Below are positions 1 to 64,000 of a stretch of DNA of 64,000 nucleotides, in pieces (the first letter of the stretch is position 1; the number at the start of each line of letters is the position of its first letter). The position numbers were made by a program, and so were the translations under genes. The notes beneath the pieces are model-generated. The model saw only the letters and a program-made list of their open reading frames with translations, was not told the DNA's origin and made no database searches. Source of the stretch: Flavobacteriia bacterium (GTDB taxonomy: Bacteria; Bacteroidota; Bacteroidia; Flavobacteriales; Schleiferiaceae); the NCBI GenBank assembly GCA_013373425.1, contig JABXHW010000038.1, positions 1-64,000 of the forward strand. Reading direction: 5' to 3'.

Positions 1-1
1 C

Positions 2-775
2 AACAATCGCATTCTCAAGGCGTTGGTAGAGAATGCTGGCCTTCAGCGCAAGTTCGAAGACCACCGAGTGCATTGGGGCGAGAATAGAGATATCCTTCAA
101 GGCATCTTCAATAATTTCAGAGAGAGTGAAACTTACGAACGCTACATGAACAGTGGCAGCGATTCGTTGAAAGAGGACAAGCAACTCCTCAAGATTTTCT
201 ACGCTGAGTTTATCACCCAAAACGAAACCTTGCATCAGTTATATGAGGATATCTCCATGCACTGGGCCGATGATTTGGATGCAGCTCAAATGTTCGTGGT
301 AAAGACCTTTAAGTCGTTCCAAGATGTAGAAGGGGCGGTATATTCGAAGCTATCGAAGGAAATGCCTGAGGATGTACAGAATGCGAGTCAACTTCCTGAT
401 GGCTACGACTTAGCCACTGCGAAAATCATCGTAGATCTCTATAAAGATGAGGATGATGCAGATTTCGGTGAGAAGTTGTTGCGCTACACAGTTAGCGACA
501 ACAAGGAGAATGAAGAACTCATTTCGTCTAAAACGCGCAACTGGGATACAGATCGAATTGCTGCTGTCGACATCCTATTGATGAAAATGGCCATCGCTGA
601 ACTAACTCATTTCGACCAAATTCCTGTCAAGGTAACCTTGAACGAATACATCGATTTAAGTAAGGAATACAGCACTCCTAAGTCTGGACAGTTCATCAAC
701 GGTATTCTCGATAAGTTGGTAGCCCAGCTGAAAGAAGAGAAGAAGATCGTCAAAGTTGGTCGTGGACTGATGTAG
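2..775 (+). CDS. nusB: Transcription antitermination factor NusB (5' end cut by window edge)
   Basis: Open frame continues to the window edge upstream of the TTG at 23; C-terminal NusB-like segment (DRIAAVDILLMKMAIAELTHFDQIPVKVTLNEYIDLSKEYSTPKSGQFINGILDKL); synteny with DUF1573-yajC-ybbR-coaE. Confidence 0.93.
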   Translation, partial: NNRILKALVENAGLQRKFEDHRVHWGENRDILQGIFNNFRESETYERYMNSGSDSLKEDKQLLKIFYAEFITQNETLHQLYEDISMHWADDLDAAQMFVVKTFKSFQDVEGAVYSKLSKEMPEDVQNASQLPDGYDLATAKIIVDLYKDEDDADFGEKLLRYTVSDNKENEELISSKTRNWDTDRIAAVDILLMKMAIAELTHFDQIPVKVTLNEYIDLSKEYSTPKSGQFINGILDKLVAQLKEEKKIVKVGRGLM

Positions 776-812
776 ACGTATATTTGATGTCAGAACAATA
801 AAACTCGAAATA

Positions 813-1301
813 ATGAAATATAGAATTGCTACAATCGCTGTCGCTTCCGTGTTTGCACTTGCATCTTGTGATAATGCGACGTCGAGAATTGAAAGCGGTG
901 ACGACAACACTGCAGCAGTAAATTACAACGTAAATGGTCAGCAAAATGCCAACGAAGGTGTTTCTGCTGGTGACGTTGCTTCTGAAGGTTCTGCTCGCTT
1001 TGAATTCAACGAAACGGAGCACAACTTCGGTGATGTAGTGGAAGGAAAGACTGTAAGCACAGTATTTACATTCACTAACACAGGTGATGCGCCGTTGATT
1101 ATTTCAAACGCAGCGGGTAGCTGTGGATGTACGGTTCCAGAATGGCCAAGAAGACCAATCGCTCCAGGTGAATCTGGTGAGATGAAGGTGAGCTTCAGCA
1201 GTGCAAACAAATCTGGCGACCAGCAGAAAACCGTTACGATTACCGCGAACACAGTTCCACAAACGACTGTGCTTAAGATTCGCGCTAACGTTATTCGTTA
1301 A
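813..1301 (+). CDS. DUF1573 domain lipoprotein
   Basis: Lipobox-like N-terminus (ALASC) and FNETEHNFGDVVEGKTVSTVFTFTNTGDAPLII...GSCGCTVPEWPRRPIAPGESGEMKVSF, typical DUF1573. Confidence 0.9.
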   Translation: MKYRIATIAVASVFALASCDNATSRIESGDDNTAAVNYNVNGQQNANEGVSAGDVASEGSARFEFNETEHNFGDVVEGKTVSTVFTFTNTGDAPLIISNAAGSCGCTVPEWPRRPIAPGESGEMKVSFSSANKSGDQQKTVTITANTVPQTTVLKIRANVIR

Positions 1302-1320
1302 TTAGACTACAAAATTCGGA

Positions 1321-1638
1321 ATGAATTCAATTTTTTTACAAGCGGCTGAAGGAGCAGATTACGGTACCCTCATTATGATGGGTGTAATCATCGTAATCAT
1401 GTACTTGTTTTTCCTTCGCCCACAGGCCAAGCGCCAAAGAGAAGAAACCAAGTTTAGAAATGATGTTGTGAAAGGCGCCAAAGTGGTTACCACTTCAGGC
1501 ATTCACGGAAAGATTTCTGAAGTAGGTGACACTTATGTGATCCTCGAACTCGACGGCGGCCGCATCAAACTAGAGAAATCTGCTATCTCAAAAGAGCTTA
1601 GTGCACAGTACAATCCTGACGCTAAGAAGAAGAAGTAA
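1321..1638 (+). CDS. yajC: Preprotein translocase subunit YajC
   Basis: N-terminal TM then FLRPQAKRQREETKFRNDVVKGAKVVTTSGIHGKISEVGDTYVILELDGG; classic YajC. Confidence 0.95.
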   Translation: MNSIFLQAAEGADYGTLIMMGVIIVIMYLFFLRPQAKRQREETKFRNDVVKGAKVVTTSGIHGKISEVGDTYVILELDGGRIKLEKSAISKELSAQYNPDAKKKK

Positions 1639-1660
1639 GCATTTCTTTCAGTACGAGAAC

Positions 1661-1695
1661 AACCCCGAGAGTCTTTCGATTCTCGGGGTTTTTTC
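1661..1695 (+). terminator. Rho-independent terminator downstream of yajC
   Basis: CCCCGAGA-N9-TTCTCGGGG followed by TTTTTTC. Confidence 0.85.
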
Positions 1696-1723
1696 TTGGC
1701 TAGAACATTCGTAATTTTCAAAC

Positions 1724-2662
1724 ATGAGAAACGAGCGCAAACCATGGAAGTCGGTTCGAAGCCTTTGGCTGACGAGAGTGGGGTTTCTCATGATCGCATT
1801 TCTCCTTTGGGCCCTGATGGAACTGGGACAAGAACGCTTTGAAAGCAGGATCAGCGTTCCGGTAAAGTTGGTTCAAACTCCAGACGATCGACTTATTGTG
1901 AACCCTCCTGAATGGGTTCGCGTCCTCTCCAAAGCGGAAGGTCTTTACGCCTTCCAAGAGCGCTTTAGAGAACAATCCGAATTAGAGCTTCCGTTTGACG
2001 CATTTGAGTCGGATGGAAGAAATAGATACTATCTCACTAGCGAAAGATTCAATCGTTTGGCGAGCTCTATTATCCCTTCCAGCGTGTCTTGGAGTCTGGT
2101 TGGTGATACGCTTTGGTTAGAGACGAGCTCGTTGACCAGTAGATTGGTTCCGGTAGTGGCCAATCTGGATTTGCAGTTTGAGAACCCCTATTATGCCTTT
2201 GGTGACCCAGTTCTCAAACCCGACTCGATCTTCATTTTTGGAAAGGATGAAATTTTGGATACGCTTTCGGCTTTTCGACTCCAGCGCTACAGGCAGACTA
2301 GTGTAAACGCGTTAATCACCTATTATTCTAGCTTGGAAATGCCGGACGGTCTTACAAGTCCAACGGATGTGGTTCAAGTAGAGCAGGATGTACGTCCATT
2401 CACGGAGAAGAATATTGAGATTCGGTTGTTTTCGAATCACCCTGAAGGTCTTTGGGAGCCAAATCCACGGCAGGTAAACGTGATCTGTCGCGTTCCTATG
2501 GAGTATTATTCTCAGCTCTCAGATGTAGACTTTCGAGCGGAAGTTCGGCCTGTAGAGGGAGGGAGTGCAGTTGCACCTGTGCTTCTTACAAAGGTGCCGA
2601 GTTACGTGGAAATCATCGATTGGTCGCCTCATTACGTCGATTTAATTCAAACACAACGCTGA
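1724..2662 (+). CDS. YbbR-like domain protein
   Basis: N-terminal TM, repeated YbbR-type beta domains (VPVVANLDLQFENPYYAFGDPVLKPDSIFIFGKDEILDTL), position upstream of coaE. Confidence 0.75.
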   Translation: MRNERKPWKSVRSLWLTRVGFLMIAFLLWALMELGQERFESRISVPVKLVQTPDDRLIVNPPEWVRVLSKAEGLYAFQERFREQSELELPFDAFESDGRNRYYLTSERFNRLASSIIPSSVSWSLVGDTLWLETSSLTSRLVPVVANLDLQFENPYYAFGDPVLKPDSIFIFGKDEILDTLSAFRLQRYRQTSVNALITYYSSLEMPDGLTSPTDVVQVEQDVRPFTEKNIEIRLFSNHPEGLWEPNPRQVNVICRVPMEYYSQLSDVDFRAEVRPVEGGSAVAPVLLTKVPSYVEIIDWSPHYVDLIQTQR

Positions 2663-3258
2663 TGCTGAACGTCGGACTTACAGGAGGAATAGGAAGTGGG
2701 AAATCCACCGTTGCCCAGATTTTCGAAGCCTTCGGCATACCATGCTATTATGCCGATGATAGAGCGAAAGAACTCATGCGTTCTGATGAGAATTTGAAAT
2801 CCGACCTCATCGAAGAGTTTGGCGCTGATGTTTATCAAGATGGATCATTGAACAGAAGTTTACTCGCGAAAATCATTTTTGAGGATGATTCGGCAAGAGA
2901 GCGTATCAATGGATTGGTGCACCCTGCAGTGGGACGAGATTATGAGGAATGGCAAGCCAACCAGAATTCGGCGTACGTCCTGAAGGAAGCGGCTATACTC
3001 TTTGAAACCGGAGGCTACAAGGCTAGCGACTACAATATTCTTGTGACCGCTCCCGAGGAGTTGCGCTTACGCCGAGTAATGGAGCGTGATGGAGCGAAGA
3101 AAGAGGAAGTTCTCGCTCGGATGCGAGCGCAATGGAGTGACGAGAAGAAGTCAAAGCTCGCCGATTTCATTATCTTAAACGACGAGGACCATTCTTTAAT
3201 AACCCAAGTCAAGGAAATTCATGAAGCTCTTCTTATCCGAGCAAATTCGTCAAATTGA
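2662..3258 (+). CDS. coaE: Dephospho-CoA kinase
   Basis: MLNVGLTGGIGSGKSTVAQIFEAFGIPCYYADDRAKELM; start at the ATG overlapping the ybbR stop (TGATG), not the longer ORF start at 2452. Confidence 0.95.
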   Translation: MLNVGLTGGIGSGKSTVAQIFEAFGIPCYYADDRAKELMRSDENLKSDLIEEFGADVYQDGSLNRSLLAKIIFEDDSARERINGLVHPAVGRDYEEWQANQNSAYVLKEAAILFETGGYKASDYNILVTAPEELRLRRVMERDGAKKEEVLARMRAQWSDEKKSKLADFIILNDEDHSLITQVKEIHEALLIRANSSN

Positions 3259-4705
3259 CGAAGCGACCATTCAAAATGAACCTATAGCATCCATTGACTT
3301 AGTTGAGCGTGCATCCCAGGCGTGTTCGGCGTGGATTTTAGAAAACTACGAAGGTCAGTCCTCTTTTCACATCTTCTGTGGAATGGGGAACAACGGAGCT
3401 GATGGGTTAGCCATTGCTCGTCTTTTGGCAGAATCCGACCAAGAAGTATCTGTTCACGTCATAGCACACAGAAGCAACGGATCTTCAAATTTCGATCAGA
3501 ACATCAAGCGACTAGCTGAGGTGGGGATTGACGCGAATTATGTCAATAATCCGAAAGACATGCCCACCGTGCATGAGAATAGCATTGCGATAGACGCAAT
3601 TCTTGGAATTGGTCTCGGCAAGCCCCTTCGTGGGATATTGAAAGAAGTGGTGCAGTCGTTAGGTGAGGCCTATGAGCACATTATATCTATCGACGTTCCT
3701 ACTGGCTTGCCTTCGGATCTGCTCCAAGATTTCAACAGCAAGACCGTTGTTAAAGCCGCACATACACTCACTTTTCAGTTTCCAAAGCTTTCCTTCTTAT
3801 TAGCGGAAACAGGGGAGGTGACCGGTGAAATTCATGTGCTGGACATAGGTCTTGATGGTGTTGCCATACACGATACACCGAGCAATTTTCACATCACGAC
3901 CGAATTTGAAGCAGAGACCTTCCGCCCAACACGCAAGTCGTTTTCGCACAAAGGCACCTATGGACATGCGTTCCTAGTTGCGGGCCATGAAGGAATGATG
4001 GGAGCGGCCGTGCTTGCCACTCGAGCCTGTCTGCGCAGCGGTGCAGGTTGGGTATCTACTCATGTTCCTAAATCCGGACGTGATATACTTCAAATGGCTG
4101 CCCCAGAAGCGATGGTAAGTGTGGATCATGCTAACATGTCATTTACTGGCACAATCCTTTCGGATCGCTATTCTGCCATTGGAATAGGTCCAGGTCTGGG
4201 TAGGGAGACTAAATCTCTGGAAGCCTTGAAGAAGGTCTTGTCGGAAGTGCAGGTTCCCATTGTTCTCGATGCGGATGCACTCCACTTATTGAGCCTTTCC
4301 AAAGATTGGGACTTGTTACCGCCTCAAGCTGTACTCACGCCGCATATCGGGGAATTCAAACGCATGACTGGTAAGGAGTACAGTGGAACAGCCGAAATGC
4401 TTATCGATGCCATGACATGGGCAGAAGAGAAGAAGTGCTTTCTCGTTCTGAAAGGTGCTTTCACGGCAATCTGTACTCCGAATGGCGAGGTGTATTTCAA
4501 TACATCGGGTCACCCCGGCATGGCCACTTCAGGCAGTGGAGACGTATTAACAGGATTACTCACTGGACTGTTAGCTCAGGGAATCCCCATATTAAATGCC
4601 ATTCGATTTGGGGTATGGATGCACGGATTTGCCGGCGAAGAAGCCGCTGGAATAAAAGGCGAGCATGCGATGATTGCTTCAGATATTATCGAGAATCTTC
4701 AATAA
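3221..4705 (+). CDS. nnr: Bifunctional NAD(P)H-hydrate epimerase / ADP-dependent NAD(P)H-hydrate dehydratase
   Basis: N-terminal YjeF epimerase domain (FCGMGNNGADGLAIARLL) fused to C-terminal dehydratase (HKGTYGHAFLVAGHEGMMGAAVLATRACLRSGAGWV; GSGDVLTGLLTGLLAQG); 38-bp overlap with coaE. Confidence 0.93.
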   Translation: MKLFLSEQIRQIDEATIQNEPIASIDLVERASQACSAWILENYEGQSSFHIFCGMGNNGADGLAIARLLAESDQEVSVHVIAHRSNGSSNFDQNIKRLAEVGIDANYVNNPKDMPTVHENSIAIDAILGIGLGKPLRGILKEVVQSLGEAYEHIISIDVPTGLPSDLLQDFNSKTVVKAAHTLTFQFPKLSFLLAETGEVTGEIHVLDIGLDGVAIHDTPSNFHITTEFEAETFRPTRKSFSHKGTYGHAFLVAGHEGMMGAAVLATRACLRSGAGWVSTHVPKSGRDILQMAAPEAMVSVDHANMSFTGTILSDRYSAIGIGPGLGRETKSLEALKKVLSEVQVPIVLDADALHLLSLSKDWDLLPPQAVLTPHIGEFKRMTGKEYSGTAEMLIDAMTWAEEKKCFLVLKGAFTAICTPNGEVYFNTSGHPGMATSGSGDVLTGLLTGLLAQGIPILNAIRFGVWMHGFAGEEAAGIKGEHAMIASDIIENLQ

Positions 4706-4706
4706 A

Positions 4707-4732
4707 AAAGGAGGACACGAGGCCCTCCTTCA
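4707..4732. terminator. Bidirectional terminator between convergent nnr and MBL/rhodanese genes
   Basis: AAAAAAGGAGGacacgaggcCCTCCTT between convergent stops. Confidence 0.65.
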
Positions 4733-4754
4733 TCAACAACTAACTGTAACACAC

Positions 4755-6164
4755 TTAGGCGTTTGAAGCACAGCTCATGTCTGCGCTCAGAGCTACGCCT
4801 TCAAGCTCTTGTATGGCTTTAAAGCCACCTTCAACGTTAGTGAGGTTCTTGTGACCTTCGCCTTCTAAGATGGAAAGGGCAATCACAGAACGGTATCCTC
4901 CAGCACAGTGTACAAATGCCGGGGTTTCTTTATCGAGGTCTCCCTTGGTTTCCAAAATGTCATCCAATGGGAAGAGTTTAGCATCTTCAACGTGGCGTGC
5001 ATTGAATTCACCGGGCTTTCTCACGTCAATTACATTGCGCTCTCCGGCGGAGAATCGTGCATCGAATTCCGAAGGTGAGATAGATGGAATGCTCATTACT
5101 TCTTCCCCAGCTGCTTGCCAGGTTTCAAACCCACCTTTAAGGTAACCTACTGAATTGTCGTAGCCTACACGAGCTAAGCGCTTTACAATTTCATTCTCGC
5201 GTCCATCATCGGCAATGAATGCGATTGGTCTGCGAATGTCGGTAATCAATGCCCCAACCCACATGGCAAAGTTGCCATCAATTCCAATAAACAAGCTACC
5301 TGGAACGTGTCCATCGGTATATGCTTTTGGCTTGCGGGTATCCAAAATCAAGGCGCCATTTGCCACATGAGATTTGAATTCATCGAGGCTCAAGCCCTTC
5401 ATTCCTTTCTCCATCACCTCATCGATAGAAGAGTAGCCAAACTTGTTCATTTTAGCATTCTCTGGGAAATATTGAGGTGGTGGTGCCAATCCTTCAGTTA
5501 ATTCTTTTACGAACTCTTCTTTCGACATGTCTGCTCTCAAAGCATAATTCGTGCGCTTCTGATTCCCAAGAATATCAACGGTATCACTTGAAAGATTCTT
5601 TCCACAAGACGATCCAGCTCCGTGCCCAGGATAAACAGTGATGCTATCTGGCAAAGTCATGATCTTATTGCGAAGGGAATCGAAAAGGTATCCTGCAAGA
5701 TCTTCTTGAGTTACATCCGACTTGATTGCGAGGTCTGGACGACCCACATCACCAAGGAACAATGTATCTCCTGTGAAGATGGCTCTTTCTTCGTCGTTTT
5801 CATCGAGAAGCAGGTAGGTAGAAGACTCCATAGTGTGTCCTGGAGTGTGAAGTACCTTGATTTTAATATCACCAATGTTGAAGATTTGATTGTCTTCAGC
5901 TTCAATGGCCTCAAAGGATGGTCCGGCAAGCGGTCCGTATACGATAGTTGCTCCAGTCTTTTTTGCAAGGTCGAGGTGACCAGAAACGAAATCGGCGTGG
6001 TAGTGTGTTTCGAAGATGTATTTGAGCTTCACGCCATCGCGCTCCAATCGCTCCAAGTATGGCTCTGACTCACGGAGTGGGTCAATCACCGCTGCTTCAC
6101 CGTTTGAAGTGATGTAATAAGCAGCTTCTGCAAGACAATTGGTGTATATCTGTTCTACGTTCAT
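4755..6164 (-). CDS. MBL-fold metallo-hydrolase (persulfide dioxygenase-like) with tandem rhodanese domains
   Basis: FETHYHADFVSGHLDLAKKTGATIVYGP, TPGHTMESSTYLL, FTGDTLFLGDVGRPDL, YPGHGAGSSCGKNL; two rhodanese-like domains (LILDTRKPKAYTDGHVPGSLFIG; NVIDVRKPGEFNARHVEDA...FVHCAGGYRS). Confidence 0.9.
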   Translation of the reverse strand: MNVEQIYTNCLAEAAYYITSNGEAAVIDPLRESEPYLERLERDGVKLKYIFETHYHADFVSGHLDLAKKTGATIVYGPLAGPSFEAIEAEDNQIFNIGDIKIKVLHTPGHTMESSTYLLLDENDEERAIFTGDTLFLGDVGRPDLAIKSDVTQEDLAGYLFDSLRNKIMTLPDSITVYPGHGAGSSCGKNLSSDTVDILGNQKRTNYALRADMSKEEFVKELTEGLAPPPQYFPENAKMNKFGYSSIDEVMEKGMKGLSLDEFKSHVANGALILDTRKPKAYTDGHVPGSLFIGIDGNFAMWVGALITDIRRPIAFIADDGRENEIVKRLARVGYDNSVGYLKGGFETWQAAGEEVMSIPSISPSEFDARFSAGERNVIDVRKPGEFNARHVEDAKLFPLDDILETKGDLDKETPAFVHCAGGYRSVIALSILEGEGHKNLTNVEGGFKAIQELEGVALSADMSCASNA

Positions 6165-6219
6165 AGTGTAGTTTTTTGTTTTATTCTGATGCAAAGATGA
6201 AAAGGATAGTACAGATGAA

Positions 6220-6235
6220 CGTGACTCATATCACG
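6220..6235. promoter_or_regulatory. CRP-like palindromic site CGTGA-CTCATA-TCACG
   Basis: GTGA-N6-TCAC dyad ~60 bp upstream of the MBL/rhodanese start, overlapping the stop of the Crp/Fnr gene. Confidence 0.5.
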
Positions 6236-6887
6236 CATCCAATACCTCAACTCTATTGCGCCCCAGACGAACAACGCCATTCTTTTCAAGTTGCTTGAGG
6301 AGTCTACTAATCACTTCTCGACTCGAATGCAAGTCGTTGGCAATCTCTTGATGTGACACCTTGAGCACTGGGTCGCCACCTTGATTGTCGATTCGTTCAC
6401 TGAAATAGCGCATTAATCGTTCATCTAGCTGATGGAATGCGATGGCGTCTATGGTTTCAAGGAGTTCTTGGAATCGATCGTGATAAATTCGCATCACGAA
6501 ACCTTTCCACTCGCTGAACACTTCCATCCATTCATCTACAAATCGTGCAGGTATGGCTAAAACTTGAGTATCCTCTTCTGCCAGAGCTTCAATTTCACTC
6601 GTCGTTTGCCCCATGCAACAAGTGAGACTACTTGCACAGGTTTCACCAGCGCGCAGATAGTAGAGTAGAAGCTCTCTATCGTCATCATCTCGTCGCATAA
6701 TGCGCAAACTGCCTCTCAGCAACAACGGGATGTATTCCACAGGCATGCCTTTGTCCATTACGAGTTCACCTGCATTATAAGATCTCAACTTACCTTCTTT
6801 GAGGAGGGCTTCAATAAGCTTCTCGTCGGAAAATAGCGGGAAAGCTGAAGAGATAACGTCGCGATTGAGCTCGAGTATTCTATCCAT
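6231..6887 (-). CDS. Crp/Fnr family transcriptional regulator
   Basis: Cyclic-nucleotide-binding-type sensor domain plus C-terminal wHTH (VSHQEIANDLHSSREVISRLLKQLEKNGVVRLGRNRVEV). Confidence 0.92.
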   Translation of the reverse strand: MDRILELNRDVISSAFPLFSDEKLIEALLKEGKLRSYNAGELVMDKGMPVEYIPLLLRGSLRIMRRDDDDRELLLYYLRAGETCASSLTCCMGQTTSEIEALAEEDTQVLAIPARFVDEWMEVFSEWKGFVMRIYHDRFQELLETIDAIAFHQLDERLMRYFSERIDNQGGDPVLKVSHQEIANDLHSSREVISRLLKQLEKNGVVRLGRNRVEVLDA

Positions 6888-6963
6888 GAAAACGTAAATG
6901 CATTAGAACATTAAAGGTACGTTATTAGATATGGAGCCGAAGTGGAAGTTACCAACAGATTTT

Positions 6964-6981
6964 CTATCAAACTGTTGATAG
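6964..6981. promoter_or_regulatory. Perfect inverted repeat CTATCAA-ACTG-TTGATAG between crp/fnr-like gene and phoH
   Basis: 7-bp perfect arms, 4-bp spacer, in the divergent intergenic region. Confidence 0.5.
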
Positions 6982-7044
6982 TTCGCCTTTCAATTTCTTT
7001 TGAAACGAACACGGGTTGGTTACCTTTTACCAAACGATATACAC

Positions 7045-8409
7045 ATGCCCACCAAGTCCGCCAAAAGCAAGAATAGCGATAAGAAGATCTTCGTACTCGA
7101 TACTTCTGTAATCCTCTTCGACCATAATGCCATTCTCAATTTCGACGAACACGACGTTGCCATCCCAATCACGGTTCTAGAAGAGTTAGATGAGTTTAAG
7201 AAGGGAAATGATACCAAGAATTTCGAAGCTCGAGAGTTTATACGATTCCTCGATAAAAAAGCCGGAGCCAACAAGGTCAATGAATGGATCAATCTAAACG
7301 GACCGAAACGAGGAAAGTTCAAAGTGGTGATGTCGGTATCAGGTGATAAAGTGGATGCACAAAAAGTGTTTGCTTCCCACAAAATGGACCATCGCATTCT
7401 GAATGCCGCCCTCCAATTGGAGTCAGAAGAACCTGCCCGTTCAATCATTCTAGTCACAAAGGACATCAACCTTCGTTTAAAGGCGAAAGCGCTTGGTTTA
7501 ACAGCAGAAGACTACCAAACAGGGAAGATCCAGGATATTGGCAATATCTACACAGGTAAGGAGCAGATTAGCGCTTTTCCGCAAAAGGTGATCGATAAGC
7601 TTTATGCAGATGGACACATCGAAAAAGATGTGCTCACGAAACTGACAAAGAAGCTAAAGCCAATAGATAACAAGTTCTACATTTTGAAAGGCACAAGAAG
7701 TAGTTCACTTGCATTCTTTAATGCCCACAACGAATCGCTCGAGCATATAGAGAAGAAGTCGTTTTACGGAATCAAGCCGAGGAATGCAGAGCAGACGTTC
7801 GCGCTTCATGCTATTCTAGACGACAATATCAAATTGGTGACGCTCACTGGAGTGGCAGGAACGGGAAAGACACTTCTGGCACTTGCTGGTAGTCTGGAGC
7901 AGCGACGAAACTTCAAGCAAATTTATCTCGCTCGTCCTATCGTTCCCTTGAGCAACCGTGACATTGGATACTTGCCTGGGGATGCGGAGCAAAAGGTAAA
8001 TCCTTACATGCAACCGCTTTGGGATAACCTCAAATTTATCAAGAATCAATTCTCAGAGCGCGACCGTCAGTATAAGCAGCTCGAGGACATGGTGAATACT
8101 GAGAAAATCTTGGTGACGCCTTTGGCTTACATTCGAGGACGAAGCCTTTCAAACGTGATTTTCATCGTGGATGAAGCGCAAAATTTGACGCCTCATGAGA
8201 TTAAAACGATCATCACTAGGGCAGGGGAGAATTCGAAATTCATCTTCACGGGGGATATCAATCAAATTGACACACCTTATTTGGATGAACAATCGAATGG
8301 ATTGAGCTACCTCGTTGACAAGCTTAAAGGGAAACCACTCTACGCACACATCGCGTTGGAGAAGGGCGAAAGAAGTGAGCTTGCGAACCTTGCGAACGAG
8401 CTCCTTTAA
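7045..8409 (+). CDS. PhoH-family protein, PIN domain + PhoH ATPase
   Basis: KIFVLDTSVILFDHNAILNFDEHDVAIPITVLEELDEFKKG (PIN); LTGVAGTGKTLLALAGSLEQ, IFIVDEAQNLTPHEIKTIITRAGENSKFIFTGDINQID (PhoH). ATG at 7045 preferred over TTG at 7000. Confidence 0.93.
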   Translation: MPTKSAKSKNSDKKIFVLDTSVILFDHNAILNFDEHDVAIPITVLEELDEFKKGNDTKNFEAREFIRFLDKKAGANKVNEWINLNGPKRGKFKVVMSVSGDKVDAQKVFASHKMDHRILNAALQLESEEPARSIILVTKDINLRLKAKALGLTAEDYQTGKIQDIGNIYTGKEQISAFPQKVIDKLYADGHIEKDVLTKLTKKLKPIDNKFYILKGTRSSSLAFFNAHNESLEHIEKKSFYGIKPRNAEQTFALHAILDDNIKLVTLTGVAGTGKTLLALAGSLEQRRNFKQIYLARPIVPLSNRDIGYLPGDAEQKVNPYMQPLWDNLKFIKNQFSERDRQYKQLEDMVNTEKILVTPLAYIRGRSLSNVIFIVDEAQNLTPHEIKTIITRAGENSKFIFTGDINQIDTPYLDEQSNGLSYLVDKLKGKPLYAHIALEKGERSELANLANELL

Positions 8410-9305
8410 TCGAGAATGAATTGAGCGATTACTCCTGCGAGTTCTGGATGCAGGGGTAAGTCTGCTCTTCCATAATAGGATGTTGCCAGTGCTCTTGATG
8501 AAGGCGCTCTTTTGAGCATGTGCCCCATTCCCTCGATGGTTACCAATTCAGCTGAAGGGTCGCACTCATTGAGTCGCTCTGCTTCACTCTGTGCCACTTG
8601 AATGTCGGTTTCACCTGATATAATCAAGACAGGACCATTCAAAGCGGCGATGGCCTCACATGGGTCGTATGAGTCCCAAGATCTGATGAAGCTCACATTT
8701 GGCTCGGAAACCATGCTTCGCATGATGAAGTGTGCTGGCTTCGGAGCATATCCCAAACGAATACTATCGAAATTAGAAGCAATGCCTTCATGATATTGTT
8801 CTGGAATCTGTGCTGTCAATTGGGTATATAGAATGTCATGAATTCGATTTCCCGCACCACAAAGACTAATTACTTTATCCACTTCTGGTCGATTCCCGAG
8901 CAAAAGCGCTGTTAGCGCTCCTTGCGAATGACCAATGATAGTGATGTGATTGTATCCACTATCTACGGCCACATCTACCCATCGCGAAGCAAGATCTACG
9001 AAGGCATCAAAGGTGAGAATCGAATCACTCGTGAATTGTTCAGGTGTTGCATTGAGCTTATCGGTATTCAGGGTGCTAATGCCATGAAGATTCAGACTAT
9101 CCGCAAGATAGAGCAGTGAGTTGCCCGTAACATTTCCAGAATTACCGTTACGATCTACCATGCCTGAACCTGGAATGATAATAGCCACATGACCTCCTTC
9201 GACCTTGTGCCATGCTGCTCTATAGTTACCATAAGGAGTTCGCACCATTACATCCTGTGAAAATGCGGGAAAACTCAGTAGTAGTGCGGCGATGAAAAGT
9301 TTCAT
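8406..9305 (-). CDS. Secreted alpha/beta hydrolase
   Basis: Signal peptide; IIGHSQGALTALLLGNRP nucleophile elbow; C-terminal GMGH. Confidence 0.8.
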   Translation of the reverse strand: MKLFIAALLLSFPAFSQDVMVRTPYGNYRAAWHKVEGGHVAIIIPGSGMVDRNGNSGNVTGNSLLYLADSLNLHGISTLNTDKLNATPEQFTSDSILTFDAFVDLASRWVDVAVDSGYNHITIIGHSQGALTALLLGNRPEVDKVISLCGAGNRIHDILYTQLTAQIPEQYHEGIASNFDSIRLGYAPKPAHFIMRSMVSEPNVSFIRSWDSYDPCEAIAALNGPVLIISGETDIQVAQSEAERLNECDPSAELVTIEGMGHMLKRAPSSRALATSYYGRADLPLHPELAGVIAQFILD

Positions 9306-9336
9306 AGTACTGAATTAGAAATAGCTAAAAGACAGG

Positions 9337-10197
9337 TTAGATGCATATGAACAGCCCTAAACTGATACTGATCCAATCTACAACATCGTCGTAAGTGTGG
9401 AGATAACTCGTTTCTTGATAGGTGAAAAGATCTGTCTCGTACTCGTAAAAATCGTAATTGTAGAATGTTCTGAAGTACGTTCCTTGTAGCGTGAACCCAA
9501 AGTTCTCCCAAGGTTTGTAAAGCAAGCGAAGTCCGGCTTGATAGCCGAATCCGTAACTCGATTCATTTTCCGCTTGGAAGTCTACGAAGTAGTAGCGGTT
9601 CGTATTATTCAGCTTGACGGTAGAATACGACTCGATGTGAAAATAATCGGTCATGTGACCTCCGCCTTGGACCGCTAGCGCATATCGACCTCGCGTGATC
9701 TGATAGCCAAGGTTGAGATGAAATGTGGTATTGGAGGCCGTAATTGGAGCATCGTTTTCATCGTCGGTGGGAGAAGGAATGACTAAATCGGTGCTGACCA
9801 CCGTGTAATCTCCTAGGTAATCTCCTAAGGACGCATTGAATTCTGATTCTTTGCCTGGAGCAAATGAGGACAGATTGAATCGCAGATTGGCAAAGAGCCC
9901 TTCACCCTCGTAGAAGCTGAGCTCAATTCCACCAGTAATTTGGCCCAGATTAAACCTTCCACCAGTAAGAAGGTCTGTAGGTTTTCCTATGTCCGTAGGT
10001 GAAAGTGCGTGCATATAACCTCCCCCCATATCCATGAGGATGAAATAATCGAACTGATTGATGGAGTAGATCCTTCTCCAATCATTACGTTCTTTTTGCT
10101 CCGATTCATCCTCATCAAAAATGTCGGGCAATTGCGCCGCGGCACTCACCGATATGATGGTCGCAGCAAAAATGTATAGGGCTTTAAGTGCTTTCAT
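9337..10197 (-). CDS. Hypothetical secreted protein, likely outer-membrane beta-barrel
   Basis: Signal peptide (IFAATIISVSAAAQ) and alternating aromatic/glycine beta strands. Confidence 0.6.
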   Translation of the reverse strand: MKALKALYIFAATIISVSAAAQLPDIFDEDESEQKERNDWRRIYSINQFDYFILMDMGGGYMHALSPTDIGKPTDLLTGGRFNLGQITGGIELSFYEGEGLFANLRFNLSSFAPGKESEFNASLGDYLGDYTVVSTDLVIPSPTDDENDAPITASNTTFHLNLGYQITRGRYALAVQGGGHMTDYFHIESYSTVKLNNTNRYYFVDFQAENESSYGFGYQAGLRLLYKPWENFGFTLQGTYFRTFYNYDFYEYETDLFTYQETSYLHTYDDVVDWISISLGLFICI

Positions 10198-10790
10198 CGG
10201 AGGTAAATCGGTTGAGTGGTAGAGGTAATGACTGAGCCATCAGCCAATTCAACTTCAACAGTAAACTGATGCATGCCTTCAAAATCGAAATCGCCAAGGA
10301 GTAGGGCAGTGGCTCTTCGAGGGGCAATTTCTTCCACTTCGGTCACCTGGAATTGACGCAGCAATGCGCGGTACTCGTTTCCTGTGAATACATAGAATAA
10401 ACTCGAGATATCTGATCCGGCCAAGTACGCCGATGAGAAGTCGTTTTGAGTGATGATGCGCACGTCCACGATTCGTTCTCTCACGACATAAAGTGGAACC
10501 TGCTCTTGATTGGTACAAGCAAATGCTCCGTTCAATAGAAATGGAGTGTTCATCGAACAGACTTCATTTTCGGTCATCTCAACAGCCAACCGAATTGCAA
10601 AGGCTGCTGCTTCGGCTGTATCTGATACTGGAACTGCCGTTGCTCCTGAATTATCGAAATTCTCTGCCGTAACAGTGCAAAACTGGAAGGTTCCAACAAC
10701 GAGGGGATCTTCATCTGCACAACAACTGTATAGCAGGGTATCCACCACCCCAATGGTAAGGGCAAGGAATAAGATGGACTTCAATTTCAT
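10194..10790 (-). CDS. Hypothetical secreted protein, possibly DUF5034-like
   Basis: N-terminal signal-like segment MKLKSILFLALTIGVVDTLLYSCC; 4-bp overlap with downstream gene. Start at internal ATG (10788-10790). Confidence 0.5.
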   Translation of the reverse strand: MKLKSILFLALTIGVVDTLLYSCCADEDPLVVGTFQFCTVTAENFDNSGATAVPVSDTAEAAAFAIRLAVEMTENEVCSMNTPFLLNGAFACTNQEQVPLYVVRERIVDVRIITQNDFSSAYLAGSDISSLFYVFTGNEYRALLRQFQVTEVEEIAPRRATALLLGDFDFEGMHQFTVEVELADGSVITSTTQPIYLR

Positions 10791-11044
10791 TGGTAGCGCT
10801 AATTTGATTTTCAAGTTTACGAAAATAAGGGAATCACTTGAGCACGTATGCAAGTGAGCAGGTCAGAGGTGTCCACTTGACTGGAACAGGTTGAACCAAC
10901 TCCGTCCCTCGTCCTCCATCCCCATCTCTCCACTCCCGTTTTATCGCGATTGAAATTAATTCTTCCCACTAACGTTAAATCAATTTATATCTTCGTGGGG
11001 CTCTCTGTTAGCACACATTTTTAAGTTTCATTTAATACAGTAAA

Positions 11045-12709
11045 ATGACTGTTTCAACTAGACCTACTTTCTCAATGAGCAGGGCACTTATGTTATTGAT
11101 GTCGGTATTCTTCCTGGCATCTTGTACTGACCCAGGACCACAAAACGTGAATGTTGTCCCAAGCGACGCATCTGCGGTAGCAACCTTTGACTTTTACTCT
11201 ATTGCCAAGAAAGGCAAGCTCGATGAATTCAAGGAGTTCAAGACATACCCAAAAATTAGCGAGTTCTTGAATGAAGAAAGCGAAGTACTCGGCGATCTAT
11301 TTTCTCAAATGATTGATGATCCATCTATCAGTGGAATCGACTGGTCGAAGAAGGCCATTTGGTTCATGGAAGGTATTGAATCTCCTTCTGCATACATGGT
11401 GCTTGAGATGGATGATAAAGCCAAGTTCCGCGCAATGTTGGACAAGGTGAAGGAAGAGGCTGCGGCTGATGCTGAAGATATCAAGTCGGGTGAAGGCTTT
11501 GATTACATCGACGGTGGAGGTTCCATCATGGCATGGAACGACAACGTTGTTCTCATGAAAATGGATGGAGCATATGATAGCGAAGCTGCTTTATCAGACG
11601 TTGCTGAGCGCCTTGCGAATACACAAGAGAATTCAATCGCTGCCTCTGAGAAGTTCAATACTTTCTACAATGAAGGTAACGATGTAGCTTTCTGGATGCC
11701 AGTGGCTCAATTTTACGACATCTACTCCAATGCAATGAACAACATGTCTTCGGAAGCTATGCCGAGAATGGACTGGTTGTTCGAAGGTGAGTCTTTTGTG
11801 ATTGCAGCGTTGAACTTCAACAAAGACGATTACAGAATGACTATGCGCCTCGATCCTAGTGATGAGGTAAGAGCCAAACTCGACGAGATTTACACAGGTG
11901 AGCCGTTGGACGCTGACATCCTCAACTACCTTCCTGCTGATGCATACATGCTGATTACAGCACATAGCGCTAAAGATGCGAAGAGCACAGTGATGGAGCT
12001 ATACGGTGAAGACGCTTTTACCGGAATGGACGAAGTGATGGCAAATGCTGGTGTTCCGTTCAAGTACAGCGAAATCCTTGAATCATTCGGAGGAAACTTT
12101 GCAATGAGCATCTCATCTATTGCCATGGAGCCGTACATGCGAGAGCAGTACAACTACTACACTGGAGAAACAGAGATGGTTGAGGATATGCGTCCAAACA
12201 TGGGAATGTCCGCTGTTATCGATCTTACTAACCGTGATGTATTGGACTTTGCAATGGACACGTTGATGGTGATGTCTGAAGGCATGCTCGTTCAAGATGG
12301 TCAACAATACTATTTCGAGATTCCTGACATGGGAACAACTGTACGTGTAACTTACAACGAGGAGCGAGCGTTTATCACAACAATCGATGATGCGATGATT
12401 GCTTATCTCAATGGCGGTTATGGCGATGCGAGCTTGGGTAAGACCGACCTTGGTAAGAAGGCTGCTTCAATGAGCTTCTATATGTACTTCAATGCTGATA
12501 TGTCTACATACCCTGGTCAAATTCAGCAAATGATGAACAACCCAATGACGGCTCAAGCGAAGCCAGTGCTCGATATGTTGAAGAGCATCGAATTGCACCC
12601 AACGGGTGATTACGAAGGGTCATACATCATTAATTTCCACGAAACGGAGGATAATGCTCTCTATGACTTGTTGAGTTTGATGGATGACATGGGTGCTAGA
12701 TTCTTGTGA
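11045..12709 (+). CDS. DUF4836-family lipoprotein
   Basis: Lipobox-like LASC; NVNVVPSDASAVATFDFYSIAKKGKLDEFKEFKTYP...; architecture of DUF4836 proteins. Confidence 0.75.
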   Translation: MTVSTRPTFSMSRALMLLMSVFFLASCTDPGPQNVNVVPSDASAVATFDFYSIAKKGKLDEFKEFKTYPKISEFLNEESEVLGDLFSQMIDDPSISGIDWSKKAIWFMEGIESPSAYMVLEMDDKAKFRAMLDKVKEEAAADAEDIKSGEGFDYIDGGGSIMAWNDNVVLMKMDGAYDSEAALSDVAERLANTQENSIAASEKFNTFYNEGNDVAFWMPVAQFYDIYSNAMNNMSSEAMPRMDWLFEGESFVIAALNFNKDDYRMTMRLDPSDEVRAKLDEIYTGEPLDADILNYLPADAYMLITAHSAKDAKSTVMELYGEDAFTGMDEVMANAGVPFKYSEILESFGGNFAMSISSIAMEPYMREQYNYYTGETEMVEDMRPNMGMSAVIDLTNRDVLDFAMDTLMVMSEGMLVQDGQQYYFEIPDMGTTVRVTYNEERAFITTIDDAMIAYLNGGYGDASLGKTDLGKKAASMSFYMYFNADMSTYPGQIQQMMNNPMTAQAKPVLDMLKSIELHPTGDYEGSYIINFHETEDNALYDLLSLMDDMGARFL

Positions 12710-13326
12710 TTATCACGTTAAACAACATACGACCCACATATATGTCAGAAGCCGAGTTATCGGCTTCTGATGTTTATATGTCACCCAGCGTCACTTTCGA
12801 ATCTCCCAAGCGATACCTCATTCGTGCAGAATCTGGACATGGTAAGTCGAGTTTGCTCAACTTCATCTTTGGTTCGAATCCCTCATTTGTAGGAGACATC
12901 AATCCAAAACCAAATAGTAGCGAAGAGTGGAGGAAGTCGATGTTGAGCTATGTGTTTCAAGATTTGAAGCTGTTTCCCGAACTATCTGTGTGGGACAACT
13001 TGCAGTTGAAGAATCGACTCACTCAGCATAAAACAGACGATGAGATCAAAGTGTATCTCAATGAACTTGGGATAGATTCAAAAGCAAATGAGAAGGTAGA
13101 GAAGTTGTCCTTAGGTCAACGTCAGCGTGTGGCTGTTATCCGCGCTTTATGTCAGCCTTTCCACATGCTATTACTGGATGAGCCGTTTAGTCACCTCGAC
13201 GATTCCAACCGTGCTAAGATTGCCGCTCTGATTGAACGTGAGCTCGATTCTCGTAACGCCGGACTCTTGGTGACATCATTGGGGCCGGATGACACATTCA
13301 ACTACGATATAGAATACCGCCTCTGA
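12706..13326 (+). CDS. ABC transporter ATP-binding protein
   Basis: Walker A variant ESGHGKSSLLNF, signature KLSLGQRQRVAVIRAL, Walker B MLLLDEPFSHLD; GTG start overlaps preceding stop. Confidence 0.85.
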   Translation: MIITLNNIRPTYMSEAELSASDVYMSPSVTFESPKRYLIRAESGHGKSSLLNFIFGSNPSFVGDINPKPNSSEEWRKSMLSYVFQDLKLFPELSVWDNLQLKNRLTQHKTDDEIKVYLNELGIDSKANEKVEKLSLGQRQRVAVIRALCQPFHMLLLDEPFSHLDDSNRAKIAALIERELDSRNAGLLVTSLGPDDTFNYDIEYRL

Positions 13327-14498
13327 TGTTAGCACGATTACAAATCAAAACATTGATGCCGCTTCAGCTGATTGGATACGCGGTGTCGCTAGTTATTGGA
13401 GTATTCTTAGTGTTAGTGGTGGCTCAGGCCTACATTGATTTACGCCCTGTGCTCTCCGAACAAGCTGAGGTTTTTGAATCTGAATCCGCTATTCTGACGA
13501 AGAAAGTGTCGGTGTTCAGTTCAGTAGATAAAGGCCGAATTTATTTTACCTCGGATGAAATTGATGAACTAAGGGAACAGCCTTATATCGACGAAGTGGG
13601 GGCATTCAACAGTGCATCTTTTCAGATTTGGGCGGTAGCAGAAGTAGGTCAAAGCGGTCAGTCGGTTCGCTCCGATCTCTTCTTCGAAAGCGTTCCGAAT
13701 CGCTTTGTAGATGTCCAGGACGAGGCTTGGAAATGGGAGGATGGCGATACGTTGATTCCTATCATTGTACCGAAAGATTATATTGACTTATACAACTTCG
13801 GCTTTGCTGAGAGTCAAGGTCTGCCGGTAATGTCTGAAAGCACCGTAAAAGGGTTTGCTTTTAAAATCATCCTTAGTGGTGCGGGTAAGAGTAATCAGTA
13901 TTACGGGGCAGTGGTTGGATTTTCGAATAAGCTGAATTCCATACTCGTTCCAGACGAATTCATGCAGTGGGCAAATGCTACTTATGGAATGGGTGAGGAA
14001 AATCGCTCAAGTCGTTTGCTTATTTCGCTAGATGACCCGACGGACGAACGTTTTCTGACTTTGATTAATGAAAACGGATATGTGTTGAATGAAGAGAAAC
14101 TGGAGCAAAGCAGACTGAACTTCTTGTTCAAGTCTTCAATTCAGTTTACTGCGTTTCTAGCATTGGTCATAATGATTCTCTCCATTGGTTTCTTAAGCCT
14201 GAGTATCAATCTTATGATGCAAAAACATGAGAAGGTGATTCGAAACCTATGGCTGATGGGATATTCACACGTTCAGATTTCGAGATTCTACCAGTTGATT
14301 ATTACGGGGCTCACGCTCACAGGAGTAACCATTGCTCTGATGCTCGCTACAATCTTCAGAGCAGAACTTGGAGAGTTGCTGAGCAGCACTTTGAAATCAG
14401 AACTTCAGCAGAATTGGCTATGGCTATATGCGCTGGGAATATTTATAGTGCTCTCCGGATTCTTCAGTTGGAGAGTCTATCGAAAGGTGAAGAGTTAA
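13326..14498 (+). CDS. FtsX-like ABC transporter permease
   Basis: Overlaps ATPase gene (TGATG); N-terminal TM, large extracytoplasmic domain, three C-terminal TMs. Confidence 0.75.
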   Translation: MLARLQIKTLMPLQLIGYAVSLVIGVFLVLVVAQAYIDLRPVLSEQAEVFESESAILTKKVSVFSSVDKGRIYFTSDEIDELREQPYIDEVGAFNSASFQIWAVAEVGQSGQSVRSDLFFESVPNRFVDVQDEAWKWEDGDTLIPIIVPKDYIDLYNFGFAESQGLPVMSESTVKGFAFKIILSGAGKSNQYYGAVVGFSNKLNSILVPDEFMQWANATYGMGEENRSSRLLISLDDPTDERFLTLINENGYVLNEEKLEQSRLNFLFKSSIQFTAFLALVIMILSIGFLSLSINLMMQKHEKVIRNLWLMGYSHVQISRFYQLIITGLTLTGVTIALMLATIFRAELGELLSSTLKSELQQNWLWLYALGIFIVLSGFFSWRVYRKVKS

Positions 14499-14604
14499 GT
14501 TGTGAAATAAAAAAAGCCTCCAGTTCGGGGGCATTTTTATTGGTTGCATCGCTTCACTCAGCGACGATTCCATTTCAAACCTCCTCACTTAGGGAGGGGA
14601 AAAA

Positions 14605-14639
14605 ACAAAAGCCCCCCAGAATAATCTGAAGGGCTTTTC
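14605..14639. terminator. Bidirectional terminator just outside the left element end
   Basis: AAAAGCCC-cc-CAGA-ataa-TCTG-aa-GGGCTTTT. Confidence 0.75.
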
Positions 14640-14643
14640 CCGA

Positions 14644-14660
14644 GTAGCGAGGACGGGAGT
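14644..14660. repeat. Element attachment site (distal copy of tRNA-Met 3' end)
   Basis: GTAGCGAGGACGGGAGT identical to 23580-23596. Confidence 0.88.
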
Positions 14661-14760
14661 GTTATTCCGCGCTTTTTAAACCGTAAACCCTTGATTATCA
14701 AGGTTTGATTCTTCTCAAAAATTGAGAAAATAGTGCTTTTTCGGTGCCGGCATCTGATTC

Positions 14761-15126
14761 TCAAATAAAGGCCGAAATGTCTTGAAGGACCTTGCTTTTT
14801 GCCTTCTCTTCGGAGCTGTCGGACGTCTTCCAGTTTTCCTCTAAATACCTTTTCATTGTATTGAACACGTGTTTTTGTCCATACAACAAAGGGTTGCTCT
14901 CTGGCACTGGAGCATCCTTTTGATCTTGAATGTAGAAGTGATACATCGACAATCCTGAATCTCTACAGATGTCTGCGAGCTGCTGCACATCGAGTTGAGA
15001 CTCACCTTCTAGAATGCGTCTCAAACGCATATAGCTCATTTGATATTTCTCAGCAAACTCGCGCTGAGTGTAGTCTGAAGCTTTGACAAACTCCACAAAA
15101 AGGCTTGTGTTGAAACGCATATTCAC
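14761..15126 (-). CDS. Xre/HTH-type regulator (candidate element repressor)
   Basis: FVKASDYTQREFAEKYQMSYMRLRRILEGESQLDVQQLADICRDSGLSMYHFY, HTH_XRE-like; divergent from the rest of the element. Confidence 0.75.
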   Translation of the reverse strand: MNMRFNTSLFVEFVKASDYTQREFAEKYQMSYMRLRRILEGESQLDVQQLADICRDSGLSMYHFYIQDQKDAPVPESNPLLYGQKHVFNTMKRYLEENWKTSDSSEEKAKSKVLQDISAFI

Positions 15127-15145
15127 AAGATTTTAGCATCAAAAC

Positions 15146-15176
15146 GATACTGTGAGTTACATTTTTGATACTTTTG
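15146..15176. promoter_or_regulatory. Candidate operator pair (GATACT x2, 21-bp spacing) overlapping a TACTTTTG -7 box
   Basis: GATACT at 15146-15151 and 15167-15172; TACTTTTG (TAnnTTTG consensus) at 15169-15176, in the divergent intergenic region. Confidence 0.5.
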
Positions 15177-15198
15177 GAAAAATTCAAAGTTTTAGCAA

Positions 15199-15411
15199 AT
15201 GTACGAACCTAAGTCAAAGCGAGTCCAAAAGCGTGCCAAGCAGATCACTAATGATTTCGTAGATGGGCTTGAGAGGGGTATGAGTCCTTCAGACATGTAC
15301 CCCATACTAGCGAAGCGATATGAATTTACGGAAGCATATATCCGAAAGCTCATTCCAGTAAAAGAGGCCCGAAAGGCTTTAGCTCTTCGATATGTCGGTG
15401 CGCAGGGTTGA
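15199..15411 (+). CDS. Small basic protein, possible DNA-binding
   Basis: ORF 70 aa, divergent from Xre gene, helical basic sequence; follows a TAnnTTTG box. Confidence 0.55.
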   Translation: MYEPKSKRVQKRAKQITNDFVDGLERGMSPSDMYPILAKRYEFTEAYIRKLIPVKEARKALALRYVGAQG

Positions 15412-15609
15412 TCTCTCCGCTTTCGGAATGATGGCTTGTCACGGCTGTGGTAAGCCTGTTTCTGTAGATGCGCATCAATTCAAATCAACGGCACGACCAT
15501 TCCTATTCCGTTAGGTGTCGTTTGGCCTATTGAGTCAAGAGACGGCTATTTAGAAGTTGAAATAGTAGATCCTGCAGGCGGAACGATTTGGATGTTGTTC
15601 ACTGATTAA
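15392..15609 (+). pseudogene. Frame-interrupted small ORF (CxxC-containing N-part, beta-rich C-part)
   Basis: Frame A 15392-15514 encodes MSVRRVDLSAFGMMACHGCGKPVSVDAHQ...; frame B ending at 15609 encodes SIQINGTTIPIPLGVVWPIESRDGYLEVEIVDPAGGTIWMLFTD. Either a frameshift or two overlapping small ORFs. Confidence 0.35.
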
Positions 15610-15622
15610 CTGATAAGCCAAG

Positions 15623-16813
15623 ATGACACACGTTGAGTTACTAGAGAAGATTTTCATTGGTTACAAAAAGACCTATACCGATCCACGTGAGTTCTGGGAT
15701 GTACTGAAAGAACTAGCAAATGGAACCGGAAATGCCTCTTTGGTTGTAGTGGACAGCATTGCAAACCTTCAGGCGTATGGTGCTGCAAGCGACGAGAATG
15801 TCAATACTTTGATTCTTGGAACGATGGATTCCGATGGCGGAATTTTCTACTACTCCACTGATGCTTTAGTTCCTGACGGGGTTAACATTATTAGCGCAAC
15901 AGGTCGAGGATCAGGCTATTGGGTAAGAGCTGTTCTATCAGGATCGGGCAATTTGTACACAGAAAATCCCGTGACAGAGCCCGGATTCCAATTCATTCAA
16001 GATCAGGACGACAACTATACAGGTTTAGGTCTTGCTCAGGTAGGACTCGCGGCTTACGGTCCAATCGTAACCGGAGAACCTGGAGGCGGGGTTTTTGACC
16101 CTACTTTTACCACAGCGGCTTTGTTCGCTATGGGCATGCTTACTGATGTTCAAGGCTCTGGCGCTGTCGGTATTGGTTCTATTGTGAAGTCTCAGGGACA
16201 AAGCTCGGTCGCAATTGGTACAGGCACGCAAGCGCTGGAAAATCATGATGTAGCATTTGGTCAAAACGCTATTGCTTCAGGTCAGAACAGTGTTGCATTC
16301 CAAGGAGCTAATGCAGAGGCGATTTATAGCTTTTCCCATGGCAACTCAGCGCTTGGAAGATGGGCGGGGGCCTTCACCTACGGCTACGCTCAGAATAATA
16401 ACGACAGAATCACGAATAAACCATATGTGGGTAGAACGCTGCTCAACTACCTCACGAATGATGCTACTCCAGTAGACCTATCTGATGGATCAACGGCTCA
16501 AAGTCCCTTCGTACTGAGAGACAACAGTTTTTGGGAGTTTGTAGTTGAAGTTTCGGCAATAGAAGTTGGGACGTTGACGACTGCTGCAAGGTGGTCATTC
16601 AAGGGTGTGATTTCTCGTGGAGCTGGTGTAGCCACCGTCGCAATTGTTGGTGTTCCAATAAAGACTGTCCATTTCAACGGCCTAGCAACTGCGGATATAG
16701 AAGTCATTGCAGACACGACCCGAGGATCATTGGCTGTTAGAGCTACGGGAGAGGCCGCAACTTCAATTCGATGGATTGGAGAAATTGTTCTAGCTGAATG
16801 CTTAATCGCCTAA
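15623..16813 (+). CDS. Phage-like fibre/adhesin with YadA-head-type repeats
   Basis: GSGAVGIGSIVKSQGQSSVAIGTGTQALENHDVAFGQNAIASGQNSVAFQGANAEA matches the left-handed parallel beta-roll repeat style of trimeric autotransporter heads. Confidence 0.6.
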   Translation: MTHVELLEKIFIGYKKTYTDPREFWDVLKELANGTGNASLVVVDSIANLQAYGAASDENVNTLILGTMDSDGGIFYYSTDALVPDGVNIISATGRGSGYWVRAVLSGSGNLYTENPVTEPGFQFIQDQDDNYTGLGLAQVGLAAYGPIVTGEPGGGVFDPTFTTAALFAMGMLTDVQGSGAVGIGSIVKSQGQSSVAIGTGTQALENHDVAFGQNAIASGQNSVAFQGANAEAIYSFSHGNSALGRWAGAFTYGYAQNNNDRITNKPYVGRTLLNYLTNDATPVDLSDGSTAQSPFVLRDNSFWEFVVEVSAIEVGTLTTAARWSFKGVISRGAGVATVAIVGVPIKTVHFNGLATADIEVIADTTRGSLAVRATGEAATSIRWIGEIVLAECLIA

Positions 16814-16822
16814 TAAAGAGCT

Positions 16823-17548
16823 ATGCCAACTACAAATATCATTCAAGCAACCAAAGACTATCTCACAACGAGAAATGAAGTGTATCCAGTGAATACCGCA
16901 ATTTTCGAAACCGATTATGGCTTCGCCAAGATTGCTGATGGCGTGACCGCTTATAATTCACTGCCCTATGAAAGTGTAGGGGGAGGTGGTGGAAACCTAG
17001 AAACCGCCGCTGCTATCAGCTCAATTCCTCAAGTGGTAGAAGACGCGAACACAGGAGACGATTCAGCCTTATTACTCGCTCGATCATTCACGGGAGTTCA
17101 ATATGGAAACTTCTCAGCCGCGGGGGATACTCAATATCTGAGAACTAACCTAATCAAATCCATTGCTGGAGCATCGAGCTTCACAAATGAGGAGATATGG
17201 ATTGGCGGAATCACAGATTTCAACATTCAGGTTCCTGACGGAGAGACTTGTTTCTACAAAATTAGACTTCGTGCAGAGCTTTCGACCGGTGGAGGCCCGG
17301 AAATTACGGTGAGAGATAGCACTATTCAAGGCGCAATGTCGGTTACAGCTGCGGGGGCCAATACAGGAGCATACAGCACCGAGGTTAATATAACGGATAA
17401 CACAACCGGGTTGACCTTCAATGTTGCAGGAGACGCTGCGACAACGCCAAATGAAATTTTAATCAGAGCTTCCTTCGGATCAGCGTTTAACAGCTGTCGA
17501 ATATTCGGATGGGCTGAACTAATGTATCATCCTTACATCGATGCCTAA
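16823..17548 (+). CDS. Phage-like structural/tropism protein (Mtd-N-like N-terminus)
   Basis: N-terminal NTAIFETDYGFAKIADGVTAYNSLPYESVGGGGG resembles N-terminal modules of phage tropism/tail-fibre proteins. Confidence 0.5.
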   Translation: MPTTNIIQATKDYLTTRNEVYPVNTAIFETDYGFAKIADGVTAYNSLPYESVGGGGGNLETAAAISSIPQVVEDANTGDDSALLLARSFTGVQYGNFSAAGDTQYLRTNLIKSIAGASSFTNEEIWIGGITDFNIQVPDGETCFYKIRLRAELSTGGGPEITVRDSTIQGAMSVTAAGANTGAYSTEVNITDNTTGLTFNVAGDAATTPNEILIRASFGSAFNSCRIFGWAELMYHPYIDA

Positions 17549-17939
17549 GTATAAGTATTTCAGCAAATCGGATTTTGAGGAGAGCGATATCATTCGTGTT
17601 CCTTGTTCGATCAACGATATCCGACCATCGACGTTGCAGAGGTTTGACCAAGCTCGTGAATATGCGGGTTTTCCATTCGTTGTTACATGCGGAGCACGAA
17701 CCTTAGAACATGAGAAGAGCAGAAATAGAAACGGATTTACATCTCACTTGGTTGATGATGAGAGAGGCATAAAGTGCAAAGCACTTGACCTGAGAATTAC
17801 ACAACCCCGGAAGCGATTTATTGCTACCAGAGCATTAATGAGAGCCGGATTTACAAGAATCGGCATTTACCCATGGGGGCTACATGTCGATGATGATGAA
17901 AAGAAACCTCAAAATGTAATTTGGCATGGGACCCATTAG
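17541..17939 (+). CDS. Peptidase M15-like protein (candidate endolysin)
   Basis: FVVTCGARTLEHEKSRNRNGFTSHLVDDERGIKCKALDLRI (SxH...AxD) and GIYPWGLHVDDD (HxD) zinc-ligand pattern of M15. Confidence 0.72.
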   Translation: MPKYKYFSKSDFEESDIIRVPCSINDIRPSTLQRFDQAREYAGFPFVVTCGARTLEHEKSRNRNGFTSHLVDDERGIKCKALDLRITQPRKRFIATRALMRAGFTRIGIYPWGLHVDDDEKKPQNVIWHGTH

Positions 17940-18333
17940 AATCGGCCTAAAGAAAGGCAAGTCATACGAAGACGCTCACGGTGTCACTCACAGTAATGCT
18001 GTGATTGTTCCCGGAGTGATAAATCATAACTTAGCTCTGAGAACCATATCCGCTCAGTGGTTCATCTATGCGAATGAGAGCGCTGTCTATTCGAAAGCTC
18101 CGCTCGCGGTGGCCTTTTCTCAGGATTTCAACGCACAGAAAATTCCCAATCACACAGATAAGGACGGAAATGTGCTTTCTTACGGTAAAGCCTCCTACTC
18201 AGAGGCAATTAGCATGTTTGATTTCGCCGACAATGGAATCTTTATTCAGGACCCAGAGGCTCGAGACTATTTAATGAGAACATCTTTCATCGGTAACAAG
18301 CCCTTGACCGAGGATTGGGAAATCACCAAATAG
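17926..18333 (+). CDS. Hypothetical phage-module protein
   Basis: ORF overlapping both neighbours in a co-directional cluster. Confidence 0.55.
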   Translation: MGPIRIGLKKGKSYEDAHGVTHSNAVIVPGVINHNLALRTISAQWFIYANESAVYSKAPLAVAFSQDFNAQKIPNHTDKDGNVLSYGKASYSEAISMFDFADNGIFIQDPEARDYLMRTSFIGNKPLTEDWEITK

Positions 18334-18334
18334 A

Positions 18335-18793
18335 ATGAACTGTAGACAAATTCCTTTAGTTCAACCCTCAATAACTCCGATATCTGAACGCGAGTACGAG
18401 CTGGACGCCTATCATGTTTCCACCTTTGATTACACTGGTGATGGTCAATTTGCAAAGCTGATAATTCAACCAAAATTCGTTTATGACGGTGCCAGTGTCC
18501 CTAGGTTACTGTGGTCCCTCAGTGGTATTCGTCCAGATGGGTTAAATCGTGCCGCCTCTTTGGTCCATGACTACATATACGTGAATAAAGGCGAGCTCCA
18601 TTACTCTGAAATCGAACTGTGCTACCATGGCCAATGGTGCAGAGGGAAGAATATTAAGATTTCAAGGTTGCAATGTGATCGAATCTTCTACCATCAATTG
18701 CGAGAAGCTGGAGTTAGTAAGACAAAAGCAAGAATGGCTTATATAGCTGTTCGCGGATTTGGTTGGATTCCATGGATGAAAAAGAAGAAGTAA
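18335..18793 (+). CDS. DUF1353 family protein
   Basis: FVYDGASVPRLLWSLSGIRPDGLNRAASLVHDYIYV matches the DGASxPR...HDxxY pattern of DUF1353. Confidence 0.8.
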   Translation: MNCRQIPLVQPSITPISEREYELDAYHVSTFDYTGDGQFAKLIIQPKFVYDGASVPRLLWSLSGIRPDGLNRAASLVHDYIYVNKGELHYSEIELCYHGQWCRGKNIKISRLQCDRIFYHQLREAGVSKTKARMAYIAVRGFGWIPWMKKKK

Positions 18794-19071
18794 TGACGAA
18801 CGAAGAACGCCTGCAGGTGAACTTTTATAAGTTCATTCAGCCCATACTGAGTTCATTAACTACGGTAGCTGTGATTACACTAGCTACTTTTCTGAATAAG
18901 CTCAATACCAACATGGCCGTCATTCAAACTGAAGTCAAGTCAATTAAAGAGGACGTCCATGAAATGAGGTCGAAATATGTTAGCAAGGACGTATTTCAGT
19001 CGCATGAAAGGGAATGGGAGCGTAGAATTATGAACGTTGAATCTCGAATTAGGGTAGTTTCTGGGAATTAA
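18793..19071 (+). CDS. Small membrane protein with one TM and coiled-coil tail (holin-like candidate)
   Basis: ILSSLTTVAVITLATFL TM then heptad-rich helix; TAATG overlap with DUF1353 gene; follows M15 gene. Confidence 0.5.
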   Translation: MTNEERLQVNFYKFIQPILSSLTTVAVITLATFLNKLNTNMAVIQTEVKSIKEDVHEMRSKYVSKDVFQSHEREWERRIMNVESRIRVVSGN

Positions 19072-19106
19072 TAACTGGTGTATAGTGTGTTAATCGTGGT
19101 GGCCAA

Positions 19107-19139
19107 GGCGTCATATAGGAAACTATATGGCGCTTTTTT
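19107..19139 (+). terminator. Terminator after the lysis-like module
   Basis: GGCGTCATATAG-GAAA-CTATATGGCGC-TTTTTTG. Confidence 0.8.
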
Positions 19140-19162
19140 GTATCAACACACCTCTTCAGGTA

Positions 19163-19222
19163 TTGAATAGATACTAAAAAGACTTGAATAAATACTGAAT
19201 TTATGATTACTACTTATGTTTG
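19163..19222 (+). promoter_or_regulatory. Promoter region of ImmA/PIN operon: tandem TTGAATARATACT plus TATGTTTG -7 box
   Basis: TTGAATAGATACT (19163-19175) and TTGAATAAATACT (19184-19196), 21-bp spacing; TAnnTTTG match TATGTTTG at 19215-19222. Confidence 0.5.
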
Positions 19223-19387
19223 AAAAAGGTTTTGTGGAAATTCCATAATCTTGCATGAACGCAAGATGTCTCACTTTCATTAATCTCTCAATCTCTATTT
19301 TGCTCTTTTAGAGCTTCGAAAGCTACGATTACCAAATTCTTTGATTAACAGCAGAAACATTGTCTGCTTTTGTTCTATCGACAACTC

Positions 19388-20566
19388 ATGCAAAAGGAAA
19401 TTTCAATAAACAACGATAGGTTGAGCTACTTAATCGAAATGTTCGATTTTAGTGAGGACTTTCTATTGGATTACCTGAACGAGTCTAGAAAGAAGTTTAA
19501 GTTAAATAGAGATGACGTTTTTGGTGGGCGTCTCAAATTATCAATCCTTAAAAAAATTGATCTTCTATTCAAGGCTGGTTTGGAGTTTTATTTAGACCCA
19601 TCTCCAATCTTGGACAAACAGTCTCGTAGTGTGTTTTTCAGAAAGTCAGGATTGAATGTAGATTTAAGCCTGGGTGCAAAACAAAGAGTTTTTGAGGGTG
19701 AGCAGTTATACGCCACGCTTCGTGGCCTAGAACATCTTACAGGTCAAAGCACTGAACGTACTTTACCTATTTTTTCAATAAAAGATGACCCTATTGGCGT
19801 CGCGTTGGATGTTGCTACTATCGTAGCGCCCCCTGAGGTGAAACCATCTAATACCAAGCGTGATGTTTTAAAGATTTTTGTGAATCGCTTGGGTGAAGCG
19901 GGTATTTATGTTCATGAATTCATTGACCAAAAAAACAAAATTGAAAAGGCTAATATTGATGGAGCCTTCATTGCCCCGAATTTCATCATAATTAAGCGAG
20001 AGAGCGACACGCAGCTTATCAGTCGAGAAATATTCACGTTAGCACATGAATTCGGGCATTATCTTTTGAATGAAGAAGAGGCTGAAGAAGTAGATCAATC
20101 TGACGTGTTGAAGGAAGATGAACGAAATGATGTGGAGCGGTGGTGTGACATGTTCGCATTTCATTATTTGTTGGGTTCTCACTTTGATGATTTCATGTCA
20201 TTACAACCGCTAACAGCGGATAACGATTTCCAAAATAAGTTGATTGATGATATATATAATCGAACAGGTTTAAGCAAACGTGCATTATTCTATAATCTGC
20301 ATCTTCAAGGCAAGTTGTCTCGGCTTAAATACACAACCATCAAGGAAAGTCTAAATGAAATTCTTGAAATGCGGAGGCAGAAAGCTGCCCTTGAATTGGA
20401 GCAAGAAAAAGCCAGCGGGCAAAAAATTATCCGTATTCCGAAGAGAATATATTCAGAAAAAGTGAGAGGGCTTGCAGAAAGTGCCTATCTATCAGGTCTT
20501 ATCGAGGTGACTGAGTTCAAGCACCTTACAGGCTACACCTTTGATAGAATCAAGAAGTCCTATTGA
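19388..20566 (+). CDS. ImmA/IrrE-family metallopeptidase
   Basis: EIFTLAHEFGHYLLNEEEAEEVD (HExxH) with downstream WCDMFAFHYLLG; large N-terminal extension. ATG at 19388 preferred over TTG at 19370. Confidence 0.85.
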   Translation: MQKEISINNDRLSYLIEMFDFSEDFLLDYLNESRKKFKLNRDDVFGGRLKLSILKKIDLLFKAGLEFYLDPSPILDKQSRSVFFRKSGLNVDLSLGAKQRVFEGEQLYATLRGLEHLTGQSTERTLPIFSIKDDPIGVALDVATIVAPPEVKPSNTKRDVLKIFVNRLGEAGIYVHEFIDQKNKIEKANIDGAFIAPNFIIIKRESDTQLISREIFTLAHEFGHYLLNEEEAEEVDQSDVLKEDERNDVERWCDMFAFHYLLGSHFDDFMSLQPLTADNDFQNKLIDDIYNRTGLSKRALFYNLHLQGKLSRLKYTTIKESLNEILEMRRQKAALELEQEKASGQKIIRIPKRIYSEKVRGLAESAYLSGLIEVTEFKHLTGYTFDRIKKSY

Positions 20567-21120
20567 TGAAGTATATCTTTGACACTAACACTCTTGTAAA
20601 CCTATACAGGTACGTCTATCAGATTTGTGAGAACAAGGATGATTTGATTGAGTTTTTTGAAAATATGGTGGCAGACGAAGAAGTTCTAGTATTAGAGAAA
20701 GTACTAGAGGAGTGCAGTTATCACCAGAGAACATTAAAAGGCGAATTGTTTCCAATTTTTGATACGGATGCACATTTTATTGTTAACAAAAGTGGAATCA
20801 TCGCAACTGGAGAATTTATTTCCGAGCTTGACAAACATCTATTAACTCGTGAAGGCGCTTTATTAAAAAAGAGTGAGATAACAGCTTTTGAGGCCCGTAG
20901 AACTAACTTCCTTCGCTCAGCAGATGCTCAAATGGTAATTTATGCGCTTGACCTTATTGCAATGGGTGAGAGTGTTACAATCGTCAGTGAAGAGTCAAGA
21001 AGACAGAACGACGGTAAGGAGTTCAAGAAGTTACCAATAATTTGTGACCATTTTAAAGTAAGCGTTTGCTCCCTTGCTGACTTCCTGAACATTATGAACG
21101 CAAGATTCACTTTTGAATGA
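20563..21120 (+). CDS. PIN-like domain protein, DUF4411-like
   Basis: KYIFDTNTLVNLYRYV, VLEKVLEECSYH, SADAQMVIYALDLIAMGESVTIVSEES, LPIICDHFKVSVCSLADFL; ATGA overlap with ImmA gene. Confidence 0.75.
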   Translation: MMKYIFDTNTLVNLYRYVYQICENKDDLIEFFENMVADEEVLVLEKVLEECSYHQRTLKGELFPIFDTDAHFIVNKSGIIATGEFISELDKHLLTREGALLKKSEITAFEARRTNFLRSADAQMVIYALDLIAMGESVTIVSEESRRQNDGKEFKKLPIICDHFKVSVCSLADFLNIMNARFTFE

Positions 21121-21195
21121 TTTTAGGAAGAACAACTCTTCGGTACGAAGTATCGATAACAATAAAAAAATCTAAATCTTGCTATCACTGGGCTC

Positions 21196-21996
21196 ATGAT
21201 AAGTGAAAATAGATATAATCTTCCGTCAATTCAGTCATCTTTGGCTATAGGATATGTTATCCTCATCTTACTCTCTTATTATCGACTAGATCACTTTTAT
21301 CGACACTTTGATATCCAAATTTCTAATTACTTAACTCCTACTGAGTATTTGATGCCCGTCTTGCCAGTGGCAAGTCGTTTTATTTGGGTTCTACCAGTCA
21401 TTGTCATCTTCATTTTAATAATGGCATATGGACATCCAGGAGATGTAAAGTCAGATGAGGAAACTTCTGATGATGTTGAAAATTCCCAATTAAAGTATAG
21501 GTTTAATGGAATTGCTTTGATTCTGGCACCACTTGTATTGATCAGTGTAAGTTTTGTTCATCATTATTTACACTTAGAATATCTTTGGATCGGGCATATT
21601 GTGACAGGCGTTTTTTTGGTGTTAGTTTTATTTTATTTAGACATCAGAATGTATGGCAGAATAAAAAGAAAAGGCCCTGTAAGGCACGGAATGACAGTGT
21701 TGTTCTTAGTTGTAGTGATTAGCTCAGTTCTCGCAACTGATTCAACCCGAAGAGCTAAGAAAATACTCATTGACAAAGAGTTGGTTTCAGAATGTCAATA
21801 CTTCTCAGAGACTTTACAAATGTCCACTAGTGAAAGCTTGTTCTTTATTGATGAATCAATGGAGTACATCTTTTTTTACGACTTTGAAAAGTCTGAATCA
21901 GTTATCATCAAGAAGACTTCGGGATATAGAATTCACTATAAGAAAGCATTATCTAAATCAACTACAGAGTTGTTGTTAGAGTCTTTATCCTTTTAA
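21196..21996 (+). CDS. Multi-TM membrane protein of unknown function (cargo)
   Basis: Four to five hydrophobic segments, C-terminal soluble part; same strand after the PIN gene. Confidence 0.6.
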   Translation: MISENRYNLPSIQSSLAIGYVILILLSYYRLDHFYRHFDIQISNYLTPTEYLMPVLPVASRFIWVLPVIVIFILIMAYGHPGDVKSDEETSDDVENSQLKYRFNGIALILAPLVLISVSFVHHYLHLEYLWIGHIVTGVFLVLVLFYLDIRMYGRIKRKGPVRHGMTVLFLVVVISSVLATDSTRRAKKILIDKELVSECQYFSETLQMSTSESLFFIDESMEYIFFYDFEKSESVIIKKTSGYRIHYKKALSKSTTELLLESLSF

Positions 21997-22149
21997 TAAA
22001 AGGAGCACAAAGTACATTTAGCAAATGAACGATGGTATTAGCCCCTTATTCATATTTCAAATTCCACTCATCGCCCATAAACTGAATCTATATTTAATCC
22101 CCCTGCCCCCCAAAAAAAAATGCGGAAGGTGCAAGATATTGGTCGAGGG

Positions 22150-22271
22150 TTGGGACATTCACCCCACTTTAAAAGAGGATTTGGACGGGGTTGGGACACT
22201 GTTATAAGCTTGTAAAATGCTGTGAATGATGGTTTTGGGTCAAAAAATTACGTTTGTCCCAATGTCCCACG
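22150..22271. repeat. TTGGGACA/TGTCCCAA repeats next to the integrase gene
   Basis: TTGGGACA at 22150-22157 and 22191-22198; inverse TGTCCCAA at 22255-22262 and TGTCCCAC at 22264-22271. Confidence 0.6.
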
Positions 22272-22319
22272 CATTTTCAGCCTTTGTTGGAGAATTCCAC
22301 TTCGGTAAATAAATTCAGC

Positions 22320-23477
22320 CTATAAGTTTTGAGTGTATCGGAGTAGTTCTGGAGCTGCATTTTGGTTCTCTTTCGGGGTGTATTTATCGGTCACAGAGAT
22401 GTCATAGTGGCCAGCTTGATCTCTGACCACAATAGTAGGGACTCCCATTTGGAGCATCGCAGTAATTCCTGTGTCTTTTAAACTGTAGAACTTATAAGCA
22501 TGATCAAAGCCCAACTCGTTTCTAGTTTTCACCCATGTGTCTGATACTTTTTTAGGTGTCAACTGGATTGCCCCTGGCATGAAGTGATCGGCTGAAAAAA
22601 GGAAGTCTGACGGCTTGGCCTTTTGAGTGTGCTTTTCGAGGACACTTAGAAGGTCATCAGGTACCGTAGTGACTCGATCACGCTTGTTTTTGGTGTCCAC
22701 GGCCGTTACGAATAGTGTCTGATTAGTCAAATTGAGGTGTTCTACCCTGATTTTACACAGCTCAGTTCGTCTAATGAAGGTGTAAAAGATGGTCATGCAC
22801 AAAGCATAATACCCTGGATATGTTTTGAGATGTGTGAATATCTGGGAAAGCACGTCTCTGGGTATCACTTTGCGTTGTTTGATGCTTTCAGGGAGCTTCG
22901 GAATACTATCAGCTGGATTAGACGGTAAATACTTTTTCTGGACCATGTAGACACATAGCCGGTGAAAGAAAGAGAGGTAATTATTCCTGGTCCTAGAGGT
23001 ATTTCCTCGCTCTTCCATTATATGAACCAGGAAATTGTCGATTACAGTTGCGGTCAGTCGAATGGCTGCTTGATCCATTGACTTTTGTCCATACCATGAC
23101 TCGAAATTCTTCAAATAGGACTTGTAAGCTCTTATAGTGTCAGGTCGAATGGCCTTTTGCTTCTCCAGGTTCTTTTTTTCCTTCATGAAGTTGGTAAACG
23201 CATCTCGCAAAGAGATAAACGTCAATTGGCCATCATCTTCTATAAAAGGATTCCACCCTGATGCGAGCTTAATTGTCAAATTACGACAGAGGTTGAGTGC
23301 TTCAGATTCTCTTTTCTTGAGATTCTTAATGCGATTGAACTTGTATCGGACTTCTTTTAGTTTGCCCGTTTCTGGATGACGAACGCGAAACGAAACATAC
23401 CAGGTGGACTTCCCTTTATGTAAAATGGCGGGGGTAAAGTCAACCATGGGGACGAGAGTGGTTAGCTTTTCAGTCAT
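22320..23477 (-). CDS. Tyrosine recombinase/phage integrase
   Basis: YTFIRRTELCKIRVEHLNL (first Arg), AGHYDISVTDKYTP (H-x-x-hx...Y), SAM-like N-terminal domain; lies next to the tRNA att site. Confidence 0.9.
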   Translation of the reverse strand: MTEKLTTLVPMVDFTPAILHKGKSTWYVSFRVRHPETGKLKEVRYKFNRIKNLKKRESEALNLCRNLTIKLASGWNPFIEDDGQLTFISLRDAFTNFMKEKKNLEKQKAIRPDTIRAYKSYLKNFESWYGQKSMDQAAIRLTATVIDNFLVHIMEERGNTSRTRNNYLSFFHRLCVYMVQKKYLPSNPADSIPKLPESIKQRKVIPRDVLSQIFTHLKTYPGYYALCMTIFYTFIRRTELCKIRVEHLNLTNQTLFVTAVDTKNKRDRVTTVPDDLLSVLEKHTQKAKPSDFLFSADHFMPGAIQLTPKKVSDTWVKTRNELGFDHAYKFYSLKDTGITAMLQMGVPTIVVRDQAGHYDISVTDKYTPKENQNAAPELLRYTQNL

Positions 23478-23539
23478 GGATATCAAACTCAGGACTCCCG
23501 AAAAAAGTATCGAGTTAGTGCCGTTATGGGCAATAAAAA

Positions 23540-23574
23540 ACCCGAAATCCCAGTTTTAATAGGGGTTTCGGGTT
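23540..23574 (-). terminator. Terminator immediately inside the tRNA-proximal element end
   Basis: AACCCGAAATCCC-N-GGGGTTTCGGGTT with A/T runs; on the minus strand it directly follows tRNA-Met. Confidence 0.7.
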
Positions 23575-23579
23575 ATTTT

Positions 23580-23596
23580 GTAGCGAGGACGGGAGT
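23580..23596. repeat. Element attachment site (3' end of tRNA-Met)
   Basis: GTAGCGAGGACGGGAGT identical to 14644-14660. Confidence 0.88.
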
Positions 23597-23654
23597 TGAA
23601 CCCGTGACCTCAGGGTTATGAATCCTGCGCTCTAACCAACTGAGCTACCTCGCC
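23581..23654 (-). tRNA. tRNA-Met (CAT anticodon)
   Basis: GGCGAGGTAGCTCAGTTGGTTAGAGCGCAGGATTCATAACCCTGAGGTCACGGGTTCAACTCCCGTCCTCGCTA folds as a cloverleaf with CAT anticodon. Confidence 0.93.
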
Positions 23655-23794
23655 GTGTTTTGAGGGTGCAAATATAATCCTCCAATGGTTTCCGACAAGG
23701 GGTAGCAGTAGTTTTTCTTTGAGTTTAAAGTGTGGGATAAATTTCTATATTGCGGCTCGCCGATAAACACATTTGATATACCTAGTTTGCCCCT

Positions 23795-24184
23795 ATGGAC
23801 GATAAGATAAAGTACGAACTTGAGTACCCAGTAAAAGCTTCACCAGCGATGTTGTTCCCATACCTTTCTACGCCTAGTGGAATGAGTGAGTGGTTTTGCG
23901 ACGATGTAAATTCTAGAGGTGAAGTGTTTACTTTCTTCTGGGGAGATTCAGAGGAAGTAGCCAAACTCCTCCGCAAAAAGCAAGATCGTTATATCCAGTT
24001 CCGTTGGATGGCCGATGAGGAAGAAGGGAATAAATACTATTTCGAATTCCGCATTGTAGTAGATGAGCTCACTAAAGACACTTCACTCATGATTACCGAT
24101 TATGCAGAGGAGGATGAGTTGGAAGAAAGCAAACTACTCTGGCAAAGTCAAATCAACGATTTGCTCCATACGATCGGATCATGA
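23795..24184 (+). CDS. START-like/SRPBCC domain protein
   Basis: YELEYPVKASPAMLFPYLSTPSGMSEWFCDDVNSRGEVFTFFWGDSEE, typical Bacteroidota START-like protein. Confidence 0.8.
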   Translation: MDDKIKYELEYPVKASPAMLFPYLSTPSGMSEWFCDDVNSRGEVFTFFWGDSEEVAKLLRKKQDRYIQFRWMADEEEGNKYYFEFRIVVDELTKDTSLMITDYAEEDELEESKLLWQSQINDLLHTIGS

Positions 24185-24810
24185 TGTCTAAAGGCGGAAG
24201 AGTTTTTACAATTCTGACCGTATTTTTCGCCCTCGTGGCTATGGCGTTTCTCATCCGATGGGATAAAGGAACGATTCATTTAGCCATGGACGCCTGGCAC
24301 ACGGGAACATCCCCAACCTTTTTCAAGTATTGGACACACCTAGGTGATGGAATCGCTGTAGTTGCAGCTGTAGTTCTACTACTCGCACTCAGAAGGTCAG
24401 GAGCCATGGTCATTTCGACAGCCGTAACAGGTATCACTGTATTAGTGGTTATTGGCCTCCTCAAGAATGTGGTGTTTGAAGATGTCGACAGGCCTTGGGG
24501 CTACTTCGAAGAAGGCACCCTCCGTTTGATACCCGACCTCGAGCAGCACAGTCATAAGAGTTTTCCCAGCGGACATACAACTGCCGCATTTGCATTGTAT
24601 GCCATCCTCGCGTTTTGGATTAACAAGCGATGGGCGAGCATAGGGCTGTTTCTAATAGCTCTAAGTGTGGGCTACAGCAGAATGTACCTCAACCAGCATT
24701 TCCTGATTGATGTGTTTGTAGGTGCTTTGCTCGGAACTGCCATTGCTTGGCTGAACTACTATATATTCAGTAGTTCACGAAGCCCAAGGCTGAGGTCGAA
24801 ACTCTTCTAG
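24181..24810 (+). CDS. PAP2-family phosphatase
   Basis: KSFPSGHTTAAFALYAI and GYSRMYLNQHFLIDVFVGALLG motifs. Confidence 0.9.
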   Translation: MMSKGGRVFTILTVFFALVAMAFLIRWDKGTIHLAMDAWHTGTSPTFFKYWTHLGDGIAVVAAVVLLLALRRSGAMVISTAVTGITVLVVIGLLKNVVFEDVDRPWGYFEEGTLRLIPDLEQHSHKSFPSGHTTAAFALYAILAFWINKRWASIGLFLIALSVGYSRMYLNQHFLIDVFVGALLGTAIAWLNYYIFSSSRSPRLRSKLF

Positions 24811-24828
24811 AATCTGTAGAAAAAGAAA

Positions 24829-24851
24829 AACGCGTCAGGCCTTGACGCGTT
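24829..24851. terminator. Bidirectional terminator between PAP2 and marR genes
   Basis: AACGCGTCA-GGCC-TTGACGCGTT overlapping the marR stop. Confidence 0.65.
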
Positions 24852-25302
24852 TGTAATTCATATTCACTTTGATGTGTGATGTCGGATTCTCTTCGTAGAA
24901 ATCTCGCAGTCGAGAGGCCAAACGAATAAATTCATTTCGGTCTTTTTCATCGAGAACTTCTAAGATTCGATCGTCGGCTTCTGCAAAGGCTTCTCGAATT
25001 TCAGGAAGAATTTCATCCGCCTTTTCTTGAAGAATCACATGTTGCTTTCTTCGGTCGTGTGAATCCACTTGGCGTTCAACATATCCCGCTTCTGTCAAAT
25101 AATCCACCAATCGTACTACAGCTACTTTGTCAACTTGAAGTTGCTCTGCGAGTTCGGATTGAGTTAATGTCTTTTCAGATTTGTCGAGAAGGTAGAGCGC
25201 ATAGTAGTGACGCTCAATGTCAAGATGCTTTAGTTTATCAGTAACCTTGGCTACGTAATCCTTTGAAATGTCGATAAATAGCCTTCCAATTACGTCGTTC
25301 AT
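24835..25302 (-). CDS. MarR-family transcriptional regulator
   Basis: LTQSELAEQLQVDKVAVVRLVDYLTEAGYVERQVDSHDRRKQHVILQEKADE; start at ATG near 25302. Confidence 0.88.
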   Translation of the reverse strand: MNDVIGRLFIDISKDYVAKVTDKLKHLDIERHYYALYLLDKSEKTLTQSELAEQLQVDKVAVVRLVDYLTEAGYVERQVDSHDRRKQHVILQEKADEILPEIREAFAEADDRILEVLDEKDRNEFIRLASRLRDFYEENPTSHIKVNMNYKRVKA

Positions 25303-25335
25303 GGGAGGTGTGTTTTGTGTTTTTGTTTGAGTTTG

Positions 25336-25363
25336 CAAAAGTAACGATTGTTACGTTCACAAA
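25336..25363 (-). promoter_or_regulatory. marR promoter with overlapping palindromic operator
   Basis: Minus strand TTTG-16 bp-TACTTTTG; palindrome GTAAC-GATT-GTTAC (25341-25354) overlaps the -7 box. Confidence 0.55.
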
Positions 25364-25478
25364 TTGTATCATACTCTCTACTATTTAATACGATTTTAAT
25401 GGCGGGTAGGTTGGATATTTTTCTTTCGTATCTTCGATTTTCTGCACTTGAATGGGACAATCGTCCCCACACCACGCT

Positions 25479-26159
25479 ATGATTCAGATTAAAGACCTTC
25501 ACAAGTATTACTATACCGGAAATAAGCCGCTTCATGTGCTTAAGGGAATCGACCTTGAAGTAAAGGAGGGAGAGCTGGTTTCCATCATGGGATCTTCGGG
25601 CTCAGGCAAGTCTACCTTGCTGAATATCCTTGGGATGCTCGATGGTTATGACGAGGGAACATATACACTCGACAATGTCCTTATCAAGGATTTGTCGGAG
25701 AAGAAAGCAGCAAACTATCGCAACAAGTTTCTCGGTTTTGTATTCCAAAGTTTTAATCTCATCAGTTATAAAACTGCCTTAGAGAACGTCGCTATGCCGC
25801 TCTACTATCAAGGTGTGAAACGATCAAAGCGAAATGAATTGGCCGCGGAATACTTAGCTCAAGTGGGGTTGACCGATTGGGCGGATCATCTTCCCAGTCA
25901 GTTGAGCGGGGGACAAAAACAGAGAGTGGCGGTTGCCCGCGCACTCATTACACAACCCAAAGTGCTCTTGGCCGATGAGCCAACCGGTGCACTCGATTCT
26001 ACCACTTCACACGAGGTGATGGAGCTCTTTAAAGAGATTAACAATCGCGGGATGACCGTGGTGATTGTAACTCACGAGAACGATATCGCTGAAATGACAC
26101 AGCGCGTGATTCGCTTGAAAGATGGCCTTGTAGAGAATCAACAAGAAGCCCATGTTTGA
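25479..26159 (+). CDS. ABC transporter ATP-binding protein (MacB/LolD type)
   Basis: [58 protein letters not shown]. Confidence 0.93.
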
Positions 26160-27381
26160 TAGCGATAAATGGCACGAGATATTTGAAACGATTCGCAAGA
26201 ATCCGCTCCGAACGGTTCTTACTGGCTTCTCAGTAACGTGGGGAATCTTCATGTTGGTCATATTGCTCGCGGCTGGAAGCGGACTTGAAAATGGAGCCAA
26301 ATTCGCCTTTGGAGATGATGCAATGAACTCTCTGTGGATTCAGTCTGGAGAGACAAGCATGCCATACAACGGGCATAATGTCGGACGACGAATTCAGTAC
26401 ACCAACGAGGATATGGAGTTCGTCAATCAGGAATACGAAGGGGAAATAGATGCCTATTCTTCTAGGTATGGAATCTGGTCGACCACCGTGAATTACAATG
26501 ACAAGTACGCAACGCACAGCATGCGGGGTGTTCATCCGGGGTATCAAGATGTGGAACGGACCATCATGGTTCGTGGACGGTACATCAATCAGATGGACAT
26601 CGACAATGTTCGCAAAAGCGTGCTTTTAGGGAAAAAGAACGTCCCAATACTCTTTGGAGATGAAGACCCGCTCGGCAAGTACATCCGAATCAATAACATT
26701 CCATTTCAGGTGGTGGGCATCTTTACAGATGTTGAAAATGAAAGTGATGAAGACAACCTGTATGTTCCTATCACCACAGCGCAGCGCGTGTTTAGTGGTG
26801 GACGAAACATTCAGCAGATGATGATTACCCTTGAAGAGGCCAACTTGCCTAAATCGCAAGCGTTGGCTTCAAACATTCGAGGTGACCTGGTACAGAAGTT
26901 TGATGTGCACCCAGACGATGAACGTGCGATTCGTATTCGCAATGTTCAGGAGGACTTTCAGAATATCCAGAACATCCTCACTGGTATTACCTATTTCGTG
27001 GGTTTAATCGGAATCATGACCATCATTGCCGGTATCGTTGGTGTCAGCAATATCATGGTGGTCGTAGTTAAGGAACGAACCAAGGAGATTGGTATACGCA
27101 AAGCCCTTGGAGCTACGCCCGGTTCAATCGTCGGACTCATTATTCAAGAATCTATTTTCATCACGGCTATTGCAGGGTACATCGGACTCGTACTGGCTGT
27201 GTTGTTAATTGAGGCCGTAGGCGAATCGATGGAGGCATCCTTCTTCCGGCACCCTGAAGTGAATTTCGAAGTGGCTATCCTTACTACGGTTATTCTCGTA
27301 ATTGCCGGGGCGCTTGCCGGACTTGTTCCTGCTCGTCGAGCTGCCAAAGTTCAACCTATTGAAGCATTGAGAGAAGAATGA
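26152..27381 (+). CDS. MacB-like ABC transporter permease
   Basis: N-terminal MacB_PCD domain and C-terminal FtsX domain ([24 protein letters not shown]...[17 protein letters not shown]). Confidence 0.92.
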
Positions 27382-28637
27382 AGCTATTTGATGCAGATCG
27401 TTGGGCGGAAATTTGGAGTACGCTCGGAAAGAACAGAACACGTACCATCCTAACCGGATTTGGTGTAGCGTGGGGCATTGCTTTGCTCATCATCATGCTC
27501 GGATCCGGTAAAGGGTTGGAGAACGGAATCACGCGTGACATGGGCGGTAGAGCCTCCAATTCAATGGTGGTCTGGTCGCAGCGCACCAGTATTCCCTATA
27601 AAGGATATCAACGCGGACGTTGGTTCAGTTTGAAAACGGAGGATGCCCAAATCGTCACTGAGCGGGTTCCAGAAGTATTACTCACTTCCCCACGCACGCA
27701 ACTCGGTGGTTATCGTGGAAATGCAAATGTGGTTCACAACGAAACTGCAGGCGAGTTTCCTGTGTTTGGCGACATACCGGAATACCGACAGATTGAGCCG
27801 CAGATGGTGATTGAAGGAAGATGGATGAATCAAACCGATATCGTCGAACAGCGGAAGATTTGCGTGATTGGCAAGCGTGTAAAGCAAATGCTTTTCAATG
27901 AAGGTGAAGAGGTTGTAGGTAATCACGTTGTTATTAACGGTGTGTACTTCACAGTTGTAGGTGTATTTGAATCACCCAAAAGAGGGGATAGAGGAGATCA
28001 AGATAATCTCAATATCCACTTGCCTTTGTCGACATATCAGATTGCATACAACGGAGGCGACCGAGTTTCATGGATGGGGATTTTGATGGATCCCAATGCC
28101 AATGATGAAGTCGTGCAGCGAAAAGTGAAGACAGTTCTTGCAGACGTACATAGTGTTCACCCTCAAGATCTTGGAGCTTTTGGTTCATGGAGTATGCAAG
28201 GAGAGTTTGAGAATATCCGCGGACTGTTCACTGGTATTAGTGCGCTATCATTTATTGTGAGCATATTCTCTCTGCTCGCTGGTGCCATTGGTGTGAGCAA
28301 CATCATGCTGGTGGTGGTAAAGGAGCGAACTAAAGAACTCGGTATTCGACGAGCTGTAGGAGCAACTCCTTCACAGATTGTAGTGCAAATTATGAGTGAG
28401 GCACTCGTTCTAACTGTTATTGCTGGATGTATTGGTGTGTTGTTCGGAACCTGGCTGATGGAAGGCATAGATACCCTGATTGGTGAATCGGTTGACAATT
28501 TCTTGCATCCGACGGTTCAGGTTGGCGTTATCTTAATTGCTATGGGCGTATTGACGGTCTTTGGCATCATAGCCGGATTGTTACCTGCGTATCGAGCGGT
28601 GCAGGTGAAACCTGTGGAAGCGCTTAGAGCGGAGTAG
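27378..28637 (+). CDS. MacB-like ABC transporter permease (paralogue of preceding gene)
   Basis: [35 protein letters not shown]...PAYRAVQVKPVEALRAE. Confidence 0.92.
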   Translation: MKLFDADRWAEIWSTLGKNRTRTILTGFGVAWGIALLIIMLGSGKGLENGITRDMGGRASNSMVVWSQRTSIPYKGYQRGRWFSLKTEDAQIVTERVPEVLLTSPRTQLGGYRGNANVVHNETAGEFPVFGDIPEYRQIEPQMVIEGRWMNQTDIVEQRKICVIGKRVKQMLFNEGEEVVGNHVVINGVYFTVVGVFESPKRGDRGDQDNLNIHLPLSTYQIAYNGGDRVSWMGILMDPNANDEVVQRKVKTVLADVHSVHPQDLGAFGSWSMQGEFENIRGLFTGISALSFIVSIFSLLAGAIGVSNIMLVVVKERTKELGIRRAVGATPSQIVVQIMSEALVLTVIAGCIGVLFGTWLMEGIDTLIGESVDNFLHPTVQVGVILIAMGVLTVFGIIAGLLPAYRAVQVKPVEALRAE

Positions 28638-28688
28638 GAATGAGCGGAGAAGTTCGTGAAGGTGAAAGCCCTGAAGTGAAGTTCGTCG

Positions 28689-29255
28689 CTAGATTAGCAT
28701 GTAAATTTTGACCTTCTTGCCTTGAGAGCATTGCTCGTAGAAATCACTTCTATTTCTTCTTACGCAACCGATGATTTCGAGAATCTCCTCTTCACTCAGA
28801 ATGTGGGTGGCATCAATTTGATAGCCGTCTAATTCAGGTCCTAGTCCAAGTTTAATTTGAAGGTTTAGTTGTTCCCCAGATTTAATCTCAAACACAAAAC
28901 TATAGTCATCATACCGTTGATGCGCAAGCTCCATGCGATAGGTGCCGATGGGTATATCGAATACAGCATGACCGTCCCAATCCGTGATGAGCCGGATTTC
29001 AGATTCATCGTAAAGGTTGAGGATGGTACACTGGACAAGAGGGATTGAATCTCCGTTGTTGTCTATTACGCTTATGCTCGAAAACTGGCTAATATCTCTG
29101 GTCAGGTTGTAGGAGCTTGTATCGTCTTCGTTTTGAAACCAAAACCAGTATTCAAATGGATAATCTTGGTTGGTATCCACTCTTTCAAGATGCCACTTCT
29201 GAGCAAGTGTTGATGTGGAAAGAAGCAACAAAGCGATAAGAGAGAAGGAATTCAT
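28689..29255 (-). CDS. Hypothetical secreted protein with carboxypeptidase-regulatory-like fold
   Basis: Signal peptide; IRLITDWDGHAVFDIPIGTYRMELAHQRYDDYSFVFEIKSGEQLNLQIKL. Confidence 0.5.
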   Translation of the reverse strand: MNSFSLIALLLLSTSTLAQKWHLERVDTNQDYPFEYWFWFQNEDDTSSYNLTRDISQFSSISVIDNNGDSIPLVQCTILNLYDESEIRLITDWDGHAVFDIPIGTYRMELAHQRYDDYSFVFEIKSGEQLNLQIKLGLGPELDGYQIDATHILSEEEILEIIGCVRRNRSDFYEQCSQGKKVKIYMLI

Positions 29256-29337
29256 TTTATTGTTTCTAGCTGAAGTTTTCCGAGAGTTGGTAAGTAGGTT
29301 ACCTGAGCTAAACGATAGTAGAGTGAGACTTTAGAAT

Positions 29338-29370
29338 AAAAAAAGGCCCCCGCGCTAAAAGGGGCCTTTA
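29338..29370 (-). terminator. Terminator
   Basis: AAAAAAAGGCCCCcgcgctaaaaGGGGCCTTT. Confidence 0.75.
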
Positions 29371-29491
29371 GTTTTGCACCATTTGGTAGTTGTTCACGTG
29401 CTTCATTCACGTAGGTGGTGCATGTGCGCTACAATACCGTAGCACTCGCTTTACACTTGAGTTTCTAATGTAGAAATTTTTAGTGTAACTG

Positions 29492-30043
29492 TTACACCCT
29501 CGCGTCAATTATTTCATCTGTAACTGAATTTTTTCCTTTTCTCAAGAGTCCAGCAATAATCAAACTGATAATGAAGCCGGTTGGTAAAGGCTCCATAAGG
29601 AAGGTCATGATGGTGTTGGTAACGGGATTCTTCATCATCTCCATATATTGCTCACCTTCAGCGCGCTTTTCTGCCGCTTCTTCTTCGGAAAGTCCTTGCT
29701 TTTCAGCCACTTGTTCGAAGTAAGCCTCCATCATTGCTTCGACTTCATCAGGGTTGTTCTGAGCATAAACTGTCCAGCTAATGCTGTAAATCAGGCCACC
29801 TACTAATACAATACCCATTGAGGCGCCAAAGGCTCTTCCGAAGCCCCAATGGTTAGAACGGTCTCGCAACTGACGAACTCCAAAGTATCCTGCGCCAAAG
29901 GCAAGAACAAAGGACGCATAGCCAATAATTTCCCCTGAAGTGAAATTTACTTCTTCGCCTTCGGCACCGTTTAAGCCGATGAAGAAAACGCCTGTCATGA
30001 TGAGGCCGGCAATGGCGCCCCAGATTAGAATGGTCTTTAACAT
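29492..30043 (-). CDS. DUF4199-family membrane protein
   Basis: Hydrophobic TM pattern and VLAFGAGYFGVRQLRDRSNHWGFGRAFGASMGIVLVGGLIYSISWTVY. Confidence 0.75.
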   Translation of the reverse strand: MLKTILIWGAIAGLIMTGVFFIGLNGAEGEEVNFTSGEIIGYASFVLAFGAGYFGVRQLRDRSNHWGFGRAFGASMGIVLVGGLIYSISWTVYAQNNPDEVEAMMEAYFEQVAEKQGLSEEEAAEKRAEGEQYMEMMKNPVTNTIMTFLMEPLPTGFIISLIIAGLLRKGKNSVTDEIIDARV

Positions 30044-30132
30044 GGTTTCAATTTTTTCGTTTGCTCAAATGTGGAAAACGATGGCATTTTCGCCGTCATA
30101 CCAAAGTATGAAATCCATCTCCTACTTTAGTG

Positions 30133-30552
30133 CTAATCGTGTAAAAGCCCAATTTCCTTGGCTTTAGAGATAGCTTGGGTTCTTCTCTTGACATCTAACT
30201 TGACGAACAAGTTTTGATTGTGTGTCTTCACGGTGCTCAAGCTGATATGGAGTGAATCTGCAATTTCTTGATTGCTCATGCCTTTGGCCATCAACTCTAG
30301 AATTTCAAATTCACGTGGACGAATGTCCATTTCTTCAGGTGCGATACGAATCGGCAAAGGAGAGTTTACGGTCTGCTTGTTCTTGTTGAGCTGCAGGCCT
30401 GCCCAGATTCCCAGTACCGTAAATAGCAATGCAATACCGAAAAGCACCAGGCTTTTGCTTTCCGGACTAGTAATCCACTCGAATTCGATGAGTGCATAGA
30501 GAAACATGAGTCCGCCTAAAGCGATTCCGTACTTGAGAATGGTCTTGATCAC
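30133..30552 (-). CDS. LuxR-type HTH regulator with N-terminal membrane anchor
   Basis: Two N-terminal TMs then IRPREFEILELMAKGMSNQEIADSLHISLSTVKTHNQNLFVKLDVKRRTQAI. Confidence 0.85.
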   Translation of the reverse strand: MIKTILKYGIALGGLMFLYALIEFEWITSPESKSLVLFGIALLFTVLGIWAGLQLNKNKQTVNSPLPIRIAPEEMDIRPREFEILELMAKGMSNQEIADSLHISLSTVKTHNQNLFVKLDVKRRTQAISKAKEIGLLHD

Positions 30553-30590
30553 CTCCCAAAGATAACGGCCCCATTCTTACCTTCGCTCCA

Positions 30591-31592
30591 ATGTCTACTC
30601 AAATCGTCGATCCCCAAGTTTCAGTGGTTATGTGTGTCTACAATGCATGGCCACATCTGCAAGCTGCAGTTGAAAGTGTGCTTGCTTCTGATGGGGTTGA
30701 TTTCGAATTCATTATTGTCGACGATGGCTCTACAGATGATGGAGCAAAGTATCTCAAAGAGTTACTAGATGCTCGGATTCGTGTAATCCATCAAGAGAAC
30801 AAGGGAGTGGCTATTGCCGCAAACGTTGGTGTTGAAGCATCTCAGAGTGCACTCATCGCCCGGTTCGATAGTGACGATATCATGCATCCGCATCGATTGA
30901 AACTTCAATATGATTACCTCAAGTCGAACGCAGAGGTGGGAGTCGTAGCATCTCAAGTGGAATTGATGGAATCAAATTTCGACCAGACCGGTTTGAAGAA
31001 CTTCGTGGAGTGGTCGAATCGACTATTAGCTCATGATCAGATGTACGAGAATCGTTTTCGTGATACACCCGTTATCAATCCATCGGCCATGTTTAGAAAG
31101 ACGATATGGGAAAGATATGGGGGATATCTCAGCGATGCACCTGAAGATTATGAATACTGGATGCGGTTGTTTCATCTTGGAGTGCGCTTCGGTAAGCTGG
31201 ATCAGACTTTGGTTCAGTGGCGAGATTTATCTAATCGACTCACGAGATCTCACAACGACTATTCAGAAGAAGCTTTCCGCGAGGTGAAGCTGAAGTACTT
31301 TGCCTTGGAATGGGAGAGGAGTGAAGATCGACCGATTTACATCTGGGGCAAAAACAAGCAGGCTGCTCGTTGGGTTGAGGGGCTCGATAAAAGGGGAATC
31401 GCCGTTTCTGGTTTTGTAGATTTCAAGCCAGGAGATTGGAAGGGGATAGAGGTACTGGACATCCCGACTGCACTGAATCATCAAAGTGCATTCTTTATAA
31501 TAACCGTGAGGGATTGGAAAGGCGTTCGACTCATTCATGAAGCGATGAAAGAGAACGGCAAGACGCTGCATTCAGATTATATCGTCGTATAA
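30591..31592 (+). CDS. Family 2 glycosyltransferase
   Basis: VSVVMCVYNAWPHLQAAVESVLASDGVDFEFIIVDDGSTDDGAKYL, ARFDSDDIMHPHRL. Confidence 0.92.
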   Translation: MSTQIVDPQVSVVMCVYNAWPHLQAAVESVLASDGVDFEFIIVDDGSTDDGAKYLKELLDARIRVIHQENKGVAIAANVGVEASQSALIARFDSDDIMHPHRLKLQYDYLKSNAEVGVVASQVELMESNFDQTGLKNFVEWSNRLLAHDQMYENRFRDTPVINPSAMFRKTIWERYGGYLSDAPEDYEYWMRLFHLGVRFGKLDQTLVQWRDLSNRLTRSHNDYSEEAFREVKLKYFALEWERSEDRPIYIWGKNKQAARWVEGLDKRGIAVSGFVDFKPGDWKGIEVLDIPTALNHQSAFFIITVRDWKGVRLIHEAMKENGKTLHSDYIVV

Positions 31593-31602
31593 GAGCAGGG
31601 AA

Positions 31603-31635
31603 TAAAAAAGCCCCCCGAAATGGGAGGCCTTTGTC
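31603..31635. terminator. Bidirectional terminator
   Basis: AAAAAAGCCCCCCGAAATGGGAGGCCTTT between convergent genes. Confidence 0.65.
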
Positions 31636-31651
31636 ATGATTCTCTCGACGA

Positions 31652-32497
31652 TTACTTTGGTTGAGAGATGATATGAATGTCGCGTTGTGGGAATGGAATG
31701 CCAATGTTCGCTTCGTCCAAAGCTTCCTTGATGGCTTCAAGATTATCAAAGTACACTCCCCAATAATTGCCCGTATCGGTCCAACATCGGACAGATAGAT
31801 CCAAAGAACTGTCACCTAGGTTGGTAAGGTAGACCACTGGGGCAGGGTCTGCGTCGATTCTTTCATCCTTAGACAATACATCGATGATAACTTTTCGTGC
31901 ATCTTTTACACTTGCATCATAAGCAATGCCTACGCTGAAGTCGACACGACGCTTAGGTTGGCGACCGATGTTTATTACGGTGCTATTCGCAACTTGACCG
32001 TTAGGCATAATCACTTCCTTGTTGGTGAGCGTATGAACTGTGGTATGCAGCACATCAATTTTTGCGACGGTTCCGACTTCACCTTCAGCTTGGATTACAT
32101 CTCCAACTTTGAATGGCTTAAAGAGCAATATGAGTACTCCTCCTGCGAAATTGGCCAGACTGCCTTGTAGCGCCAAACCAATGGCCAAACCTGCAGCACC
32201 AAGTACGGCAACGAACGATGTAGTTTGAACTCCAAGAGTCGATACAACTGAGATGATCAGCATGATCCAAAGCATGAACTTCACAATGCCTGTCAAGAAG
32301 CCTCTCAAGCTCTCGTCCACATTGCGCTTGACCATTATTTTCTTGGTCAGTCTAACGAGGTATCCAATAACAATTCGCCCTACAATAAGTGTAACAAGGG
32401 CCAGAAGTACTGACGGGGCGAATTCCAAGACTTTGTCCCATGCCCAATTCATGAGCTCCTGTGCTTGTGTTGTGGTTTCGGTAATTTCTTCCTCCAT
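31652..32497 (-). CDS. Small-conductance mechanosensitive channel (MscS family)
   Basis: VLGAAGLAIGLALQGSLANFAGGVLILLFKPFKVGDVIQAEGEVGTVAKIDVLHT. Confidence 0.93.
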   Translation of the reverse strand: MEEEITETTTQAQELMNWAWDKVLEFAPSVLLALVTLIVGRIVIGYLVRLTKKIMVKRNVDESLRGFLTGIVKFMLWIMLIISVVSTLGVQTTSFVAVLGAAGLAIGLALQGSLANFAGGVLILLFKPFKVGDVIQAEGEVGTVAKIDVLHTTVHTLTNKEVIMPNGQVANSTVINIGRQPKRRVDFSVGIAYDASVKDARKVIIDVLSKDERIDADPAPVVYLTNLGDSSLDLSVRCWTDTGNYWGVYFDNLEAIKEALDEANIGIPFPQRDIHIISQPK

Positions 32498-32507
32498 GGT
32501 AGTTTGA

Positions 32508-34499
32508 TTAAATACGTAAATACTGGTTTAACTGTGATATCATGTCTGGTGACCCTACAACAAACAAGACGTCATCATGTTCGATGACCGTGTCTGGTGT
32601 AAGAGCCGAAAGGTATCGATTGCCACGCTGAATTGCGAGTAAGTTTATACTGAATCTTTGTCGTAAATTGCTTTCATCCAGGCGCCTTCCTACCACGTCG
32701 TTTTTAACTTGAGACACTCTGAGTGTGGCGATTTCCAAGTTGGGAATCGTCAAACTCGACGTGGGTTTAATACCTCCAGCTGATCGTAGCAATTCGTAAT
32801 TTCCCGAGCGAATTTGATGCGTGAACTGCTCAATTTCATCAAAGGGAATCAAGTATTTCCTCAATACTTTGGTGAAGATTTCGATGGAAGTTTCAAACTC
32901 CTCAGGAATTACCTCATCTGCACCGAGTTGAATGATTCTCTCTATTTCCTTTACATATCGCGTTCTCACAATTACAAATGCAGTCTCAGTGTGCTTCCGA
33001 ATGATTTGTAAGATTCGCTTCGTCGCTTCTTGATCGGAAATTGCGATGACAATCACACGAGCAAAACTCACATTGATGCCTTCCAGAGTGTGCTCATCTG
33101 TTGCATCTCCGAAATGAATCGGATGACCGTCTGCCTCTGCCGAACTGATTAGATGTGGATCGAGCTCAAGAATGGTGTAAGGGATTTCAGCACTCCTCGC
33201 AGCTTTCGCCACATTCTTTCCATTAATGCCGTACCCGATGATGATTAGGTGGTCTTTAAGTTCAAGCTTTTCCTCCTGCTGCGTATTCCTAAACTGACTC
33301 ATTCTATCTAATCGAACACGCACTGGACGCGGAATCGCCAAGCGAAGAATCTTGTCGGATATACTTTCCTCATACTTCATGATGAATGGAGTAGCAGCCA
33401 TGGTGAGAATAGAAACCGAAAGGAAATATTGATAAGTTGAATCGCTCAAAAGTCCATAAGCGATACCCGTCGCACTCAACACAAATGCAAATTCACCGAC
33501 TTGAAAGAGGGTCATGCCAGATAGTATGACTGTTCGTGCTGGATACTTTATCACCCCTGCACTGAAAGCGGCGATCAGCCCCTTCACTATGAATGTGAGA
33601 ACACTGAGCAGGAGAATCCAGTGGATGTTTTTCAGGAAGAACTCTACATCGAGTAGCATACCAATGGAGACGAAGAAAAAGCTGATGAAGATCTCCCTAA
33701 ACGGTAGGATTTGAGATGTCGCTTGGTGGCTGTATGATGATTCGGAAATAATCAAACCTGCGAAGAAGGCACCTAGAGCCAGTGATAACCCCACAGAGTA
33801 GGTCATCCAAGCAGTAGCAAAGCAAATGACAACCAAGGTGAGAATAAATAACTCTTTGTTCTTTGTTCGAACCACTCGGTCGAGAATCCAAGGAACGATA
33901 TACCGAGCTAGTACATATGTGAGAGCAATTACCAACAGAACCTTCAACACCAGAAAGAGCAAGTCGTACATCCAATTCTCACTCTGTCCGGCTAGGATAG
34001 GAGTGACGAGCATAAACGGCACTACTATAATGTCCTGAAAGATGAGAATTGCCAGTGCTACTCGTCCGTGGGGAGTGTGCATGGCTTTTTGCTCTTGCAA
34101 TAGTTTAAGCACAATAGCTGTTGAACTCAGAGAAACGAGAAAGCCCAAGAACAGGGCATGAGTAGTTTCTAATCCATACCAGATTCCGATTCCCGTAACG
34201 GCTGCAATTGTAAGCCCTACTTGAAGTGTTCCTCCAATAAAAACGGTGCGCCTAATTTGGGCGAGCTGAGATAATGAGAATTCAATTCCGATGACGAAGA
34301 GTAGAAAAATCACTCCTATTTCAGACATGATTTCCACATCGTGCGCGGCATGTACCAACGATAGTGCATGTGGACCTACAATGATTCCAGCTAGAATGAG
34401 CCCTAGAATGCTAGGGAGCTTGAAACGTTGAAATATGAGAATGAGGGGCACGGATACCCCAAGAATGATAACAATGTCAGTCAGAAGCGGCAGCTCCAT
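32508..34499 (-). CDS. CPA2 cation:proton antiporter with RCK (TrkA-N/TrkA-C) domains
   Basis: Kef-type membrane domain (FLLFVIGIEFSLSQL; ALAILIFQDIIVVPF), LIIIGYGINGKNVAKAAR RCK, C-terminal TrkA-C. Confidence 0.92.
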   Translation of the reverse strand: MELPLLTDIVIILGVSVPLILIFQRFKLPSILGLILAGIIVGPHALSLVHAAHDVEIMSEIGVIFLLFVIGIEFSLSQLAQIRRTVFIGGTLQVGLTIAAVTGIGIWYGLETTHALFLGFLVSLSSTAIVLKLLQEQKAMHTPHGRVALAILIFQDIIVVPFMLVTPILAGQSENWMYDLLFLVLKVLLVIALTYVLARYIVPWILDRVVRTKNKELFILTLVVICFATAWMTYSVGLSLALGAFFAGLIISESSYSHQATSQILPFREIFISFFFVSIGMLLDVEFFLKNIHWILLLSVLTFIVKGLIAAFSAGVIKYPARTVILSGMTLFQVGEFAFVLSATGIAYGLLSDSTYQYFLSVSILTMAATPFIMKYEESISDKILRLAIPRPVRVRLDRMSQFRNTQQEEKLELKDHLIIIGYGINGKNVAKAARSAEIPYTILELDPHLISSAEADGHPIHFGDATDEHTLEGINVSFARVIVIAISDQEATKRILQIIRKHTETAFVIVRTRYVKEIERIIQLGADEVIPEEFETSIEIFTKVLRKYLIPFDEIEQFTHQIRSGNYELLRSAGGIKPTSSLTIPNLEIATLRVSQVKNDVVGRRLDESNLRQRFSINLLAIQRGNRYLSALTPDTVIEHDDVLFVVGSPDMISQLNQYLRI

Positions 34500-34502
34500 G
34501 TA

Positions 34503-35114
34503 TTATTTCCATTTTCCCAATGCAGGGAGGTACAACTTGTAGCGAACAGCAAGGGTGCGGACAATAGCGATTGAAGCCGCTGAAATGAGAAGGTTCATGT
34601 CGCGTGGGACATCAAACTTCGCCAACAGAAGGTACATAATAGCGCCGAACATGCAGGCGCTTGCATAGATTTCTTTTCGCAAGAGGACGGGGGTGACGTT
34701 GGCAAGCGTATCACGTATCACACCACCCATAACTGCCGAGAAAATCCCCATGATCACCGCCACTTCTTCGGGGGCTCCAAATGAAAGTGCCTTTTCTGTG
34801 CCGAGTACAGTAAACAAGGCAATACCCAAGGTATCGAAGAAGAAGAGCGTTTTTTTTAGTCGAATTACCCACTTGAAAAACAATATGGCCGTAAGTACTC
34901 CAGCGAATACGGCGTACATCACGAAAGAGTCAGCAATCCAAACAAGCGGATGACTGTCGAGGATAAGATCACGCAGCGTTCCTCCTCCAATCGCCGTGAT
35001 GAACCCTGTGAAGCTTGCTCCGAAGAGGTCATTCTCAATATCAGCAACAGCCAAAGCTCCGGAGATGGCAAAGAAGTAAGTACCTATAAGTTCAAGTACG
35101 TATTGGGTTGTCAT
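34503..35114 (-). CDS. Trimeric intracellular cation channel (TRIC) family, YicG-like
   Basis: FFAISGALAVADIENDLFGASFTGFITAIGGGTLRDLIL; second repeat MGGVIRDTLANVTPVLLRKEIYASA. Confidence 0.92.
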   Translation of the reverse strand: MTTQYVLELIGTYFFAISGALAVADIENDLFGASFTGFITAIGGGTLRDLILDSHPLVWIADSFVMYAVFAGVLTAILFFKWVIRLKKTLFFFDTLGIALFTVLGTEKALSFGAPEEVAVIMGIFSAVMGGVIRDTLANVTPVLLRKEIYASACMFGAIMYLLLAKFDVPRDMNLLISAASIAIVRTLAVRYKLYLPALGKWK

Positions 35115-35134
35115 TATTCAAAGGTAGGAAGAGT

Positions 35135-35506
35135 CTATTCGCCTCCCATGAGACCGATGCGATTTCCTTCAGAATCTCGCATGACTCCCATGAATCCAAT
35201 TTGTTCACTCACCTGAGTGGTTGGAACGATTACAGTTCCGCCGATGTGCTCAACGCGTTCCAGGCAATCGGTTACACTGTCGACAGCGAGATAAACCATG
35301 GGACCTGTTTCGCCAGGGTGGTAGAAGGCTGGGAGGCAGGCAAGGGCTCCGCCAATTTCATCAGGACCAACGGGGAAAGTAGATAGGATTAAGCCATTGG
35401 CTAAATCGAGTCGATTGAATTCCACATTGAGGACTTTCCCATAGAATTCCTCAGCTCTGTCGATGTCGGTTACGGGGATTTCAATCCATGCAGGTAGATG
35501 TGCCAT
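35135..35506 (-). CDS. VOC-family (glyoxalase-like) protein
   Basis: WIEIPVTDIDRAEEFYGKVLNVEF...VYLAVDSVTDCLERVEHIGGTVIVPTTQVSEQIGFMGVMRDSEGNRIGLM. Confidence 0.9.
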   Translation of the reverse strand: MAHLPAWIEIPVTDIDRAEEFYGKVLNVEFNRLDLANGLILSTFPVGPDEIGGALACLPAFYHPGETGPMVYLAVDSVTDCLERVEHIGGTVIVPTTQVSEQIGFMGVMRDSEGNRIGLMGGE

Positions 35507-35529
35507 AGGCTTACGTTTCTACCAAAATA

Positions 35530-35557
35530 AAAAACGTCCCGCAATTATGCGGGACGC
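35530..35557 (-). terminator. Terminator of RRM gene
   Basis: CGTCCCGCA-ATTA-TGCGGGACG with T-run on the minus strand. Confidence 0.8.
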
Positions 35558-35581
35558 TTATCAATTCGAATCTAAACCAAC

Positions 35582-35851
35582 TTAATAACGTGGACGTCTT
35601 TCATTGCGTTCTTTCTCGATAGCTTGATTAACACGAATCGGGCGACCGTTAAGATCGTGACCGTTCAATGCATCAATTGCGCTGTTAGCGTCACCGTCGT
35701 CAGGCATTACTACGAATGCGAATCCGCGACTACGACCAGTTTCACGGTCTTTGATGACTCTAGCTGACTCTACTTCTCCGTGTTGTCCGAAGAGAGATGC
35801 CAATTCCTCGTCTTGCACGTGGTAAGAGAGGTTTCCAATAAAAATGTTCAT
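35582..35851 (-). CDS. RRM RNA-binding protein
   Basis: MNIFIGNLSYHVQDEELASLFGQHGEVESARVIKDRETGRSRGFAFVVMPDD (RNP1/RNP2). Confidence 0.93.
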   Translation of the reverse strand: MNIFIGNLSYHVQDEELASLFGQHGEVESARVIKDRETGRSRGFAFVVMPDDGDANSAIDALNGHDLNGRPIRVNQAIEKERNERRPRY

Positions 35852-35989
35852 ACAAACAAAATAACTAATGAGCGGTAAAGGTAATCGTTTGCAAGTTACG
35901 CAGATGTTAAGTGTGTGATTTTCTTGAAGTAAAGCTAATTTTCTCAATATCAGTGCACTTCTTCGTCAAGAGGTTCAAGGGGTTAAACG

Positions 35990-36019
35990 TTGTATACATC
36001 ACTTCCTTTCTTAGATTTG
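35990..36019 (+). promoter_or_regulatory. Bacteroidota-type promoter TTG-19 bp-TAGATTTG
   Basis: TTG 35990-35992, 19-bp spacer, TAnnTTTG match at 36012-36019, 5 bp before ATG 36025. Confidence 0.5.
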
Positions 36020-36024
36020 TTATC

Positions 36025-36570
36025 ATGTTTGTATCTCGTGAAACTCAGGAGCGCATCGATAAACTCGAAGCCGACAATAAAGCTCTTAAAAAGGAGCTTG
36101 GCGAAGCCGAGAGTAATCGTCCCAATACATCGGGCCTCAAGGCGGCCATGGTTATCGGTTGGGTGCTGTTTCTGTTAGCGGCGGCCGCAACGTATTACTT
36201 CTATCAGCAATCTCAAATTGTCATCGAAGAGCCCAAGGATCAAATCCTTACCAAGGACGGTCCAACGGATTGGGTTCCACCTGTAGATAGTGGCATCGTA
36301 TTCCGCGTTCAGGTAGGCGCTTTCGAAGAGTTCAGTCTCGAACCATTCCGCGCTGAACTCGATGGCATCTACAGCTTCAGAAACGACAACCTTGAAAAGA
36401 TAAGCTTGGGAAATTTTAGCTCATTCCGAAAAGCACAGTCCTTTTTGGACTATATGTTTGAGCTCGGATTTGAAGATGCCTATATCACAGCATATCAAGA
36501 TGGAAAGCCCCTTGGCTTAATGATGGCTGTGAAGATGCAAGCCTCGAGTAGTGAGGGTTTACAGGAGTAA
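36025..36570 (+). CDS. SPOR-like domain membrane protein
   Basis: TM segment; VFRVQVGAFEEFSLEPFRAELDGIYSFRNDNLEKISLGNFSSFRKAQSFLDYMFELGFEDAYITAYQDGKPL resembles SPOR repeats. Confidence 0.65.
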   Translation: MFVSRETQERIDKLEADNKALKKELGEAESNRPNTSGLKAAMVIGWVLFLLAAAATYYFYQQSQIVIEEPKDQILTKDGPTDWVPPVDSGIVFRVQVGAFEEFSLEPFRAELDGIYSFRNDNLEKISLGNFSSFRKAQSFLDYMFELGFEDAYITAYQDGKPLGLMMAVKMQASSSEGLQE

Positions 36571-36611
36571 AGCCTACTTTTGAAATTAGTTAATATCGAA
36601 CACCCATACCC

Positions 36612-37358
36612 ATGAAAATTCTGGAAGGAAAGACCGCAATTATCACTGGTGCCTCTAAAGGTATCGGACGTGGTATTGCTGAAACATTCGTAAAGCACGG
36701 ATGCAACGTGGCATTCACATTTTTGTCATCCGTTGAGAAAGGAAAGGCCGTTGAAGATGAATTGGCCGGTGGAGATGTAAAAGTAAAGGGATATCGCTCC
36801 GATGCATCGGATATGGCTCAAGCTGAAAAGCTCATTGAGGACGTTCTTGCAGATTTCGGTCAAATCGATATCGTAATCAACAATGCAGGAATTACCCGAG
36901 ATAATCTCCTCATGCGAATGTCTGAAGACGACTTCAACGAGGTGCTTCGCATCAACTTGAATTCTGTCTTCAATATGACAAAAGCGGTTCAACGCACATT
37001 CCTCAAGCAGCGTTCAGGTTCTATTGTGAATATTAGTTCTGTCGTTGGTGTGAAAGGAAATGCAGGTCAGGCGAACTATGCGGCGTCTAAGGCTGGCGCG
37101 ATTGGTTTCACTAAATCTGTAGCACTAGAGCTGGGTTCTCGTAATATTCGTTGTAATGCTATCGCTCCTGGTTTTATCGAAACTGAAATGACTGCTGTAC
37201 TCGACGAGAAAACGGTTCAAGGTTGGAGAGATGCTATTCCTTTGAAGCGTGGTGGTTCTCCAGAAGATGTGGCAAACGCATGTTTGTTCTTGGCATCTGA
37301 TCTATCTGGATATATTACAGGACAAGTATTGAACGTTGATGGAGGGATGCTTACCTAA
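36612..37358 (+). CDS. fabG: 3-oxoacyl-[ACP] reductase
   Basis: KTAIITGASKGIGRGIAETF, NNAGITRDNLLMRMSEDDF, YAASKAGAIGFTKSVALELGSRNIRCNAIAPGFIETEMT, ITGQVLNVDGGM. Confidence 0.95.
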   Translation: MKILEGKTAIITGASKGIGRGIAETFVKHGCNVAFTFLSSVEKGKAVEDELAGGDVKVKGYRSDASDMAQAEKLIEDVLADFGQIDIVINNAGITRDNLLMRMSEDDFNEVLRINLNSVFNMTKAVQRTFLKQRSGSIVNISSVVGVKGNAGQANYAASKAGAIGFTKSVALELGSRNIRCNAIAPGFIETEMTAVLDEKTVQGWRDAIPLKRGGSPEDVANACLFLASDLSGYITGQVLNVDGGMLT

Positions 37359-37361
37359 TCT

Positions 37362-39410
37362 ATGACGTTCGAATCTACATACGCACCGTTATTTATAGCG
37401 ATGATCATAGGGGTGGCCGCATTGGTCACCTTTTTTGCTTACCGCAAGAGCGCATTCGACAAACCGTATAAGTATGTGCTTCCCGGACTTCGTTTCCTCA
37501 CTCTAGTTTTCATAGGAATTCTACTGCTCAATCCCATCATCAAGGAAACGGCTATCGAGGAGGAGCGGCCATTGCTTATTTGGCTTCAGGATGAGTCAGA
37601 ATCGGTAATGCAACATGTAGATTCTGCAGAGTATCAAGCCAACTATTCGACTTGGAAGAAGCAGGCGATAGAGCAGCTGGAGGAGAAATACGACATAGTT
37701 TCACTTGCATTCGGTGAAACGGTTCATAGTCCAACCGAGAAATACGCTGATCAAAGCTCCGCTATTCAAGATGCCCTCTCACAAGTTGCGCAACAAACCC
37801 TAGGGAGGAATTCAGCGGGAATTATACTGGCAACTGATGGGATTCTCAACAGCGGGACTCGTTTATCCACTCGGCAATCGGCGATACAGGGTTTGCATGT
37901 CTTGGCGCTCGGAGATAGCACACAGTATTTTGATGTAGCTATTAGTCAGGTACTCAATAATCGCATTGCATACACAGGCAACACGACACCTATTCGAGTG
38001 GCCGTTGAGGCGAAAGGCGGTACAGCGCGTAATGTGAGCGTATCATTAAAAGGTACAAATGAGAACTTCACTCAAGTAGTTTCACTCAATGGAGGTAAAG
38101 CTCAAATAACCTTTGAAGTGGGTAGCGATAGTGCTGGAACACAGCGCTATGAAGTGGAGGTAGGTGCCCTCGGAGGGGAGCGCAATGTCTCAAATAACCG
38201 CGCATCAACATTCATTGAGTTCGTTGAGAAGAAGCGCACGATTCACATGGTTTATCAGGCGCCACATCCCGATATCAGTGCATTCCGCCTTCCACTCCTT
38301 GATGACGAAGCGAATGACGTACGACTATTCGCTCTTTCGGATTGGAGCATCGAAGATTCTAAAGAAGCCGATTTGTTGGTTTTTCACAGTGTCAACCCGA
38401 CCAATGATGTGGAAGAAGTGATGCAAGAGGCTTCTCAAAGCGTCCTATTTATCACTACTCCAGAAGAGCCGTATTCAAACTGGGATTTGGCGGCGAGATA
38501 CCTTCGTCAAGCGCCTAGTCCGGATCGTACGGCGGATGTTACCCCACGAATCAATCCTTCGCTTTCTGCTTTTCAAGTAGACGAAGATTGGATAGAAAGA
38601 GCTGTTGATTTTCCACCTATCAATGGAGAAGTTCACTCAGAACAGAACTCCGGAATCTGGGAAGCTGTGATGTTAGCCAATGTTGGATCTGTTAAAACGA
38701 ATACTCCAATTGTTTCTGTTTACACGAATGATAATCAGAGAGTTGCTTGGGTGAACGGCGAAGGTTGGTGGAGATGGAGAAGCTACAGTTATTCGCAATA
38801 CAGCTCTCACCAAATGTTTGATGGTTTTGTTCAATCGCTGTACCGATGGTTACTCACTAATTCGGTGGGCGATCGCTTAGAAGTCGACTTCCCGGAGCGC
38901 GTAAATCAAAATGAATCCATTCTCTTTACAGTTCGACCAAAAGATGCAGCGATGAATCCTTTGGAGGATGCCAGAGTCAATCTGCAAATCACGAAGGAAG
39001 GTCAGGTGGTATTTGATCAGCGTCTAACCGAAAATCGTCCAGGAAGATATATTTCTAATGTTCAGGGATTGAATGCGGGTGATTATCGCTACAAAGTATC
39101 TTCTCAGTATGGAGATGAGGTTCTAAGTGAAACAGGTGAGCTGTTCGTTGAGAATCTTCAACTTGAGCGCATCGATACAAGAGCACGTTTCGGACAACTT
39201 CAAGGATTGGCCAACGCCAACGGCGGTCTATTTGGCACATATTCCACACGCGATGAATGGCTGAATGAACTTATGAATCAAGAGGCGCCTACTGTCCTTC
39301 ATGAAGTGGTGTCAACCGATTCACTCCTCAAAAAATGGTGGCCTTACTTGCTCATTGCACTCCTGCTAACCGCAGAGTGGGCCCTGAGAAAAAGAGAAGG
39401 GCAAGTGTAA
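37362..39410 (+). CDS. Membrane protein with VWA-like domain (hypothetical)
   Basis: N-terminal TMs, LIWLQDESESVM...AGIILATDGILNSG, C-terminal TM. Confidence 0.65.
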   Translation: MTFESTYAPLFIAMIIGVAALVTFFAYRKSAFDKPYKYVLPGLRFLTLVFIGILLLNPIIKETAIEEERPLLIWLQDESESVMQHVDSAEYQANYSTWKKQAIEQLEEKYDIVSLAFGETVHSPTEKYADQSSAIQDALSQVAQQTLGRNSAGIILATDGILNSGTRLSTRQSAIQGLHVLALGDSTQYFDVAISQVLNNRIAYTGNTTPIRVAVEAKGGTARNVSVSLKGTNENFTQVVSLNGGKAQITFEVGSDSAGTQRYEVEVGALGGERNVSNNRASTFIEFVEKKRTIHMVYQAPHPDISAFRLPLLDDEANDVRLFALSDWSIEDSKEADLLVFHSVNPTNDVEEVMQEASQSVLFITTPEEPYSNWDLAARYLRQAPSPDRTADVTPRINPSLSAFQVDEDWIERAVDFPPINGEVHSEQNSGIWEAVMLANVGSVKTNTPIVSVYTNDNQRVAWVNGEGWWRWRSYSYSQYSSHQMFDGFVQSLYRWLLTNSVGDRLEVDFPERVNQNESILFTVRPKDAAMNPLEDARVNLQITKEGQVVFDQRLTENRPGRYISNVQGLNAGDYRYKVSSQYGDEVLSETGELFVENLQLERIDTRARFGQLQGLANANGGLFGTYSTRDEWLNELMNQEAPTVLHEVVSTDSLLKKWWPYLLIALLLTAEWALRKREGQV

Positions 39411-39546
39411 TCAGTGGGGACGTAGGGACGCGGGGGGCGTTCAGACGTAGGTCAGTGCGGAAGTGTTGAGGTGGGAAAGTGCGGAAGTGATAATGTTCAA
39501 GTGTTTTGACATCCTCACTTCCACAAGCCCCAAAGTTCTTATGTTC

Positions 39547-40653
39547 TCAGAACTGTTGTTCAAGCCATTCGCCCAATTCTTCTCCTCGTAGATTCTTGGC
39601 AACGATGATTCCGTTTTCATCTACTACAAAGTTGGCCGGAATGGAACGAACGCCGTATGCGCCAGCTGGTGCGCTATCCCAACCTTTCAAGTCGCTCACA
39701 TGAGCCCAAGAAAGCTGATCATCGTCGATCGCCTTGAGCCATGGATCCTTATTCTGGTCGAGTGACACTCCAATAATATTAAAGCCACGGTCTTTGTAAG
39801 CGTTGTACTCTGCAACTAAATTAGGGTTCTCTTGGCGGCAAGGGCCACACCAAGATGCCCAGAAATCGATGAGAGTATACTTGCCGTCCAACATGCTTGA
39901 AAGAGCAACCATGTTACCATCGCGGTCGGGTACTTCCATATCAATCATAGGCTGACCAATAGCAGTTTTGCGCATGAGTTCAATCTTGTTGCTCATATTT
40001 ACCGCAAGGGCATTGGTGCGATACGATTCAGGCAGGTTCTCTTGGATGGTTTCTAGAACTTCCAACTCTGGATTCGGGAACTCGATCAAGGCGAGCACGG
40101 TTCCGTAAATTGGATTTTCATAGGCCAATTCAATGAACGCCTCTTCCTGCTGGTCGTAAGCCTCTTGGAACTGAGCCGAAATTTCCTGCATCAATTCTTC
40201 ATCCTCGTTGTCTCTAGCTTCGTAGTACGGTTCTAGTAAAGCGCTAGTCGTCTCTTCTGTTTCTTGTCCAATCTCGATGTACTCTGCAATGATATCGCTG
40301 TACTCGCCACTCTCAATATTCCAAACAAACGAACCGCCAGAAACGGTGTCAAAACCCACCTCGATGTGATCGTTATTCGCTAGAAGAGGAAGACGAGTTC
40401 TATTTCTACCGATTTGTGTGGTGAGTAAGAGGAACTGAGGCTGTTCTGTCGCTTCAGCTGTGTAGGTGAACTTACCGTTCTCAACAAGTGATTCATGCAA
40501 GTTTACGTACCCACCATCTTGGAATGTGTACACAGAAAAGGATTGACCATCCCAACCTTCTGCAGACAGTTCGATATCGGCTTGAGCCCAGGAGTTAACA
40601 CTGCTAAGTGCAAGTCCAACGCCCAATAGAGCTTTCATATAATTCATATTCAT
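39547..40653 (-). CDS. TlpA-type thiol:disulfide oxidoreductase with N-terminal DUF4369-like domain
   Basis: YTLIDFWASWCGPCRQENPNLVAEYNAYKDRGFNIIGVSLD (CGPC). Confidence 0.88.
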   Translation of the reverse strand: MNMNYMKALLGVGLALSSVNSWAQADIELSAEGWDGQSFSVYTFQDGGYVNLHESLVENGKFTYTAEATEQPQFLLLTTQIGRNRTRLPLLANNDHIEVGFDTVSGGSFVWNIESGEYSDIIAEYIEIGQETEETTSALLEPYYEARDNEDEELMQEISAQFQEAYDQQEEAFIELAYENPIYGTVLALIEFPNPELEVLETIQENLPESYRTNALAVNMSNKIELMRKTAIGQPMIDMEVPDRDGNMVALSSMLDGKYTLIDFWASWCGPCRQENPNLVAEYNAYKDRGFNIIGVSLDQNKDPWLKAIDDDQLSWAHVSDLKGWDSAPAGAYGVRSIPANFVVDENGIIVAKNLRGEELGEWLEQQF

Positions 40654-40708
40654 GTTTTTAGGTTCTACAATGTAGCAAAAGAAAGAGCTCAAAGTCCTCT
40701 GAAAGTAC

Positions 40709-41824
40709 TTAGAGTCTTTCTGCAAGCCAATCTTGCAATTGCTGACCGCGCAAGTCTTTCGCTACGATGATTCCATTCTCATCGACCATCACATTGTAAG
40801 GAATACCATTGAAGCCATACTTTGAAACCGCTTCACTTTCCCAGTACTTGAGGTCACTCATGTGCGACCAAGTAAGCTGGTCTTGCTCGATGGCTTGTAC
40901 CCAAGCTTGCTGTTGACCAGGGCGATCTAGTGACACGCCCACAACAGAAAATCCCTTGTCTTTGTACGTGTTGTAAGCTGCAACCACATTTGGATTCTCA
41001 GCTCTACATGGTCGACACCATGATGCCCAGAAGTCGATAAGCGTGTAAGAATCGCCAAGCTCTTCAGATAGACGAACTTGCTCACCAGAAGGTGAGGGCA
41101 TCATTAAATCAATCAATGGTTCTCCAATTGCGGTTCTAGACTTCTGATCTACGAGCTGTTTAAACTGCTTTACCATTTCACCTTTTCCCTGAGTTACAGG
41201 AACGTTTTCGTAGATGGCGGTAAGATCAGCTGCTTCGTTATCTCCTAAATGCGCCAAGGCGATAAACGCGCCGAAGCCTTTCGAGCGCTTTGCAAGCTCA
41301 ACGAGGTCGGTATTGAACTTCTGGTGAGCTTCCATCAATGAGTTGTTCAGCATCATTTGGGTGTTGAAATCGTTCGCCTGTTGGGCTGTTCTCATCTCGT
41401 TTTGAACCGACATATTGAGGTTCTGGAAGTCGGTAACAATCTTGTAGTACTCATTCATCACATCGGCATATTCACCACCTTCAATGGTTACTCTACCATT
41501 GTTAATGGCTGGATCAACGGTGACATTCATTTCGCCTGTGCTGCCGAAAACATAGAATTGACGCTGCATGGCAGGAACTTCTATTCGCAGCAATTGAGCG
41601 TATTCGAGTGAGTCAACAGTGAGTTCTGCAACTCCCTTTTCGAATAGATCCATAGTCACTTCTTGTGGACCGTTCGGACCGATAATAGATACCTTCGCCT
41701 CGACGTCGCGTGCCTCAGGCATATTGAGGGTAATTTGCAATGCATCAGAAGATGAACTGCTATTGTTCTCGCCATTACAAGCTGCCAAAATCAGCAAGGG
41801 GAGAAGAAGAAGAAACTTTCTCAT
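40709..41824 (-). CDS. TlpA-type thiol:disulfide oxidoreductase lipoprotein (tandem paralogue)
   Basis: Lipobox LAAC; YTLIDFWASWCRPCRAENPNVVAAYNTYKDKGFSVVGVSLD (CRPC). Confidence 0.88.
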   Translation of the reverse strand: MRKFLLLLPLLILAACNGENNSSSSSDALQITLNMPEARDVEAKVSIIGPNGPQEVTMDLFEKGVAELTVDSLEYAQLLRIEVPAMQRQFYVFGSTGEMNVTVDPAINNGRVTIEGGEYADVMNEYYKIVTDFQNLNMSVQNEMRTAQQANDFNTQMMLNNSLMEAHQKFNTDLVELAKRSKGFGAFIALAHLGDNEAADLTAIYENVPVTQGKGEMVKQFKQLVDQKSRTAIGEPLIDLMMPSPSGEQVRLSEELGDSYTLIDFWASWCRPCRAENPNVVAAYNTYKDKGFSVVGVSLDRPGQQQAWVQAIEQDQLTWSHMSDLKYWESEAVSKYGFNGIPYNVMVDENGIIVAKDLRGQQLQDWLAERL

Positions 41825-41858
41825 TAGAATTCAATTTGCTCAAAAATAGGTCTACAAC

Positions 41859-41888
41859 TTTGACCACCCAAACACAGGTGTATCTTTG
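41859..41888 (+). promoter_or_regulatory. Promoter TTTG-18 bp-TATCTTTG upstream of S46 peptidase
   Basis: TTTG 41859-41862 and TATCTTTG 41881-41888, matches TTTG/TAnnTTTG consensus. Confidence 0.6.
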
Positions 41889-41911
41889 TGAACCTAGCAA
41901 AAACATTTACC

Positions 41912-44065
41912 ATGAAGAAACAAATTGTACTCCTTGGATTGATCCTACTCGGTTCGTATTCAATGAGAGCAACGGAAGGCATGTGGCTTCCTTACATGTT
42001 ATCCGATAGAGAAGCGGATATGCAGAATATGGGCATGCTCATCAGCGCAGAAGAAATTTACTCCGTAAACAATGGGAGTTTGAAGGATGCCATTGTGAGC
42101 TTTGGAGGCTTTTGTACTGGAGAGATTATCTCAGATAACGGACTTGTTCTTACCAATCATCACTGTGGATATGGAGCGATCCAATCTCACTCTTCTGTGG
42201 AGCATAATTATCTAGAGGATGGCTTTTGGGCTATGTCGAGAGCGGAAGAGCTTCCGAACGAAGGTCTCTTTGTACGATTCGTAAAATACATTGAGGACGT
42301 ATCGGTCCCTATGCTTGAAGGCGTACACGATGGAATGACAGAAGAGGAGAAGCGTGCGCGTATGCAGTCTAATATGAACGCTATTCTCGAAAGACGTTCA
42401 TCCAGTGAAGATTTTGAGTTTGAAATTAAGGAGATCTACTACGGAAATCAGTTCATTTTAATTGCATCTGTACGTTACACGGATGTTCGTTTGGTAGGTG
42501 CACCACCTAGCAGCATTGGCAAGTATGGAGCGGATACCGACAACTGGGTTTGGCCTCGTCACACTGGCGATTTCAGCATGTTTAGAATCTATGCTGATGC
42601 GAGCAATAACCCTGCTGATTTCGCAGATAACAACGTTCCATTTAAGCCATATCGCAGTCTGAATGTATCTATTTCGGGTACTCAACCGGGCGACTTCACA
42701 TTCGTTTATGGTTTCCCTGGTCGCACAGAGGAATATTTACCGGCGATTGCTGTAGATCAAATGATGAACGAGCTCAACCCAATGAACATCGCCATACGCG
42801 ATATCATTCTTCAAGGGATGAAGTCGTATATGGTGGAGAGCGAAGAAATTGACATCCAGTATGCGTCTAAATATGCATCTACTTCAAATGCATGGAAGAA
42901 GTGGATTGGTCAGACGCAGGGTGTGGATAAAACGTTTGGTATTGACTCTATCCGCCGAGCGGAAGCACGCTTTCAATATGCTTTGGCACAGGATAATAAT
43001 CTGTGGAATATGTATGGCAATATCCTGCCGTCGCTCGAACAACGATATGCGGTTTCACTTGATTTATTCAAGAAAAGAGATCGGTTTATTGAGATTGGCT
43101 ATCGTGGAAATGAAGTGATTCGATTCTTATGGGGGATGAATCGCGAGTTATCAGCGGCGGAGAATGGGAGTGAAGAAGCTGTGAACAAAGCGGCAGAATC
43201 AATGGCTCAACGCTTATCAGGCTTTATCAAGAATTACAATGCCTCGGTAGACAGTACCATTACGTACAACTTGTATCGTCATTGGATGTCGACTGCTGAA
43301 GAGGTTCCAGCGTTCCTCATTGACGCTTACGGCTCTCCGGATGGCGTCGATATCAGCGGCATGTATTCAGCTGATGCCTTCTTCCGTCCTACGAATTATG
43401 ATGCGTTCATTGCTTTGCTTGAAAGCGACCCAGCAGCCGCGATTGATACAGTCTTGAACAGCGAGATTTATACGATGATGAAGGCTGCCTTTGGCTACTA
43501 CATCGGTGAAGTTGCACCACAGCTCGGTGGTGTGATGAGTGAAATCAACAATCTACAGAAGGATTACATGGCCGCACAGATGGTGGTAGGTGATCCGTCA
43601 GAGCTCTATCCTGATGCCAACAGCACAATGCGCATTACTTATGGTAGAGTAGAAGGCTTTGTGCCAAGAGATGGTGTTCGTTACAATACGCACACGTATC
43701 TCGATGGCGTGATTGCCAAGTATGTCCCTGGTGACTACGAATTCGACTTACCGGAGCGCATGCTCGAGCTTTACGCAGAGAAGAACTATGGCAGATATGC
43801 TACGGAAGACGGACGTTTACCTGTGTGCTTTATCGCTTCAAACCACACTTCTGGTGGAAATAGTGGTTCTCCAGCTTTGGATGCAAATGGTAACCTTATC
43901 GGATTGAATTTCGACAGAGTTTGGGAAGGTACTATGAGCGATGTGTACTTCGATGAAGCCATATGTAGAAACATCATGGTTGACATTCGCTATGTCCTAT
44001 GGGTAGTGGACGTTTACGCTGGTGCTGGACACTTGGTAGAAGAGATGAATCTAGTCAGCGAATAA
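41912..44065 (+). CDS. S46-family dipeptidyl-peptidase (DPP7/DPP11 type)
   Basis: GMWLPYML start, [22 protein letters not shown] (His), [28 protein letters not shown] (Ser); ATG at 41912 gives signal peptide. Confidence 0.92.
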
Positions 44066-44136
44066 AAGAGCCCACAAATTTCAAAATTGAGTGTCAGTTG
44101 GCTACTTTTGCCGTGCCTCAAAAACGAGAAAATACC

Positions 44137-45006
44137 ATGAGTGTACTTGTAAATAAAGACTCTAAAGTGATCGTGCAGGGTTTCACCGGTAAGGAAGGAA
44201 CTTTCCACGCAGAGCAAATGATTGAATTCGGAACCAACGTAGTAGGTGGTGTAACTCCAGGAAAAGGAGGACAATCACACCTCGATCGTCCAGTTTTCAA
44301 TACAGTAGCCGACGCTGTTAAGGAGACCGGAGCAGATGTTTCTATCATCTTCGTTCCACCAGCATTTGCAGCAGACGGTATCATGGAAGCGGCTGATGCA
44401 GGTATCAAAGTAATCGTTGCTATTACAGAAGGTATTCCTGTTGCGGATATGATCAAAGTAAAGGACTACATCAGCACTAAGGATGTAACCTTGATCGGAC
44501 CTAACTGTCCAGGTGTTATCACCGCTGGTCAGGCTAAAGTGGGTATCATGCCAGGCTTTATCTTCAAAGAAGGAAAGATTGGTATCGTATCTAAGTCTGG
44601 TACTTTGACCTACGAAGCAGCTGATCAAATTGTGAAAGCTGGTTTGGGCATTACAACTGCTATTGGCATTGGTGGCGACCCAATTATCGGAACTACCACT
44701 AAGGAAGCTGTAGAGCTTTTGATGAATGATCCAGAAACAGAAGGTATCGTTATGATCGGTGAGATCGGCGGTAACCTCGAAGCTATTGCAGCAGATTGGA
44801 TTAAGAAGAATGGAACGAAGCCAGTTGTTGGTTTCATTGCAGGGGAAACTGCTCCAAAAGGGCGTACAATGGGCCACGCAGGTGCGATTGTAGGTGGAGC
44901 AGAGGATACAGCACAAGCGAAGAAAGCAATCATGCGTGATTGTGGAATTCACGTGGTTGATTCTCCAGCTGAAATCGGAACCAAAATGGCGGAAGTAGTG
45001 AAGTAA
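44137..45006 (+). CDS. sucD: Succinyl-CoA synthetase subunit alpha
   Basis: [45 protein letters not shown]...[17 protein letters not shown]. Confidence 0.96.
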
Positions 45007-45026
45007 TCACTGTATTCGAAATATAG

Positions 45027-45062
45027 AAACCCCTTCTAGCATATGCTGGAAGGGGTTTTTTC
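45027..45062 (+). terminator. sucD terminator
   Basis: AAACCCCTTCtagcatatgctGGAAGGGGTTTTTT. Confidence 0.88.
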
Positions 45063-45153
45063 TTTTGCGGAAACTACGTACACATTCGGGTGGTTCTACT
45101 TACATAACTGTGCTTTGGAAGTTTCAATTTTACTCCATCAAAACCATGAACCT

Positions 45154-45276
45154 ATGATGAGAGAATTGGAAACCATGTTAAGCGCACACAGTCATATTTT
45201 ACTTCCAGAAACGATGGATGCGGAACTGATGAACTTCGAAGAAGTTGAACAACCCGAACATCCTCTCTTCATTTGA
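45154..45276 (+). CDS. Putative small protein (40 aa)
   Basis: MMRELETMLSAHSHILLPETMDAELMNFEEVEQPEHPLFI between two terminators; no homology known to me. Confidence 0.3.
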   Translation: MMRELETMLSAHSHILLPETMDAELMNFEEVEQPEHPLFI

Positions 45277-45310
45277 AGGCGAACTAACCTAACCAACTTG
45301 TGATTGTGGA

Positions 45311-45340
45311 AAGCCGTGCATTAGCGCGGCTTTTTTTATT
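45311..45340. terminator. Terminator
   Basis: GAAAGCCGtgcattagCGCGGCTTTTTTT between convergent ORFs. Confidence 0.75.
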
Positions 45341-45788
45341 CCCTTACTTCTGAGATGTCCTCCGAGTAAATCTTGAAGTACTGCATGGATGCATAACTTA
45401 TCACTACTGTGCTTGCCAAACCTTCAAATACGATGGCGATGACCGATTGGAATAAGGTGAGCTTACCGCCCCAAACGCCACTCGACTCAAGTACTTCTAT
45501 AAAGTTAGGGTCGATGATCGAAGCGTAAACACTCATAAATGCAAGGAATAGTAAAATGGAAATCGATCCCATTCTCATTCCCGCAAACAGTCCTCCGATA
45601 TAAGAGTGGTGCTCATCCGTACGGAACATCTTTCTGTGCAGTGCTACTGTACCGGCGAGAATGATGGCAAAGTTGAATAGACGGAGTTGGTGCATCTGCT
45701 CCAATCCCAATAACTTCATCAGAAGGAAATAGGCAATCAATCCAGCGGCGGTCTTTAGGGCATAGCCCCAAGCATATCTATAATACAT
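45336..45788 (-). CDS. DUF4199-family membrane protein
   Basis: Multi-TM; TAAGLIAYFLLMKLLGLEQMHQLRLFNFAIILAGTVALHRKMF..YIGGLFAGMRMGSISILLFL. Confidence 0.75.
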   Translation of the reverse strand: MYYRYAWGYALKTAAGLIAYFLLMKLLGLEQMHQLRLFNFAIILAGTVALHRKMFRTDEHHSYIGGLFAGMRMGSISILLFLAFMSVYASIIDPNFIEVLESSGVWGGKLTLFQSVIAIVFEGLASTVVISYASMQYFKIYSEDISEVRE

Positions 45789-45858
45789 ATCGTTGATTAT
45801 TAGTGAGTTATATTTAATCAACGTGTCAGATGCTATATTGTTCAGAGGAGAGCGTCGT

Positions 45859-46551
45859 TCAATTCTGGTTCAATTCATCAAAAGAGATGTCCATAACAGG
45901 GTAGTCCTTCCACCCTTTAAAGTCGAAGTGCCACCATTCATGCGGATAGGGTTCAAAGCCAAAAGCAATCATCACTTCTCGAAGAATGATCTTGTTTTGT
46001 TCAGCTTCACGATTGAGTGATACCACTGCCTGATGCGCATCTTCCGAAAAATCGTCGTACCCAGTCGGCATGATTAAAGCCTCACCGGTTTCCAAGTCAT
46101 ACAGTCCAATGTCTACCGCGCAGCCTCGATTATGTCTACTTCCGGAGTAGGGAGAGGCCACGTAGGTAGTGTCCTGATAAACCTCATAGAACAACACGGT
46201 TGCGGCATAGGGTCGGTAACCATCGTAGAGAATGAGTCCTAGATTAAGGGCTGAGAGACTGTCTTCTACTGCTTTCAAGGCTTTAGCAACCGGTTTACGA
46301 GAAAAGCAGTCTGCCGTTGGGTAAATAACCTGTCCGGTAAAGTTGTTAGAAGTAGCGTAACGGATATCCATCTTCTCAAACTCAAGTAGCTGCTCGAGGT
46401 TGAGCAACGCCATATTCGAATCTAAACTGACCGATTTTGAATACTCCGACCATTCCATTGGCTCAATTCCGTACGCATACTTTGGCTCTTCAGAACATCG
46501 AGCAACCAAGAGGAGAATAACAACGTAATGGAGTAAGCTTTTCATAATCAA
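45859..46551 (-). CDS. M15 D-Ala-D-Ala dipeptidase-like (VanX/DdpX type)
   Basis: LYDGYRPYAATVLF, SGSRHNRGCAVDIGLYDL, EWWHFDF zinc-ligand motifs. Confidence 0.9.
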   Translation of the reverse strand: MIMKSLLHYVVILLLVARCSEEPKYAYGIEPMEWSEYSKSVSLDSNMALLNLEQLLEFEKMDIRYATSNNFTGQVIYPTADCFSRKPVAKALKAVEDSLSALNLGLILYDGYRPYAATVLFYEVYQDTTYVASPYSGSRHNRGCAVDIGLYDLETGEALIMPTGYDDFSEDAHQAVVSLNREAEQNKIILREVMIAFGFEPYPHEWWHFDFKGWKDYPVMDISFDELNQN

Positions 46552-46654
46552 TCAATTTGTGATTTCCGCAGAAGCAAGTGCAAGTTAAATGTTTTCAAAT
46601 GGAGGTATTTGGCACGTGAATTGAGTTATGGCGGATATCAATTTAAAACTAACT

Positions 46655-47671
46655 ATGATGAAGAAATTACTCTTCGCAATGTTGCTCCCAGCAACGATGG
46701 TCGCACAAGACAAATTTGACTTGAGCGAGTTTGAATCAACCTCTAACGGTACAGAACAAGCCTTCATTTACAACTTCACGCAATACTCATCTGCTTACCA
46801 AGATGTAGTAAACCCTGACTTTGCAGTGAATGCGGTATGGGACGATACCACGCTTATCATTGAGAATCCATTCGGTAAGTCGTACGCAGGAGTGATGCAA
46901 GACACTATGATCACCGATCTTGGCGCTTATCTTCTTGGAATCTCACCAAGTTTCTCATCTACCGATGCTTTTATTCTTGCACCAACCACTGCCGACTTAA
47001 TTGACCGTGGATACAACACGAATATGGCCATGTCGCCGATCAGCTATGTGACTGAAGGAACAGCTCCAAACCGAATCTTTAAGATGGAGTGGAAGAATGC
47101 GGGCATCTATGAAGAAGTGATTTGGAATGGAACAAACAATGTGTCTTTGAACGTTCAAATCTGGCTTCATGAGAATGGTGATGTTGAGTTCCACTACGGA
47201 CCGAATACAATCACTCAAGACTGGGTAGATACCTTGTTTATGTACGAGGAGATGACCATTGGATTGGCAGGTATCGATCTGATTAACGACAATATTGAAG
47301 ACGGTCACTTCCTAACGGGAACAGCCGCAAATGCAACGATGGTGGATACGCTCACTCAGTTAAGCACATGGCCTACCAACGGGACTGTGTACAAGTTTGC
47401 GTTGCCTTCTGTTGGAATCAATGAGATTCAGACCCTCGAAGTAAAGCTTTATCCGAACCCTGCAGTTAATGAGCTCAGAATTAACGCTGAAGCAGGAGAG
47501 GTATACGATGTAGCTCTTATCGATTTGAGCGGTAGAACAGTGAAGCGCGGACAGCTTACTTCAGATTCATCAATGGATTTGATGGGAACCCCTGCCGGCG
47601 TGTATCTCGTTAGATTGAAAGAATCTGTGTCAGGAATTACTCAGACCGTTCGTCTTGTAGTGACACAATAA
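46655..47671 (+). CDS. Secreted protein with T9SS type A sorting domain
   Basis: C-terminus LYPNPAVNELRINAEAGEVYDVALIDLSGRTVKRGQL...GVYLVRLKE is a T9SS CTD. Confidence 0.85.
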   Translation: MMKKLLFAMLLPATMVAQDKFDLSEFESTSNGTEQAFIYNFTQYSSAYQDVVNPDFAVNAVWDDTTLIIENPFGKSYAGVMQDTMITDLGAYLLGISPSFSSTDAFILAPTTADLIDRGYNTNMAMSPISYVTEGTAPNRIFKMEWKNAGIYEEVIWNGTNNVSLNVQIWLHENGDVEFHYGPNTITQDWVDTLFMYEEMTIGLAGIDLINDNIEDGHFLTGTAANATMVDTLTQLSTWPTNGTVYKFALPSVGINEIQTLEVKLYPNPAVNELRINAEAGEVYDVALIDLSGRTVKRGQLTSDSSMDLMGTPAGVYLVRLKESVSGITQTVRLVVTQ

Positions 47672-47693
47672 AGTGGAATACCAACCCAATAGG

Positions 47694-47724
47694 AACCCTG
47701 ACCTTCGCGTCAGGGTTTTTTATT
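47694..47724. terminator. Terminator
   Basis: ACCCTGACcttcGCGTCAGGGTTTTTT. Confidence 0.8.
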
Positions 47725-47930
47725 TACTCCAGTCCCAGGTCTTTTAGGATTTGGTCGACCTTCTTTTCGGTTTGGTCGAGGCGCTCGTAGCAATACTTAA
47801 TCAGCTTTGATGCTCGCTCAACCTTTTCGGCTAGTTCGTCGACACCAATTTCTCCCGACTTCATGCGCTCAAGGATGACATCGAGTTCTTCCGCAGCCGC
47901 TTCATATGTGAGTTTCTCTTCTTTAGGCAT
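47724..47930 (-). CDS. xseB: Exodeoxyribonuclease VII small subunit
   Basis: LTYEAAAEELDVILERMKSGEIGVDELAEKVERASKLIKYCYERL; adjacent to xseA. Confidence 0.93.
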   Translation of the reverse strand: MPKEEKLTYEAAAEELDVILERMKSGEIGVDELAEKVERASKLIKYCYERLDQTEKKVDQILKDLGLE

Positions 47931-49311
47931 CTTTCTCTTTTATCTTTTGAACTACTGCTTCTATCTCGTGAGCTTCTGTGATAATTTCAATCATATCATT
48001 CTTTACAAGCGCATCACCTGAAGTGACAATTAGCTTGCCTTTGCGAAGATAGGAATAGCCTCTTTTTAATGTAGATTGTGGGTGATACACATCCACGAGT
48101 TTCTCTACCAAATCGAGATGTGACTTAGCTCTGACCGTAATTTCTGTGGCGTATCGATCCAGGGAATGTCCAAGATCCTGCATTTCGTGCTTTCGATCTA
48201 CCAACTGTTCCTTGGAAAGTCGGGATATCGAATTACTAATCTGAGCTAAACGCTCACGCTTGGTGTTGGAATAACGTTCATAGAGCATGGAAAGCCCTCT
48301 CGACATCGACTCGAGGTCGTGCAACGTCTCGTTCAAATTAGAGCGAGAATAGTGGACAATCTGATTTAATCTTTCCTGCGAGCTTGCTTTTGCTGATTCT
48401 ATCTGAGCGCGATACAGTTCCATGATACCTTGATAGGCAGTAGAAATAGCGACTTCGTAATCCCTTGCTCTCTCAACAATCCAAGCTCCAACAGCGGAAG
48501 GGGTCTTTAGAGATTTGGCAGCCCACTCGTCTATAACTGTACGATCGGTTTCGTGACCAATTCCCACGAGAAAGGGGAGTTTACTTTCGGCTAAAACACG
48601 GTTTAATTCAAAATCGTTGAATGCATCCAGGTCCAATGCAGATCCTCCTCCACGAATCAAGACCACAGCATCATATTCCGAAAGAGGAATCGACTCATAG
48701 ACCTTAAGGATAGAGCTTGGCGATCCTGCCCCTTGAACTAAAGCATTAAAATGGGTCCAGTTGAATTTGAAGCCGTAAGAGTTCGTTTCGAGTTGATTCT
48801 GAAGGTCGGCTAAACCGGCGCTGCCTTCCGCTGCTATGATTGCGATATTCTGAATGACACGAGGTAGCCTCAACTGACGGTTCAAATGGAGGAGGGAAAG
48901 CTTCTTTAGCTTGGCAATGGTCTCTTGCCGACGTTTTTCAATCTCACCCAAAGTAAAGTTTGGATCGATATCCGTAACGTGAAGTGAAAGTCCAAATACT
49001 GGATGAAACACAAGTCTACACAAGCAAAGCAGCTCCCGTCCATCTTCCATTAACTTACTCAGGTCGAGTCCTGTTCTAGCCTCAATGATATCCGCCTGAC
49101 CTCTCCATAAATTCGCCTTGCAACGGGCTACAATGGATTGATTGCGCTCCTCAACAAAGTCTAAGTAATGATGTCCGGACGCATGCTTTCGATAAGAACT
49201 GATTTCGGCCTTCACCCAAACCTCATGAGGTGAAATTTGCTCTTCAAATACCTGTTGAACTCTGCTGAGAACCTTGCTGAGTGAATGTCCTTTGCGAAGG
49301 GGAGTGCTCAT
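47923..49311 (-). CDS. xseA: Exodeoxyribonuclease VII large subunit
   Basis: SLSKVLSRVQQVFEEQISPHEVWVKAEIS, VVLIRGGGSALDLDAFNDFELNRVLAESKLPFLVGIGHETDRTVIDEWA. Confidence 0.95.
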   Translation of the reverse strand: MSTPLRKGHSLSKVLSRVQQVFEEQISPHEVWVKAEISSYRKHASGHHYLDFVEERNQSIVARCKANLWRGQADIIEARTGLDLSKLMEDGRELLCLCRLVFHPVFGLSLHVTDIDPNFTLGEIEKRRQETIAKLKKLSLLHLNRQLRLPRVIQNIAIIAAEGSAGLADLQNQLETNSYGFKFNWTHFNALVQGAGSPSSILKVYESIPLSEYDAVVLIRGGGSALDLDAFNDFELNRVLAESKLPFLVGIGHETDRTVIDEWAAKSLKTPSAVGAWIVERARDYEVAISTAYQGIMELYRAQIESAKASSQERLNQIVHYSRSNLNETLHDLESMSRGLSMLYERYSNTKRERLAQISNSISRLSKEQLVDRKHEMQDLGHSLDRYATEITVRAKSHLDLVEKLVDVYHPQSTLKRGYSYLRKGKLIVTSGDALVKNDMIEIITEAHEIEAVVQKIKEKDA

Positions 49312-49664
49312 TCTTTTTTACCGATATAGCCCAGGTGTGTATGCTGAAAGCTGTCGGGATATTTAAGTCCGTACCCCATGAAGCGATCCATTGCTGAGTG
49401 TCCAAAGAGAATAATTCCACTGAAAAGAACCCAATCATTGAGGGTATAAAATCCAATAGCTGCAACTATCAAGGCTATTCCCTTGTGATGAAACAGATTG
49501 TAGGTGATGGCGCCGATTCGAGTATTGATGGCATAACCAATCATTCCAATATCTGGCAAGAGAATGACCGCCCAGAATAGCCACCAGCTGTGCTCTAAGT
49601 GAAGCGTTAGGAGGTAGGCGAAAATGAATTGTGCCAATTCCTCCAGTTTGATTTGAAAATTCAT
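49308..49664 (-). CDS. DUF4260 family membrane protein
   Basis: AVILLPDIGMIGYAINTRIGAITYNLFHHKGIALI...GHSAMDRFMGYGLKYPDSFQHTHLGYIGK. Confidence 0.88.
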   Translation of the reverse strand: MNFQIKLEELAQFIFAYLLTLHLEHSWWLFWAVILLPDIGMIGYAINTRIGAITYNLFHHKGIALIVAAIGFYTLNDWVLFSGIILFGHSAMDRFMGYGLKYPDSFQHTHLGYIGKKE

Positions 49665-49751
49665 CGATGAATAAGTTTAAGGTAGGTCAATTATTGTCGC
49701 ATTGTGGAATATCGTAAATTCAGCCTGGAATTCAACTAAACTAAGTAAAGT

Positions 49752-50774
49752 ATGAAAGCAGGAAGAATCATCCTTATCGTCATCGGACTTATTATCGTTC
49801 TGGGAGCGGTAGGGTTCTTTGTACAAAAAGACTTTGAAGTGACACGAACAGTGACTATCGACGCGGATCAAGAGACCGTTCACGCAGTCCTAGTCGACTT
49901 CAACCAGTTTGCCAAGTGGAACCCATGGGCCGACATGGATTCAGCTATGACCTTTGAGGTTTCAGGTGAGCCAGGAACTGTAGGTCATCAGTACTCATGG
50001 AGATCTGAGGATCCTATGGTGGGTAATGGTATCATGACCATTCAAGACATCGGAGACGACTATGTTTCCATCAAGGTATCTCTAGGTGATGGAGCTTATG
50101 AGGTTGCATCTAGCCACACAATCAGTACTACCGACGCGGGAACCGAAGTTTCTTGGTACGCTGGAGGAAGTATGCCATACCTCTTTGCAATGTTCGCCGA
50201 TATGGAAACCACCCTTGGTGGCACCTATGAAGCCGGTTTGTCGAACCTACAAGGCATGATCGAAACTATGGAACCAGCAGCGGCTTCAGTTGATGTTTCT
50301 GTGGTTGACCTAGAGCCAATGACATTCGTGGGCTATCGCATGGAAGTGCCGATTGATAATATGGATGCTGCTTACGATGAGGAGAAAATTGGAGCGCTTT
50401 ATGGTGCTGTGATGGCCGTAACTCAAGATGTGGGCAGCATGGTTACTCTATATTATGTTTGGGACGAAGAGAATAATGTAACTGACTTAGCAGTAGCTGT
50501 AAAAGTGCCAGCTGGAACTGAAGTTGAGGGTTATGAGACTTTCGAAACTGGTTCGATGATGGCGGCTAAGGCTACGCACAGTGGATCGTACGACAATATC
50601 GGAATGACTCATGAGGCGATTCTAGAGTATATCAGCACGAACGAGTATGGTTGGGATATGGAAAATCCTTCAATGGAGGTGTACACTGTAGGTATGGGTG
50701 ACACTGAAAATGAGGATGAGCTTATGACGGATATTTATCACGCCGTTACAATGCCAACAGAAGCGGCTGAATAA
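49752..50774 (+). CDS. SRPBCC-domain protein fused to GyrI-like effector-binding domain
   Basis: N-terminal TM, DADQETVHAVLVDFNQFAKWNPWADMDSAM (SRPBCC); C-terminal GyrI-like (LEPMTFVGYRMEV...YEVYTVGMGDTENEDELMTDIYHAV). Confidence 0.8.
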   Translation: MKAGRIILIVIGLIIVLGAVGFFVQKDFEVTRTVTIDADQETVHAVLVDFNQFAKWNPWADMDSAMTFEVSGEPGTVGHQYSWRSEDPMVGNGIMTIQDIGDDYVSIKVSLGDGAYEVASSHTISTTDAGTEVSWYAGGSMPYLFAMFADMETTLGGTYEAGLSNLQGMIETMEPAAASVDVSVVDLEPMTFVGYRMEVPIDNMDAAYDEEKIGALYGAVMAVTQDVGSMVTLYYVWDEENNVTDLAVAVKVPAGTEVEGYETFETGSMMAAKATHSGSYDNIGMTHEAILEYISTNEYGWDMENPSMEVYTVGMGDTENEDELMTDIYHAVTMPTEAAE

Positions 50775-50797
50775 TACGCAGTTGTAAATCAAAATTT

Positions 50798-50832
50798 AGA
50801 AGGGATGTTCATTTGAGCATCCCTTTTTTTTG
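50798..50832. terminator. Terminator
   Basis: GGGATGttcatttgagCATCCCTTTTTTTT. Confidence 0.8.
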
Positions 50833-50874
50833 AACAATAGGCATTGAAAAAGGTGATGTATATTCCTCAAATTC

Positions 50875-51753
50875 TTGAAGGATGAATTCTTTACCTTTGC
50901 CCATTCAACACCCGCACACGTGAGTACTCCTGAAAAGTATATCGACATAGAAAAGGTCATTGAGAGCAAGAATCCAAAGCTGCTCAAATGGCTACCTGGG
51001 TTTATTCTCAGATACGTGAAAAGGATGCTTCATGAGGATGACATCAACCGCGCCATGCGTGAGAATGGACATCTTAAAGGAGTGCCTTTTGTCGATTCAG
51101 CTGTTGATCACATTGGGGCTCAGGTAGAAACAGAAGGGCTGGAAAATATTCCGGCTTCAGGCGGTGTTATTATCGTTGCTAATCACCCACTCGGAGGCTT
51201 GGACGGTATTGCCTTGATGAAGGCAATAGGGAAGAGGAGAGAAGACATGCAGGTTTTGGTGAATGACATTCTCATGAACATCGAGAACTTCGAGCCGTTG
51301 TTCATTCCAGTGAATAAGCATGGTTCCAATCCTAGAGCTGCAATGAAAGTAATCGATGAGGCATATGCATCGGATAGTGCAGTGGTGATTTTTCCAGCTG
51401 GATTAGTTTCACGGAAAATTGATGGGGTAATTCAAGATTTAGAATGGACGAAGAGTTTCATCGCTAAGTCTATTAAATATGGCAAAGACGTAGTACCCGT
51501 ACATATTGGCGGAACGAACTCCAAGTGGTTCTACAATTTGAGCAGATACAGACAAAAGCTTGGCATCAAAGCAAACCTTGAGATGTTTATCTTGGTGAAT
51601 GAGATGTACAAGCAAAACGGCCAAACTATCAAAATGACGTTTGGCGAACCGATACCAGCGTCTACTTTCGACAAGAGTAAATCTCATGTGGAGTGGGCGA
51701 ATTACGTTAGAGACAAAGTGTATGCTTTGGCAGAAAACGGTGAAGACAAATGA
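50875..51753 (+). CDS. 1-acylglycerol-3-phosphate acyltransferase-like (aminolipid O-acyltransferase candidate)
   Basis: GGVIIVANHPLGGLDGIALM (HX4D variant), IFPAGLVSRK; 4-bp overlap with GNAT gene. Confidence 0.85.
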   Translation: MKDEFFTFAHSTPAHVSTPEKYIDIEKVIESKNPKLLKWLPGFILRYVKRMLHEDDINRAMRENGHLKGVPFVDSAVDHIGAQVETEGLENIPASGGVIIVANHPLGGLDGIALMKAIGKRREDMQVLVNDILMNIENFEPLFIPVNKHGSNPRAAMKVIDEAYASDSAVVIFPAGLVSRKIDGVIQDLEWTKSFIAKSIKYGKDVVPVHIGGTNSKWFYNLSRYRQKLGIKANLEMFILVNEMYKQNGQTIKMTFGEPIPASTFDKSKSHVEWANYVRDKVYALAENGEDK

Positions 51754-52715
51754 TTGACATGGAGAAAATTGCCGATGCAGCAGAGCATGCATCGGTAAAG
51801 GCTGAGCTTAACGAGTCTACTTTCTTGCGTTACACGAACAAGGGACAAAATGAAGTCCATGTGTTGACCGCCAAGGAGGCTCCAAATGTAATGCATGAAA
51901 TCGGTCGGTTGCGCGAAGAAGCTTTCCGCGCAGCGGGCGGCGGTACTGGCAAAGCCCTCGATATTGATCAATACGACGTATCCGAATTCCCATATAGCCA
52001 GCTGATTGTTTGGAATCCTGAAGAGGAAGAAATCATGGCTGGATATCGGCTTCTCGACTGTCGTGAACTTCACGCTCAAGGTAAAGGCTTCGGACTGTTG
52101 GCCACCTCACATTTGTTCGAGTTCTCTGAGAGATTTCAAAATGAGTACTTCGCAAACACTTTAGAATTAGGACGTTCGTTTGTTCAACCCAAGTATCAGA
52201 AAGGCGTTTTGGCCAAGAAGGGTCTTTTTGCTTTAGATAATCTTTGGGACGGACTTGGCGGAGTAATTGCGCGCAATGAGGGCATTGATTTCTTACTTGG
52301 AAAAGTAACGATGTACCCGAGTTTTAATCGTGAAGCACGCAATGCAATCCTGGCTTTCCTTCATGTATTCTTCCCGGATAGAAATGAACTAGCAACGGCG
52401 ATCCATCCATTGATTACTCCAGTAGAGTTGAAAGAATGGATCGATATGTATTCGGGTAAAAGCTATAAGGAAGCTTACGTGATTTTGAACACCTATGTTC
52501 GTGCACGTGAGCACAATATCCCGCCGCTCATCAATAGCTACATGAACTTGTCAAGTACTATGCAAACATTCGGTACCTCGATAAATGACGAGTTCGGAGA
52601 TGTTGAAGAGACTGGGATTTTAGTGACCGTTGAAGATGTTCATGAATCGAAACAGGATCGATACTTCAGAACGTTCGAACGCGACTGCCACTATGGTGTC
52701 AAGCACTGGGAATAA
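51750..52715 (+). CDS. GNAT-like N-acyltransferase (ornithine/glycine lipid type)
   Basis: FREEAFRAAGGGTGKALDIDQYDVSEFPYSQLIVWNPEEEEIMAGYRLLDC...LELGRSFVQPKYQ. Confidence 0.82.
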   Translation: MIDMEKIADAAEHASVKAELNESTFLRYTNKGQNEVHVLTAKEAPNVMHEIGRLREEAFRAAGGGTGKALDIDQYDVSEFPYSQLIVWNPEEEEIMAGYRLLDCRELHAQGKGFGLLATSHLFEFSERFQNEYFANTLELGRSFVQPKYQKGVLAKKGLFALDNLWDGLGGVIARNEGIDFLLGKVTMYPSFNREARNAILAFLHVFFPDRNELATAIHPLITPVELKEWIDMYSGKSYKEAYVILNTYVRAREHNIPPLINSYMNLSSTMQTFGTSINDEFGDVEETGILVTVEDVHESKQDRYFRTFERDCHYGVKHWE

Positions 52716-52720
52716 ACTTC

Positions 52721-53425
52721 TCAGCAATTTGGATCATCTGTACTGCAAGACTCGCCTTCTGAACTTGAGGTGAGAACCTCTGGTTGTTCGACCTCTTCAG
52801 ATTTCACCTTCTCCAAGACTTCAACAAAAGTGCTTATAGGCTGAGCACCTGAAAGCGCATACTTTCTATTGAATACGAAGAATGGAACACCTCGTATTCC
52901 GAACTGTTGAGCCCATCCGAGATCCTCACGGAAATGCTGATCAGCTTCGTCTGATCCGATAAATGAAGAGGTCGCATTGCCATCTAATCCCATTTCTTCA
53001 GCGAGCTCTAGCAATACTTCCTTTGAGTTCATATCCTTGCCCTCAATAAAGTAAGCTTTGAACAAGCGTTCCTTCATTTCGTATTGAACTCCTTTTGCCT
53101 TAGCAAAATGGAGCAGGTGATGCGCTAATCGTGTGTTGGCAACAATTGCATTGTCGAATTTGAAATCAATTCCCACAGCGCCGCCACGTTCTTCAACGCC
53201 TGCGCTCATCTGTTGGGCTTGCTCTAAGGTGATACCCTTGCTCTTCGAGAGATAGTCGTGTAAATGCATTCCAACATAGGCATCAGCCCCTGGATCTAGC
53301 TGAAAGCTCTTCCATTCAATATCCACTTCAGTAAGCATGTCGCTATCACGAAGTGCAATTTCGAGGTGTCTCTTTCCTATGTAGCAAAACGGACAAACTA
53401 CGTCCGACCAGATTTCGATTTTCAT
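52721..53425 (-). CDS. DsbA-family oxidoreductase (FrnE-like)
   Basis: KIEIWSDVVCPFCYIGKRHLEIAL, QFGIRGVPFFVFNRKYALSGAQP. Confidence 0.92.
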   Translation of the reverse strand: MKIEIWSDVVCPFCYIGKRHLEIALRDSDMLTEVDIEWKSFQLDPGADAYVGMHLHDYLSKSKGITLEQAQQMSAGVEERGGAVGIDFKFDNAIVANTRLAHHLLHFAKAKGVQYEMKERLFKAYFIEGKDMNSKEVLLELAEEMGLDGNATSSFIGSDEADQHFREDLGWAQQFGIRGVPFFVFNRKYALSGAQPISTFVEVLEKVKSEEVEQPEVLTSSSEGESCSTDDPNC

Positions 53426-53459
53426 ACTGCAAAGATACGATTGTTGTTACAACATAGAA

Positions 53460-53495
53460 AATAACTCCGCGCGCGAACATTTCGAGCGCGGAGTA
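53460..53495 (-). terminator. Terminator of TonB-receptor operon
   Basis: ACTCCGCGC-N13-GCGCGGAGT followed by T-rich sequence on the minus strand. Confidence 0.7.
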
Positions 53496-53501
53496 GTGGT
53501 G

Positions 53502-55721
53502 TTACTTCGACAGATTGTAGTAGAAACCAGCGTAGAGCATTCTTCCGAAGATGGGGCCATAGACAGCGTTAGATTCGAAATCACTGCTGTAGGGGCGATC
53601 TGCCGCTTGAATGGGATTGTCCTGACGGTAGTCGAGTAGATTATCGACACCTACATAGACTTCCCAGTTCTCTCCAATAGTCTTATTCACTTGAGCGTGA
53701 ATCAAGCTGAAGCTCGGTGAAAGATGCGAGCCAGTATTTTCATTGTATGTCCAAGTTGGAACACGCTGAGCACCAAACCAATTCCACGTAGCGTCTGCTT
53801 TCCAACCCGATTGTCCGAATTCGTAACCTACATTCAGGAATGCACGGTGGTTAGGCACGCGGTAGGACGTCTGAATTCCATCGATGAAGGCATCTCTCGC
53901 ATCTAGGTATTTGTACGCAACTCGAACGTTTAGGTTTTCCATCGGTTCGAAATCGAGCTGTGCGATAGAGGACAATGAACTCGAAGCTCCAAATTGATTA
54001 TTGAAGTACGCGATGAACGTTTGATTTGGGTAGAAGTCACCGATCATCTTATTGTTGAATCGAGTATAGAAACCATCAACAGAGAATGTTGCGCCTTTGT
54101 CGAAGAGCAAGAATGCTTGTGAAAAGCTCAACCCAATGTTCCAAGCTCTTTCTTGTTGAATACCATTGCCGAAGACTTGAAATTCCCTGCCGGAGGCTAA
54201 GGCACTCATGTTCTCGCTGAGGATATTCGCAGTGCGCATGCCGCGGCCTCCACCAAGACGGATTACAGATCCTGTGGCAGGCTCGTACTTGATATTGAGC
54301 CTTGGTGTAACTAACCATCCGAACAAATTATGATAATCGACGCGAGTACCCAGAACTAGCGTCACAGGCGCATCACTAGAGTAGGTGTACTCCACAAAGG
54401 CACCAGGAACGCTTTCCATTCGGTCGAAGGTGAACAAATTCGGACCCTGTACTGAGTCTAAGCGCTCTTCAATATTGTCATATTGATAGCTTAAGCCCGC
54501 CTTGATTCCGTGATCCACACTTCCGAGCACATCTTGATAAATGGCATTCACATACGCTGAGTTCTGATTGGACGTCAAGTTTCTCAAGCCGACTTGTGCA
54601 TCGCGGTTCTGCATGTTCACGCTGTAAACGACACCAATAGAGCGATTCAAGTTGGAAGGGTCCACGTACCCAGTCTTTCCGAATATCTCGTACCGGTTGT
54701 TCGTTTGATCAAACTGCCATGGCCCCGGTGCTGGTACTGAATTGTCAAATTCTGGCCCAGTCTGACCACTAAAACGGTCATCTGCCGTGATCGAAAAGCC
54801 AAGCTGACCTCCCCATTTTTCATTGAGAAAATACTTCCAACGGTTATGCACGCTGATTTGCTGACCTGCAGGCATATCGGCGAATCCGTCGTCGTTTCGG
54901 TCTTGAGTGAATGGCACATTGCTGTAATGGAGCAGTGTACCTACTTCCACCTTGTCTGATACTTCTGTTCCAAACCAAGCATTGGTTTCAAATCGGGCAC
55001 CCTGATTGACAAATCCGTTGAGCATAAAGTATTTGTCGTCTGAAGGCTGCAAGAACTCAGCATTGATTTGCCCAGAGATGCTCTCGTATCCATTCACTAC
55101 AGAACTCAATCCTTTCGTAAGCTGAATGGATCCAATGAATGGACCTGGGATAAAAGAAATCCCGGTGGTAGAATTGAGACCTCGTGCAAATGGTATATTC
55201 TCTCTTTGAATGAGCACGTACCTTCCTGAAAGTCCGAGCATTTCAATTTGCTTAGCACCGGTAACGGCATCTGTGAAGCTCACGTCCACCGATGCATTCG
55301 TTTCAAAGCTTTCACTGAGGTTACAGCAAGCTGCTTTTCGCAGCTCTCGCTGATTGATGTTGATTTGAAGCGTAGGGGAACCGAAATCATGTCCAGTTCC
55401 ATCCGATTCAGCTACCACGTCTACTCCGGAGATGTCCGATTGAGATACCAATTCGAAATTAATGGTGCCGCTTCGTGAAATCACGCTTTTATGCACCATA
55501 GCAAACTCTGGAGCACTGGCCATGAGCAAAGTTGCTCCCGAAGGCTTTTCAATGGTGAAGATTCCATCGAAATCGGTAGAGGTCTTGATATCCGTATCGT
55601 GCCATTGAATCAACGCTCCCGGAATGGGGTCGCCAGTGGAGGCATCAACTACGGTTCCTGTAATTTGTGCAAAAGTGAGTAGGCTCACCATGCACAAAAG
55701 TACTGTGAGTCTGAAATTCAT
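53502..55721 (-). CDS. TonB-dependent receptor (metal-type, with CC-containing plug)
   Basis: Carboxypeptidase-like N-terminal domain, plug (ELRKAACCNLSESFETNASVDVSFTDAVTGAKQIEMLGLSGRYVLIQRENIP), beta-barrel ending FYYNLSK. Confidence 0.93.
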   Translation of the reverse strand: MNFRLTVLLCMVSLLTFAQITGTVVDASTGDPIPGALIQWHDTDIKTSTDFDGIFTIEKPSGATLLMASAPEFAMVHKSVISRSGTINFELVSQSDISGVDVVAESDGTGHDFGSPTLQININQRELRKAACCNLSESFETNASVDVSFTDAVTGAKQIEMLGLSGRYVLIQRENIPFARGLNSTTGISFIPGPFIGSIQLTKGLSSVVNGYESISGQINAEFLQPSDDKYFMLNGFVNQGARFETNAWFGTEVSDKVEVGTLLHYSNVPFTQDRNDDGFADMPAGQQISVHNRWKYFLNEKWGGQLGFSITADDRFSGQTGPEFDNSVPAPGPWQFDQTNNRYEIFGKTGYVDPSNLNRSIGVVYSVNMQNRDAQVGLRNLTSNQNSAYVNAIYQDVLGSVDHGIKAGLSYQYDNIEERLDSVQGPNLFTFDRMESVPGAFVEYTYSSDAPVTLVLGTRVDYHNLFGWLVTPRLNIKYEPATGSVIRLGGGRGMRTANILSENMSALASGREFQVFGNGIQQERAWNIGLSFSQAFLLFDKGATFSVDGFYTRFNNKMIGDFYPNQTFIAYFNNQFGASSSLSSIAQLDFEPMENLNVRVAYKYLDARDAFIDGIQTSYRVPNHRAFLNVGYEFGQSGWKADATWNWFGAQRVPTWTYNENTGSHLSPSFSLIHAQVNKTIGENWEVYVGVDNLLDYRQDNPIQAADRPYSSDFESNAVYGPIFGRMLYAGFYYNLSK

Positions 55722-55732
55722 AATGAACAATC

Positions 55733-56080
55733 TCAGTGATTGGCTTGAACTTCAGGGTCTCGGTAATGGCAGCAAGCGTGAAGTGCTTCGTAAGCCTCTT
55801 CCGGTGCTGTACTGTACTCGGTGTCGTAGCCCGATTCGTTGATAGCTGTGTTAATCAACTCGAGGGTTACCTCCGCCGGGTCGAATGATAAAGCGAGGAC
55901 TTTGGATTCAACATCCCAGGATGCTGTTTCAACACCATCAAGTTCGCAGGCTTCCTCAATAACTGACTTACACATTTCACACACACCATTTACGATTATA
56001 GTGGTGTCTTGTGTTTGTGCAGAAGAGAAGAAAGAAAAGCCAATGAGGCTAAGTGTGATAGATAATTTACTGATATTCAT
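55733..56080 (-). CDS. Secreted heavy-metal-associated (HMA) domain protein
   Basis: Signal peptide; IIVNGVCEMCKSVIEEACELDGVETASWDVESKVLALSFDP (CxxC HMA). Confidence 0.9.
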   Translation of the reverse strand: MNISKLSITLSLIGFSFFSSAQTQDTTIIVNGVCEMCKSVIEEACELDGVETASWDVESKVLALSFDPAEVTLELINTAINESGYDTEYSTAPEEAYEALHACCHYRDPEVQANH

Positions 56081-56136
56081 TTCTTTAAGATTTTTATTGA
56101 ACCATACTTTATGCGTAGGGGCTCAATCTTAAAGAA
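56081..56136 (-). promoter_or_regulatory. Intercistronic 12-bp perfect hairpin spanning upstream stop and abutting HMA start codon
   Basis: TTCTTTAAGATT (56081-56092) and AATCTTAAAGAA (56125-56136). Confidence 0.65.
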
Positions 56137-56533
56137 GGTATCTCTCATAGCGGATACAAAGTTCAACACCGCTCTGTTGGGGTGGACCTCTAGTTTCAAC
56201 ACAATGGAGAGTAGGGGCGATTTCTATGGATAGAGAAAGCTCACTAAAGTGAGGAGCATCAATAAATACAGGTGAAATGGTGATGGATGGTAGACTTAAA
56301 CCATCATCGTACGATTCAAAGCTGAACTGATCGAACTCACAGGTGGTTGCTTCCATGGTAGGCTCTGAAGATGTACTCTCTTCAACGCTGCAACACGGCT
56401 CAAATCGTTCGGTAAAACTGGCGTCCATGAGCTCGCCACCACAGTAATGCAACGAGAGTGTTGCTGGTGCTGCGGACGTGAACAGGGTAGTCGCTAAGAC
56501 CAACCCAACTATGGCACGTAGTTTTGCTTTCAT
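56129..56533 (-). CDS. HYC_CC_PP-type secreted Cys-rich protein
   Basis: Signal peptide, LSLHYCGGELMDASFTERFEPCCS. Confidence 0.72.
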   Translation of the reverse strand: MKAKLRAIVGLVLATTLFTSAAPATLSLHYCGGELMDASFTERFEPCCSVEESTSSEPTMEATTCEFDQFSFESYDDGLSLPSITISPVFIDAPHFSELSLSIEIAPTLHCVETRGPPQQSGVELCIRYERYLL

Positions 56534-56577
56534 CGATTACAAAGTTAAGACAAAGGTCTTCACTTCCAAAGAGACGA

Positions 56578-57630
56578 TTAGGCAGCGAATTCCTTTCGCA
56601 TCGTTAACGTGAATGTAGAACCTTTATTGAGTCCATCACTTTCGGCAGTTAACGTGCCGCTTTGCTTCGCGATTAGTGTTTTCGTGAGATAGAGTCCGAG
56701 TCCGGTACTTTCTTCCCCACTCGTACCCTTCATTTGTTCCTTTAGCGTACGATTGAATATTTCTTTCAGTTTCTTTTCACTCATCCCGATGCCGCTGTCT
56801 GAGATTGAGAGCACAAAGTGGTCATCATTTATAGTCTGACCACAGATTGCAATACTCCCACCTGTTGGACTGAATTTGATTGAATTCGATAGGATGTTAA
56901 CCACGGCCTGAGTCATCATCGTTTCACTTCCGAGTATCAGAGTGTCAGATTCTAGATCCACATTCAGTTTGAGGTCTTTCTTGTCAAGTTTTGACTTCAC
57001 CTGAGCAGTAGCTTTGGCAATAACTGAGCTTACACTAATTCTATCCAGCGATTCGCCGCTAGATAGGTTTTCATATTTCTGAATCTGCAACATCACATCG
57101 ATGAACGAGAGTTGGTTCGTCAGGAATTGCTTCAAGTTGTCTATTTGCTCTTTGCGTTCTTCAGCATTCGAACTTTCAAGTAGATCGAGCGCATTGATAG
57201 CAGTACCAATGGGGCTGCGCAGGTCATGCGTAAGGAGCATGGCTAAATCTTCTTGTTTGATACGTTGGTCCTCCAATGAGAACAGTGCCGATTCAACATG
57301 CCTTCTAAGTTGTGCTATTTCATCAGCACCAGAAATTTTCCATGTGGGCAAGCGACGGTGGTTCTGATATTCAGCTACGTCATGAGCCACTTCACGAATG
57401 GGTTGGGTGAGCTCTCTAAGAATATACAGGGTGATAATAGAAGAAACCAAAGTTACCCCAGTTACAATGGCTACAATGGTCCAAGGCTTATCCTCCAATC
57501 TGGCCATCTGCAGAGTAATGACAAGTCCAATGACGGGGAGATGAATTCCTAAAAACGCCACCGAAAGAAACTTAAGAGAGTAGCTCTTTTGTAGCGCCTT
57601 GATTTTATTCAAACGGTGATACAGGGACAT
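56578..57630 (-). CDS. Sensor histidine kinase
   Basis: Two TMs, HAMP-like linker, H-box LLTHDLRSPIGTAINALDLL, N-box QAVVNILSNSIKFSP, G-boxes ISDSGIGMS and STGLGLYLTKTLI. Confidence 0.92.
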   Translation of the reverse strand: MSLYHRLNKIKALQKSYSLKFLSVAFLGIHLPVIGLVITLQMARLEDKPWTIVAIVTGVTLVSSIITLYILRELTQPIREVAHDVAEYQNHRRLPTWKISGADEIAQLRRHVESALFSLEDQRIKQEDLAMLLTHDLRSPIGTAINALDLLESSNAEERKEQIDNLKQFLTNQLSFIDVMLQIQKYENLSSGESLDRISVSSVIAKATAQVKSKLDKKDLKLNVDLESDTLILGSETMMTQAVVNILSNSIKFSPTGGSIAICGQTINDDHFVLSISDSGIGMSEKKLKEIFNRTLKEQMKGTSGEESTGLGLYLTKTLIAKQSGTLTAESDGLNKGSTFTLTMRKEFAA

Positions 57631-57699
57631 GCTGAAGTTTATTGGGATTTACGTAAAGAGGTTCGGATTGGTTTTGAGGAAGGTACAATATCTCACTTA

Positions 57700-57728
57700 A
57701 AAAAAATGGCGCCTCGATGGGCGCCATT
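57700..57728 (-). terminator. Terminator
   Basis: AAAAAATGGCGCC-TCGATG-GGCGCCA. Confidence 0.75.
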
Positions 57729-57752
57729 AATCAGGTCTCAAAATCTCAAGTG

Positions 57753-58412
57753 TTAAAACGCGTAGCTAACGCCAACTGTAGCCATCCAGATGTAATCTTT
57801 GGTATCGGTAACTCCCACAACACCGTCCAATTGATCAGATCCAGTAGCTGAACCAGAGAGGCGCATATTCACACCCCAGTTGTAATCGATATAATATTGC
57901 ATACCCAAAGTAGCAGTAGCGATTGGAGTTACTTCAGTTTGTCTAACCAAAGTAGTGTTGCTCAAATTGTCACCGGTTGCTGGTGGGTATGTAGTTTGAA
58001 ACGAAATCATTTGTGCACCTGCCGCACCTTCAATATAAGTGAGGAATGCACCTTTCATAAATCGCATGTCGTCTCTACCTGTCATGATGTAGCGGATACT
58101 TGCTTGAGCGTTGAATCCCATTCCAGACACCTCATGACCAGATAGCCATTCTTTAGAATTGTCACTGAAATCGCCTTGCATGGTGAACGTGCTAATGCTT
58201 CCTCCGAACGCGAAGCTATTGCTATTGTGAGCACGTGTGTGAAGCGATACAGTCAGCGCAGGGTTGATGTTATTGGCACCAACTTCAGTGATCTGCATTT
58301 CGCCTTGTACCAAATACGTACCTGCATTTACTTCGAGTTCTGTCCAAGACTGCGCTTGGCTTGTAAGTGACATTCCTAAGATTGCAAACAATGTGATTTT
58401 GAGTGATTTCAT
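57753..58412 (-). CDS. Outer-membrane beta-barrel protein (paralogue of 60371-61033)
   Basis: Signal peptide; C-terminal GMQYYIDYNWGVNMRLSGSATGSDQLDGVVGVTDTKDYIWMATVGVSYAF. Confidence 0.75.
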   Translation of the reverse strand: MKSLKITLFAILGMSLTSQAQSWTELEVNAGTYLVQGEMQITEVGANNINPALTVSLHTRAHNSNSFAFGGSISTFTMQGDFSDNSKEWLSGHEVSGMGFNAQASIRYIMTGRDDMRFMKGAFLTYIEGAAGAQMISFQTTYPPATGDNLSNTTLVRQTEVTPIATATLGMQYYIDYNWGVNMRLSGSATGSDQLDGVVGVTDTKDYIWMATVGVSYAF

Positions 58413-58465
58413 TGTGGTGAGTTTTATTATGTAGCCAATTTCGGTAGAGTGATTCAAAATTTTCG

Positions 58466-58496
58466 ACTGTTCATTCTTACAGAATATCCTTACAGT
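58466..58496 (-). promoter_or_regulatory. Candidate regulatory motif ACTGTAAGGATATTCTGTAAGAATGAACAGT (minus strand)
   Basis: CTGT-N9-CTGT arrangement also found at 60269-60304 upstream of the paralogue. Confidence 0.45.
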
Positions 58497-58557
58497 TGGT
58501 CTATGTACGAAGCAAATCAATGTTCGGATTCGCAGAATTTGAACTTATCTTTGATTC

Positions 58558-60267
58558 ATGAGAAAACTCCTCGTATTTGCCCTCATTTTCAGCGCGCTTC
58601 AGATGCGTTCTCAGGATGATACCACCATCGTAGAAATCGATCCAGTTGTCACCCGATATTTCAGGGTGAGTGGATTGCCTTTTGCTGGATACTCTGAAAG
58701 AGCTGCCATTTTGGGTGCTCCTTACCTCGATCATCCAAGTATCATTGGCGGACCAAGCCAGGTGTATTATACCGTTTGCGAAATAGACACTTCTGCGAGC
58801 TGGTACTACCGCAAAACTTTCTACGATCCCCTTTTCGTTTTGACTGGCGATGATAGTACCACCTACTACCGAATTGAAGCCAATCCATTCTTTCAGACTA
58901 CTGCTGGCGTAGAACTCGATGCATCTAGCAGTAATCGAACGCTCTACGAAAATGAAAGAGGAGCATTTATCAGAGGCCAAATTGGTCGCCAACTCTTTTT
59001 CAATACTACGATCATGGAGAGCCAAACGGTGACAACCCGCTACATGGACTCCTACATTGAAAATAGGGAAGTCGTTCCCGGACAAGGTATAGCCAGACGA
59101 TTCGGTACCAATGGTTGGGACCATCGCTGGGCTAGCGGTAACATCAGCTACACTCCAAGTCAATATTTCAATTTTAGTCTGGGTCAAGGCCGCTTTTTTT
59201 ATGGGAACGGGTATCGTTCCTTATTCTTAAGCGACAATTCTCTCAACTATCCGTATTTCAGAATTGAATCCACCTTTGGTCCTGTGAAATATGTGAACCT
59301 GTGGACGCAGATGTACGACATCAGAAACTCAGTTATGGCGGGCGATGGCAATCGCAAGAAATGGTTGTCTACACACTATTTGAGCTGGAATGTCACAGAC
59401 CGGCTCAACATTAGCTTTTTTGAATCAGTGATGTCTGGTTCGGATACAAACAACACTGGGTTTGATGTCTCTTATCTTAATCCAATCATCTTTTACAGGC
59501 CTATAGAGGATCAAATTGGTAGTCGTCTGGGGAACGCAGTTCTAGGAATAGGAGGCTCTTATGATATCCTTAAACAAGTTCGGAAACCCAACCGCCTCGA
59601 TGATGTCTATCGCCTACGCGCTTATGGGCAGTTTGTCCTCGATGAATTCAATGTAGCGGCTCTTCGAGACAATAGTGGAAGTTGGCTAAATAAGTTTGGT
59701 TATCAACTTGGTGTTCGATATAGCCATGTGATTGAGCGGTATAATGGTGATATGATTGGAATTTCTCTACTAGCGGAATACAATCATGTTCGTCCTTTTA
59801 CTTACACACATAGAGAGACTCTTACGAATTACGCCCACTATTCTCAGCCACTCGCTCATCCGTTGGGAACCGATTTTAAAGAATGGGTGTTCCGAGCTCA
59901 AGCTACTTACAACCGTTGGATGCTTACATTGCATTACTCTGTAGCAGAGAGAGGAGTGAGTGAGATAATCAATGGAGAGTACTTCGGACAAGGAAGTGAC
60001 CTATGGGTGACGTATAATAATAGGAGTAGAGATGAAGGGTATTACGCTGGTGGAAGTCCATCCGTTATGATCAATAACTTCAGAGTCGAAGCATTCTATG
60101 AGTTTAATCCGAGCTGGAAGATGGGGCTATTCGCTTCGTTGGGCTATCGCTCGGGACCTATGTATCCATTGGTTACTGAAGATGTAAACCCGCTTCAAAC
60201 TTCGGATTCCTGGTGGATCAACTTCGGATTGAGAACCGATCTATTCCGTTCATTTAGCGACATCTAA
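58558..60267 (+). CDS. Outer-membrane protein, gliding-motility RemB-like / Wzi-like (tentative)
   Basis: Signal peptide; YFRIEANPFFQTT..RGAFIRGQIGRQLFFNTTIMESQ..FSLGQGRFFYGNGYRSLFLSDNSLNYPYFRIESTFGPVKYVNLWTQM; barrel-like. Confidence 0.55.
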   Translation: MRKLLVFALIFSALQMRSQDDTTIVEIDPVVTRYFRVSGLPFAGYSERAAILGAPYLDHPSIIGGPSQVYYTVCEIDTSASWYYRKTFYDPLFVLTGDDSTTYYRIEANPFFQTTAGVELDASSSNRTLYENERGAFIRGQIGRQLFFNTTIMESQTVTTRYMDSYIENREVVPGQGIARRFGTNGWDHRWASGNISYTPSQYFNFSLGQGRFFYGNGYRSLFLSDNSLNYPYFRIESTFGPVKYVNLWTQMYDIRNSVMAGDGNRKKWLSTHYLSWNVTDRLNISFFESVMSGSDTNNTGFDVSYLNPIIFYRPIEDQIGSRLGNAVLGIGGSYDILKQVRKPNRLDDVYRLRAYGQFVLDEFNVAALRDNSGSWLNKFGYQLGVRYSHVIERYNGDMIGISLLAEYNHVRPFTYTHRETLTNYAHYSQPLAHPLGTDFKEWVFRAQATYNRWMLTLHYSVAERGVSEIINGEYFGQGSDLWVTYNNRSRDEGYYAGGSPSVMINNFRVEAFYEFNPSWKMGLFASLGYRSGPMYPLVTEDVNPLQTSDSWWINFGLRTDLFRSFSDI

Positions 60268-60268
60268 T

Positions 60269-60304
60269 TCTGTCAGAACATTCTGTTCGCAATTAACTGA
60301 CAGA
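60269..60304. promoter_or_regulatory. Candidate regulatory motif with 8-bp perfect inverted repeat TCTGTCAG...CTGACAGA
   Basis: TCTGTCAGAACATTCTGTTCGCAATTAACTGACAGA; internal GAACA-TTC-TGTTC dyad. Confidence 0.45.
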
Positions 60305-60325
60305 AAAAACAGGCGAATCGGTTTA

Positions 60326-60370
60326 GGCAGACATCGTTACTTCCCACTTGTAACGTTAAATATGTCTGCC
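60326..60370 (+). promoter_or_regulatory. Two-part perfect hairpin at translation start
   Basis: GGCAGACAT CGTTAC TTCCCACTT GTAACG TTAAAT ATGTCTGCC then ATG at 60371. Confidence 0.6.
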
Positions 60371-61033
60371 ATGAAAAAGAATTTACTTTTCAGCATGGTG
60401 ATCTTTGTTATCATCAGCGTACCTACAGCTGCCCAAGAGATTGGCCTTTCATCCGGTGCGCAACTCATAAGAGGTGAGCTCACTGCTTACGGTAACAACT
60501 TCACTTCAATCACATCCCTAAGTGCATTCTGGGATATTCCAAAAGCTCGAAACTTTCGATACGGCGCGGAACTCCGCTATGCAAGCATGAATGTGAGTCC
60601 AGAGTTTGAAAACAGCTGGCTCGATACTTATGAATCTAGAGGATCAGATTTCTCAGCTATGCTCAGCATGAGATACTACTTTAACACCCCTAAGTACACA
60701 ACAAAACGTGCACAATCCCTTCTTTTCTGGACTCATTTTGGAGCAGGCTTACACATCGCTCAGTTTGAAAGCGTGAACATGGGCGTTGGACCTAAAGTGG
60801 GTGATGCCATCCAAGGAGATTTCAATGAATCTCGTACGATTCATACTGGAGCACTGGAGGTTGGTTTCGGCGCACAGTATTATATCACTGATCGATGGAG
60901 CATGAGCTTCTCAAGTGGTGGTCAATTTACAGGCAATGATTATTTGGATGGAGTTGCTGGCATTGGGAATGGAAAAGACTTTCCATTCTACATGATGCTC
61001 GGCGGATCTTATCTATTGCCAAACTTTAAGTAG
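60371..61033 (+). CDS. Outer-membrane beta-barrel protein (paralogue of 57753-58412)
   Basis: Signal peptide; GAQYYITDRWSMSFSSGGQFTGNDYLDGVAGIGNGKDFPFYMMLGGSYLL. ATG at 60362 is an alternative start. Confidence 0.75.
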   Translation: MKKNLLFSMVIFVIISVPTAAQEIGLSSGAQLIRGELTAYGNNFTSITSLSAFWDIPKARNFRYGAELRYASMNVSPEFENSWLDTYESRGSDFSAMLSMRYYFNTPKYTTKRAQSLLFWTHFGAGLHIAQFESVNMGVGPKVGDAIQGDFNESRTIHTGALEVGFGAQYYITDRWSMSFSSGGQFTGNDYLDGVAGIGNGKDFPFYMMLGGSYLLPNFK

Positions 61034-61080
61034 CCAATTACACGCAATTGGTTAGCCCTGAGGGGGGTGAAGGGGGGCAG

Positions 61081-61542
61081 TTATTGTCCCCCTTTCTTAA
61101 TTTGTTTCTCCCTTTCCATGACATACAAATAGGGAATCAACATCATCATCAACACCGGATTTAAGATGATTCGATGAAAGCTTGATACCAAGCTGGTATA
61201 ACCTTCAGGCATGTAATATACCATCGCGAAGTAGCTAGGTAGTAGGATGAGCAACCCAAATAAAAGGAGGCCTACCGCAAAGCGAGTGTACTGTCTATTC
61301 TGAAAGAGCGCATGAATGACGATGATACTGAAAATGTCATTCAAGATGTAGCGCAGCGTCTTATTGAAAATGACCATCTCTGGTTCAAAGGAGGATATAT
61401 TCTCAATGGTGTTGTGCCAAGTGTAGTGTTCACCGTGCATCCATGCCCAAGGGTTTATCTGATCTTTGAACACATACACGAAGCCCAGTCCAATCAAACC
61501 GGAGAACAACAGTGACCAATTGGGCTTCAGTAAACCGGTCAT
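61081..61542 (-). CDS. Exosortase F system-associated membrane protein
   Basis: Multi-TM 153-aa protein with FNKTLRYILNDIFSIIVIHALF; ATGA overlap with XrtF gene. Confidence 0.7.
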   Translation of the reverse strand: MTGLLKPNWSLLFSGLIGLGFVYVFKDQINPWAWMHGEHYTWHNTIENISSFEPEMVIFNKTLRYILNDIFSIIVIHALFQNRQYTRFAVGLLLFGLLILLPSYFAMVYYMPEGYTSLVSSFHRIILNPVLMMMLIPYLYVMEREKQIKKGGQ

Positions 61543-62117
61543 GCTTCCGGCTTCTTAGTGTTTCCATACTGATTAATCCACCAAATCCACAAGAGGAAGA
61601 TAGCTCCGTAAATGATGGCGGTAAACAGGTACTTGTGGAAGAAGTGAAATCCACTTCCATCAAAATCAACGTTGATAACGCCAAGGAGCAGAATCCTCCC
61701 CACATTGGCCACGTGAATGAAAGCCAAGCCCATTGGGATAAACCAAAGCATATTCTTCCACCGTCCACCGAAGCCAATAATAAAGGCAAGGAAGATGATG
61801 ATATTGGAAATGGAATTGCATCCTTCTTCAACACTCAAGGCGTATTCATTGCCAAAGTAGAGCGTGTCCATAGTTTGCTCATCCTCCGTAGCGTAATACC
61901 ATTGATGGTCTTCCAATACACTAGCGTCATAACCGATGAGATCAGCTGCATAGCGCACTTGATAGCTTACAAAACGGGTGATAGGATCGGTTTGCGGAGG
62001 TTCAGCAGTATCATACTTGTGGATGAACCACGAGGAGTAGAGAAGCGTGAGACCTGCATAAACCAGCAAGAATCGCAAAACGAAGAAAGCAGCACTTTTC
62101 ACTTCGGAAAGATACAA
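61539..62117 (-). CDS. xrtF: Exosortase family protein XrtF
   Basis: VEEGCNSISNIIIFLAFIIGFGG (catalytic Cys), HVANVGRILLLGVI (Arg), FHFFHKYLF (His). Confidence 0.8.
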   Translation of the reverse strand: MYLSEVKSAAFFVLRFLLVYAGLTLLYSSWFIHKYDTAEPPQTDPITRFVSYQVRYAADLIGYDASVLEDHQWYYATEDEQTMDTLYFGNEYALSVEEGCNSISNIIIFLAFIIGFGGRWKNMLWFIPMGLAFIHVANVGRILLLGVINVDFDGSGFHFFHKYLFTAIIYGAIFLLWIWWINQYGNTKKPEA

Positions 62118-62141
62118 ATACAGACCTTCCCAGAATAGCGT

Positions 62142-63257
62142 TTACTGACGCCAATAATTTGAAGATCTTTCTGTGCTTCCCCATCCTAAACTGAAACAGT
62201 CGAGTGCACGTGGACGTCTTCTACCTCTTCTACAGATGTATGAATCTTTGAAAGTGTAAACGACGCCGAATTCATGCGTCCCAGCGGTATTCTCCACTCC
62301 CAGGTGAGGCAAGGTGAGATCATAGCTGTAACCCAAGGTCAAATCGCCAATAGAGTACATGAAGCTCACAATGAAGGCATCAAAATCATTATCCACCATG
62401 AAGACGTGCTTCTTGCGGTAAGAGAGACCAATGAGCATATTTGACATCACGTCGTAGTTGATATTGAAGGTGTTCGTTCTTAACACTTGTTGGTAATCGG
62501 CTACCCATCCAATACTCAGATAGTGGGGGTCATTAGTAAACCGACTGGTTTGAAAATGTGTGTAGGCGTACGCGGTTGTCCTCGGAAGCAAACGCGTCTC
62601 CAATCCGAAGAAGGACTCTACGGGTTGATTGATGTGGAACATGGCTAACCCGAGACTCACGTGACTACCGCGACTGCCAAAGTTGAATCGGAACCTCGTT
62701 CCAGCACCTAGATCAACTACCAGATTACTCACCTCGTTTTGTGGGTTCACCTGGCTCTGATTCAGATACAGACCCAAGTAAGGGTCAAGTTGATCTGAGA
62801 AGACGAGATCTTCCCAATCGAGCCGGCGCTGACCAAAGGCCACCTGCATTCCGAAGCTCCAGATGAACTTCTTATGTCGGAGTGCTCTCAATCCATTCCC
62901 AAATCGTCCAGGTAGATGCACGGCTACTAAAGCCGCAGCATTGGTGTTTCTCATGTATCCTTCACCTTCTGTATCATCGAATACACGAAGTCCGAACCCC
63001 ATATTCCAATTCGGACATGCTCCGGTAACATGGGCCATGTTGGTTTGGAACCTTGATGGAACTCGCGTCCATTGAGCGCGTGAGTTCAGGCCAACTGTGA
63101 GATCGCCATTCGAGCCGGCAAAGGCTGGGTTCAGGTAAATCTGATTGATGTTGAATAGGGAAAATGCAGGATCCTGTGCGCTGGAAGTAAATGCCAGGCA
63201 CATCACTGCTGCTATCGCAACAAGGCGGATCTTAACGTATGAGTGTAACTGTTCCAA
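62142..63257 (-). CDS. PorP/SprF-family type IX secretion outer-membrane protein
   Basis: QDPAFSLFNINQIYLNPAFAGSNGDLTVGLNSRAQWTRVP; barrel; C-terminal GYSYDLTLPHLGVENTAGTHEFGVVYTF. Confidence 0.9.
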   Translation of the reverse strand: MEQLHSYVKIRLVAIAAVMCLAFTSSAQDPAFSLFNINQIYLNPAFAGSNGDLTVGLNSRAQWTRVPSRFQTNMAHVTGACPNWNMGFGLRVFDDTEGEGYMRNTNAAALVAVHLPGRFGNGLRALRHKKFIWSFGMQVAFGQRRLDWEDLVFSDQLDPYLGLYLNQSQVNPQNEVSNLVVDLGAGTRFRFNFGSRGSHVSLGLAMFHINQPVESFFGLETRLLPRTTAYAYTHFQTSRFTNDPHYLSIGWVADYQQVLRTNTFNINYDVMSNMLIGLSYRKKHVFMVDNDFDAFIVSFMYSIGDLTLGYSYDLTLPHLGVENTAGTHEFGVVYTFKDSYICRRGRRRPRALDCFSLGWGSTERSSNYWRQ

Positions 63258-64000
63258 ATCTCAAAACTCTTCCATCCTTATATCGCTTCCCTGGCCAGAT
63301 GTAACCGTCGATGAATCGAGCGCTAATCTTCCAGACATAAGCCCCTGCGGGCAATTCCTCAGCACCATCATTGAAGAAAGTGCCGTCCCAAGCTTCAGTT
63401 GGTATTCCTTCTTCTGAACTCAATTCAGTCGACTCAAATACCTTATTACCGTATGCATCGAATATCTCCAAGTAGTACGATTCGATATTGTTTCCTTTAG
63501 GCAAGAATACATTTCCATCACCAACGCCAGTCAAGTCAGGAGCGAATGCATTTGGAACTTCCAAGCGATAGGCCAAGAGCTCAACTGTAATGCAAATGCT
63601 ATCCGGACAACCGTAAGGATTCCCAACGTACAAGCATACCTCGAAATACAAATCCTGTTCGTAACGCACGGCATTGAAGTCGTGTAACGGACTAAAATCC
63701 ATGCTCGTCCTCCCATCACCAAAATCCCAGAAGAACGTAGTATTCGCATCTACGAATTGTGATTGATTGATGAATTGAATCGTGCCGTCGCCATTAATTT
63801 GATAGGTGAATCCCGCTTCAGGTCTAGGATACACCTCAATCATTCGAGTAACAGTAATAGAATCTCTACATCCGAAGGACGTAACAATCAACAATGTCAC
63901 ATCATACACCCCAGGATCCGTGTAGGTGTGAGTGACCGTGCCAGTATTGGAGGTTGTGGTGGAGCCGTCTCCAAAATCCCAAACATAAGTGTCAATTCCT
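63232..64000 (-). CDS. PKD-domain protein with gliding motility-associated C-terminal domain (5' end beyond window)
   Basis: PKD repeats (FFWDFGDGRTSMDFSPLHDF) and CHU_C-type end (VPNAFAPDLTGVGDGNVFLPKGNNIESYYLEIFDAYGNKVFEST...WDGTFFNDGAEELPAGAYVWKI); open frame to window edge. Confidence 0.9.
   Translation of the reverse strand, partial: GIDTYVWDFGDGSTTTSNTGTVTHTYTDPGVYDVTLLIVTSFGCRDSITVTRMIEVYPRPEAGFTYQINGDGTIQFINQSQFVDANTTFFWDFGDGRTSMDFSPLHDFNAVRYEQDLYFEVCLYVGNPYGCPDSICITVELLAYRLEVPNAFAPDLTGVGDGNVFLPKGNNIESYYLEIFDAYGNKVFESTELSSEEGIPTEAWDGTFFNDGAEELPAGAYVWKISARFIDGYIWPGKRYKDGRVLRFGTVTLIR

Follow-up and report, generated by a model that had tools for sequence, protein, structure and literature searches.

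A probable ImmA–DUF4411 toxin–antitoxin module carried as cargo in an internally deleted provirus at a bacterial tRNA-Met gene

Results

Gene content of the locus

The window, by which we mean the whole 64,000-nucleotide stretch of DNA analysed, carries three neighbouring genes on one strand, encoding an ImmA/IrrE-like peptidase with an HEFGH motif, a DUF4411 PIN-domain protein and a protein with several membrane-spanning segments (Table 1). A first-pass annotation of this DNA had placed all three here, and open reading frames, Pfam matches and hydrophobic segments bear this out. The peptidase (392 aa) matches PF06114 at 27.9 bits against a cut-off of 22, and the PIN protein (184 aa) matches PF14367 at 48.2 bits against a cut-off of 23.5. 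Both frames are intact, free of stops and frameshifts, and all catalytic residues are kept. However, the 4-bp ATGA overlap previously described between the two genes needs correction: the peptidase stop codon TGA occupies 20564-20566 and the PIN start codon ATG 20566-20568, giving an overlap of 1 nt (TGATG), and the letters ATGA at 20566-20569 are just the start codon of the PIN gene and the base that follows it. A 4-nt overlap (TTGA) is possible only if an upstream TTG at 20563 is taken as the PIN start. The TGATG stop-start arrangement is still suited to translational coupling of the two genes. The membrane protein gene begins 75 nt past the PIN stop codon. Promoter-like motifs were too frequent to serve as evidence.

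Table 1. Features of the integrated element and its cargo, with positions in the window.
Feature	Position	Strand	Evidence or remark
attL, 17-nt direct repeat GTAGCGAGGACGGGAGT	14644..14660	.	identical to 23580-23596
Xre-type HTH protein, putative repressor of the element	14761..15126	-	HTH_3 20.5 bits, below cut-off 23; 69% identity, same end of G002 provirus
70-aa protein of no assigned function	15199..15411	+	60% identical to G002 provirus homologue
Deletion junction	15472..15475	.	5' stub of 124-aa gene joined to 3' end of 87-aa gene (tblastx)
Retained late module, six genes	15623..19071	+	profile matches; first five homologous to G002
YadA-head fibre	15623-16813	+	
Spike-like protein	16823-17548	+	
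M15 endolysin-like protein	17541-17939	+	
135-aa protein, late module	17926-18333	+	
DUF1353 protein	18335-18793	+	
Holin-like protein	18763-19071	+	
Terminator-like hairpin, 14 pairs, closing the late module	19105..19136	+	32-nt match, same place in G002
Cargo slot	19139..22098	.	not homologous to the corresponding part of the G002 provirus
ImmA/IrrE-like peptidase gene, predicted antitoxin (VapB52/RmrA-like)	19388..20566	+	PF06114; phrog_2439 1.6e-15; 32-36% identity to seven DUF4411-gene partners
N-terminal domain, residues 1-75, five predicted helices	19388..19612	+	AlphaFold2 model, mean pLDDT 78.5
FFRK linker motif, residues 83-86, counterpart of VapB52 FR motif	19634..19645	+	invariant in 8/8 aligned sequences
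HEFGH zinc-site motif	20045..20059	+	H220, E221, H224 and downstream E250 invariant (8 aligned sequences)
DUF4411 PIN-domain protein gene, predicted RNase toxin	20566..21120	+	PF14367 1.4e-12
Membrane protein gene, 266 aa, independent cargo	21196..21996	+	five hydrophobic segments
Tyrosine integrase	22320..23486	-	XerA/XerC/XerD-type models to 3e-21; 82% identity to G002 provirus integrase
tRNA-Met, integration target	23580..23654	-	ARAGORN; 3' end 23580-23596 = attR

A deleted provirus with a variable cargo slot

The three genes lie within an 8.9-kb element at a tRNA-Met gene, bounded by the 17-nt att repeat. A genome of the same genus, G002, carries a 25.4-kb provirus at the same tRNA-Met, bounded by the same repeat, and in a second congener, G001, the site is empty with a single repeat copy, such that one attachment site gives a clean empty, full and deleted series. 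In a tblastx alignment, the matches to G002 on one side of the window junction end at coordinate 7941, and those on the other side begin at 24585. By comparison with G002, the window element corresponds to a provirus of that type minus about 16.6 kb at one joint, and it is best seen as a defective provirus because a single joint fusing two gene fragments is the signature of a deletion. The first five genes of the retained late module, from the fibre to the DUF1353 protein, share 47-72% identity and the same order with G002; of the holin-like gene only the start matches G002 DNA, and weakly. The attachment sites, the deletion and the cargo slot described below go beyond the first-pass annotation.

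The G002 provirus looks complete (loci L062 and L063; contig C1, about 472.5-497.9 kb, between the att copies). It also encodes a primase/helicase-like protein, two DNA methyltransferases (Dam and Dcm), many small membrane proteins and a small P-loop ATPase that weakly matches a terminase. Neither capsid nor tail-tube genes were recognised in it, and its ATPase found no match in searches of viral contigs and phage records. It is a candidate for an undescribed, possibly tailless, temperate virus group. Phage records or viral contigs likewise returned no relatives of the spike, integrase, ImmA or PIN proteins of the window.

Homology to G002 stops at 19138, just past the terminator, and resumes at 22099. 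In the window this interval is filled by the three genes, in G002 by small genes unrelated to them. The window genes have 34-39% GC compared to 40-47% for the rest of the element, and they are exchangeable cargo in a variable slot. In G002 the slot (L062, 8560-10742) holds four small genes with no Pfam match above cut-off, three of which are also unmatched in PADLOC; these are possible further cargo of interest. At a related locus (L040), an identical 300-bp direct repeat (4236-4535 and 6408-6707) flanks an ImmA-DUF4411 pair, which suggests recent gain or loss of that pair by recombination. As a general mobility signature, flanking repeats were rejected; neither the window nor the other six close loci have anything like them.

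The peptidase and PIN genes form a conserved pair

In a sample across the phylum, the PF14367 profile was present in 56 of 297 genomes. At the loci retrieved, each of the 48 distinct normal-length DUF4411 genes has an ImmA-type gene directly upstream on the same strand, encoding a protein of 357-420 aa with the HEXXH motif. Counting from the first possible start, 29 of these 48 pairs overlap by exactly 4 nt. The peptidase was unselected in 42 of the loci, which were recruited via the PIN protein or its family; the remaining six were recruited via the peptidase. Peptidase distances correlate strongly with those of the PIN partners (Mantel r 0.94, with none of 2000 permutations above 0.21). The pairing is more than chance because every surveyed DUF4411 gene has such a peptidase partner, and the two genes are a conserved module whose strict pairing holds over a phylum-wide sample. 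Seven loci close to that of the window (L040-L046) have peptidases 32-36% identical to its own.

The co-occurrence survey proposed earlier for the peptidase, the PIN gene and the membrane gene therefore gave a split answer, with the two-gene pairing upheld (48/48) and this membrane gene found next to none of the other 48 pairs. Homologues of the membrane protein occur in G002 (27-28% identity) and in another genome, G005 (19-22%), and neither adjoins an ImmA-PIN pair; the one in G002 lies elsewhere in the provirus, on the opposite strand. The membrane protein is a separate, independent cargo gene. Together with the genes at L007 and L008, the window gene (21196-21996) makes up an orphan membrane-protein family from two proviruses and one chromosomal locus, with five hydrophobic segments, a soluble C-terminal part and, in two of the members, a YLTPxEYL motif.

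Features of the two proteins

The peptidase model has a mean pLDDT of 78. Between the N-terminal domain, which matches no HTH family in Pfam, and the peptidase domain, residues 76-90 with the FFRK motif form a low-confidence, probably flexible stretch, and three helices are predicted in the C-terminal part (residues 357-391). Comparison of this model with solved structures gave weak matches, the best being PrpR of M. tuberculosis (6cyj/6d2s). A sequence profile of the peptidases matches chain A of PDB entry 9vzy (E 3.4e-4). For a sister pair (L036), the matches are 3.6e-31 to chain A and 1.4e-11 to chain D, a DUF4411 protein.

Of the 48 homologues of the PIN protein, 47-48 retain each of the acidic residues D6, E49, D120 and E143. 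Its model (mean pLDDT 80) most resembles tRNA-processing PIN enzymes, namely HARP-type protein-only RNase P (PRORP/HARP), and after these VapC-type PIN proteins, with modest TM-scores of about 0.4-0.6. Direct comparison of its profile with solved DUF4411 chains gives only a weak match (E 0.5-0.9), and the link runs via intermediate members of the family.

Discussion

Relationship to known systems

PDB 9vzy is the VapB52-VapC52 complex of M. tuberculosis (Rv2515c-Rv2514c; also 9vzz), a proven toxin–antitoxin pair (PMC13273310). VapC52 is a DUF4411 toxin that cuts tRNA, and VapB52 is an HTH+ImmA antitoxin, one molecule of which binds two toxins in a 1:2 complex; its N-terminal domain is critical for toxin binding and its C-terminal domain covers an active site (PMC13273310). 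Single-stranded DNA triggers self-cleavage of VapB52, with the cut probably close to the FR motif of its N-terminal linker, and M. smegmatis was protected from phage D29 by overexpression of the toxin, not by the intact pair (PMC13273310). The window pair shares with this system the adjacent genes, an ImmA-type Zn-peptidase next to a DUF4411 PIN protein with its active site kept, and, in the predicted antitoxin, the HEXXH site and the FR linker motif. The helices predicted at both ends of the peptidase would fit the domain order of VapB52, with an HTH-like domain at the N-terminus and a helical domain at the C-terminus. The window pair differs in that the similarity is visible only by profile or via intermediates, in its place as provirus cargo, and in a key residue of the peptidase. 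In VapB52, as in CapP, a cysteine located 13 residues past the first histidine of the zinc site (C229 in VapB52) keeps the protein inactive, and both proteins are thought to sense ssDNA via this cysteine switch. The window peptidase has no cysteine at H+9 to H+16, a range that includes the VapB52 position (H+13). This trigger is therefore doubtful for the window antitoxin and should not be assumed for its branch. Since 55 of 56 relatives also lack the switch-position cysteine, the switch does not define the wider family; with nearly all examined members in this state, either the trigger differs or another residue substitutes. The sample's only ImmA relative with a cysteine at the VapB52/CapP position is encoded at 1117-2265 of locus L005 (genome G020), where it precedes a DUF4411 gene.

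The pair also resembles the broader group of ImmA-domain antitoxins with variable toxins. In the NetFlax study, ImmA emerged as a hub antitoxin whose toxins include PIN-like proteins (PMC10440598), and RosmerTA (RmrA/RmrT) and pneumococcal RipAB share with the window pair the ImmA-domain antitoxin, PIN-like toxins in the reported ImmA zone and residence in mobile elements, some being antiphage (PMC10440598, PMC12795458). However, the PADLOC RmrA models match the window peptidase weakly (best 6.5e-7), the RmrT models do not match the PIN protein, and the Rosmer toxins tested so far are not DUF4411 proteins. Operons of COG2856-Xre and PIN genes in phages, prophages and plasmids were predicted to be toxin–antitoxin-like by Makarova et al. 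in 2009, who proposed a third, separate Xre repressor as the substrate (PMC2701414); no separate Xre gene adjoins the window pair. The pair is of a widespread and already described kind, of which the window holds a further member in a distant lineage.

A predicted toxin–antitoxin module

Taken together, we consider it likely that 19388-21120 is a type II toxin–antitoxin module made of two genes, an HTH/ImmA + DUF4411 system that occupies the cargo slot of a provirus with an internal deletion. A toxin–antitoxin or defence unit had been one of two readings offered by the first-pass annotation, and homology to VapBC52 and RosmerTA together with the 48/48 pairing supports it strongly. By analogy we infer for the window pair a toxic PIN protein, its neutralisation, a tRNA target, antitoxin self-cleavage with its trigger, and a part in defence. 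The PIN protein would act as an RNase toxin, probably cutting tRNA, and would be kept inactive by the ImmA-like protein. Damage or phage infection might activate the peptidase, which, if it behaves as VapB52 does, would then cut its own FR linker and so separate the N-terminal domain that grips the toxin. The PIN toxin freed in this way would halt translation, with either abortive defence or addiction to the element as the outcome.

Alternative interpretations

The competing reading makes the peptidase the anti-repressor of the element, which would cleave the Xre protein (14761-15126) for excision and leave the PIN gene incidental. ImmA of ICEBs1, which cleaves the Xre-type repressor ImmR, is the precedent; the window peptidase belongs to the same family (PF06114) and likewise shares an integrase-bearing element with an xre gene. 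Yet it lies about 4.3 kb from that gene, on the other strand and in a variable slot, has added N- and C-terminal domains, and co-occurs and co-diverges with its constant partner, the PIN gene, not with the element. Moreover, the G002 provirus keeps the Xre protein in a genome with no PF06114 gene, and the same search finds two in G001. Because the element's regulator persists there without any ImmA, derepression is unsupported; we rejected it as the main role and regard an anti-repressor as very unlikely. The suggestion that the membrane protein is a third component, an effector or sensor of the ImmA-PIN system, draws on its shared strand, slot and similarly low GC and its short distance from the PIN gene, and on the fact that some Rosmer toxins depolarise membranes (PMC10440598). 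Its absence from all 48 other pairs, and homologues in G002 and G005 that lie away from such pairs, led us to reject this candidate and make such a role very improbable.

Decay of the carrier raises a different question, whether the pair is itself a non-functional leftover in a dead provirus. The carrier is indeed deleted, but both frames are intact with every catalytic residue kept, and there is little chance that this reading is correct. Conversely, the 8.9-kb element might be not a decayed provirus but a functional satellite that uses the particles of a relative, with the module competing with the helper. In favour of this, the integrase, xre and both att ends are still present, the fibre and lysis genes are intact, there are no genes for replication or packaging, and the cargo is defence-like. 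However, the element is explained by one clean deletion, marked by two truncated gene stubs where the ends meet, a single case was seen, and a homologue of the packaging-type ATPase of G002 was not detected in the element's own genome (one query, run without a positive control); we therefore think a satellite unlikely. An extension, which we regard as a long shot, is that the deleted provirus excises and spreads via a full-length relative at the tRNA-Met site, the module responding to a signal other than the ssDNA/cysteine one and aborting that relative's infection. If true, the deleted provirus would be a minimal satellite with a PIN toxin as its weapon.

Defence context

Placing a probable toxin–antitoxin module in a defective provirus brings the ImmA-DUF4411 type, tested in one mycobacterial case, into a distant lineage as provirus cargo. 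Its role may be defence, or maintenance of the element. Two sister loci, chosen because they looked promising, have defence genes as neighbours: at L040 these encode TIR proteins and a type II restriction-modification pair, and on a Mucilaginibacter plasmid (L097) a CBASS cyclase and a 2TM effector.
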